Shown: positions 1 to 29,373 of the stretch, piece by piece | Position numbering within the stretch: position 1 is the stretch's first letter | How the letters are laid out: the number at the start of each line of letters is the position of its first letter | From: a virus | IMG/VR virus record: IMGVR_UViG_3300018045_000011 | Coordinates: 1 to 29,373 of that record | DNA length: 29,373 nucleotides | Reading direction: 5' to 3' (one strand) | The notes under the pieces: generated by a model | Databases searched by the model: none | The model's input: only the letters and a program-made list of their open reading frames with translations | What the model was told of the DNA's origin: nothing | Program-made: the position numbers and the translations under genes

Positions 1-2
1 CC

Positions 3-185
3 CCTCGTTATTCAGGCCTATATGAAGACGCTCCCCAAGAGGAGCTAGAGATTCAGTTCAAAATGGGAAACAATCGGATTGAGCAATATGAAGAGAAGAA
101 AGAACAAAAGAAAGGCCGCCCCAAGGCAGCCGAGGAAGATGCCGACACATCGCCCGCCAACACAGAAACAGGAGAAGAGCAGTAA
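3..185 (+). CDS. C-terminal end of an unknown phage protein (5' truncated by the window)
   Basis: An open frame enters from the left edge and gives 60 residues before TAA. The visible part is strongly charged: a basic stretch in the middle (KKEQKKGRPK) and an acidic, low-complexity tail ending TETGEEQ. It overlaps the start of the portal gene by about 100 nt in another frame, so either this is a true long overlap or the portal starts later (ATG at 139 or 205). No domain is recognisable. Its position just before the portal would suit a head or packaging gene, but that is only context. Confidence 0.5.
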   Translation, partial: PRYSGLYEDAPQEELEIQFKMGNNRIEQYEEKKEQKKGRPKAAEEDADTSPANTETGEEQ

Positions 186-1479
186 CTTACTGGCTTTTGG
201 GGATATGTTAAACAAGCCCCTACCTTATGCCGCAGAGGATTTAATTGCTGAGCCAACGCAAAAGCGGCTACAGCAAAGCTCTGTAAAGTATGTCCCTTTT
301 CTTACTGGGGATAACTCTTTGCTTGACCAACTGTCCAGTGCACTAAATAATAGTCCGACTCTTGGCGCTATTGTCCAGCAGAAGACCGCCTATACTTTGG
401 CAGGTGGTTTTTATGCTGTACCCAAGAGCTCACAAACGATTTTGCCCATTGCTAGCCAGAAAAGCGAGGTAAATATCAAAGAGGCTATGGCCCTAAATGA
501 GTTCTTGCAAAGCGTTAATATGCAGGCGGAAGACATTGAAGAGCTCAGCCTAAAGGCTGTTCGCTCACTATGGTCTTTTGGCAATGTGTTTTTTGAGCTG
601 CTTCGGTATGGCCAAGAAGGCGAGAAACAGTTCGAGATTCGCGAATTGCCTATCTACCATTGCCGCCCTATGAAGGCCCCAGAAGACGAACTGTGGCCAA
701 CCCACATTGGAGTGAGTGAAGAGTTTGAAGAGGACAACCTCACGCCCTCGGAAGACAATGTGACCAACTATCCTTTATACCCTGAATGGGAAGAGATTGA
801 CGGCATTGAACGCTGCATTGTGCATATCAAAAATGAGCACCCTAACTTTTATTATTGGGGTGCCCCTGATTGGCTGCCTGCTCGGATTTGGGCAGAGATG
901 GAATACCGAGGTGCCAAGTATAACCAAAACAAATTCGAGAACGGCTTTATGCCATCTGCCATCTTGACTATCAAAGGCGATATGACCAAGAAAGAGGCTA
1001 AGGATTTGATTTTTGATGTAAGGGACAGCTTCACCCAAACTGGCAACAACGCCAAGATATTCGCCCACGTTCAGTCAGATCCAGCCGCTGGCGTTGATGT
1101 AGATGTATTATCCAATGCTGAGGAGGGTGAGTTTATTGCACTTAACCAGCAGTCCAGGGAAGGCCTGATTATCGGTTCACGGTGGACGCCGTCTTTGGCG
1201 GGCTTGTCAACCGCTGGCCAGCTCGGCAGCAACCAGCAAATCAGGGCTGAGTTTGACATTGTCCATCAAACGACAATTCGCCCTATCCAAAAGAAATACC
1301 TCAAGGCCCTAAATAAGATTTTAACCGCCGCTGGGGAATGGCTAGGCGGTTGGTCTAGTATCAATTTGGAAATTAGAAAGGCTAGCCCTATTAGCTTTGC
1401 CAGCGACATCAATCCCAATGATGTCCTTTCCGAAGATCAGAAGCTAGAAGCCTTGGGCTTTGAACCTAAAAAAGACTAA
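88..1479 (+). CDS. Phage portal protein (PBSX family)
   Basis: The 463-residue product looks like a portal protein, the dodecameric ring at the capsid vertex through which DNA is packaged and ejected. The most telling segment is FYYWGAPDWLPA near residues 254-265, the aromatic-G-x-P-x-W signature common in PBSX-type portals, followed by a helical stem-like stretch and a C-terminal region that resembles the portal crown. Length suits the family. The N-terminus is very basic (KRRKNKRKAAPR). The ATG at 88 was chosen over an in-frame TTG at 79; starts at 139 (preceded by GAGGAAG, very close) or 205 are possible and would reduce the overlap with the upstream gene. The connector-like gene follows after 2 nt. 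Notably the terminase lies about 20 kb away, beyond the early region, so portal and terminase are not adjacent as they usually are. Confidence 0.85.
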   Translation: MKRRKNKRKAAPRQPRKMPTHRPPTQKQEKSSNLLAFGDMLNKPLPYAAEDLIAEPTQKRLQQSSVKYVPFLTGDNSLLDQLSSALNNSPTLGAIVQQKTAYTLAGGFYAVPKSSQTILPIASQKSEVNIKEAMALNEFLQSVNMQAEDIEELSLKAVRSLWSFGNVFFELLRYGQEGEKQFEIRELPIYHCRPMKAPEDELWPTHIGVSEEFEEDNLTPSEDNVTNYPLYPEWEEIDGIERCIVHIKNEHPNFYYWGAPDWLPARIWAEMEYRGAKYNQNKFENGFMPSAILTIKGDMTKKEAKDLIFDVRDSFTQTGNNAKIFAHVQSDPAAGVDVDVLSNAEEGEFIALNQQSREGLIIGSRWTPSLAGLSTAGQLGSNQQIRAEFDIVHQTTIRPIQKKYLKALNKILTAAGEWLGGWSSINLEIRKASPISFASDINPNDVLSEDQKLEALGFEPKKD

Positions 1480-1481
1480 AG

Positions 1482-2105
1482 ATGATACAAGAGTACCTAT
1501 TGACGTTTCCGCAAGAAGTGTTGGCGCTCAACTTGAGCGCTCCTAGCCCAGCTACAACAGCGCTTAGTAGGGCCAATGTAGCACAAAGTATCCAGACGGC
1601 TGAGATCCGCTTTTTGCTACCCCTACTGGGTGAAGAGCTGTTTAATGATATGTTAGCTGAGCGAAACAACGTCCCTTCTTCCTATCCTTCTGGTGGTCCT
1701 AATGTGGCGAAGTTCCCAACCAAGGCCAGTTATGAGGAGCTTTGGAAACGCTACCTATGGAACTACACAGGCCAAGCCGTGCTATTAGAGGCTACTCCTT
1801 TTATCCATTACAAGGTTACCCAGGCTGGAGTCCAAAAGGATCAAACCGAATACTCCAAGCATGGGGGCAAAGAAGGCCTTGGCGCTATTACTGACCGTTT
1901 ACAGCAGCGCTTAGATGCCTTGGAGGAGCAAATCAAAAAGTATATTTGTGAAAACCGTGACGGCTTTCCTTTGTACGATTTTGACGAAAACTGCGATTGC
2001 GGTTGCGAGGCTTGTGGGTACCGAGGATACATCTATAAATTAAATAAAAAACTGCCCTGTAGCTGCACAAGTAAAAACAGCAGATCGGGCATAATCTTCT
2101 ACTAG
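1482..2105 (+). CDS. DUF6712-like protein, probable head-tail connector, with a cysteine-rich tail
   Basis: This 207-residue protein resembles the DUF6712 proteins found after portal or capsid genes in Bacteroidota phages. Supporting segments are AEIRFLLPLLGEELFNDM (about residues 41-58) and a later aromatic and helical region with ATPFIHYKVTQAGVQKD. Position and helical content suit an adaptor beneath the portal. The C-terminus is odd: Cys171, 173, 175 and 178 form C-x-C-x-C-x2-C, followed by Cys193 and 195, plus Cys156. That spacing would suit metal binding or disulphides and is unexpected in a small connector. The gene starts 2 nt after the portal stop and the next gene starts 1 nt after its own, as in a coupled late operon. 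Family membership is from memory of sequence style. Confidence 0.6.
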   Translation: MIQEYLLTFPQEVLALNLSAPSPATTALSRANVAQSIQTAEIRFLLPLLGEELFNDMLAERNNVPSSYPSGGPNVAKFPTKASYEELWKRYLWNYTGQAVLLEATPFIHYKVTQAGVQKDQTEYSKHGGKEGLGAITDRLQQRLDALEEQIKKYICENRDGFPLYDFDENCDCGCEACGYRGYIYKLNKKLPCSCTSKNSRSGIIFY

Positions 2106-2106
2106 A

Positions 2107-2739
2107 ATGGATCAATACAGTATTTATATCAATGCAAGCGGGCATACGGTTGTTGCCTTTAATGATGTTCCGCAGCTTACAGTATCAGGCCTAGTAACTA
2201 TGTCGGCAGCCCCTAATGCAGTAACAGTAAGACAGGGTGGCCACAAGTTGATCACCTTTAATATCAGCTCCAAAACCGCAATTAAAATTGGGGGTGAAGT
2301 GTTTGTTGGTAGTACAGGAGCGGAGTTGATGGAAGCCTTAGCCCCTTTTTTTTTTGACTTAGAGGGGTACCAGCAACAAGTTTTCTTTGATACTCCAGTG
2401 GGTGGGGATACGTTTTTAGATCTAAACAAACCTCTAAAGGTTGAGATCGGGGCAAACTACCTGCTAGAGAGCAAATGCTATATGAAAGGGCCTGATGATA
2501 GCGCCTACTCTTGCGTTGTCGAGTCTCGCAGTTTTGCGAGGTTCTATGATAATGGCTTAGGCGTTCCCATTTTCACTGGAACCCCTAACACGCAGCCAGT
2601 CCCCAGCCTCGCTACTGGAGGGGTGGCCCTTATCTCCTTTCTAGTCGCTACTACTGGGCAACTATTTTACAGAGTCCAACCAAACGCAAGCGCCCCAGCC
2701 CTAAGCTGTCGCTTGTTATTTTCAGTAACTAAATTTTAA
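2107..2739 (+). CDS. Unknown virion-associated protein, probably tail/fibre
   Basis: The 210-residue product is rich in beta-formers, serine, glycine and threonine, and has no membrane segment or enzymatic motif. Composition and position in a run of short-spaced late genes suggest a structural protein, perhaps a fibre or decoration component. A run of ten T (2346-2355) encodes three phenylalanines. Both alternative frames meet a stop immediately after the run, so slippage there would give only a protein of about 83 residues. The start ATG follows the upstream TAG by 1 nt. I do not recognise the family. Confidence 0.6.
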   Translation: MDQYSIYINASGHTVVAFNDVPQLTVSGLVTMSAAPNAVTVRQGGHKLITFNISSKTAIKIGGEVFVGSTGAELMEALAPFFFDLEGYQQQVFFDTPVGGDTFLDLNKPLKVEIGANYLLESKCYMKGPDDSAYSCVVESRSFARFYDNGLGVPIFTGTPNTQPVPSLATGGVALISFLVATTGQLFYRVQPNASAPALSCRLLFSVTKF

Positions 2740-2743
2740 TGCC

Positions 2744-2965
2744 ATGACAGAATCACAGAATTACGCACTCACCTTCCCCGAAAACAAGGTGGTATTTACA
2801 GGTGAGCCCGCCAATCCACCTATGCCCGCCATACCCGCCTATTGCGAGGCAGGGAAGTTCTATCGCTATGGTGGAAGTTTCGTGTGGCACGAATGTCTCG
2901 TGTCGGGGAGCTATTCCGAAATCGACAGCACAAACTTTAGCGAAGTAACCCCTGAATTTGAATAG
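2744..2965 (+). CDS. Small virion-associated protein with a carbohydrate-binding-like C-terminus
   Basis: A 73-residue protein with a proline-rich linker (PANPPMPAIPAY) leading into an aromatic segment, KFYRYGGSFVWHECLVSG. This kind of YxxxGxxFVW pattern is seen in small sugar-binding or fibre-tip modules, but the match is loose. It lies 4 nt after the previous gene and 2 nt before the next, so the three genes (2107-3573) look like one structural unit. Function is inferred from context only. Confidence 0.5.
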   Translation: MTESQNYALTFPENKVVFTGEPANPPMPAIPAYCEAGKFYRYGGSFVWHECLVSGSYSEIDSTNFSEVTPEFE

Positions 2966-2967
2966 CA

Positions 2968-3573
2968 ATGTTTAGTATAGTCAAGCTCCAAACTGGAGAG
3001 GTTCAGCTACAACACTTTGTCACTAAACAAGTGATTAAGCAGTGGGACGAAAACGCCACCCTTTTATTCTCCGATCAGGAGGCTGGGGGTGGTATTGCTA
3101 TTATAGACCAGTTTGGGGCCTACTATCATTTTGCTGGGGCGGCAGTCCAGAGCTTGCAAATATTACCCAACCCAGCGCAAGCTTGGACAGGTAGCACCTC
3201 TGATTTACTGCTGGAGCTGGAGAGCTTTTATTTTAAAGTTCAGCTCCCTAATGAGTGGCGCTTCTTTAACCCCTCTGGCGAGATCGTAACGCCCATTAAA
3301 TTCTGGGCGGGAACTGTTCAGTCTAATGCGCAGGGGATATTCACGGCGGATTGGTCCAGCGCTAATTTTGCTGCCCCTCCTGTTGCTGTTATGCCAACGG
3401 CGTATTTCAGCAGTACCGACCCGACCGACCAAGTGTTGGCCACTATGTCAGGGCTTATCACGGCCACTACAGGGGTGGGATATACCCTTAGTGGGGATTT
3501 TATTTTTATTGCTGGGGCGAGCTTACAGGTAGCCCCAAATATTACTGTTAGCGTACTAGCCGTTGGCCTATAA
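2968..3573 (+). CDS. Probable tail fibre / receptor-binding tip protein
   Basis: The 201-residue product has an N-terminal part with many polar and aromatic residues and a C-terminal beta-rich, Ala/Thr/Gly/Val-rich part (about residues 105-201), with repeated short strands such as VLATMSGLITATTGVGYTL. This resembles knob domains of fibre proteins, where trimeric tips end in a compact beta structure. There is no signal peptide or membrane segment. Last of three closely spaced genes of similar style, it is followed after 9 nt by small membrane proteins. The call is a structural inference, not a family match. Confidence 0.45.
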   Translation: MFSIVKLQTGEVQLQHFVTKQVIKQWDENATLLFSDQEAGGGIAIIDQFGAYYHFAGAAVQSLQILPNPAQAWTGSTSDLLLELESFYFKVQLPNEWRFFNPSGEIVTPIKFWAGTVQSNAQGIFTADWSSANFAAPPVAVMPTAYFSSTDPTDQVLATMSGLITATTGVGYTLSGDFIFIAGASLQVAPNITVSVLAVGL

Positions 3574-3582
3574 TTACACACT

Positions 3583-3801
3583 ATGGAACCAGATTTGTTT
3601 TTCGAGGTATACGCCAGCATAACAGCAGCCCTTGGGTTTATAGCTGTGTTCGGCTACCTCTATTTAAGATACCTAGAGGTCAAGATACCCGCCCAGTTTA
3701 AGTTTTGGCTGCGGGAAAACGAGAAGCGGATTATGCGCCTAGAGCGCCGCTTTAACCTCCAGTTTATGGAACCCCAAAAAGATGAAGAAGATGGAGAGTA
3801 A
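3583..3801 (+). CDS. Small single-pass membrane protein, holin-like
   Basis: The 72-residue protein has one hydrophobic helix (about residues 8-28, ending GYLYLRYL) and a basic then acidic C-terminal tail (EKRIMRLERRF, then DEEDGE). This short N-terminal anchor plus charged tail occurs in many small phage holins and holin-associated proteins. It overlaps the next gene, also a small membrane protein, by 20 nt, so the two are probably made together. The recognised endolysin is far away (18734), so a lysis role is only possible. A structural anchor or inner-membrane accessory is an alternative. Confidence 0.5.
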   Translation: MEPDLFFEVYASITAALGFIAVFGYLYLRYLEVKIPAQFKFWLRENEKRIMRLERRFNLQFMEPQKDEEDGE

Positions 3802-4009
3802 AAAACGGAGCACAGAATGGGGGCTCTGGGCCACTTTCTTTATTGTGGCCTGCGCCCTAAATACTGTGGCCTTGTCAGTCCAAGAAATGAAGGACAAGGC
3901 TCCTACAATACATATCAACCAGCCGCCACCAACGGCACCACCCCAGCCAGTTGAAAAAGAAATTGCCAAGTCGGCCCTAGTTGTCTATAAAGAAGAGGAT
4001 GAAAATTAA
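3782..4009 (+). CDS. Small membrane protein with a proline-rich tail, spanin- or holin-like
   Basis: The 75-residue product has a basic N-terminus, one hydrophobic segment (WGLWATFFIVACALNTVALS, about residues 13-32), and then a proline-rich linker (INQPPPTAPPQP) before a charged end. An N-terminal anchor followed by a proline-rich periplasm-length tail is seen in spanins and other envelope-spanning proteins. Starts at 3782 or 3791 are both possible; the first is used. It overlaps the previous membrane gene, and its stop overlaps the methyltransferase ATG at 3999. Function is not established. Confidence 0.5.
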   Translation: MKKMESKKRSTEWGLWATFFIVACALNTVALSVQEMKDKAPTIHINQPPPTAPPQPVEKEIAKSALVVYKEEDEN

Positions 4010-5456
4010 ACCAAAGGGGTACCACAAGAACCCCCGCCAGATAACGGAGGAGCAGTTTGCCAAGCTCCGCCAGAACCTGCAAGAGCTCGGAGACATTTCG
4101 GGCATCGTGCACGACCTGAATACAAATGAGCTGATAGGAGGTAACCAGCGAAGCAAGGCGGTAAAATTGACCGAATGCGAAATTGAGTTGGTTAAGGAGT
4201 ATGCCAAACCGACTAGAACTGGAACAGTTGCCGAGGGCTATGTACTTTGGGAGGGCGAACGCTACAGTTACCGACAGGTAAGGTGGACCGCCGCCCAATG
4301 CGAGCAGGCCAATATTACCGCCAATAAGCTGGGCGGGGATTGGGATTTCGATATACTGGCCAATGAGTTCGAGTTTGACGACTTGATAGATTACGGCTTT
4401 AAGGACTTTGAGTTGGTCGGCTTTTTCGATGATGCCAAGCCTATTGATGGCATAGGCGGAGAAGGTATAGAGACCAAGCCTAAAGGCTCTTTGCTAGATC
4501 GCTTTGGCGTTCCTCCCTTCTCTGTATTAGACAGCCGTCAGGGCTATTGGCAGGACCGCAAGCGCTCTTGGCTGGCGCTTGGTATACAGAGCGAAGAGGG
4601 CCGCAAAGAAGACCTATCTATTACAGCCCTCACGCCCAGTATGTATGATGAGAAAGCCGCAGTAGAAAAGAAGCTGGGCCGTGATATTACTATTGCAGAG
4701 TACAAAGAAAAGTACTGCACCAAATCGGCCCTATCTAGCACCTCCGTTTTTGACCCAGTACTAACCGAACTATCCTACCGCTGGTTTATGCCCGCCAAGG
4801 GCGGCACTATCCTAGACCCTTTTGCTGGCGGATCAGTTCGCGGCATTGTGGCCGCTAAGCTTGGCTATCCCTATTGGGGGAACGACCTGCGAGAAGAGCA
4901 GGTAATGGCCAACCGTGAGCAGGCCGCCGATATACTGGAAGAAGGCGAACCGGTGCCGACTTGGACAGTTGGCCCCAGCCAGAACCTAGATACTATCTGG
5001 CCCGAAGATTTGCAGGCTGATTTGGTCTTTAGCTGCCCGCCCTATGCGGATTTAGAAGTATACAGCGATCTACAGGCTGATATATCCAATATGCCTTACA
5101 AGGAGTTTTTGGCCAATTACAAACAGATTATCGCCAAGGCCTGCGCCAAGCTAAAGCCAAACCGCTTTGCGGTCTTTGTGGTGGGCGAGGTTCGGGCCAA
5201 GGCTGGCGAATACTACAACTTTGTAGGCGATACTATTGCAGCTTTCCAAGAGGCTGGGCTTGCATACTACAACGAAATGATATTGATCAATACCGCCGCT
5301 TCCTTGGCTATTAGAGTGGCCCGCCCATTCAATAAGTCCCGAAAGGTTGGCAAGTGCCATCAAAACGTTCTAGTCTTCTATAAAGGGGACTTGAGCGCCA
5401 TTAAGGCCAACTTTGGCGAGCTTGATATATCAGAAGAAGAAAGCCCTCAAGCGTAA
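3999..5456 (+). CDS. ParB-like domain fused to a DNA adenine/cytosine-N4 methyltransferase
   Basis: The 485-residue protein has two parts. The first ~60 residues form a ParB/sulfiredoxin-like domain with NPRQITEEQFAKLRQNL and the loop GGNQRSKA. The C-terminal part is an amino-methyltransferase: SAM-binding motif I DPFAGGSVRG near residues 273-282 and catalytic SCPPY at 345-349. Motif I precedes motif IV, so the order is not that of beta-class enzymes. Phages use such enzymes to modify their DNA against host restriction; the ParB-like part may recognise the DNA. The ATG at 3999 overlaps the upstream stop and is chosen over an in-frame TTG at 3981; AAGAAGAGG lies just before it. No restriction gene is nearby, so it is an orphan modifier. 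It is the last gene of this plus-strand block and ends in a terminator hairpin. Confidence 0.8.
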   Translation: MKIKPKGYHKNPRQITEEQFAKLRQNLQELGDISGIVHDLNTNELIGGNQRSKAVKLTECEIELVKEYAKPTRTGTVAEGYVLWEGERYSYRQVRWTAAQCEQANITANKLGGDWDFDILANEFEFDDLIDYGFKDFELVGFFDDAKPIDGIGGEGIETKPKGSLLDRFGVPPFSVLDSRQGYWQDRKRSWLALGIQSEEGRKEDLSITALTPSMYDEKAAVEKKLGRDITIAEYKEKYCTKSALSSTSVFDPVLTELSYRWFMPAKGGTILDPFAGGSVRGIVAAKLGYPYWGNDLREEQVMANREQAADILEEGEPVPTWTVGPSQNLDTIWPEDLQADLVFSCPPYADLEVYSDLQADISNMPYKEFLANYKQIIAKACAKLKPNRFAVFVVGEVRAKAGEYYNFVGDTIAAFQEAGLAYYNEMILINTAASLAIRVARPFNKSRKVGKCHQNVLVFYKGDLSAIKANFGELDISEEESPQA

Positions 5457-5468
5457 TGCTCAAGGGCT
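5442..5468. terminator. Hairpin between convergent genes, probable terminator
   Basis: AGCCCT (5442-5447) pairs with AGGGCT (5463-5468), with an inner AGC/GCT stem around the loop GTAAT. The hairpin overlaps the end of the methyltransferase gene. On the minus strand it is followed by TTTCTTCTTC, so it best fits termination of the minus-strand gene at 5475. The same loop architecture recurs at 15778 and 23597. Confidence 0.6.
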
Positions 5469-5474
5469 AAGGGT

Positions 5475-5702
5475 TTATAAGAAGCGGCCTTCTAGCCATT
5501 CTTTGGCTGTCTGTTTGGCCTCTTCTATATTTACCCCTATACTCCTATAAAAATTATAGTGGGCCTCGTCTGCCGTTATTTCTACGGCCCTGCGAACGTC
5601 CATATCATCCCACCATCTAAATGTTCTCGCCACCTTACAGGCCTTCACGAGCTGCCCGCTTGTGAGGGCCTTTTTGATTTTGTCGCTCTTTGATGTACTC
5701 AT
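5475..5702 (-). CDS. Small helical protein, divergent from the early region; possible regulator
   Basis: The start at 5702 is chosen because the leader on the minus strand reads CAAACAACAAATATT directly before ATG, the same signal used by the early genes; an upstream ATG at 5735 would place this signal inside the coding region. The 75-residue product is charged and mostly helical (MSTSKSDKIKKALTSGQL..., then WWDDMDVRRAVEIT). No domain is recognised, though a small DNA-binding fold is possible. It is the only minus-strand gene beside the early region, with a 213-nt divergent gap carrying a 10-bp inverted repeat, an arrangement typical of a regulator facing the operon it controls. That role is inference. 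Confidence 0.6.
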   Translation of the reverse strand: MSTSKSDKIKKALTSGQLVKACKVARTFRWWDDMDVRRAVEITADEAHYNFYRSIGVNIEEAKQTAKEWLEGRFL

Positions 5703-5755
5703 AATATTTGTTGTTTGATTATTGAATGGCTGCAAGGTATAAGCCCATTTTTGGA

Positions 5756-5836
5756 GTTCCGAATTTACGGCCCAGTTTCTTCTGATTTAAAATATCTCCC
5801 ATTATTTACGAAGAAAGACGGTTGACAATTCGGAAC
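5756..5836. promoter_or_regulatory. 10-bp inverted repeat in the divergent promoter region, candidate operator
   Basis: GTTCCGAATT (5756-5765) and its exact complement AATTCGGAAC (5827-5836) flank the upstream part of the early promoter; the second copy covers the likely -33 position. TTCGGAACAA from the second copy occurs again at 9078-9087, where it forms part of the palindrome TTGTTCGGAACAA, and GTTCCG lies within the promoter at 11158. A repressor site is a reasonable reading; the binding protein is unknown. Confidence 0.4.
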
Positions 5837-5909
5837 AAAGTTCAAACTGCCCTATACTTGTAACAACAAAGGGGACGTAAAGCCCCTAATTACTTCAACA
5901 ACAAATATT
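5803..5909 (+). promoter_or_regulatory. Early promoter and hairpin leader of the J-domain gene
   Basis: The -7 element is TATACTTG (5853-5860), preceded by CTGCCC, with a TTCG box about 20 nt upstream. TATTTACGAAG lies at 5803-5813. The leader contains AGGGG/CCCCT (5870-5874 with 5883-5887), then an A/C-rich stretch ending ACAACAAATATT (5898-5909) shortly before ATG 5916. Confidence 0.65.
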
Positions 5910-5915
5910 TAAGTT

Positions 5916-6419
5916 ATGGATTTCTTCAAGAATTGTAAGACGGTAGCCGAGGCAAAGAGCGCATTTAGAAAACTAGCTAAGCGCTACCACCCTGACCTCA
6001 ACCCTTCCGAGGACACCACCGCTATTATGCAGGAGGTAAACAACCAGTTTCAGGCCTTTAAGCCCGCCGAGCTGGCCTTTGATAGTGAGGGTGAAAAGTT
6101 TGAGGCCAGCGCTGCGCAGTGGTCACAAATTGTGGTTGAGCTGCTAAAGCTAGAAGGGGTGGAATTTGAAGTTATTGGCTCTTGGATTTGGATAACTAAG
6201 AGCAGCAAAGAGCTGGCCCCTGCTATTAAGGCGATTAACTTTGAGGGCAAAAAGTTTGACCAGTACAAGCGGCCTCTCTGGCACGCCAAAAAGAAGTGTT
6301 GGTATATCAGCCCCAAAGGGTACCGCAAGTTCAGCGGCCAAGGGTATAGCCTAGACCAAGTACGGGAGCTATACGGCTCTAATAAATTCAAGGCCCCTAG
6401 CAAAAAGCGCCTAAAATAA
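5916..6419 (+). CDS. Phage J-domain (DnaJ-like) protein
   Basis: The 167-residue protein begins with a short J-domain: FRKLAKRYHPDLNP carries the HPD tripeptide at residues 25-27, which stimulates the ATPase of Hsp70/DnaK. After a linker, the second half has a compact aromatic region (GSWIWITKSSKELAPAIK and KKKCWYISPKGY), common in small J-domain proteins of Bacteroidota phages and plasmids. There is no zinc-finger region, so this is not a full DnaJ; it probably recruits host DnaK to a phage complex such as replication or assembly. It is the first gene of the rightward early region, with its own promoter and hairpin leader, and ends just before the next promoter. The target of the recruited chaperone is unknown. 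Confidence 0.8.
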   Translation: MDFFKNCKTVAEAKSAFRKLAKRYHPDLNPSEDTTAIMQEVNNQFQAFKPAELAFDSEGEKFEASAAQWSQIVVELLKLEGVEFEVIGSWIWITKSSKELAPAIKAINFEGKKFDQYKRPLWHAKKKCWYISPKGYRKFSGQGYSLDQVRELYGSNKFKAPSKKRLK

Positions 6420-6424
6420 TTTCG

Positions 6425-6531
6425 CTTTTTTACGAAGAAAGGGCGCTAATTATTGGGAAGTTTGCCAAAAGCGCCCTATATTTGTATTAACAACAAAGGG
6501 CAACAGCCCATTATTCAACACAACAAATATT
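6425..6531 (+). promoter_or_regulatory. Early promoter and hairpin leader of the gene at 6537
   Basis: CTTTTTTACGAAG (6425-6437) is followed by TTGG (6453-6456) and, 20 nt on, TATATTTG (6477-6484) preceded by GCGCCC. The leader hairpin is GGGC-AACA-GCCC (6498-6509), and ACAACAAATATT lies at 6520-6531. Leader sequence differs from other copies while pairing is kept. Confidence 0.7.
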
Positions 6532-6536
6532 CTATT

Positions 6537-6770
6537 ATGAAGTATTACAATGAAGAGCGAATTAAAGAAAGCCGCCAAGCGGTTGGCGCATTGGCTAGAA
6601 TTATTGAAAAGCACATTGATGACGAGCAGTTGGCTTTTGAGATGTCAAGCCTGATTCACGCTGCCGTGGCAATGGGTAAGCAAGAAGCTTTGGAAAGCAT
6701 TGTTATTAAGGCCCAGAACCTAAGCAGAGCCGAAAACTACTTGGTAGAAGCTCTAAAAAGAGAGTTTTAA
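6537..6770 (+). CDS. Small helical early protein, unknown
   Basis: The 77-residue protein is almost entirely predicted helix (EERIKESRQAVGALARIIEKH and similar), with balanced charge and no cysteine or membrane segment. The ATG at 6537 is chosen because the promoter, hairpin and ACAACAAATATT leader lie directly before it; an upstream TTG at 6453 falls before the -7 element. It is the first gene of a transcript that probably continues through the ERF gene, separated from the next gene by a stable hairpin. No family recognised. Confidence 0.65.
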   Translation: MKYYNEERIKESRQAVGALARIIEKHIDDEQLAFEMSSLIHAAVAMGKQEALESIVIKAQNLSRAENYLVEALKREF

Positions 6771-6782
6771 ATTACTTCAACA

Positions 6783-6800
6783 GGGGGCCTTCGGGCCCCC
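6783..6800 (+). ncRNA. Intercistronic GGGGGCC hairpin with UUCG tetraloop
   Basis: Seven pairs GGGGGCC/GGCCCCC close a TTCG loop. No T-run follows; instead an A/C-rich stretch with AACAAATATG leads straight into the next gene. This argues against a plain terminator and for an mRNA processing, stabilising or initiation-exposing element. Nearly the same stem occurs at 7698 and 9955. Confidence 0.7.
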
Positions 6801-6814
6801 ACAACGCAACAAAT

Positions 6815-7015
6815 ATGAAGAGTAAAGAAATGTTTAGCGCCCACAGAGAAATAGAGTGGGACGAGGAACGCTGCGCCGAAGTAGGCGAGCAAATGCGCCA
6901 AGAGTGGGCGCAATATGAAGAAACTGGCGAGTGGCCCACCTATCGTAACCACTTGACCGAGGAGGAGGAGAAAGAGTATTTGGCAATCCTAAAACAAGAG
7001 CACAATGGAGAATAG
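6815..7015 (+). CDS. Small acidic early protein, unknown
   Basis: The 66-residue product is strongly acidic with several tryptophans (IEWDEERC, RQEWAQYEETGEWPTY) and a glutamate-rich C-terminus (LTEEEEKEYL). Small acidic early proteins of this kind are sometimes DNA mimics or inhibitors of host enzymes, but nothing specific supports that here. Its ATG follows a hairpin and AACAAAT signal, and its last 11 nt overlap the ERF start, which suggests coupled translation with the recombinase. Confidence 0.65.
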   Translation: MKSKEMFSAHREIEWDEERCAEVGEQMRQEWAQYEETGEWPTYRNHLTEEEEKEYLAILKQEHNGE

Positions 7016-7685
7016 TAGCAACAAGGAGCTGTTTGCAAGCTTGGCAAAGTTCCATAAAGAGATGGCGAGCATCTCTATCCGAAAGGACGGAGTAATCAAC
7101 AGCAAGCCAAAGCCAAGAAAGTATGCTACCTATGATAGCATTATGGCCAGTATCCGTGAGCCCTTGGCAAACAATGGCCTATTTGTGGCCCACTGGATTG
7201 AGGGTAAAGTACTATTTACTATGCTCGGGCACGAAAGCGGGGCCCAGTTCACAAAGTCCACGCCCCTTGTAGATTTTGATGGCGGCTACATGAATAACAG
7301 CCAAGCCCAAGGGGCGGCTATTACATATACAAAGCGCTATGCAGTATCTGCGCTGCTTTCCTTAGCGACTGAGGAAGATGACGATGCAACATCTATCCCA
7401 TCCAGCCAACAGCAGCAACAGCAGCCCAAGAAAAAGAGCAAACCCCGCATCACTAAACAGGCATTAGATGGGGCTATTGAAAATATCCTAAACGCCCCCA
7501 ACGGCTTAGATTACACGGTTGCCCGCATTAAGGGCAAGTATGTTATCAACCAGCAAGAAGAAGCGGATATCGTTGCAGCCATTGAGGCCCGCAAGCGGAC
7601 CGACAAGCTGGCCGAGGAGGAGGCCGCAAAAGTCAAGGAAGAGCCAAAAGAGCCAGAGGCTCCAACCGACCAAATACCATTTTAA
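7005..7685 (+). CDS. erf: ERF-family single-strand annealing recombinase with an SSB-like C-terminal tip
   Basis: The 226-residue protein matches ERF recombinases, which bind single-stranded DNA and anneal complementary strands during phage recombination and end repair. The N-terminal domain has YATYDSIMASIREPLANNGL, the GHESGA turn, then QAQGAAITYTKRYAVSALLSLATEEDDD, the usual ERF core. A glutamine-rich linker (about residues 133-141) leads to a helical region and an acidic tail. The last residues are TDQIPF: bacterial SSB ends in acidic residues then IPF, the docking tip for RecO, RecQ, PriA and others, so this tail may attract the same host repair proteins. No separate SSB gene is seen in the window. 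Its start ATG overlaps the upstream stop, and the next gene is separated by a stable hairpin. Confidence 0.85.
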   Translation: MENSSNKELFASLAKFHKEMASISIRKDGVINSKPKPRKYATYDSIMASIREPLANNGLFVAHWIEGKVLFTMLGHESGAQFTKSTPLVDFDGGYMNNSQAQGAAITYTKRYAVSALLSLATEEDDDATSIPSSQQQQQQPKKKSKPRITKQALDGAIENILNAPNGLDYTVARIKGKYVINQQEEADIVAAIEARKRTDKLAEEEAAKVKEEPKEPEAPTDQIPF

Positions 7686-7697
7686 ATTACTTCAACA

Positions 7698-7715
7698 GGG
7701 GGCCTTTGGGCCCCC
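7698..7715 (+). ncRNA. Intercistronic GGGGGCC hairpin with UUUG tetraloop
   Basis: The same seven-pair stem as at 6783, with TTTG instead of TTCG as the loop. It sits just after the ERF stop codon and is followed by the A/C-rich ACAACAAATA signal before ATG 7730, with no T-run. Confidence 0.7.
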
Positions 7716-7729
7716 ACAACACAACAAAT

Positions 7730-8176
7730 ATGAAAAGAGAAGTTGAAATTAAAGACGCAGCGACAGTCTTTGTTAGTCCTGCGCCATCGAACCATCAGAT
7801 CATAGAGCAGGTCGAAGCTTGGCTTATTGAGAACTGCGAGGAAGAAATACAGTTGATTTATATGCGCTATACGGATTACGTTGAAAAGTGTGATGACTTA
7901 GAGGCCTTCTTGGCCGAGTCTAGAGTAGAACTCAACGGCCCAAGTCTAGTCGCTATGGATTACCAGGCAAAGTTCCAAGAGGCGATGGCAGTCCTTCGCC
8001 AAAAATTCAGCTACCTATGCAGTGCCAAGATTGGAGAGGACGACTGTATGACAGTTGTTCGATCTGCCCGCCCATTGGCACCTGACCAGTACTTTGATAT
8101 TGGCCCATCTACTTACTTTGTCCATCGGGCGGAGGGCACCCCATTTATGCCGCCAATAGATGCAATGCTAAGATGA
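7730..8176 (+). CDS. Unknown early protein upstream of the sigma-like gene
   Basis: The 148-residue, moderately acidic protein has no membrane segment or recognisable motif. Visible features are a helical central part (VEAWLIENCEEEIQLIYMRY) and a C-terminal part with HRAEGTPFMPPIDAML. The start at 7730 is chosen because CACAACACAACAAAT lies directly before ATG; an in-frame start at 7706 lies in the hairpin. Its stop overlaps the start of the sigma-factor-like gene (ATGA), so the two products are probably made in fixed proportion. A role in regulating the sigma-like protein is possible by context only. Confidence 0.65.
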   Translation: MKREVEIKDAATVFVSPAPSNHQIIEQVEAWLIENCEEEIQLIYMRYTDYVEKCDDLEAFLAESRVELNGPSLVAMDYQAKFQEAMAVLRQKFSYLCSAKIGEDDCMTVVRSARPLAPDQYFDIGPSTYFVHRAEGTPFMPPIDAMLR

Positions 8177-9042
8177 GCCATATAGAAAACTGGCTCCGCC
8201 GACAAGGCCGCATTTGGAAGCAGTCCGAAACCCAAGCGGATATGCTTCCTGTTGTGGCCAAATGGCAGGCTGCCAAGACGGACGAAGAGCGCAGCGAGGC
8301 CCAAACCGAGCTACTGGCCCGCAACGTCGGGTTCTTCTTGGGGGCCCTGCGAAGGCTTGAGGAGCATAGCGCTATACTCAACCTGCACGGCTCTATAGAA
8401 GATGCCTACAGCGAGGCGCTGTTTGAACTGACCCTTGCCCTTCGTATCTACGACCAGAAGAAGCATAAGGCCAATTTTGGCACCTTCTGGTTTTACAGGG
8501 TGAGATGGCGACTACTCAACCCCTACCATATGGGGGTTATGCGGCCAGCTCGGCGCTCCAACTTCTCCGTTGCCGTCCGTACGGTAAAGCAGATAATGGA
8601 GCAGCAACTACAGGCCGATGAATATGCGGACGAAATAGCCGCATGGGATGAAGCCTTTAAGCTAGACCCCCGTCACTTGGAGCGAATGGGCGTTAAGCGC
8701 TTTCCCAAGCAACAGCGAGCTGCAATGGCCCGCCGCTTCGCCCAGCTGGTAGAAATACCAGTAAGCGCAAACCAACCACAGTATGAAGACGGCTCCAGCT
8801 TAGCCGATGGCTGGGCCCAAGACTACACGCCCAAGCCAAACCCCAGCATCAAGCTTGACCGCATAGCTGGGCGGCTCTCTGGCAGAGATAAACAAATATT
8901 CATTGGTCTACCAAAGGGCCGGACCCCCGCCGCCATTGGTGATGATTTGGGGGTAAGTGGTGAAGCTATCCGCCTTTGGTGGCGGGATAAAACTTTGCCG
9001 CTTTGCAAAAAAATAGCTGGACAATTAGGATATATGGATTAG
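8173..9042 (+). CDS. Divergent sigma-70-like RNA polymerase sigma factor
   Basis: The 289-residue protein has the layout of a primary-type sigma factor. Residues ~47-125 resemble region 2: LLARNVGFFLGALRRLEE, then SIEDAYSEALFELTLALRIYD (the position of the conserved DLxQEG...LxxAxxxFD helix) and FGTFWFYRVRWRLLNPY (the FxTYAxxxIRxxI helix that contacts the -10 element). The last ~60 residues resemble region 4: LSGRDKQIFIGLPKGRTPAAIG then a helix-turn-helix GDDLGVSGEAIRLWW. The middle is longer and unlike standard region 3. Such proteins direct host core polymerase to phage promoters; here the likely target is the late genes, which lack early-type promoters. Start ATG overlaps the upstream stop. 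A strong terminator follows. Sequence is divergent, so DNA-binding without core binding is an alternative. Confidence 0.65.
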   Translation: MSHIENWLRRQGRIWKQSETQADMLPVVAKWQAAKTDEERSEAQTELLARNVGFFLGALRRLEEHSAILNLHGSIEDAYSEALFELTLALRIYDQKKHKANFGTFWFYRVRWRLLNPYHMGVMRPARRSNFSVAVRTVKQIMEQQLQADEYADEIAAWDEAFKLDPRHLERMGVKRFPKQQRAAMARRFAQLVEIPVSANQPQYEDGSSLADGWAQDYTPKPNPSIKLDRIAGRLSGRDKQIFIGLPKGRTPAAIGDDLGVSGEAIRLWWRDKTLPLCKKIAGQLGYMD

Positions 9043-9100
9043 GCTTTCTATATTGTGGCCGTTGAAGATATCCGTTGTTCGGAACAAGAATATTTGTTGG

Positions 9101-9135
9101 CCCTCTAATCGTTGATTCGGTTGGAGGGTTTTTTT
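9101..9135 (+). terminator. Strong intrinsic terminator after the sigma-like gene
   Basis: An 11-bp stem (9101-9111 with 9118-9128, two G-U pairs) closes TTGATT and is followed by seven T. It ends the transcript running through ERF and the sigma-like gene. Between the stop codon and the stem (9043-9100) no gene is seen; a palindrome TTGTTCGGAACAA lies at 9075-9087. Confidence 0.9.
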
Positions 9136-9154
9136 GTGCCCCTAAAAAGAATTT

Positions 9155-9259
9155 CACTTTTTTACGAAGATAATTAGTGAAATGCTTTGAAGTGTCGCAA
9201 AGCTGCCCTATATTTGTTTCAACAAAGGGGGCAACCCCATTACTTCAACAACAAATATT
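9155..9259 (+). promoter_or_regulatory. Early promoter and hairpin leader of the gene at 9266
   Basis: CACTTTTTTACGAAG (9155-9169) is followed by TTTG (9186-9189) and, 19 nt on, TATATTTG (9209-9216) preceded by CTGCCC. The leader has GGGG-GCAA-CCCC (9227-9238), a GNRA-loop hairpin, then ACAACAAATATT (9248-9259) and ATG 9266. The upstream 15-mer recurs as its exact complement at 17307-17321. Confidence 0.75.
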
Positions 9260-9265
9260 CTTATT

Positions 9266-9637
9266 ATGAAAAAGATTGAAAAGGGCGTATTTATCCAGAT
9301 GGAATACGCAGGCGAGCAAAGAGTTTTTGAGGTAGCTAGCTTGGCTATCCAGTTGGATCACGGTGATACGGTTGTACATATGGACGATGTATTTGAAAAG
9401 CTCCACGTAGTAGTTGGGGCTCCTTGGTTGCTTGGCGGCCTAAAAAAAGGCCACTACAAGGCTAAGCGCCATATCTACTCAACTGGCCAAAAGCTAAGCT
9501 ATAAGGGTACTAGCTACCAGATCCTATCAAAGCAGGCTAGTGAAGAGTTTGAGCTAACCTACTGCCTTAAGCGAGTATTTGGAAACCAATTTATCGTAGT
9601 GACCGAGGAAGATATCAAGGATCACGGCATCTTTTAA
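9266..9637 (+). CDS. Unknown early protein (123 aa)
   Basis: Well supported as a gene by its promoter, hairpin leader and start signal. The product is a mixed alpha/beta protein with no membrane segment. One part, GQKLSYKGTSYQILSKQAS (about residues 73-91), reads like a small beta-barrel with a conserved Y-K-G turn; similar YKGxxYxI or YKGHEFKV turns occur in the small proteins at 9657 and 10878, so they may belong to a loose family of beta-barrel adaptors. Function unknown. Confidence 0.7.
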   Translation: MKKIEKGVFIQMEYAGEQRVFEVASLAIQLDHGDTVVHMDDVFEKLHVVVGAPWLLGGLKKGHYKAKRHIYSTGQKLSYKGTSYQILSKQASEEFELTYCLKRVFGNQFIVVTEEDIKDHGIF

Positions 9638-9656
9638 CCAACAAATATTTTCAACT

Positions 9657-9842
9657 ATGTATGACTTAATGCACCGACCAGACAAGATGTTTACGGTCAA
9701 GAATCTAAACAACGGCACAGCGGTCCAATTCCGAAATGACCAGATTAAGAAGTTTGACATCTCAGAATTCCCCCAGTTCCAAGAGCTGGAACCCGAGGGG
9801 GAAACAATCCAGCCCGACACAGCCTTAGGCGTAGAGGTATAA
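9657..9842 (+). CDS. Small unknown early protein (61 aa)
   Basis: A compact protein with a beta-rich N-terminus (MFTVKNLNNGTAVQFRNDQI) and an acidic, proline-containing tail. Preceded by AACAAATATTTTCAACT, the same start signal as the gene at 17410. The stop TAA is followed immediately by TTG in the same frame and 32 more sense codons (see next entry), so a premature stop in a longer gene is possible. Confidence 0.55.
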   Translation: MYDLMHRPDKMFTVKNLNNGTAVQFRNDQIKKFDISEFPQFQELEPEGETIQPDTALGVEV

Positions 9843-9944
9843 TTGAACGGCTGGAGCGAACTGCTCTTATTGGAAGACAAGAAAGTATATACCCAGTACG
9901 GCCAAGTGGATACAATGATTGCCACAGCCTACGTAAGCGAGTAA
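9843..9944 (+). CDS. In-frame continuation after the stop, small gene or remnant
   Basis: Directly after TAA at 9840-9842 the same frame continues from TTG for 33 residues and reads like real protein (ELLLLEDKKVYTQYGQVDT). It could be a short gene started by re-initiation at TTG, a read-through extension, or the 3' half of a 95-residue gene broken by a stop codon. No RBS or leader separates the two parts. Confidence 0.35.
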   Translation: MNGWSELLLLEDKKVYTQYGQVDTMIATAYVSE

Positions 9945-9954
9945 ATTTATCACA

Positions 9955-9972
9955 GGGGGCCGCAAGGCCCCC
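9955..9972 (+). ncRNA. Intercistronic GGGGGCC hairpin with GCAA tetraloop
   Basis: Same GGGGGCC/GGCCCCC stem as at 6783 and 7698, but with a GNRA-type GCAA loop. It is followed directly by ACAACAAATATT (9973-9984) and ATG 9988, again without a T-run. Exchange of one ultra-stable tetraloop class for another suggests that stability, not sequence, is kept. Confidence 0.7.
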
Positions 9973-9987
9973 ACAACAAATATTCTT

Positions 9988-10827
9988 ATGAACCTATATG
10001 ATGTCCGCACCCATAGCGGAGCTTTCCATTCTGACGAAATTAGCGCATTAGCCTGTGCAATTGAATTCTGGAACTTGGACCCAGATGATATTAGCAGAGT
10101 GCGTGAGGCCTCAGTTGACGACCTCAGCAATCCTAATATTGTATTTATTGATATTGGGGGTAACTACTCAGTTGAGCATGGCAACTTTGACCATCACCAC
10201 GATGATCAATTAGAAGCCAGTAACCTACTTCTTTTTGACTGGTTGTTAGTTGACCATTTGTACACCGAGAACCGCCCCCAAGAAGAGGCCGAAGCTCTTA
10301 TAGCCGTCCGCAACCGTGTACTACTGCCATTGAGTGAGTGCGACAAGCACGGCACTACTCAGTTGATGGAGCAGGCTAAAGACCTACCAGAGCGCCAACG
10401 CATGCTAGGTCTTGTAGAAATCATCCGAGCCCTTAACTGGGAGGACGATAAAGACACTGCTTTCTGGAAGGCCATTGACCTTATGCGCATTATTGTGCGT
10501 GCGGTTTATAACCAAGCCCTCGCCCAGGCAAAGGGCGAGAAGCAATGGGCCGAGCTGGTAGAGAAAAAGGGGCGCTATGCTATCCAGCTTGAGGGCGGCC
10601 CCATTGCAGGCTGGCAGCAACTAGCAAAAAGAGATGGCGTACACTACCTAGTATCTACAAGCAAAAGAAACCCAGGGCGCTATGTTTTGATCTCTCGTGA
10701 CAGCAAGGCTTACCCAATTAGCCTCACAGGGGAGGAAACTTGGAACCATAATTCTCTGTTCTATGCAGAGTACCCCACCCAAGAGCTGGCCGAACAAGCG
10801 GCTGTAATGAGCATCTTGAAAGCATAA
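9988..10827 (+). CDS. MYG1-family (UPF0160) metal-dependent hydrolase/nuclease
   Basis: The 279-residue protein matches MYG1, a DHH-superfamily member described as a metal-dependent 3'-5' exonuclease acting on RNA in eukaryotes. Seen here: THSGAFHSDEISALA at residues 8-22 (the THxGxFHxDE metal motif), VFIDIGGNYSVEHG around 52-65 (the DxGxxY motif), and FDHHHDDQ near residues 69-76 (DHH motif). Length is somewhat short of cellular MYG1 (~330-380). It sits among early genes after a stable hairpin and the ACAACAAATATT signal. A phage could use it to degrade or mature RNA or to cleave nucleotides; the substrate cannot be read from sequence. Its catalytic motifs are complete, so it is probably active. 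Confidence 0.8.
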   Translation: MNLYDVRTHSGAFHSDEISALACAIEFWNLDPDDISRVREASVDDLSNPNIVFIDIGGNYSVEHGNFDHHHDDQLEASNLLLFDWLLVDHLYTENRPQEEAEALIAVRNRVLLPLSECDKHGTTQLMEQAKDLPERQRMLGLVEIIRALNWEDDKDTAFWKAIDLMRIIVRAVYNQALAQAKGEKQWAELVEKKGRYAIQLEGGPIAGWQQLAKRDGVHYLVSTSKRNPGRYVLISRDSKAYPISLTGEETWNHNSLFYAEYPTQELAEQAAVMSILKA

Positions 10828-10840
10828 TATTCCCCACCTA

Positions 10841-10865
10841 AGCCCTCCCACCATAGAGGGCTTTT
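10841..10865 (+). terminator. Hairpin with short T-run just before the next gene, terminator or attenuator
   Basis: AGCCCTC (10841-10847) pairs with GAGGGCT (10856-10862), followed by TTTT AAT. It ends 12 nt before ATG 10878, so it either terminates upstream transcription partly or forms an attenuator-like hairpin before the small gene. Confidence 0.6.
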
Positions 10866-10877
10866 AATCTTCAACAA

Positions 10878-11102
10878 ATGAAACTATCATACAATATTGC
10901 CGAAGGTGATAAGGTAGTCTATAAGGGCCACGAGTTCAAGGTTACTTCTATTGTGTTCGACCTGCTGGAGCAGCGGGAAGAGTACACACTAACGGCAACG
11001 GCTCAACCCCAGCCGCTATCAATTAAAGAGATTGTCCTCACCCAAGAGGAGTTGGAAACCGCCATCGCTGAGGGCTATATGCGCCAAAGCTCGGCCTTTT
11101 AA
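10878..11102 (+). CDS. Small early protein (74 aa) with an SH3-like barrel pattern
   Basis: The N-terminal half (SYNIAEGDKVVYKGHEFKVTSI) has the EGDxVxYxGxxFxV pattern typical of small beta-barrel domains such as KOW or SH3-like folds; the C-terminal half is helical and acidic. It follows a hairpin with T-run and the sequence CTTCAACAA before ATG, and lies just upstream of the replication promoter. No specific function is assigned. Confidence 0.6.
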   Translation: MKLSYNIAEGDKVVYKGHEFKVTSIVFDLLEQREEYTLTATAQPQPLSIKEIVLTQEELETAIAEGYMRQSSAF

Positions 11103-11139
11103 GTCTCTGACAATGACACGGAAGATAATCGCCTTGATA

Positions 11140-11290
11140 TTGGGTAGATTAAAATCCGTTCCGTATATTTACGAAGGCTAAGGGAGTGATGGCCCAAAGC
11201 TTTACTCTCTTAGCTATGTTCTATTTAGCTTGGCCCTTTTACGCAGCCATCACCTGCGTCTTAGGGCCTTCTTGTTTTAATCTTCAACCT
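11140..11290 (+). promoter_or_regulatory. Replication promoter and structured leader with complementary hairpin loops
   Basis: TTGG (11140-11143) and TATATTTA (11164-11171), 20 nt apart, fit the host promoter; TTTACGAAG here overlaps the -7 element. The transcribed leader folds into two hairpins: GCTAAGGGAGT (11177-11187) with ACTCTCTTAGC (11204-11214), one G-U pair; and GGCCC/GGGCC (11232-11236, 11264-11268) enclosing ACGCAG/CTGCGT (11241-11246, 11254-11259). The second loop CCATCAC (11247-11253) is complementary to GTGATGG (11186-11192), mostly in the first loop, so a kissing or pseudoknot contact is possible. TTCTTGTTTT follows, which suggests an attenuator before ATG 11291. Confidence 0.65.
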
Positions 11291-12082
11291 ATGGACAATA
11301 GTTTTATCTTAATACCAGCCGAGATTTTGGCCAATAAAGAGCTCAGCCACTTGGCCAAGCTGCTTTTTGGCAAAGTGTTAAGCGGGGCCCAAAAAGAGGG
11401 CTACAACTGGGCCACAAACAAGTACCTAGCTAGTTGCTTAGGCGTGACGGCGGGCACCATCTCTAAGGCTCTAGGAAAGCTAGAGGCCGCTGGTCTACTG
11501 CGAATAGAGATCCAAATGGACGGCAGCGGAACCCACCGAAAGCTTTACCCTATAGGGGTAGCCAAAAAAGCGCAGGGGGGTAGTCGAAAACAACTAGGGG
11601 GGGTAGTCGAAAATGACTACCCAAAAGAAGAGATAATAATAAGAGATAATAAAGAAGAGGCGCAAGCGCCTAGCGGCCCCGAGGGCCTTGAGTACTACCA
11701 AGCCACTATGGAGGTGGCCGAGTACTTTTCTTCTATCCTAGACGCAAGCTTCCGTATGCCGAAGACAAAAACGGCATTTCGTAAATACGGCCTTTACAAA
11801 GCCGTTAGGCGGATTTTGGAGGCTGGCTTTCAACTAGAGGAGGTCCCCAAGGTCCTAAAGTTCAAAAAATGGGAGTGGGGCCAAGATGATAAAATGAGTA
11901 AATTCTTAACATACCAAACGCTTCTCATTCCAGAGAAATTTGAGAAGTATCTTCAACAACGCACTAATGAAACAAAACGAATCAAAAAAAACCAAGGCCC
12001 TAGTAACGGCCAACCAAAACAACGCCTTGGCGATAAGTACGCCCAAAGAGCTGCAAAGCGCCTCGGCAAAATCGGGAATTAA
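11291..12082 (+). CDS. Replication initiator-like protein (winged helix plus phage replication C-terminal domain)
   Basis: The 263-residue product has a winged helix-turn-helix N-terminus (SFILIPAEILANKELS, then YLASCLGVTAGTISKALGKLEAAGLL), a low-complexity linker (about residues 88-132), and a C-terminal domain like Phg_2220_C, with RRILEAGFQLEEVPKVLKFK, W and FLTYQTLLIPEKFEKYL in order (about residues 137-225). This is the layout of initiators that bind origin repeats and load host replication proteins. The start at 11291 is chosen because the in-frame upstream extension (from 11186) is hydrophobic, spans the hairpin leader and is unlike this family. The linker DNA carries repeats in different frames, a probable origin. 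It overlaps the next gene by 116 nt if that starts at 11967. Confidence 0.8.
   Translation: MDNSFILIPAEILANKELSHLAKLLFGKVLSGAQKEGYNWATNKYLASCLGVTAGTISKALGKLEAAGLLRIEIQMDGSGTHRKLYPIGVAKKAQGGSRKQLGGVVENDYPKEEIIIRDNKEEAQAPSGPEGLEYYQATMEVAEYFSSILDASFRMPKTKTAFRKYGLYKAVRRILEAGFQLEEVPKVLKFKKWEWGQDDKMSKFLTYQTLLIPEKFEKYLQQRTNETKRIKKNQGPSNGQPKQRLGDKYAQRAAKRLGKIGN
11555..11687. other. Probable phage replication origin inside the initiator gene
   Basis: Three related repeats lie in a row: GGGGTAGCCAAAA (11555-11567, degenerate), GGGGGGTAGTCGAAAA (11575-11590) and GGGGGGTAGTCGAAAA (11598-11613), spaced 22-23 bp. Then comes GACTACCC (11615-11622), complementary to the repeat core, followed by an AT-rich tract with two tandem 13-mers, AAGAGATAATAAT (11628-11640) and AAGAGATAATAAA (11641-11653). 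Two GC hairpins follow, GGCGC-AA-GCGCC (11659-11670) and GGCCC-CGA-GGGCC (11675-11687). Repeat spacings are not multiples of three, so the copies are read in different frames: the DNA, not the protein, is conserved. The layout resembles lambda's origin within gene O. Confidence 0.65.
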
Positions 12083-12974
12083 GCTTAACCAACTAGCCGT
12101 TGTGGCGCATCAAACAGGCAACCCCCAGATGGATATGCCAGTACGCCAGATGGCCCAAGCGGAGCTGATTGTGGCCGCTACAAAGCTTGAGGCTTTCATT
12201 GAGCTGTACTTAGGGATAGATATTTCCCAGCAGGACAACGGAGAGGATCTCTTTGTAGCCCTGCAAACCCTTCTTGCTGAGCAGTCCCCCCAGCTAAGCG
12301 TGGGCGAAGTAGAGCAGGCCTTTAAGCTCTGCATGGCTGGCAAGCTAGATACTAAGCTAGTGGCTTACTACAACCGTGTAACGGTCCAGATGCTGGGCGA
12401 CTTATTCGCCAGCTACCTCAGATGGCGCAAGGCCGCTAAGCGGGCCTTAGCCGATGCCGCCAAGGAAACCGCAGAAGCGCAGCGCATTGCAGCTATGCAG
12501 GAACTACAGCCTGAGTTGCACAGCTCTTGGATTGAGCAGATTCAAGACTGGGTATTGGATGCGGAGGCTGGCAAGGTCGTTTGCTCTAGCTGGGAGTATA
12601 TTCCCCATAAGCCTGTGGAGGTATTTGCTAAGACCTTCCCTAACCTGTGGAAGGTAGAAACCAAAAAGGCCTTGTGGGAAAAGGCCAAGCAATTGGCCAA
12701 GGGGCGCAAGAAGGCGGACGAGGAAGAGCGCAGCGCCAAGATGGGCGGCAGCGCCGCCGCTTTGGCAAAAGCGCTTAAGCGTATAGAGCAGGATACCAAA
12801 GGGGCGGAAGCTCTGGCTAAGGCCTATTATAGTAAGCTCCTAATTTGGGAGTTAATTAAAGGCCCTGCTTTGGCGAAGCAGGAGGAAGAGCGGCAAGAGA
12901 GACTGGCCGCCATTAACAAAATGAAGGCCGAGTTAGAGGCCGCAAAAGATAGGGGCAATGAAAAAGCACACTAA
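11967..12974 (+). CDS. Replication-associated protein, unknown fold
   Basis: The 335-residue product is helical and has no Walker motif. The segment TLLAEQSPQLSVGEVEQAFKLCMAGKLDTKLVAYYNRVTVQMLGDLFASY (split: about residues 90-140) resembles proteins that follow DnaD-like initiators in Bacteroidota phages. The C-terminal half is long and coiled-coil-like, rich in Lys, Glu and Ala (SSWEYIPHKPVEVFAK, then KKADEEERSAK). A helicase-loading or primosome role would fit but is not shown. The first good ATG is 11967 (MKQNESKKTKAL); an alternative is 11940. The long overlap with the initiator is unusual, and the next gene overlaps its end by 17 nt. Confidence 0.6.
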   Translation: MKQNESKKTKALVTANQNNALAISTPKELQSASAKSGIKLNQLAVVAHQTGNPQMDMPVRQMAQAELIVAATKLEAFIELYLGIDISQQDNGEDLFVALQTLLAEQSPQLSVGEVEQAFKLCMAGKLDTKLVAYYNRVTVQMLGDLFASYLRWRKAAKRALADAAKETAEAQRIAAMQELQPELHSSWIEQIQDWVLDAEAGKVVCSSWEYIPHKPVEVFAKTFPNLWKVETKKALWEKAKQLAKGRKKADEEERSAKMGGSAAALAKALKRIEQDTKGAEALAKAYYSKLLIWELIKGPALAKQEEERQERLAAINKMKAELEAAKDRGNEKAH

Positions 12975-13458
12975 AGAGTGGCTGGTGGCCAACAAGAAAT
13001 ATATCTTAGATTGCTGCTGTGGGTCGAGAATGTTCTGGTTTGATAAGGCCCACCCCAACGCCCTGTTTACTGACATCCGCAATGAAGTTCGCGAACTGTC
13101 AGACGGTCGGCAACTCAAAGTAGAGCCTGACCTTATTGCGGACTTTCGGGAGCTGCCATTTGAAGACAACTCTTTTAAGTTGGTGGTATTCGATCCGCCA
13201 CATCTTGAAAGGCTTGGAGATAGCAGCTGGCTGGCGGCTAAGTATGGCAAGCTCCTCCCTACTTGGGAGGATGATATTAAAGCGGGCTTTGCCGAGGCTT
13301 ATAGAGTTTTAGATGTAGGGGGTACCCTCATCTTCAAATGGAATGAGGACCAGATTAAAGCCACTAAGGTTCTAAAGGTAATTGGCAAAGAGCCCTTGTT
13401 TGGGCACACTACCAACCAGCGAGGAACGACCAAGTGGTTTACATTTATAAAGTTATAA
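12958..13458 (+). CDS. Class I SAM-dependent methyltransferase
   Basis: The 166-residue protein has ILDCCCGSRMFWFDK near the N-terminus (residues 16-30), the form of motif I seen in many phage methyltransferases of Bacteroidota, followed by TDIRNE and the catalytic-type VFDPPHLE (DPPH at residues 79-82). YRVLDVGGTLIFKW is the usual beta-strand near the end. DPPH in place of DPPY/NPPY suggests methyl transfer to an amino group of DNA or RNA, but a target cannot be told. It is short, lacking a target-recognition domain. Start ATG overlaps the upstream stop by 17 nt, so it is translated with the replication gene. Confidence 0.8.
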   Translation: MKKHTKEWLVANKKYILDCCCGSRMFWFDKAHPNALFTDIRNEVRELSDGRQLKVEPDLIADFRELPFEDNSFKLVVFDPPHLERLGDSSWLAAKYGKLLPTWEDDIKAGFAEAYRVLDVGGTLIFKWNEDQIKATKVLKVIGKEPLFGHTTNQRGTTKWFTFIKL

Positions 13459-13468
13459 ACAACAAATA

Positions 13469-14026
13469 ATGGATAACAAAAACAAGGGGCTAAACCTAGC
13501 CCGAAAACTAAAGGTAATGGCCGAGCGAGGCGAGCAGGGCGAGGCCCAGAATGCCGCCGCCAAGTTGGACCAGCTAATGAAGCGCTACAGCCTAACGATG
13601 GACGACATCGAAGGCGAAGAACTAAAAGACCGCACCTTCATTTTGCCTAAAGAGGTGGACACAGATTTCATCTCGCAGGTAGCATCTTCCGTATTTGGCA
13701 GGAACTACAGTATCTATGGGTATAAGTACGCACCCCAAAGGGGATACCGCAAATACCAGATAGAGGCTGTTAGCTCGGCAGACTTCGTGGAGTTTGTGGC
13801 CAAGGTTGAATACTACTGGGAAGACCTTCAAAAGCAGTTGAGCATTTTCCGCTCGGCTTACATTCAGAAAAATCACCTCTACCGAAAAGAAACCGAGGAG
13901 GAGGCCAAGCAAAGAAGAGCTAATTATCAACTCAGCCAAGAGGATGTCGTCCGCCTGCTGGCGCTGGAGAAAATGGCCAGAGGTATAACTAAGGCCGAAG
14001 GGCCGCAAAAAAGACTTGACCAATGA
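13469..14026 (+). CDS. DUF2786 domain protein
   Basis: The first ~45 residues (LNLARKLKVMAERGEQGEAQNAAAKLDQLMKRYSLTMDDI) match DUF2786, a short helical domain common in phage and plasmid proteins of unknown function. The remainder has a mixed segment with VFGRNYSIYGYKYAPQRGYRKY and a helical C-terminus. The ATG follows ACAACAAATA directly. Its stop overlaps the next start (ATGA), so the truncated RuvC-like gene was coupled to it. DUF2786 proteins are often near DNA recombination or replication genes, as here; the function is not known. Confidence 0.8.
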   Translation: MDNKNKGLNLARKLKVMAERGEQGEAQNAAAKLDQLMKRYSLTMDDIEGEELKDRTFILPKEVDTDFISQVASSVFGRNYSIYGYKYAPQRGYRKYQIEAVSSADFVEFVAKVEYYWEDLQKQLSIFRSAYIQKNHLYRKETEEEAKQRRANYQLSQEDVVRLLALEKMARGITKAEGPQKRLDQ

Positions 14027-14151
14027 TCTATATAGGCATAGACCCCGCCTTCCGCCAGAACGGCTTTGCCGTTTGCATCATCGATGAGCGGCGGGAGGTG
14101 GGTTTTAAGATTTTCAAAGACGGCTTTTTAAACTTTCTCGTAAAAAAGTGA
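14023..14151 (+). pseudogene. Truncated RuvC-like Holliday junction resolvase
   Basis: Starting at an ATGA overlap with the DUF2786 gene, the frame encodes 42 residues, MIYIGIDPAFRQNGFAVC..., the first strand of an RNase H-fold resolvase with its catalytic aspartate (D7 in IGIDPA). Full-length relatives are about 150-170 residues with three further acidic residues; all are missing here. The stop lies inside the conserved upstream motif CTCGTAAAAAAGTG, and a new promoter cassette begins at once. This looks like a module boundary where recombination removed the 3' part. A functional 42-residue peptide is unlikely. Confidence 0.7.
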
Positions 14152-14245
14152 AAGAAAGTTTAGAAAAAGTTTGGAGGTTAAAAAGAACTGCCCTATATTT
14201 GTTTCAACAAAGGGGGCAACCCCATTATTCAACACAACAAATATT
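14137..14245 (+). promoter_or_regulatory. Early promoter and hairpin leader of the gene at 14250
   Basis: CTCGTAAAAAAGTG (14137-14150) is the complement-oriented form of the upstream motif. TTTGG (14170-14174) and TATATTTG (14194-14201), preceded by CTGCCC, are 19 nt apart. The leader has GGGG-GCAA-CCCC (14212-14223), identical to that at 9227, then ACAACAAATATT (14234-14245) before ATG 14250. Confidence 0.75.
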
Positions 14246-14249
14246 TTTA

Positions 14250-14717
14250 ATGAAACATTACAATGATTTCCAAGAGTGGCTCGTAGCATACCTTAAGTAC
14301 CTGCTTAAGTTGGAACAAGACTTTGTTTCTGTCTTCTACTGCAGAAACTGTGTGCATCTGTTCGACCCAACTTGCCTCATCAAGGATGAACCCAAATTAA
14401 AAGATACTATTACCAACCGAGCCAAACTGTACATTCTTATGAATAACTACGCTCACGATGTACAGGAAATCACCAATAACGGTGATCTAACAAAGCCGAT
14501 GCGCTGGCCAAAAAAGGCCCAAATGGCCCACGGATGGGGAGAAAGTGCCGAACGGCACGGATATGATCTTGTAGAAGTCTATATGAACGACAAAGGCCAG
14601 TATAGCGGCTGCCCCAAAGACTACCAGTTCACCTTTTTCGGCTACCTCAAGGAAAACTTGGGGTGGAGCACATACACTACACAGCTTGACATTAAAAAAT
14701 CGTTAGGTCTAGCCTAA
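14250..14717 (+). CDS. Unknown early protein with a cysteine pair
   Basis: The 155-residue product begins with a helical segment (MKHYNDFQEWLVAYLKYLLK) followed by FYCRNCVHLFDPTC, a C-x2-C-x7-C pattern that could bind zinc. The rest is polar with several histidines. The start at 14250 is chosen from the promoter and leader; an earlier in-frame ATG at 14148 lies upstream of the -7 element. The stop codon is within a hairpin (14702-14718) that leads into the tRNA-like element. Function unknown. Confidence 0.65.
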   Translation: MKHYNDFQEWLVAYLKYLLKLEQDFVSVFYCRNCVHLFDPTCLIKDEPKLKDTITNRAKLYILMNNYAHDVQEITNNGDLTKPMRWPKKAQMAHGWGESAERHGYDLVEVYMNDKGQYSGCPKDYQFTFFGYLKENLGWSTYTTQLDIKKSLGLA

Positions 14718-14718
14718 C
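14702..14718 (+). ncRNA. Hairpin covering the stop codon, upstream of the tRNA-like element
   Basis: GTTAGG (14702-14707) pairs with CCTAAC (14713-14718) around TCTAG. The stop codon TAA (14715-14717) is in the 3' arm. It lies 6 nt upstream of the tRNA-like fold, so the two may form one structured intercistronic RNA. Confidence 0.45.
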
Positions 14719-14723
14719 CCCCC

Positions 14724-14775
14724 AACCCAACCCAATGCAGACGGTGCACGGCAGGTTCGAGTCCTGCTTGGGTTC
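14724..14775 (+). ncRNA. tRNA-like element: acceptor stem and canonical T-arm without D and anticodon arms
   Basis: AACCCAA (14724-14730) pairs perfectly with TTGGGTT (14768-14774). A textbook T-arm, GCAGG-TTCGAGT-CCTGC (14751-14767), directly precedes the 3' strand, with the G53-C61-type pair and TTCRANY loop. Where D and anticodon arms should be there are only 20 nt, with a 4-bp hairpin TGCA-GACGG-TGCA. The result is about 52 nt, two thirds of a tRNA, unable to decode. CCCAA occurs three times in a row at 14721-14735, so the 5' strand could pair in two registers. It may be a decayed tRNA, or a mimic recognised by RNase P, RNase Z or EF-Tu. Confidence 0.55.
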
Positions 14776-14796
14776 TAATTAAACAACAAGTATTTT

Positions 14797-15768
14797 ATGG
14801 AGATCTATATCGAAAAAAAAATGCGTAGAGATATGCATGTCGGAGTCACCATAGTGGGTGACGAATATATCACCTACTTTAAAGACTGGTTGCGCATCAA
14901 AGGCGTTTACGAGTTTGGTATTATTGTAAAATCTGAGCAACTGCTCAACCGAGAGCAATTGGCTGAGGCTTTGCTAGCCTTTATTAAGGCTACACCTGAG
15001 TTAGAGGTCCACGATAGCCGTGGCTCTAACTGGTTAGAGCCAAAGAATTTCGCTGAGGCTATTAAACCTGATTTCCAATATTTCGATAGCTGGTTTAACG
15101 AAATTAGCAGCTACCGAGAATGGATGTTTTTTCACTCTGGTAAAGAGTGGGAAGGCATTTACCACCAACTAAAAGAGATCGACCAATCGGCTGGGCTGAA
15201 AAACTTTAAAATTGGTTGGAACCGCAGCGGCGCTATTCCGAAGCCTATTGTAACAAGCAAGGCACTCGAGCAAACTGCAACAGCTGTTTTCGGTGACATC
15301 GAGATGGCTATCATATATAATGACCACTACGTTGGCATCAAAGATGTCCAGTTCACCAACGGCATAGAGGGCGAATTTGACGAGAGCAAGCTAAGCGAAA
15401 AAGTACGAGATGCGATTATTGATCGCAGCGATTCGTATAAGCATAGAACCGACCTATCTAGCGACTTCTTCTTTACTGTGAAATTCGGCGAAAAGACGGT
15501 CAACTGCCATAAGCGAGAAAGTAGCATTGAAGTAATGCTGGAACTTCAGCGACTATGTACTACCGAAAGGGTGGTGCTAAAGGCCGCAGGCTATCGAGGT
15601 AGTGATGATGACAATGTAACGCACAAAGGGGCTCTGGGTGAAGAGGTGCGAATTATGGCACCCAAAACCTACAACCGACACGACTACGTCAAAGCTTCCG
15701 TAATGGAAGCAGGCGAAAACTGGTTAAAATATAAAATGTATTTCGACATCTCAGAGCTAATCAATTAA
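14797..15768 (+). CDS. Unknown large early protein (323 aa)
   Basis: A soluble, mixed alpha/beta protein, acidic and rich in aromatic residues, without recognisable motif. The segment KFGEKTVNCHKRESSIEVMLELQRL and the C-terminal part with YRGSDDDNVTHKGALGEEV are the most distinctive. Translation starts at 14797 after ACAACAAGTATT, a one-base variant of the usual start signal. It is separated from the previous gene by the tRNA-like element. A bidirectional terminator follows, facing the minus-strand membrane module. Similar in size to accessory (host take-over or defence) genes, but no function is shown. Confidence 0.65.
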   Translation: MEIYIEKKMRRDMHVGVTIVGDEYITYFKDWLRIKGVYEFGIIVKSEQLLNREQLAEALLAFIKATPELEVHDSRGSNWLEPKNFAEAIKPDFQYFDSWFNEISSYREWMFFHSGKEWEGIYHQLKEIDQSAGLKNFKIGWNRSGAIPKPIVTSKALEQTATAVFGDIEMAIIYNDHYVGIKDVQFTNGIEGEFDESKLSEKVRDAIIDRSDSYKHRTDLSSDFFFTVKFGEKTVNCHKRESSIEVMLELQRLCTTERVVLKAAGYRGSDDDNVTHKGALGEEVRIMAPKTYNRHDYVKASVMEAGENWLKYKMYFDISELIN

Positions 15769-15777
15769 CAACAATAA

Positions 15778-15806
15778 AGCCCCTAAGCGCAATGCCTAGG
15801 GGCTTT
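15778..15806. terminator. Bidirectional terminator between convergent genes
   Basis: AGCCCCTA (15778-15785) pairs perfectly with TAGGGGCT (15797-15804), with an inner GC/GC and loop GCAAT. T-rich sequence follows on both strands (TTTATTA on plus, TTTATTG on minus). It shares stem and loop design with 23597 and, less closely, 5442. Confidence 0.8.
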
Positions 15807-15807
15807 A

Positions 15808-16050
15808 TTATTCCAGCTCGTCACTTACGAGCTCGGTATCTTTAACCCTAACCTCCCACTCTATCGCCCCGCTGCTGACCTTCTGACGAGGTCTTGGGGC
15901 TTTGGGTTGGGGTAGTGGCTGGGCTTCCTTTTTGGGCTCCTCTGGCTTTTGCTGGGGGGGCTTTTGTTGTGCCTTCCGCAAGGCGGCCAGCTCTGCGCTT
16001 AGGGCAAAGATGACCGCCATTTGGATAAAGGCAATGATGGCTAGTAACAT
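15808..16050 (-). CDS. Small membrane protein with a proline-rich tail
   Basis: Starting at 16050, 4 nt after the stop of the upstream gene, it encodes 80 residues: an N-terminal hydrophobic helix (MLLAIIAFIQMAVIFALSAEL), a short coiled part, and then a long Pro/Lys/Glu/Gln stretch. An in-frame start at 16110 would overlap the upstream gene and is not preferred. The pair with the larger membrane protein suggests a small partner subunit. A spanin-like architecture is possible, but nothing else supports lysis. Confidence 0.6.
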   Translation of the reverse strand: MLLAIIAFIQMAVIFALSAELAALRKAQQKPPQQKPEEPKKEAQPLPQPKAPRPRQKVSSGAIEWEVRVKDTELVSDELE

Positions 16051-16054
16051 AGGC

Positions 16055-17239
16055 TTAGGCTTTAGTATCCATAAGGTCCTGCATCTTCTGCCAGTAGGCT
16101 GTCCGCCCACCGCCTTGGCCGATCAGGCTTGACAGTTGGTTCCGAGGGTAGGCCTTAGCCTCTCCATTAGACTTGAGGCACACGATGTGGGGTTTGCCGC
16201 CCAGCTCCAATACATCGCCCTCAAAGTATTTTTGCCCTCCCTCTTCCAAAAAGGGGCCCGCTTTCTCCTGCCCTCCCCCAACTACTTCTAATGGAAGTTT
16301 AGGGGCTTTTAGGCCGCTTTCAGGGGCTTTCAGGGGCTTTTGAAAGTCTTTTGGAAGTTGGGGTTTAGTGGGCTGCTTCTTTGGAAGTTTGGCCGCTCCC
16401 TCCCCATAGATTTGAATGAACAGCTTATAGTCATAGTAATTCAACCAGAGAAAGCAGGCAATGAACCCAAGGTCAAATAGGAGGGTAACCAAAGCCAACC
16501 AGCCACCCAAAGCGGCCTTTTCTTCCTGCCGCATTGCTGTTGCCTCTTTATGCTCCTTGCTGGCCTGTTCGATCGCCTTGGCCTTTCTGGCCTCTAGCTG
16601 GCTGAGCTGTTGGCCTAGACTATCCATTGCGCTGCGGGCTACGTTGCGCAGGCTGGTTTCTACTGGCGCCACACGGTAGGCGGTGACTACCTGCCCTTGC
16701 TCATTCGTGGCTTTATTATTAGTGTGGACTAGGTCGGCCTGCCCTGTGGCCTCTTTTTGCTGCTTCGTCCAAAAGGACTCCAGTTTGGCGGCTGTAGAGT
16801 CGAACCGCTGAACGATGCTATCCACCGTTGTGGTGGGCATCTCAGCAAATTCTTCAACCAGAATAGGGGTGCCAAAGTACGAGCTGGCAGGGCTGGACAA
16901 ACCAAAGGCGATAAAGCCCACAACGTTAAGAAAGCCCAGTTTGCCGTTGGCGTAGAAGTCCTGTGTTGCGCCGTCCACAAACATACGCTTAAGCACTTCA
17001 AAGGCCCCAATGAGGATAGTGCCCACGAAGAACCCCCATTGCCAGCTACCAGTTAGCAGCTGCACGGCATAGGCGGGCAGAGCGGCGGCGCATACTGCCG
17101 TCACTACTTGCACAATACCAGCTAGAGGAGGGATAACCCAACGGCGCATATCGGCCCACTTCTCGGTGTACTCCTTGGCCCGATACTTATTGAATACCTT
17201 CTTGGCTTGCTGCTTTGCTAGTTTCTGTTGAAAAGACAT
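16055..17239 (-). CDS. Multi-pass membrane protein with coiled coil and proline-rich cytoplasmic tail
   Basis: The 394-residue protein has a basic N-terminus, three hydrophobic segments at roughly 36-56, 66-83 and 100-118, a long helical, glutamine-rich region (about 140-250, outside or coiled-coil), a fourth segment near 257-280 (WLALVTLLFDLGFIACFLW), and a tail with repeated PLKAP/LKAPKLPL-like motifs before a small beta-rich domain. No known family is recognised. With the small gene at 15808 it forms a minus-strand unit flanked by a terminator and a divergent promoter region, unlike the plus-strand early genes around it. Such units are often accessory (moron) genes that alter the host envelope or block other phages; this is inference. 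Confidence 0.7.
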   Translation of the reverse strand: MSFQQKLAKQQAKKVFNKYRAKEYTEKWADMRRWVIPPLAGIVQVVTAVCAAALPAYAVQLLTGSWQWGFFVGTILIGAFEVLKRMFVDGATQDFYANGKLGFLNVVGFIAFGLSSPASSYFGTPILVEEFAEMPTTTVDSIVQRFDSTAAKLESFWTKQQKEATGQADLVHTNNKATNEQGQVVTAYRVAPVETSLRNVARSAMDSLGQQLSQLEARKAKAIEQASKEHKEATAMRQEEKAALGGWLALVTLLFDLGFIACFLWLNYYDYKLFIQIYGEGAAKLPKKQPTKPQLPKDFQKPLKAPESGLKAPKLPLEVVGGGQEKAGPFLEEGGQKYFEGDVLELGGKPHIVCLKSNGEAKAYPRNQLSSLIGQGGGRTAYWQKMQDLMDTKA

Positions 17240-17409
17240 AGATACCTGTTTTTATAGTACTTTCAATGCTTTTAAAAGCGCTTTCAACCCTATAAAAGTT
17301 CGCCACCTTCGTAAAAAAGTGTAAAAATATTAGGAGGTACGGCAGGGAATTACTATCTTGGGTATAACAAAGGGCGAGAGCCCATCTTCAACAACAAATA
17401 TTTTCAACT
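17240..17409. promoter_or_regulatory. Divergent control region between the membrane module and the gene at 17410
   Basis: CTTCGTAAAAAAGTG (17307-17321) is the exact complement of the upstream motif at 9155-9169 and could serve both directions. On the plus strand the promoter is weak, TATCTTGG (17354-17361), with the leader hairpin GGGC-GAGA-GCCC (17372-17383) and ACAACAAATATT (17391-17402). On the minus side is the palindrome GCTTTTAAAAGC, flanked by two TTGAAAG copies (minus strand), and TATAAAAA close to the start of the membrane gene. Confidence 0.55.
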
Positions 17410-17637
17410 ATGAAGTATCAAATTAAGACAGTCGAGCAGGCCTTAGAGTTGGCTGCTCAGCTAAAAGCACAGGGTTTCAAATATGGAACCGACAATATCA
17501 GCCACCCTCTAGTGCTAGCCAGAATGAAGGCCCCAAGGGGCGGCTATACAATGACCTTTAAGAAGGGCCAAGAACAAGTGACGGTGCGGTTCAGCAATGA
17601 ACTTGCAGGCCGCCGATTGAAGGGCAAGTTTTTTTAA
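17410..17637 (+). CDS. Small basic early protein (75 aa)
   Basis: A basic protein of alternating helix and strand: an N-terminal helix (VEQALELAAQLKAQGFKYG) then a beta-rich half with KAPRGGYTMTFKKGQEQVTVRF. The net positive charge would suit nucleic-acid binding, but no family is recognised. It carries the standard hairpin leader and start signal, identical to the start region at 9657. Followed by a strong hairpin with UUCG loop. Confidence 0.6.
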   Translation: MKYQIKTVEQALELAAQLKAQGFKYGTDNISHPLVLARMKAPRGGYTMTFKKGQEQVTVRFSNELAGRRLKGKFF

Positions 17638-17663
17638 TTGTGTTAAGGTGATTATTAGGGTTT

Positions 17664-17689
17664 GGGCCTGCCTTCGGGCGGGCCCTTTT
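17664..17689 (+). terminator. Nine-pair UUCG hairpin with short T-run
   Basis: GGGCCTGCC (17664-17672) pairs with GGCGGGCCC (17677-17685) around TTCG, followed by TTTT AATTTG. It ends only 12 nt before ATG 17701, so it may be a partial terminator or attenuator rather than the transcript end. Confidence 0.7.
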
Positions 17690-17700
17690 AATTTGAAACA

Positions 17701-18126
17701 ATGCAGGTAGCGTACTACTACAAAAAGAAAACAAAGTACCCAGAGCGCATCTACGTACTTTACGACTATTGGCCCGAGCGCAACTTACTGCCTATGGGCC
17801 TAACGAACGAAAAGCCGCTCCTGACTCGCTCCAGTACGCCTTACGAAGATGAGGCTTTAGAGGGAGCGCTAAGGCTCGTTCGCTACCAGTACGACGACCC
17901 CGCCCAAGCCTTGCTTGATGAGCGGAAAATAGTCGGTGAAAGTGGCTTTCAAAAGTTAAAAGCCGCTATGCTTCAAGCAGTTGAGGACAGAGCCAGTAAA
18001 GGCTTTGTCGAGCGGGTAAAGTATGCCGAGCGCTGGTTTAAGGTGCTCGAAAGGCTGTCGGCTGATAAGCAGGCCAAGGACGGACTAAACCAATTGAGCT
18101 TATTTAACAAACAATGTGATGGATAA
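17701..18126 (+). CDS. Unknown early protein ending in a beta-clamp-binding motif
   Basis: The 141-residue protein has no known catalytic motif; the N-terminus is rich in Tyr and Lys, the middle helical. Near the C-terminus it ends LNQLSLFNKQCDG. QLSLF is the consensus pentapeptide (QL[SD]LF) by which polymerases, MutS, Hda and others bind the bacterial DNA sliding clamp. It sits in an exposed tail, as in genuine clamp binders. The protein may therefore recruit or block the host clamp, in replication or host take-over. Its stop overlaps the start of the next gene (ATGGATAA). Confidence 0.6.
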   Translation: MQVAYYYKKKTKYPERIYVLYDYWPERNLLPMGLTNEKPLLTRSSTPYEDEALEGALRLVRYQYDDPAQALLDERKIVGESGFQKLKAAMLQAVEDRASKGFVERVKYAERWFKVLERLSADKQAKDGLNQLSLFNKQCDG

Positions 18127-18643
18127 ACAACAACTAGATGGGCTGCACGCCCTGTTTTTATCAGATAGCCGCCTTGATTGGGAACTGGCTGCTGCTATGT
18201 GTAGCGATGAGGCCTTTGAGGCTGTTATGGATATGGAGGTTGAGAGAATGGGCGATGATATATGGACCTACGAAAAGTTCGACGAGAGGGATAACTTCTC
18301 TTGGCCCTGGGCTGATCAGGTATCATATCGCTACAAGGTTAAGCTACTGATGGGCGTAGCTCTTGAGAGCGACATAGATGTTTGCGCTAGAGAGCGCTGG
18401 GTGCGATTTGAGCGGGATTTCTGGAGCCCTGACGCTGACTCATACGACAACGGCTTTGGGCCTGTTCCCTTTCATTGGAGCAGGTTTATTTATCACAATG
18501 AATATTCTTCATTATATACTTCAAGCTCCACTATAGGGGCCACGTCAGGCTTTCGAGACTATTTTACCAGCGACTTCGAGGCGGACTTACAAGCCCTTAA
18601 AAGCTACTGGAGAGAGCAGCTAAAAGCCTTGAAAGCTGCCTAA
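18119..18643 (+). CDS. Unknown protein coupled to the clamp-motif gene
   Basis: ATG at 18119 overlaps the upstream stop; an in-frame GTG at 18116 is less likely. The 174-residue product is acidic and aromatic (WTYEKFDERDNFSWPWADQ; FERDFWSPDADSYDNGFGP) with no membrane segment or known motif. Translation coupling implies joint action with the clamp-motif protein. A strong terminator follows, closing the early region. Confidence 0.6.
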   Translation: MDKQQLDGLHALFLSDSRLDWELAAAMCSDEAFEAVMDMEVERMGDDIWTYEKFDERDNFSWPWADQVSYRYKVKLLMGVALESDIDVCARERWVRFERDFWSPDADSYDNGFGPVPFHWSRFIYHNEYSSLYTSSSTIGATSGFRDYFTSDFEADLQALKSYWREQLKALKAA

Positions 18644-18677
18644 AAGTTACTTTCGCCCGCTGAAAGCGCCATTATAT

Positions 18678-18708
18678 AGCCTCTTGGAACCGTCCAAGGG
18701 GCTTTTTT
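18678..18708 (+). terminator. Strong terminator closing the early region
   Basis: An 11-bp stem (18678-18688 with 18693-18703; one G-U) with loop ACCG is followed by six T. It separates early-type genes from the late block that begins with the amidase. GCGTAAAAAAC (18713-18723) and A-rich AGAAGAAGAA lie between it and ATG 18734, and no TAnnTTTG promoter is visible there. Confidence 0.9.
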
Positions 18709-18733
18709 GTTTGCGTAAAAAACAGAAGAAGAA

Positions 18734-19348
18734 ATGAAAAAGACTTTAATAGTGCTAGACGCTGGCCACGGTGGCCAAGACCTAGAGGGGAACTATACCA
18801 CCCCGCCAAGCAAAGGAAAGTACTTTGACCACACTTTCCCCTGCCATTTAGGCAACCGATTTTTGGAGGGGGTGTTTAACCGCCAAATGGCCAAGAAGGT
18901 AGCCGCCGAGCTGCAAGCCCTAGGATTTCAAACCCAGTCCGTTTACCACGGCTGGATGGATAACTCTTTGGATTCGCGAACTGACCAAGAGCAGCAGTTA
19001 GTCAAGTTGTGGGGTGGGCCTTCGCTCTTCCTATCGATGCACGCCAATGCCGCACTATCCAAAGCAAGGGGTTTAACCCTCTGGACCTTCCCAGGAAGCA
19101 AGGGCGGCCAGCAACTGGCTAAGGCCCTATATCCTTTAAAAGGGGTATTTGAGGCCTGGGGAAGTACCCGCAGCAAGAACTTATATACAGAGGGGTACCA
19201 CATTTTAAAGCACAGTCGAAGCCCTGCGATGATATTGGAGCTGGGTTTTTTTGACCAGCCCGATGATGCCAAGCTATTGTTAAACCAAGACTTCCAAAAG
19301 GAAGTGGCCCAAACTATTGCCAGACTAATTGATAATAACTATGAATAG
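18734..19348 (+). CDS. N-acetylmuramoyl-L-alanine amidase (Amidase_3), endolysin
   Basis: The 204-residue protein is a complete Amidase_3 domain that cleaves the bond between the glycan lactyl group and the first alanine of the stem peptide. Zinc ligands are visible: H12 in LDAGHGG, E45 in FLEGVF, and H103 in LSMHANA; the catalytic glutamate is E169 in MILELGFF. There is no signal peptide or cell-wall-binding domain, as in many phages of Gram-negative hosts, so export needs a holin. It opens the late block just after a strong terminator, and its stop overlaps the TerS start. Leader GTAAAAAACAGAAGA resembles that at 24519. Confidence 0.9.
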   Translation: MKKTLIVLDAGHGGQDLEGNYTTPPSKGKYFDHTFPCHLGNRFLEGVFNRQMAKKVAAELQALGFQTQSVYHGWMDNSLDSRTDQEQQLVKLWGGPSLFLSMHANAALSKARGLTLWTFPGSKGGQQLAKALYPLKGVFEAWGSTRSKNLYTEGYHILKHSRSPAMILELGFFDQPDDAKLLLNQDFQKEVAQTIARLIDNNYE

Positions 19349-19748
19349 CAAGTCGCTGCAAGACAAGAAAAAAGCCAAGATGCTAGAGGCGTTGCCTAAG
19401 GCTATGGGCATTGTCACGCAGGCTTGCAAGATGGTGGGCATAGCTCGCCAGACTCATTACAACTGGCTACAGAATGATCCTCAGTATAAAGCCGACATCG
19501 AAGCGCTAAGCCTTGATGACTTGGTCTTAGACTTTGTGGAGTCTTCGCTTTATACGGCCATTAAGAAGGGCAATGTAACGGCCATTATTTACTACCTTAA
19601 CCACAAAGGGTCCAAGCGTGGGTATTTCAAAGATGGCGACCAGCAAGCCCCCAAAGCTTTGCCGCCCATCGAAATTCAAATAGTGGACGCTCCGAGAGCC
19701 GAGGCCGAAATCATAGACTATGAAGAGCAAACCCCTAATAAGGAGTAA
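19341..19748 (+). CDS. terS: Small terminase subunit (TerS), probable
   Basis: The 135-residue protein starts with a helix-turn-helix: LEALPKAMGIVTQACKMVGIARQTHYNWLQNDPQYKAD, typical of small terminases that recognise the packaging site. The central helical part (VESSLYTAIKKGNVTAIIYYLNHKG) is the oligomerisation region found in this family, and the acidic C-terminus contacts the large subunit. ATG 19341 overlaps the amidase stop and is chosen over a TTG at 19329. It overlaps TerL by 29 nt. Packaging sites usually lie close to terS, but no repeat is recognised here. Confidence 0.85.
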   Translation: MNSKSLQDKKKAKMLEALPKAMGIVTQACKMVGIARQTHYNWLQNDPQYKADIEALSLDDLVLDFVESSLYTAIKKGNVTAIIYYLNHKGSKRGYFKDGDQQAPKALPPIEIQIVDAPRAEAEIIDYEEQTPNKE

Positions 19749-20919
19749 TGTCTTTAATGCTCTGATGAGTACGCCTGCTGATAAGAAGATTGTTATCAAT
19801 CGGGGAGGTACTCGATCGGGTAAGACCTACTCTATAAGCCAACAGATAGTTATCTGGCTGCTGACTGGCAAATGGAACGACAGCATAACCAAGCTAGAGG
19901 GGACCTGCGACGTGGTGCGGAAGACTATGCCAGCCCTGCGAGCCTCGGCAATGAAGGATTTTACCAACATTCTTGAGCAAACAGGCCTTGCCCATCTGGT
20001 TCACCACATCAAGCGGGACAACATCTTCCAGTTTGAAGGGCGGGAGGTTCGCTTCTACCAGACCGATGATGAGCACAAATTGAGGGGTAACCAGCGGGAT
20101 TTCCTCTTTATCAATGAGGCGGATAAACTGACCTATGAGGAGGAGTTCTTTCAGCTCCTTATCCGTACTCGTGTGCAAATCGTGTTGGACTTCAACCCTT
20201 CCGACCCCTATACTTGGATAAAGACCAAGTTAGAAGATGATAGGGCCCTAAGAATGGGGGATGTTCGGACGGTGGTTTCTACCTACCTAGATAACCCCTG
20301 TTTGCCGCCTTCACTCATCAGGGAGATTGAAGCCATCACGGACCCCGACTTAAAAAAGGTCTACCGATACGGCCAATACGGAACGGTTAAGGGCTTGGTA
20401 TTTCCCAAAATACAGCTCGTTAGCCGCCTGCCTGACGGCCTAAAGAAAGTCGCTATCGGTTTGGACTTTGGGTTCACCAACGACCCAACAGCGGCGGTTA
20501 TCTGCGGGCAGCTCGGGGATATTTTATTCTTCCGCTGCATCATCTATGATAGGGCCCTGACCAACCAAGATATTGCTGAGAGGCTCTTGCCTTACGGCCT
20601 GCCAGTTATTGCGGACAGCGCCGAGCCCAAGAGTATTGAGGAGCTGCGCCGCTTAGGCATTAGAGTTCGGCCAGCCGTTAAGGGGCCCGATTCTATCCGT
20701 CAAGGTATCGCCTTGCTAAAGCGGTATGAGCTGGCAGTTACTGGGGATAGCGAGCCTATTATTATGGAGCAGAAGCTCTATAAGTATGCGGACGATCTCA
20801 ATACAAAAGCAAAGCGCCTCAACCCAATCGACAAGAACAACCACGCCTGGGACGCTATTCGCTACTGGGCGCAACATTATTTGTCACGGCGGTCCGATGG
20901 TGGACCCTTTACAACCTAA
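19720..20919 (+). CDS. terL: Large terminase subunit (PBSX type)
   Basis: The 399-residue motor protein drives DNA into the capsid and cuts it. The ATPase part has Walker A GGTRSGKT (residues 29-36), then FLFINEADKL as Walker B with the catalytic glutamate, and a motif around LDFNPS. The nuclease part has GLDFGFTNDPTAAV (first acidic residue), IADSAEPKSIEEL, and NHAWDAIRYW near the end, the three-acid RNase H-like site. All parts are present, so it should be active. The portal is not next to it; it lies at the far left of the window beyond the early region. Confidence 0.95.
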   Translation: MKSKPLIRSNVFNALMSTPADKKIVINRGGTRSGKTYSISQQIVIWLLTGKWNDSITKLEGTCDVVRKTMPALRASAMKDFTNILEQTGLAHLVHHIKRDNIFQFEGREVRFYQTDDEHKLRGNQRDFLFINEADKLTYEEEFFQLLIRTRVQIVLDFNPSDPYTWIKTKLEDDRALRMGDVRTVVSTYLDNPCLPPSLIREIEAITDPDLKKVYRYGQYGTVKGLVFPKIQLVSRLPDGLKKVAIGLDFGFTNDPTAAVICGQLGDILFFRCIIYDRALTNQDIAERLLPYGLPVIADSAEPKSIEELRRLGIRVRPAVKGPDSIRQGIALLKRYELAVTGDSEPIIMEQKLYKYADDLNTKAKRLNPIDKNNHAWDAIRYWAQHYLSRRSDGGPFTT

Positions 20920-20927
20920 ATGGAACT

Positions 20928-21143
20928 ATGGAAAAGAAAGAGCTATTAGTTTACCCAACTGGGCAATTGGTTTTTGCTGGCAAAAATGTCGGGCAAATTA
21001 CCCCCTGCCGAGGAAAGTATAAGTTAGTAATGAATTATCGCCTTGCGAGTATGCAAGCGCTTACACTCGAAGAACAAACGGCCATAGACTTGGCTGAACA
21101 TTTTATCTCATTAAATAATACGACCACAGATGGCGAACTATGA
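20928..21143 (+). CDS. Small late protein (71 aa), unknown
   Basis: Starts 8 nt after TerL. The product has a beta-hairpin-like N-terminus (ELLVYPTGQLVFAGKNVGQI) and a helical, acidic C-terminus. It overlaps the next gene by 14 nt. Such small proteins after TerL may be head completion or regulators; no family is recognised. Confidence 0.55.
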   Translation: MEKKELLVYPTGQLVFAGKNVGQITPCRGKYKLVMNYRLASMQALTLEEQTAIDLAEHFISLNNTTTDGEL

Positions 21144-21639
21144 AAAAATTGAGAAGCTAGCAGCGCTGCTAGTTGAGGAGATCGAATCTACCAATGTACC
21201 CACCAGCTTCAAAATGCTTGGGAAGACCATTGAGCAAGTGATTGTAACTGGCCAAGCGAAGCGAGGCGGAGGCCGCCGCCCAAAGGGCCGTCAGCTTCCT
21301 AAAAGCAAAATTGCCGAACGCTACGGAGTAAACCCCAAAGAGGCCAAAAAAGCAAAACCCCAAACTCTGGCCGACAAGGTTGAAGCAGCACGAGCTGCGA
21401 ACGCTCAAAACGAAGGGGTGTCCAATGAGGAGCCTCTTGGAGAGGACGTTGTTTTTGACGTTGTTTCTGATGTCACCGAAGAGCAGGGGGAGCAGATCGA
21501 ATTGGTTGATGAAGACAATGCCGTCCTTGCTACTGGAGTAGTTAATAAGGAGCGGCCAGTTAAAGGCAAGCAAGGTAGCCGTTCGACCAAAAAGACAACC
21601 CCTAAAAAGACAGTCCAAAAGAAAGGGCTGAATGATTAG
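21130..21639 (+). CDS. Unknown late protein with basic, histone-H1-like tail
   Basis: The 169-residue protein has a helical N-terminus, a basic GGGRRPKGRQLPKS stretch, and a helical motif KSKIAERYGVNPKEAKKA. The middle is acidic (DVVFDVVSDVTEEQGEQIEL), and the tail is lysine/threonine-rich (RSTKKTTPKKTVQKK). Basic stretch and tail suggest DNA contact, for example in packaging, but no known domain appears. It is joined by short overlaps to both neighbours. Confidence 0.55.
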   Translation: MANYEKIEKLAALLVEEIESTNVPTSFKMLGKTIEQVIVTGQAKRGGGRRPKGRQLPKSKIAERYGVNPKEAKKAKPQTLADKVEAARAANAQNEGVSNEEPLGEDVVFDVVSDVTEEQGEQIELVDEDNAVLATGVVNKERPVKGKQGSRSTKKTTPKKTVQKKGLND

Positions 21640-22324
21640 GGTCAAAATCAACGGTGTGGCGGCCTCCTTCCCTGAGGGGCCTAAGGAGGTCAGCTTGCGC
21701 CAATACATTGCTTACTGCGACCTACAGGATACGGCTCCGAAAGTGTTCAGGGATTACTATTTCCCAGAGGAAGATGAAGGCAGGGCCGAAGCTATTGCCG
21801 CCTTTCACGACCCCGCCAACCAGTTGGCAATTTTTAGCCACTACAAAAAGGTGCTCCAGCTATTTGCACCCCAGTTAGATGATGCCTTGTTTAGTAAGGC
21901 CCAGCCCCAGCAGTTGGCCGGCCTAGTCGTCCGCTGCATGCAGGCCGTTCTTCCAACGCCGAGCGAAGAGCGAGCGGGCAGGGTAATCGAGCACGAAGGG
22001 GAAGAATGGGAAATCCCCGCAAAGTTTATGAGGGGGGCTACTGTCTCCGAATATTTGGAGGCGGCCCAGTTCCTACAAAGCGCCAAAGAGGTAACATCTG
22101 GCCAATGGCAAAAGATGGCCTATGTTATGGCCGTACTTGTAAGGCGGCCCAACGAACCGTACAGCGAGGAGCTGATCAAGCCTCGGGCAGAGATGTTCTT
22201 AGGCTGGCCACTTGCGCACGCCTATAGGGTGGGTTTTTTTTTGCGGAGACAGTCCGTAAAGTTAAGAGCGCTTACCCAGCGCTTTATCGTGGCGCAGGAG
22301 GCGGCGCAGCTCTCCAAGGACTAG
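21632..22324 (+). CDS. Tail assembly chaperone-like protein, zero-frame product
   Basis: The 230-residue product starts with VKINGVAASFPEGPKEVSLRQYIA, the ubiquitin-like INGxxxxxPxxWxxVTLxQYI opening of many phage tail-assembly proteins, followed by helices. A slippery run (GGGTTTTTTTTTG, 22231-22243) lies about 30 codons from its end. After a -1 shift at this point the protein would continue 88 codons in the other frame and end exactly at the next gene's start codon. The layout matches lambda G/GT, where a fixed fraction of ribosomes shift. The tape measure gene is 5.6 kb away, further than usual. Start ATG overlaps the previous stop by 8 nt. Confidence 0.65.
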   Translation: MIRVKINGVAASFPEGPKEVSLRQYIAYCDLQDTAPKVFRDYYFPEEDEGRAEAIAAFHDPANQLAIFSHYKKVLQLFAPQLDDALFSKAQPQQLAGLVVRCMQAVLPTPSEERAGRVIEHEGEEWEIPAKFMRGATVSEYLEAAQFLQSAKEVTSGQWQKMAYVMAVLVRRPNEPYSEELIKPRAEMFLGWPLAHAYRVGFFLRRQSVKLRALTQRFIVAQEAAQLSKD

Positions 22325-22506
22325 ACAAGTTCGGGACCTACTTAATAGAGCAGGCCTTGGCAGAGGCTGGGGTTTTTAACCTGCCCAACCTTACCCCAAT
22401 GGACAGCGCAGGCAAAGCGAGCTTGCATAAAGCATTCCTTTACCTAGATGCCAAAGCGGCGGTCGAGCAGGCCAAAGCCAAGGCACAGCAAAAACAGCAG
22501 CGATGA
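22228..22506 (+). CDS. Frameshift extension of the tail chaperone-like gene (GT-type)
   Basis: The -1 frame opens at 22228, directly after TAG at 22225, and runs to TGA at 22504. It has no ATG near its beginning, so it needs a shift at the T9 run. The fusion would be about 291 residues: ORF1 to F203, then 88 codons ending ...QQKQQR. The extension is protein-like (LDKFGTYLIEQALAEAGVF, then a Lys/Ala/Gln-rich helix). Its stop overlaps the next ATG (22503), as elsewhere in this operon; without the shift a 178-nt gap would remain. Confidence 0.7.
   Translation, partial: GGFFFAETVRKVKSAYPALYRGAGGGAALQGLDKFGTYLIEQALAEAGVFNLPNLTPMDSAGKASLHKAFLYLDAKAAVEQAKAKAQQKQQR
22231..22243 (+). other. Slippery sequence for -1 frameshift
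   Basis: GGG followed by nine T and G. In the zero frame it reads GGT TTT TTT TTG; a one-base backward slip leaves TTT codons paired identically. Whether a downstream structure stimulates the shift could not be judged. Confidence 0.65.
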
Positions 22507-23072
22507 ATCTTGTAGAAATTGCCAATGTATTTAATACGCTTTGTCAATTACACCCAGAGGTTGGCTACTTCCACTATGGGTGGCGAAGCGACGTTAATTT
22601 GGCCATATCGAATAACTTTGCTCCAGATGGGGTAAGGAGCTATCCTTATGTCCACATGGACTTTACAAAGGACGTAACCAACCTAAAGGCCCACCCGCAA
22701 ACGACCAGCGAAATATACCTTATTGTTTCGGTCCCACAGGGGAGGGACAATTTAGGCCAAGGGCAGGAAGATGCAAACACCACCATAGTGGAGCAGCAAG
22801 CTAAGGTTAAGGAGATAGGCCTTAGCCTTATTAGGGGTTTTGTAGATGTTGGCCGAAATCAATACTCCTCTAAGTTTAGCGTGGTGTCTGATGTGGACAT
22901 TACCTACTCGGCCAACTATGCAGGCGACCAGCTTGTAGTGGCCTTCTTTAATTTTAGTATCAGATATGCGGACGATTGCCCGCAGATTTATACAGACTAT
23001 AGTTTGTTGCCGCCTAATTTCCAGCCTCTTCCAGTTAGTGGGGTCAGCGACTATGAAAAAGAATTTGAGTAA
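22503..23072 (+). CDS. Unknown tail-region protein, possibly tail terminator/completion
   Basis: The 189-residue protein is beta-rich and acidic, with aromatic motifs near the N-terminus (EVGYFHYGWRSDVNLAISN) and a C-terminal region with FFNFSIRYADDCPQIYTD. It sits between the chaperone-like gene and a gp10-like gene, a location used for tail terminator or head-tail joining proteins. Its stop overlaps the next start (TAATG). No family match is certain. Confidence 0.55.
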   Translation: MNLVEIANVFNTLCQLHPEVGYFHYGWRSDVNLAISNNFAPDGVRSYPYVHMDFTKDVTNLKAHPQTTSEIYLIVSVPQGRDNLGQGQEDANTTIVEQQAKVKEIGLSLIRGFVDVGRNQYSSKFSVVSDVDITYSANYAGDQLVVAFFNFSIRYADDCPQIYTDYSLLPPNFQPLPVSGVSDYEKEFE

Positions 23073-23590
23073 TGAGCATCTTCACCCAAATAGCCGCCGA
23101 GCTCGGCCCTATCCTTGTCGATGGGGTCAGAACAGAAATACTAGCCCAAGGGCATAAGCTTACAGGCTCTTTGTTGAAGTCTGTAGAGGCAAGGGTTAAA
23201 GAGCTGGCCACAGGGGCGCAGGTTCAAATCTGGCTCAATGATTATGGCGTGCCGCTCAATACTGGGGTACCTGCCCAGAACATACCTTATACGGCTGGCA
23301 GCGGTGCGACTAGCTCGGCTTATATTCAAGGCCTGATATTATACGCTCGCTTGCGCTTTCGAGTGCCAATCAGCGAGGCCAAAAGCATCGCCTTTGCCAT
23401 AGCCAACAAACACAAGGCGGAGGGAATGCCCACCAAAGCCTCTAGACGGTTTAGCTCCACAGGTAAGCGGACCGAGTTCTTGCAAGAGGCACAACAAAGA
23501 ACCGCCCCCGATGTGGAGGCGGCTATTGAACAAGCGATTGAGCGGGCGGTGGTAGATGTCTTTGCTGTACTGACCGAGGCCCGCTTCTAA
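23072..23590 (+). CDS. HK97 gp10-like head-tail or tail completion protein
   Basis: The 172-residue product resembles HK97 gp10-type proteins that join head and tail: an N-terminal helical stretch (FTQIAAELGPILVDGVRTEI), the recurrent GHKLTGSLLKSVEARV turn, a central part with GVPAQNIPYT, and a C-terminal helix (VEAAIEQAIERAVVDVFAVL). The match is by overall pattern and context. It ends at a conserved terminator. Confidence 0.6.
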   Translation: MSIFTQIAAELGPILVDGVRTEILAQGHKLTGSLLKSVEARVKELATGAQVQIWLNDYGVPLNTGVPAQNIPYTAGSGATSSAYIQGLILYARLRFRVPISEAKSIAFAIANKHKAEGMPTKASRRFSSTGKRTEFLQEAQQRTAPDVEAAIEQAIERAVVDVFAVLTEARF

Positions 23591-23596
23591 ATAGAA

Positions 23597-23630
23597 AGCC
23601 CCTAAGCGCAACGCCTAGGGGCCTTTTTTT
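23597..23630. terminator. Terminator shared by convergent genes
   Basis: AGCCCCTA pairs with TAGGGGC around AGCGCAACGCC, followed by seven T on the plus strand; the T-run overlaps the stop codon of the minus-strand gene. It is the second close copy of the 15778 terminator, differing in one loop base. Confidence 0.85.
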
Positions 23631-23868
23631 ATGTGCGCTCATTGCGCAAAAACCAGCAGTCGTCGATGGCATCGGCTGCTTGGTATTTATTTATGAAGTC
23701 GGCCTTTTCGGCCAACCCCACTTGCCGCAGCTCCTCCAGCCTTGGTACCCTGTAAAAGGGCTCGGCCCAGATGCGGACCGTCTTAATCTCAATTCCTCGG
23801 TACTCCATACCATCTTTTGTCAGATGGTCGAAGCGATACTCGTTACAAGGCTTATTATTGATCGACAT
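23629..23868 (-). CDS. Small unknown protein, end of a minus-strand three-gene unit
   Basis: With start at 23868 (overlapping the upstream gene's stop by 14 nt) the product has 79 residues: polar, with Arg-Tyr-rich N-terminus (YRFDHLTKDGMEYRGIEIK) and WFLRNERT at the C-terminus. It follows the small membrane protein in the same operon. A longer form from 23898 is possible. Function unknown. Confidence 0.55.
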   Translation of the reverse strand: MSINNKPCNEYRFDHLTKDGMEYRGIEIKTVRIWAEPFYRVPRLEELRQVGLAEKADFINKYQAADAIDDCWFLRNERT

Positions 23869-24073
23869 ACTCTTGTATTTTTTCGTTAGTGAGCTCAATG
23901 AAGTAGGCCTCTTCGCTTTGGCGGCAGGCCTCTAGCTCCTTGATAAGAGCCTCTCTCTCTTTGATTAGGGCCTCTAGGCGCTGGGTTGCTGTATGTAGCT
24001 TGATGGCTGTGGCGAAGGTGCCGATGGCCAAGAATAGCCAAGCGCCCAGCCAGATTATGTTAGGCTGTTTCAT
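23855..24073 (-). CDS. Small membrane-anchored coiled-coil protein
   Basis: The 72-residue product has an N-terminal hydrophobic helix (IIWLGAWLFLAIGTFATAI, residues 6-24) followed by a coiled-coil, QRLEALIKEREALIKELEA, and an acidic C-terminus. This is the form of an inner-membrane anchor with a short helical extension, as in i-spanins or anchor subunits. Overlapping starts and stops tie it to both neighbours. A lysis or exclusion role is possible by form only. Confidence 0.55.
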   Translation of the reverse strand: MKQPNIIWLGAWLFLAIGTFATAIKLHTATQRLEALIKEREALIKELEACRQSEEAYFIELTNEKIQEYVDQ

Positions 24074-24413
24074 CTAGGCGGTTTTGTGCTGCCACAGCGG
24101 CAGCGATTAAGATAATAGCTAGGGTGTCAAAGCCCATAGCTTGAGTAATAGGCAACTTGTCGCCGCCCTCAAACGTAGCCATTAGGCCTTGGGGGTGGAT
24201 GTCAACCCCGACTAGGGTACCTAGCTTAGTGTGCCCCACTTTGGGGGTTCTCCAGTTGGGGGTTAAGTAAAAGGCCCCGTGAAGCTCAAGGGCTCGGATG
24301 ATTTCCAACTCTGGCTGTTGGCTGATTGGGTTGGCTTGCTTCTCGACCCTTTTGCGGGCCAGAAACAATCTTGTTTGCTCCAACATCGTGGGTAGCTCCA
24401 TTACTGCATTCAT
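24060..24413 (-). CDS. Unknown protein with C-terminal hydrophobic helix
   Basis: The 117-residue protein has a soluble N-terminal part with PNWRTPKVGHTKLGTLVGVDIHP, then a single hydrophobic C-terminal segment (FDTLAIILIAAAVAAQN). It starts after ACAACAAATATAT, a variant of the early start signal, and is the first gene of a minus-strand unit placed inside the tail operon. A tail-anchored membrane protein is a reasonable reading. No family recognised. Confidence 0.55.
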   Translation of the reverse strand: MNAVMELPTMLEQTRLFLARKRVEKQANPISQQPELEIIRALELHGAFYLTPNWRTPKVGHTKLGTLVGVDIHPQGLMATFEGGDKLPITQAMGFDTLAIILIAAAVAAQNRLDETA

Positions 24414-24532
24414 ATCAGATATATTTGTTGTTGTTTACAATACTGCAATTTAAGCAACCCTCCTTAGACTTCCTAATTTTTACGAGCGGAATTTTACAGA
24501 GGGGTTGGGGCGTTGTGGTAAAAAAAGAAGAT
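24414..24532. promoter_or_regulatory. Divergent region between the minus-strand cassette and the tail genes
   Basis: On the minus strand it carries the leader and start signal ACAACAAATATAT of the cassette. On the plus strand it must supply transcription of the following tail genes, because the upstream operon ends at the 23597 terminator. The plus side has TTTTTACGAG (near 24477-24486) and TTGTGGTAAAAAAAGAAGA just before ATG 24533, similar to the amidase leader. No early-type -7 element is placed suitably. Confidence 0.45.
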
Positions 24533-25726
24533 ATGGCAGTAATAAATGGCCCGCAGGGCGACTTGGTGACCTGCTACAGGCCCATTATATACCGAACCGA
24601 GCAGGTGAGCGCAATCCCTTTATTGTACGCTCTGTGCACCGTCACGATCGACGGAGTTGGACACACTATAAAAAAAAGCCCCTTTGAAGTAGTGGGGACC
24701 ACTTACCGCTTTGAGTTCGATCTAGCTCAGATCTTTGTTGGGGTGACTGCTCCACAGGCTGGCCGATCCACAATGTTCCCAGATATTACCTACACTTTTG
24801 TAGGGGTGGAGAATACGGACGCTACAAAGGACTTTAGCGCCGATGTGGCTTATTACGGGGAAGATCCAACAACTGGGTTGCCTACCCTGCTGGAGCTATC
24901 CGACGAATTAAGCGGACCTAGAGTCTGCATTACTACCGTCCAGCAAGACGAAGACTACCAACTGGCTAGATTCCAAACCCCGCTAGCTGACTGGCTTAGC
25001 TGGGGCCTTGATGGGGAGACGGTAGGGCCAGACGACTATCGTCCTGCCACCTTGGTAACGGACGGCCAATTGCGGCCCTACCTTCGGTTGGAAAGTCCAT
25101 TGACAGTTGTGCCGAGGGATATTGCCCTCCCCCAGCTAGATAGCCGCAAGTTTCGCACTATGGACCTAGGCCCTCAAGCTATGGCCGATGGGGGCGGCAC
25201 TTTGATAACAGCGCTAGAGCAGGGCTATACGGTTACTGCTGGGTATTATACGGCAGACGCAGACCCGAACAGCTTTGTAGCCAGTCATAAAACAATTAGT
25301 TTTAACTACTCCAATGCGCCCAAATGCAATAGCACCCGCCTAATCTTCCTCAATCGCCTAGGTGGGGCGGAAGTGCTAGAGATAGCGGGCCGAGTTCGCG
25401 AACTGCTATCCGTAAGCAGCACAGAGGCAAGAACGCCCCTGCCCTTTGATGTGACCTTAGCCCAGCCCTTTAGTGTGGACCAGAGAGGCCGCAGGCGGCT
25501 ACAGGTTGAGGCGGTCAAGACTGCCGAGCTGAGCGGGCAGCTCTATACAGAGGATTATACCTTACTGGAGGACCTGCGCACCACTCCAGAGGCCTATATT
25601 CAAGTTGGGCAAAGTCTACAGGCAGTAACCATTGTAGATGCCGAGCTGCTGCTGGGAGACACTAACGAGCTAGCCACAGCATCGGTTGTTCTTCGATTTG
25701 CGCAGGATAGAATAATACAGCGATAA
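24533..25726 (+). CDS. Virion tail protein, unknown family
   Basis: The 397-residue protein is beta-rich, acidic, with low lysine and no membrane segment, typical of structural virion proteins. It begins MAVINGPQGDLVTCYRPIIY; the region with PQAGRSTMFPDITYTF and the end with VVLRFAQDRIIQR are distinctive. The start at 24533 is chosen because the upstream in-frame extension (from 24326) overlaps the minus-strand gene and is hydrophobic, unlike a virion protein. It overlaps the next tail gene by one base (TAATG). Probably a tail tube-associated, distal tail or baseplate component. Confidence 0.7.
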   Translation: MAVINGPQGDLVTCYRPIIYRTEQVSAIPLLYALCTVTIDGVGHTIKKSPFEVVGTTYRFEFDLAQIFVGVTAPQAGRSTMFPDITYTFVGVENTDATKDFSADVAYYGEDPTTGLPTLLELSDELSGPRVCITTVQQDEDYQLARFQTPLADWLSWGLDGETVGPDDYRPATLVTDGQLRPYLRLESPLTVVPRDIALPQLDSRKFRTMDLGPQAMADGGGTLITALEQGYTVTAGYYTADADPNSFVASHKTISFNYSNAPKCNSTRLIFLNRLGGAEVLEIAGRVRELLSVSSTEARTPLPFDVTLAQPFSVDQRGRRRLQVEAVKTAELSGQLYTEDYTLLEDLRTTPEAYIQVGQSLQAVTIVDAELLLGDTNELATASVVLRFAQDRIIQR

Positions 25727-27930
25727 TGAGAGTGACATTAAGAATAAATGGCCAAGTGGCCGACCTACCAGCCCAGCGGCTTAACCTTGGCCTCCTCTAC
25801 CAAATCACAACGGAGGAGGGCTTAACAGGCAACGCAGGGTCTAGTAGCGAATACAGCTTTGAGTTACCCGCCACCAAGCAGAACGACCAGATATTTGGCA
25901 GTTACTGGCAGGTGGAGCGGGCCGACAATACCGCCCAAAGTTTGCTATTGCCCTGCTCCATCGAGGTGGACGGCCTGCCATTTTTTGAGGGCCAAGCCTC
26001 TTTGCGTTCCGTTGCCTTGACTGGGGCGGCTCACGGTCTAGTTGGGCAGGCGTATAGCGTGGCGCTGTTCGGGAACAATGCGAGCTGGGCTTTGCAACTC
26101 AAGGGTCGGAAGCTCTGGGAGTTTTGCCAAGATATCCCAACCCACATCTACAACCAAGCGAACGTCTTTGCAGGCGTTGGCTACGTACAGCCAGATGATA
26201 GTGCGGGTATCCCTAATGGCGGCAGCAATGATGTAGCCGAGTGGGGGTATATGCTTATCAAGTGGCAAGACTGGGGGTTGCCTGCGGCTGCTCAATGGCA
26301 GGAGTATACGCCGCATTTGTTTGTTAAGTCGCTGCTCGGTCGGATCTTCCAAGGGTTGGGCTATAGCCTTCAAAGCACCTTTCTAGATACTGACTTCTTC
26401 GCCCGCCTGCGGCTGCCTATCCCTTTTCCTGATCGGTTGGGATCTGAGTATGGCGAGGAGTTCTTGAACTATACAGGCGAAGCAACAGCGCAGGCAAGCC
26501 AGCTTAATGGCTCTGCTTTGCAGCCTATGCCTTTTCCCCTCAACCCACAGCAGCCCCCCAGCAACCCAACGGCCTACAATACTACAACTGGGATATACAC
26601 GGTTCCCGAAGCAGGATACTATTTATTTGTGCTTGATTTAGATAGCATAGATATTAGCGGCACCCCCATACCTGACTCTATAAGGGTCGGGGTTACTACC
26701 TCTGGGCTAAGTGGTTTTCTTGGGGTTACTATCGATGTGGCCGACTTGCCCGCCCAAGGGGTCCGCTTTGAGCGTGTGCTTCAGATCGCTAAAGGGGAGA
26801 CGGCCTTTGTCTCGGTTAGTGGCCAAGATGCTGGGGGGCTGCCTACAGCATTTGACCAAGCCCAGTACACTGGCCGCCTTGAGATAAAAGCCGAGGCCGA
26901 AATCATCTCAGGGCTGGAGCTTAACTTTCTCTACCTCATTAACCGAAGTTGGGGGGCGCTTGAGTTTGTGCAGGGCTTAGCCCACGCTTTCAACTGGCGA
27001 TTCGAGACGGACACGCTGCGCAGGACTGTAACGGTGGAGCCTGCCGACCGCTATCCCTACGCCCAACAGGTTGGCGAATTCCAGCAGATCAACGACGGCT
27101 TTTATACTGGCCAAGTGGATTTGACCCAGCAACTGGACTTAATCCCAGGGGGACAGCTGGACAACAACAAGGAGCTACCCAAAGCTTACCGCCTAACTTG
27201 GAAGGCGGACAGCAGCGACGCAACAGCGGAAGCGTTGGCAGAGGGGGAAGAGCAGCCGCTCTTGTCGGCTCAATATGTCTTCCCAGACAATACCCAGTCC
27301 GATGATATTGAAGAGGTGGAGAACCCCTTCTTTGCCGCAACGGTGGCACTCTTTGATGCGCAGATCATTGCGGATGATAGCTTGGTTGTTCCCCAAATAC
27401 CCATGATTTGGCCCAAGTCCTATCTTGAGGACAAGACGGCGGATGAGCACTTGGACAAGCAGAAGTATTTGCCCCGCTTGTTCTATGGGGAGCCGTACGC
27501 CACAGGCCCAAGGAATGGGCGAATAAATGTTATCGGCGCTCCAGACGGTGCCGCCGACTGCCCACAAAACTATATGGTAAACTACAACAACCAAGACGGG
27601 CTATTCATTAGCTTGGCCTTTGGTGACGTTGCGGTAAACGGCAACAATATACAGGGGCTTTTGTCTCGCTTCTACCTGCCCAGCCTAAAGCGGCTCGAGG
27701 TAGGCAAGGTCCTTACCTGCACAATGATTTGGACACGCCAGCAGCTCAGCAACCTAAGCTTTAGGGAGCGGGTTATCATTGCGGGGAATGTCTATTTGCT
27801 ACAGCAGGTAGGCAGGTTCAATGTACTGGGCGCAGGGCCCACTAAAACTAAATTAGTATACAACGCTCAAGCCGAGGCGGAAGACCTAGATAAGGTTGCC
27901 GCAGGCCCGAGCAACAAAATAGCAGAATAG
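25726..27930 (+). CDS. Large tail/baseplate protein (734 aa)
   Basis: The protein starts with a small beta domain (RVTLRINGQVADLPAQRLN) and the segment SSEYSFELPATKQNDQIFG, followed by EVDGLPFFEGQASL, the opening seen in distal tail or baseplate proteins of Bacteroidota prophages. It is beta-rich throughout, with aromatic motifs such as SWGALEFVQGLAHAFNWRF (about residue 405-425). The C-terminal third resembles tail-tip proteins that meet the tape measure. It overlaps the preceding gene by one base and the tape measure gene starts immediately after its stop. A hub or tail-tip role is inferred. Confidence 0.7.
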   Translation: MRVTLRINGQVADLPAQRLNLGLLYQITTEEGLTGNAGSSSEYSFELPATKQNDQIFGSYWQVERADNTAQSLLLPCSIEVDGLPFFEGQASLRSVALTGAAHGLVGQAYSVALFGNNASWALQLKGRKLWEFCQDIPTHIYNQANVFAGVGYVQPDDSAGIPNGGSNDVAEWGYMLIKWQDWGLPAAAQWQEYTPHLFVKSLLGRIFQGLGYSLQSTFLDTDFFARLRLPIPFPDRLGSEYGEEFLNYTGEATAQASQLNGSALQPMPFPLNPQQPPSNPTAYNTTTGIYTVPEAGYYLFVLDLDSIDISGTPIPDSIRVGVTTSGLSGFLGVTIDVADLPAQGVRFERVLQIAKGETAFVSVSGQDAGGLPTAFDQAQYTGRLEIKAEAEIISGLELNFLYLINRSWGALEFVQGLAHAFNWRFETDTLRRTVTVEPADRYPYAQQVGEFQQINDGFYTGQVDLTQQLDLIPGGQLDNNKELPKAYRLTWKADSSDATAEALAEGEEQPLLSAQYVFPDNTQSDDIEEVENPFFAATVALFDAQIIADDSLVVPQIPMIWPKSYLEDKTADEHLDKQKYLPRLFYGEPYATGPRNGRINVIGAPDGAADCPQNYMVNYNNQDGLFISLAFGDVAVNGNNIQGLLSRFYLPSLKRLEVGKVLTCTMIWTRQQLSNLSFRERVIIAGNVYLLQQVGRFNVLGAGPTKTKLVYNAQAEAEDLDKVAAGPSNKIAE

Positions 27931-29373
27931 ATGGCAAAGAAGGTAATTGGCTTTACGGTAGACATCGAGGGCATTGATAGCCTAGACCGCCTACAGGAGG
28001 AAATCAAGGCCACCAAAAAGGAGCTGGGAGGGCTCACTAAGGGAACCGATGAGTACAACGCCACAGCGCAAAAGCTGGCCAAACTACAGGCCGAGCAGAA
28101 GGCCGTCCGAAAGGAGCAGACCGAGCTCACCAAAAGTTTCTTAGAAACCCGAAAGGCTACCAAGCCTTATGATGCCCTTAGCGCTACGCTTAACCGCCTA
28201 CGCAAGGACTATAAGAACTTGGCCGCCGCTGGCCAAGGACAGACCCGACAGGCGCAAGATTTGTTGGCCCAAATCGACCAACTGGATACCAAACTCAAGA
28301 GCATTGATGCTAGCGTGGGGCAGTACCAGCGCAATGTGGGTAATTATGCGGGAGGCTTTAAAGAGGCCCTTGGCGAATTTGCTGGGGGCCTTGGCGAGCT
28401 GGGCGGCTTGGTCAATCCTGCCACCCTAGGGGTTGGGGCGGCTATTGCTGGGGCGCAGGCCTTGGCGCAAGAGGTGCTCAACATCGAAAAGCAATTTGCA
28501 GACCTTGGCCGTGTGGCTACTCAGGTCACTGGCCTAACTGGTCAGGCGTTAGATGATCTGGTAGTTAATACGCAGGCCTTATCTACCACATTTGGCGAGG
28601 AGTCGCAGGCACTTATTCAGGCGCAGAATACACTCATTAAAGAGTTTGGCTTGAGCAGCCAAGAAGCCTTTGACATCGTGCAAACTGGATTGGCAAGCTC
28701 CGCCAATGCCAGCGGGGACTTTTTAGACTCAGTTCGCGAATACTCAACCCAAATTCGGGAGGCAGGCGGAAGCGCCACCCAGCTAGTATCTATCTTGGCC
28801 AAGTCGGGGCAGGAGGGAGTGTTTTCAGATAAGGGCGTCGATGCGGTCAAGGAGTTCGGCTTGCGGATTCGGGCAGAGGGTGACGCAGCTCGTACGGTGC
28901 TGGCCGACAACTTTGGGGCTGGCTTTGCCGAGGAGATTACTAAAGGAGTGCGGACTGGTAGCATTACCACCCTAGATGCTTTGCAGAAGGTTTCATCTCG
29001 AATTGACGAGATAGGCGACCAGACGAGAAAACAGGAGCTTATCAGCAACCTGTTCGGGGAAGCAGGGGAAGACGCTGGGGCTCGGTTCTTGGCAACGTTG
29101 GGCCAAATTGATACTGAGCTCGGAAAGGTCCTTGATAAAACAAACCCCTATGTCAAAGCCCAGCAAGATTTGTTGGCCGCTAATAAGGAGCTCGCAGCAG
29201 CTCAAAAGGAAGTGGCGGAAGAGTTCAGCGGCGCCAACTCTGGCATTGCCACTCTAACAGCCCGAGTAAAGGCCTTTTCTATTCGGGTGTTGCTAGCCTC
29301 ATTTAAGGCGCTAGTATTGGCCCTAAAGCCTGTAACGGACCTCTTTGTATCCATCGGCCAACAGACGGTGGAC
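27931..29373 (+). CDS. Phage tail tape measure protein, N-terminal part (cut by window end)
   Basis: An ATG directly after the upstream TAG opens 481 codons without a stop to the window edge. The N-terminus (VIGFTVDIEGIDSLDRLQEE) leads into a coiled coil (ELGGLTKGTDEYNATAQKLA, QKAVRKEQTELT), then a glycine/alanine-rich segment with GGLVNPATLGVGAAIAGAQA and a long helical repeat region, in which TQVTGLTGQALDDL and FGEESQALIQAQNT match the TP901-type tape measure core. Such proteins set tail length and form part of the ejection channel. The end seen here reaches a hydrophobic stretch (RVLLASFKALVLALKPVTDLF), which often precedes membrane-inserting segments. Confidence 0.9.
   Translation, partial: MAKKVIGFTVDIEGIDSLDRLQEEIKATKKELGGLTKGTDEYNATAQKLAKLQAEQKAVRKEQTELTKSFLETRKATKPYDALSATLNRLRKDYKNLAAAGQGQTRQAQDLLAQIDQLDTKLKSIDASVGQYQRNVGNYAGGFKEALGEFAGGLGELGGLVNPATLGVGAAIAGAQALAQEVLNIEKQFADLGRVATQVTGLTGQALDDLVVNTQALSTTFGEESQALIQAQNTLIKEFGLSSQEAFDIVQTGLASSANASGDFLDSVREYSTQIREAGGSATQLVSILAKSGQEGVFSDKGVDAVKEFGLRIRAEGDAARTVLADNFGAGFAEEITKGVRTGSITTLDALQKVSSRIDEIGDQTRKQELISNLFGEAGEDAGARFLATLGQIDTELGKVLDKTNPYVKAQQDLLAANKELAAAQKEVAEEFSGANSGIATLTARVKAFSIRVLLASFKALVLALKPVTDLFVSIGQQTVD

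Follow-up and report, generated by a model that had tools for sequence, protein, structure and literature searches.

A probable lambda-style replication origin within the gene of a DnaD-type initiator in a metagenomic phage

The virus record and its initiator gene

The window, that is, the whole stretch of 29,373 bases that was analysed, is the complete IMG/VR record of a tailed phage; it is linear and without terminal repeats, and it breaks off within a tape-measure-like gene, so that the record may be incomplete. Genes for a portal protein, a terminase, an Erf annealing protein and a DNA methyltransferase are present; among named phages, the closest terminases are those of Bacteroides phages, at approximately 38% identity. 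A second IMG/VR contig, L002 (3300019864_000018, 21.4 kb), carries at positions 961-2157 a terminase that is 100% identical to that of the window at the protein level, and it may represent another part of the same virus or of a very close virus; it contains no initiator match, with the consequence that an allele comparison of the initiator was impossible. A search through the whole records of 38 terminase-related viruses yielded just one initiator relative, which indicates that terminase and replication module are not inherited together. No phage helicase or helicase loader gene was recognised among the window genes that were scanned.

Several other genes of the window were noted. The single open reading frame at 3981-5456 (plus strand) combines an N-terminal ParB-like partition/nuclease domain (phrog_620, 6.5e-17) with a C-terminal part that is a DNA methyltransferase (phrog_498, 7e-104); the small protein encoded at 5916-6419 (plus strand) has a DnaJ-like N-terminus (5.1e-6, slightly below the Pfam cut-off) and also matches phrog_15863, a phage family of unknown function (1.8e-33). 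The 289-aa protein encoded at 8173-9042 (plus strand) has no family match; by eye, it resembles a small sigma factor, with a helical N-terminal half and a helix-turn-helix near the C-terminus. Upstream of the initiator gene, the product of 9988-10827 (plus strand) matches the MYG1 exonuclease family with its N-terminus (7e-9, aa 6-73), and the gene that comes after the initiator (11970-12974) matches phrog_26016, a family of unknown function (2e-8).

The initiator protein matches phrog_428, annotated as "replication initiation protein", with an E-value of 1.2e-22 over aa 2-234, and its HTH_36 and Phg_2220_C matches (Table 1) both exceed the Pfam cut-offs; O-like families were matched weakly (phrog_678, 2.7e-5; phrog_391, 1.3e-4), and a RepA_N domain was not found in the Pfam scan of the initiator. 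The start codon, ATG at 11291, agrees with those of relatives; an in-frame GTG upstream, at 11186, is possible. When the profile of the initiator family was compared with solved structures, the best match was the DnaD N-terminal domain (2vn2, 2v79). The AlphaFold model of the initiator, based on a 19-sequence alignment, has a mean pLDDT of 79; the winged helix reaches about 90-97, the helical C-terminal part is confident, and the two are joined by a linker of predicted disorder. In Foldseek comparisons, the N-terminal domain resembled the DnaD N-terminal domain and the plasmid Rep initiators 4pql, 4pt7 and 5kbj, with no PDB match at E < 0.001; MarR-type repressors were also among the fold matches of the winged helix. 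By analogy with DnaD-like initiators, Phg_2220_C is presumed to recruit the replisome.

Table 1. Features of the initiator gene and of the candidate origin embedded in it (window positions).
Feature	Position	Strand	Basis
Initiator (Rep) gene, 263 aa	11291-12082	+	Translation; HTH_36, Phg_2220_C and phrog_428 matches
HTH_36 winged helix-turn-helix, aa 17-70, presumed iteron-binding	11339-11500	+	Pfam, 2.8e-8
Inverted half-core TACCC-tatag-GGGTA, adjoining iteron 1	11546-11560		Inverted-repeat analysis
Iteron 1, GGGGTAGCCAAAAAAGCGCAGG, weakest copy	11555-11576	+	GGGGTAG core
Predicted disordered linker, aa 93-125	11567-11665	+	AlphaFold pLDDT below 50
Iteron 2, GGGGTAGTCGAAAACAACTAGGG, codon phase 1	11577-11599	+	GGGGTAG core
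Iteron 3, with perfect inverted repeat	11600-11622	+	GGGGTAG core; folding z = -6.1
AT-rich presumed unwinding element, AAAAGAAGAGATAATAATAAGAGATAATAAAGAAG	11623-11657		Sequence composition; same position in relatives
13-mer copy 1, AAGAAGAGATAAT	11625-11637	+	Repeat comparison
13-mer copy 2, AATAAGAGATAAT	11638-11650	+	Repeat comparison
GC inverted repeat AGGCGC-AA-GCGCCT, directly after the AT-rich tract	11658-11671		Folding
Second GC hairpin, GGCCC-CGA-GGGCC	11675-11687		Folding
Phg_2220_C domain, aa 159-222, presumed replisome-recruiting	11765-11956	+	Pfam, 4e-9

Repeats, AT-rich tract and hairpins in the linker-coding DNA

Three repeats with the core GGGGTAG begin at 11555, 11577 and 11600, at spacings of 22 and 23 bp, as an earlier note on this DNA had described; elsewhere on the plus strand of the 29.4-kb window, this core has a single further copy, at 15909. 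The three iterons correspond to aa 89-111, and the entire region of array, tract and hairpins (11555-11687) corresponds to aa 89-133, in agreement with the earlier placement between the winged helix and the Phg_2220_C domain. Counted from the start at 11291, the cores stand in codon phases 0, 1 and 0 and are translated as GVAKK, GGSRK and GGVVEN; the same repeat is indeed read in different frames. These mixed phases, together with a comparison against recoded genes, bear out the claim that conservation acts at the DNA level. The lag score of the initiator gene at 20-26 bp amounts to 22 of 28 matches, and none of 5000 synonymous recodings that preserved the protein and its codon usage reached this value (maximum 21); for the three-copy statistic, 4 of 1000 recodings drawn from the phage-wide codon pool, and none of 300 codon shuffles, did as well as the gene itself.

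Iteron 3 contains a perfect 8-bp inverted repeat (GGGTAGTC-gaaaat-GACTACCC, 11601-11622) that folds better than all 200 of 200 shuffles (z = -6.1). The inverted copy of the core that had been listed as an element of its own exists (CTACCC, a 6/7 match, at 11617-11622), but it is an arm of this palindrome and not a separate element; an inverted half-core, TACCC at 11546-11550, had been overlooked.

The AT-rich tract that follows the array contains TAATAATA, as do its counterparts in relatives, though in another codon phase. The tandem 13-mers within this tract are real, with 12 of 13 positions identical between the two copies; since their length of 13 is not divisible by three, the copies are read in different frames. 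Three TAAT motifs lie within 11634-11650; they might point to a DnaD recognition element (TnnT) or to DnaA-trios of the bacterial kind, an idea to be read against the fact that such motifs are expected in any AT-rich DNA. No exact DnaA box (TTWTNCACA) occurs in the whole window, which sets the locus apart from DnaA-dependent iteron plasmid origins. The two GC hairpins are present where the earlier note had seen them, but individually they are unremarkable, since 15 of 200 shuffles fold equally well. Two further candidates were rejected: an intrinsic terminator at 11658-11671, the sole terminator-like call, lies on the minus strand and has a poor T tract, and a promoter inside the array corresponds to a weak match (11613-11640) of the kind that occurs at chance frequency.

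Layout of the linker-coding DNA in related initiator genes

Protein comparisons with phage records, viral contigs and bacterial genomes yielded a collection of initiator genes, which was reduced to 42 non-redundant genes of less than 60% identity (mostly 20-30% identical). These relatives belong to unclassified viruses and to phages of Bacillota, Pseudomonadota and Fusobacteriota, including phages of Lactobacillus, Lactococcus, Staphylococcus, Butyrivibrio, Lysinibacillus, Acetoanaerobium, Fusobacterium, Pseudomonas, Oceanospirillum and Acinetobacter. Most of the 42 genes share one order of parts, in which iterons every 21-24 bp are followed by a TAATAATA-rich tract and then, often, by a GC hairpin. 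The core of the iterons is GGG(G)T; in each iteron, short inverted arms with an A-rich centre stand beside consecutive Gs (or Cs, on the other strand), and the sequences of the arms vary from phage to phage. The tract DNA is GATAATAATACA-like, and GTCGGGCAAGCCCGAC is an example of the GC hairpin.

Measured against synonymous recodings that use each gene's own codons, the 20-26-bp repeat score has p <= 0.05 in 30 of the 42 relatives and p <= 0.01 in 19, with a combined p of about 1e-30, and nearly all arrays lie directly after the winged helix; the 12 relatives that fall short of p = 0.05 do so partly because AT-rich codon usage lifts the null. Among 60 other genes of the same loci, examined as controls, none reached p <= 0.05. 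GGGT-type cores average 2.5 per linker vs. 0.8 expected from recodings; all three codon phases are used, and more than one phase occurs within 24 of the 42 genes. The iteron region is likewise enriched in inverted repeats (83 observed vs. 34 expected); the AT-rich tract has a mean AT content of 84%, compared to 65% for the genes, and in 13 of 37 family members, where 1.0 would be expected, a hairpin with a stem of 6 bp or longer comes after it. The TAATAATA motif stands in codon phase 0 in 34 loci and in phase 2 in the window, and therefore the DNA motif is held in common and the peptide is not.

The comparison of linkers among relatives, which the earlier note had proposed as a check, supports the same view: in relatives whose linker peptides are unrelated, iterons of the same period, the AT-rich tract and often the hairpin recur in varying codon phases. 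Searches with peptide patterns in viral contigs and genome contigs found no relatives close enough for linkers to be aligned base by base, and a search with the exact double-iteron DNA pattern found no relative with these iterons; the architecture is thus conserved, and not the exact sequence. The observation that nucleotide identity exceeds amino-acid identity in the linker (326 of 326 pairs) was dropped as evidence, since the excess is small in comparison to recoded controls; pairwise nucleotide identity in the linker is 0.654 vs. a synonymous expectation of 0.633, an excess of 0.021 compared to 0.007 in the winged helix.

Among the phages with phrog_428 and HTH_36 matches, Staphylococcus phage 77, Lactobacillus phage phiPYB5 and Butyrivibrio phage Ceridwen have the same initiator domains as the window, and linkers with GGGGT-type iterons of 22-24 bp, a TAATAATA tract and, frequently, a GC hairpin; the iteron palindromes differ by phage, and the window differs from these phages in the codon phase of the AT motif. 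In several relatives, a gene annotated as DnaC-like or DnaB-like lies beside rep, whereas none was recognised in the window. Other iteron types were also seen. The linkers of L098, L112, L113 and L116 contain 22-bp repeats in which a GGCAGACTT-type core replaces GGGGT or stands beside it, an apparent change of iteron class inside the family; in L168, L158 and L222, long palindromes without a G-tract (GTGAACAAAGTTCAC, CGATGTGAACGAGGTTCACATCG and CTGAAAGAGGTTCAG) take the place of the GGGGT iterons.

Comparison with known origins and proposed function

The earlier note did not recognise this combination of elements; it is the known kind of origin represented by phage lambda, phage TP901-1 and plasmid pSK41. 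The annotated lambda iterons (39034-39118, in gene O) are inverted repeats of the ATCCCTCAAAACGAGGGA type around an A-tract, at spacings of 20, 24 and 23 bp and in codon phases 0, 2, 2 and 1; their repeat score of 21 was reached by 2 of 1000 recodings, and by this measure the window equals or surpasses the positive control in strength. An AT-rich tract follows the lambda iterons, and then an inverted repeat whose stem is 10 bp long; the parallel to lambda that had been drawn for the window therefore holds for the mid-gene iterons, the mixed phases, the AT-rich tract and the inverted repeat, all in the same order. In lambda, O dimers bind the iterons and open the adjoining AT-rich region of 40 bp (PMC5043065, PMC7466680). 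The two loci differ in iteron sequence, and in the P gene that lies directly downstream in lambda, whereas no loader was recognised in the window.

The initiators ORF13 of TP901-1 and Rep2009 of Tuc2009 bind direct repeats within their own genes, and these repeats are reported to serve as ori (PMC8965321). The TP901-1 rep has an HTH_36 match barely below the Pfam cut-off and, as in the window, an AT-rich stretch after its repeats; in contrast to the window initiator with its Phg_2220_C domain, its C-terminal domain is DnaB_2, and the TP901-1 repeats are without a GGGGT core and unremarkable in the 10-26-bp lag test, which leaves lambda as the sole positive control. The pSK41 Rep has DnaD-like N- and C-terminal domains, of which the N-terminal domain binds the Rep boxes in the middle of the rep gene, and the pSK41 ori lies in the central region of rep that encodes a dispensable linker (PMC5703833). 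This plasmid initiator (RepA_N) was not detected as a sequence relative of the window initiator; the likeness between the two lies in the N-terminal fold.

The region 11555-11687 is very probably the vegetative replication origin of this phage, embedded in the gene of its DnaD-type initiator in the manner of lambda. The same repeats could in principle form an operator, through which the initiator would repress its own operon or regulate transcription while the origin lies elsewhere; initiators often autoregulate, the winged-helix fold also matches MarR-type repressors, and the weak promoter-like match at 11613-11640 extends over the array, though at chance frequency. This explanation is nevertheless very unlikely: the array begins 264 nt into the initiator coding sequence, away from its 5' end, and relatives maintain its position after the winged helix; the AT-rich tract and the hairpin lie on the same side of the array; and for repeats placed in this way in phage proteins of a related type, published work describes origin function (PMC8965321).

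Alternatively, the linker might be a low-complexity, fast-evolving spacer whose repeats, products of slippage or duplication, lack any function as DNA, as its predicted disorder and the low peptide identity (mean 0.33 between genes that are 55-85% alike in the winged helix) would allow; this is highly improbable in light of the repeats not being produced by synonymous recoding (0 of 5000), of the control genes without signal (0 of 60), and of the 21-24-bp period, the GGGT core and the inverted repeats that recur over unrelated linkers in different codon phases. GC skew, which the earlier note had proposed as a check, provides no support for an origin: cumulative skew rises across the whole record without a switch at 11.6 kb, a result that says little in the case of a virus record of 29 kb that may be incomplete. 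The failure of skew to locate an origin, and a record that has no terminal repeats, ends in a tape-measure-like gene and is maybe incomplete, would also accommodate a secondary or incompatibility site, involved for example in copy control or handcuffing, with the main replication start elsewhere in the record or in its missing part; since the AT-rich tract and the hairpin come directly after the array, as in the mapped origin of lambda, there is very little probability that the repeats are such a site.

If the region is the replication origin, the winged helix of the initiator would bind the palindromic iterons (11555-11622), and their spacing of approximately two helical turns would align the protein units on one face of the DNA. 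The complex of initiator and iterons could then strain and open the AT-rich tract (11623-11657), and the C-terminal domain, possibly together with protein on the exposed strand, would recruit the host helicase; a host helicase is proposed here, as the scanned window genes included none that could be recognised as encoding a phage helicase or loader. A boundary of the bubble or a loading signal is a possible role for the GC hairpin that follows the tract, and the linker peptide would be a disordered spacer that tolerates whatever the origin DNA encodes.

A wider reading of the family comparison is tentative, and on balance rather doubtful: phages from several bacterial phyla might share one old origin blueprint in the linkers of their DnaD-like initiators, composed of iterons with GGGGT and a palindrome at intervals of 21-24 bp, a tract of TAATAATA trinucleotides and then a GC hairpin. 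Iteron specificity might, just as tentatively, change fast while the G-core, the AT motif and the hairpin persist; and the AT motif and hairpin could conceivably be signals for single-strand recognition and helicase loading, comparable to the DnaD element of the Bacillus oriC, where pairs of TnnT on a single strand are recognised by DnaD once the origin has opened (PMC10201434). A literature search found no paper on the family-wide layout; its coverage of subscription journals was poor, and as evidence of novelty this result is weak.

As a single locus, the finding is an ordinary one, because this kind of origin has long been known from lambda, TP901-1/Tuc2009 and pSK41; the three-part, family-wide layout in dozens of distantly related phages may merit description. 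For an otherwise uncharacterised virus that is represented only by metagenomic data, a probable replication start has been located. The results also suggest that, in a large family of phage initiators, origins can be found from sequence alone, in the DNA that encodes the linker after HTH_36. The GGGGT core, the TAATAATA tract and the hairpin that follows the tract constitute testable elements for DNA opening and helicase loading by DnaD-like initiators, and they bear on the question of how the specificities of initiator and iteron change jointly.

Follow-up and report, generated by a model that had tools for sequence, protein, structure and literature searches.

A short tRNA-like element lies between two plausibly early genes of a phage whose host is likely a member of the Bacteroidota, and it very probably belongs to a genuine RNA family with members in other phages. 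The element can be described as the top half of a tRNA, in which an acceptor-like stem and a T-stem would stack into 12 bp closed by a T-loop, with a GG-containing bulge or miniature D-arm and no anticodon arm. We favour the reading that it is an intercistronic processing signal, cut by the enzymes that mature tRNA ends (RNase P, perhaps RNase Z), and give this reading a probability of about 0.52.

The element and its surroundings

The window, by which we mean the whole stretch of DNA analysed, comprises the 29,373 bases of an IMG/VR record. Another record, of 21,362 bases, is 100% identical to it over window positions 18760–29373 and extends 10.7 kb beyond the window end, bringing the combined known sequence of the phage to ~40.1 kb. 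Homologues of a portal, a terminase, an Erf recombinase, a replication-initiator, an endolysin and a head protease are encoded, and no tyrosine integrase (PF00589) is found in the ~40 kb known of a possibly incomplete genome. The nearest named-phage relatives of the terminase are those of Bacteroides phages (37–39%), which points to the Bacteroidota as host, and it is because of the replication-initiator homologue that early status of the genes flanking the element is plausible. A 101-bp segment of the replication-initiator gene (11549–11649) recurs in the same phage with 81% identity at L087:6369–6470, and may be an origin or a protein segment that the two places have in common. The features discussed below are as follows.

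11258–12082: replication-initiator homologue
14250–14717, plus strand: upstream gene of unknown function, 155 aa from its ATG (open reading frame list)
14729–14774, plus strand: whole mini-tRNA element in its preferred register (covariance model from other phages; descriptor match)
14729–14735, plus strand: 5′ strand of P1, AACCCAA, acceptor-like (sequence, fold, descriptor)
14736–14750, plus strand: bulge of 15 nt, TGCAGACGGTGCACG (minimum-energy fold)
14736–14748, plus strand: mini D-arm-like hairpin, TGCA-GACGG-TGCA, 4 bp with GG in the loop (minimum-energy fold)
14751–14767, plus strand: canonical T-arm, GCAGG-TTCGAGT-CCTGC (sequence)
14768–14774, plus strand: 3′ strand of P1 (acceptor 3′ strand), TTGGGTT (sequence)
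14775, plus strand: C at the discriminator position, directly 3′ of P1 (sequence)
14784–14799, plus strand: start-proximal leader with a AACAACAAGTATTTTATG-like motif, ending in the ATG at 14797 (motif list)
14797–15768, plus strand: downstream gene of unknown function, 323 aa (open reading frame list)

An initial annotation had described an acceptor stem and canonical T-arm between two genes, and the sequence bears this out both in the T-arm, which is the only one on the plus strand of the window to satisfy our descriptor, and in the pairing of P1; the 7-bp P1 and the 5-bp T-stem give 12 bp in total, all Watson-Crick. The motif AACCCAA is present twice 5′ of the T-arm within a CCCAA repeat, at 14724–14730 and 14729–14735. 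The first copy yields the 20-nt spacing previously noted and is an alternative register, but the second, with its 15-nt bulge, is the one chosen by the covariance model and also by the minimum-energy fold. The same annotation saw neither a D-arm nor an anticodon arm; the latter is indeed absent, but the bulge can form a hairpin with GG in its loop that is a possible mini D-arm. A hairpin at 14702–14718 over the upstream stop codon, also put forward as part of the structure, falls outside the modelled element, and no counterpart was noted in other members in a comparison that was not systematic. The element starts 11 nt past the upstream stop (at 14717) and ends 22 nt short of the downstream ATG. 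With its TTCGAGT T-loop and GACGGTGCA the window copy fits the family rule of 12 bp, TTCRANN and a GG bulge; it has A at +1, giving an A-U first pair, and CTA 3′ of P1 rather than RCC(A).

A full tRNA at this site is ruled out, as ARAGORN calls no tRNA at the element and the tRNA model RF00005 gives no match to it at E 10, there being no cloverleaf with an anticodon arm; the view that the element cannot decode is thus upheld. A tRNA-Leu with the bulge for its long variable arm was also considered and is unsupported. No Rfam family is reached at threshold by the window or by the mini elements, and weak matches of the window to drum and YrlA were judged to be chance.

The folding energy of the region is ordinary (z of −0.5 for 59 nt and −2.0 for 96 nt), and a loose acceptor plus T-arm descriptor is expected to match by chance 0.035–0.055 times per window in dinucleotide shuffles. 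A stricter 12-bp descriptor finds two matches in 1500 Markov copies of the window, neither of them fully Watson-Crick, and the combination of a 12-bp Watson-Crick match with a T-loop and a GG bulge, all of which the window element has, is found in none of the 1500. A covariance model (R1) trained on ten elements of 41 nt from other phages, with the window sequence left out, matches 14729–14774 with 27.9 bits and an E-value, rough as such values are for covariance models, of 0.00095; the next-best match in the window has 12.1 bits. We regard the element as confirmed. The upstream gene has no PHROG or tblastn match and the downstream gene no PHROG, Pfam or tblastn match, and no relatives of either protein are found among the viral contigs or named phages searched, so that the window copy has no covariation of its own. 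Among the TerL relatives of the window phage there is no element beyond an isolated T-arm in L032. That T-arm (GGGGG-TTCAACT-CCCCC) is part of a structure at L032:8680–8765 that also has a stem, AGGATG/CATCCT, and encloses a long non-tRNA hairpin. The structure overlaps the end of an HNH-like open reading frame upstream of the terminase.

The AACAACAAGTATTTTATG-like leader motif is common to about a dozen other genes of the window phage, and at about ten other genes a short GC hairpin stands directly 5′ of an A-rich leader (AACAA[AG]TAT) and the start codon. This leader cassette consists of a short GC hairpin, whose sequence varies, followed by the A-rich motif AACAAATAT and the start codon. 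It recurs at window positions 5900, 6522, 6808, 7723, 9250, 9975, 14236 and 17393 on the plus strand and 24429 on the minus strand, and is probably a structure of the mRNA leaders in this phage, which lacks Shine-Dalgarno signals. The mini-tRNA element takes the place of the GC hairpin before its own gene. Since plain hairpins occupy the same slot elsewhere, the slot itself needs no tRNA shape; hairpins in it seem to be general in this phage, and the copy at 14729 seems to be the tRNA-shaped one.

Related elements in other phages

The initial annotation proposed a search of other phages for this truncated form, which is indeed present both in viral contigs and in named phages. A scan of viral contigs with GGTGCACG and a T-arm gave a second acceptor plus T-arm element in L093. 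A scan for T-arms only gave 84, of which 61 are in full tRNAs and 23 outside them; among the latter, L182 and L134 have the truncated form with GGTGCA or GGTGTA in the bulge, a word that was not in the query. A wider pattern revealed many more elements, including six copies between successive genes of L281. A descriptor that omits the GGTGCA word (a T-loop, a T-stem of 5–7 bp plus P1 to 12 bp, and a bulge of 6–30 nt) has 40 matches in 2.95 Mb of viral loci, compared to 0.17 expected per null set. Many of these 40 seeded no search; the non-seed matches cluster in L281, L255, L232, L251 and L300, and their bulges read, for example, GGATGTA, GGATGCA or GGTGTA. The members most like the window copy are those in L245, L308 and L316. 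They pair over 7+5 bp with A-U in first place, have C directly 3′ of P1 and GG ahead of the T-arm, and are followed by A-rich leaders in which no Shine-Dalgarno is obvious; this suggests a common Bacteroidota origin for these and the window copy.

The seeds were chosen partly by a word from the window element and the descriptor requires pairing, so that the table of covariation shows consistency and falls short of independent proof. Bias is smaller in the non-seed matches, in the P1 test on T-arms chosen without regard to P1, and in the positions of the elements. An initial alignment (A1), in which elements of different lengths were mixed, put P1 in the wrong place and was left out of the analysis. 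A covariance-model survey of ~160 bacterial genomes gave no match, and as it scored only a fraction of candidates and is insensitive, it is not evidence of absence.

Four named phages carry the element: Gordonia phage VanLee with 17 copies, Streptomyces phage Dagobah with two, and Mycobacterium phage SWU2 and Synechococcus phage S-TIP37 with one each. Dagobah, SWU2 and VanLee were reached by a BLAST search with one family element, and the S-TIP37 element, found by the model, precedes the major capsid gene; the T7-like cyanophages S-RIP1 and S-CBP3 have no good element. All 17 VanLee copies (15 by the descriptor and two by the model) are on the coding strand. The 15 descriptor copies all lie clear of genes and start 2–31 nt past the upstream stop, with the exception of one at 88 nt. 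In the leftward operon block at 71.5–82.7 kb the descriptor finds an element in 14 of the 17 gaps of at least 60 nt, and the model matches at 74532–74574 and 76682–76721 are in two of the remaining three. The T-stems vary from copy to copy with pairing kept. VanLee also encodes a Ro-like (TROVE) RNA-binding protein (NC_073474.1, 65751–67367), which is absent from the other seven of eight records tested, the window phage (G000 and G001) among them.

Two constraints and two further regularities emerge from comparing the family members. First, the helices stop at 12 bp, the length of the acceptor plus T-stem of a tRNA. When T-arms are chosen regardless of P1 and nucleotides are counted after the T-loop, the complement ends at +12 in 14 of 18 VanLee cases and in 9 of 10 L281 cases, and at +13 in 0 of 18 and 1 of 10; a 13th pair is formed in 3 of 47 elements compared to an expected 25% (p 0.001). 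Secondly, GG is present in the bulges of all 47, compared to 35.9 expected from shuffling. Thirdly, the ends are tRNA-like, with G+1 in 37, A73 in 26 and C74 in 31 of the 47, frequencies that suit RNase P; the window copy has none of the three. Lastly, a same-strand stop codon is found no more than 40 nt from the start of 39 of the 47, compared to 16% of random positions.

Other tRNA-like structures were seen in the same searches. Bulge-less T-loop hairpins of at least 9 bp occur only twice in 3.3 Mb, both with exactly 12 bp: one at L363:2996–3020, which in crAssphage cr10_1 separates a stop codon from the gene of an RNA polymerase sigma factor, and one in L114 around 9442; these are possibly a simpler form of the mini-tRNA mark. 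In L137, L155, L169, L175 and L176 a perfect 7-bp acceptor and a T-arm come with unusual interiors of 33–67 nt; ARAGORN calls none of these further non-canonical tRNA-like structures. A tRNA-like gene on the minus strand is common to two terminase-related phages (L073:9544–9615 and L079:9541–9612); its stems covary, its anticodon loop has 6 nt (TTAAY-ATTCCA-RTTAA), and ARAGORN labels it tRNA-???. A gene resembling tRNA-Tyr, with anticodon GTA, recurs in L098, L099, L102, L103, L105, L107, L108, L110 and L111. It has class I length and an unusual D region, is missed by ARAGORN, and adjoins ordinary tRNAs in some contigs.

Proposed processing mark and alternative readings

If the two genes are transcribed into one polycistronic mRNA, the element would be expected to fold soon after the upstream stop codon, with the GG of the bulge or mini D-arm probably docking on the T-loop as in the elbow contact of a tRNA. 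Enzymes that measure the acceptor and T stack could then recognise it. The likeliest is host RNase P, whose cut would fall directly 5′ of P1 (in the window between 14728 and 14729), and RNase Z or 3′ exonucleases would possibly trim the other side, so that cleavage would split the upstream from the downstream mRNA and leave defined ends. Known substrates of RNase P include acceptor plus T hairpins, the phage M3 and C4 RNAs, the T4 gene 32 mRNA and polycistronic mRNAs (PMC11143913). In sequence and model the window copy has the stack of 12 bp with a T-loop that marks such substrates, and lacks the G+1 and 3′ RCC(A) that many bacterial RNase P enzymes prefer, most other members having G+1 and C74. 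Its A-U first pair, the CTA that follows and its being single in the 40 kb known of the phage are points against processing. We nevertheless favour a processing mark, in view of these known substrates and of the Rfam model nearest to the VanLee elements, which, though below threshold, is that of mascRNA-menRNA, an RNA end released by tRNA-processing enzymes. The suggestion of the initial annotation that the element directs processing between the genes thus gains support as a possibility, and we consider a processing function in itself an even call.

The main rival is a stable tRNA-like cap that would keep exonucleases away from the upstream mRNA at its 3′ end, or attract the CCA-adding enzyme, EF-Tu or another tRNA-binding protein, with no 5′ cut by RNase P. 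It draws on the same anatomy and on the position soon after stop codons, and the 12-bp T-loop stack is a ruler for other tRNA-end enzymes too; however, a separate route for making the 3′ end would be needed, and the elements are followed within 20–50 nt by the next start codon with no obvious terminator, so that we think it unlikely. Less probable still is an ordinary leader hairpin, a spacer that keeps the AACAA[AG]TAT-ATG leader open or stabilises the downstream mRNA, and which looks like a tRNA by accident. The element does sit in the slot where about ten other genes have a short GC hairpin before the same motif, but those hairpins have loops of 4–8 nt and no T-loop, and both the Markov windows and the match of a model from other phages speak against an accident.

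Two further readings we consider highly improbable. A decayed tRNA, which the initial annotation offered as the simple alternative, or the 3′ half of a tRNA that recombination left behind, for instance as an attachment site, would account for the resemblance of the T-arm and its preceding GCACG to real phage tRNAs, and some of the tRNA-less T-arms in viral contigs do look like 3′ halves. But a remnant would not keep a 7-bp P1 and a GG mini-hairpin, nor recur after stop codons in other phages, and decay is weakened further by VanLee, with up to 17 copies whose differing T-stems are paired and occupy the same place relative to stops. The 3′-half or attP version is unsupported, with no PF00589 integrase in the ~40 kb and no matching tRNA in the genomes searched: GGTGCACGGCAGGTTCGAGTCCTGCTTGGG is present in no bacterial genome searched, and a shorter 3′ end occurs only in unrelated Arg and Gln tRNAs. 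Equally improbable is a decoy function in trans, in which a small RNA would imitate the ends of tRNAs and so occupy host nucleases, toxins or RNase P. Defences that target tRNAs exist, and the mimicry is confined to the tRNA end; however, about one copy per gene gap, on the sense strand and near stops, points to a role in cis. A general role as a ligand of Ro proteins is unlikely, and a link to Ro and Y RNAs was rejected, as the TROVE protein is confined to VanLee.

Returning to the proposed processing mark, we tentatively suggest, somewhat less firmly than for the window copy, that unrelated phages punctuate polycistronic transcripts with armless mini-tRNAs, at which host tRNA-maturation enzymes would cut at gene borders. 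In Rfam and open-licence papers we found no description of such a family, and one elsewhere is possible. If the proposal is correct, it would explain in a general way how long transcripts are cut and stabilised in some phages, would show in natural use the minimal RNase P substrate that is so far known mainly from the test tube, and would reveal a widespread RNA family, as yet undescribed, that at present escapes both tRNA finders and Rfam. VanLee offers 17 copies and a culturable host.

Comparison with known systems

YrlA, a bacterial Y RNA (RF02553), resembles the element in having a tRNA-like module with a T-arm; unlike a true member, however, the window T-arm scores 12.9 bits, far below the gathering threshold of 69, and the Ro (TROVE) partner is absent from the window phage. 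The minimal architecture of acceptor stem, T-stem and T-loop is shared with AT1-type model substrates and with the external guide sequence complex, which bacterial RNase P cuts in vitro (PMC11143913). Those are man-made, whereas the phage elements, as putative substrates, are natural, genomic and intergenic and have a GG bulge. To our knowledge the M3 RNA, the C4 antisense RNA of P1 and P7, the T4 gene 32 mRNA and the polycistronic mRNA substrates are single cases without a repeated T-loop element, unlike the phage mini-tRNAs, in which such elements are repeated. They are similar in being non-tRNA targets of RNase P in phages and operons, cut at non-tRNA structures (PMC11143913).

The nearest Rfam model to three of the VanLee elements is RF01684 (mascRNA-menRNA), with 22.5–26.8 bits against a gathering threshold of 42.5; at E 10 it gives no match to the window element. 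MALAT1 and NEAT1/MEN-beta terminate in mascRNA and menRNA, tRNA-like elements that the enzymes of tRNA processing excise from the longer RNA (PMC12941219). The likeness lies in a tRNA-like element at an RNA end that such enzymes release or, in the phages, would release; they differ in being eukaryotic nuclear RNAs that keep more of the cloverleaf, whereas the phage elements lie between genes and occur in many copies.

In mitochondrial transcripts, tRNA units between genes serve as cutting marks, and these are full or nearly full tRNAs that decode. Structured tRNA units between genes would be marks for cutting in both systems, with the difference that the phage mini-tRNA has no anticodon arm. 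As part of the same tentative proposal, phage mini-tRNA punctuation may be the bacterial-virus counterpart of mitochondrial tRNA punctuation.
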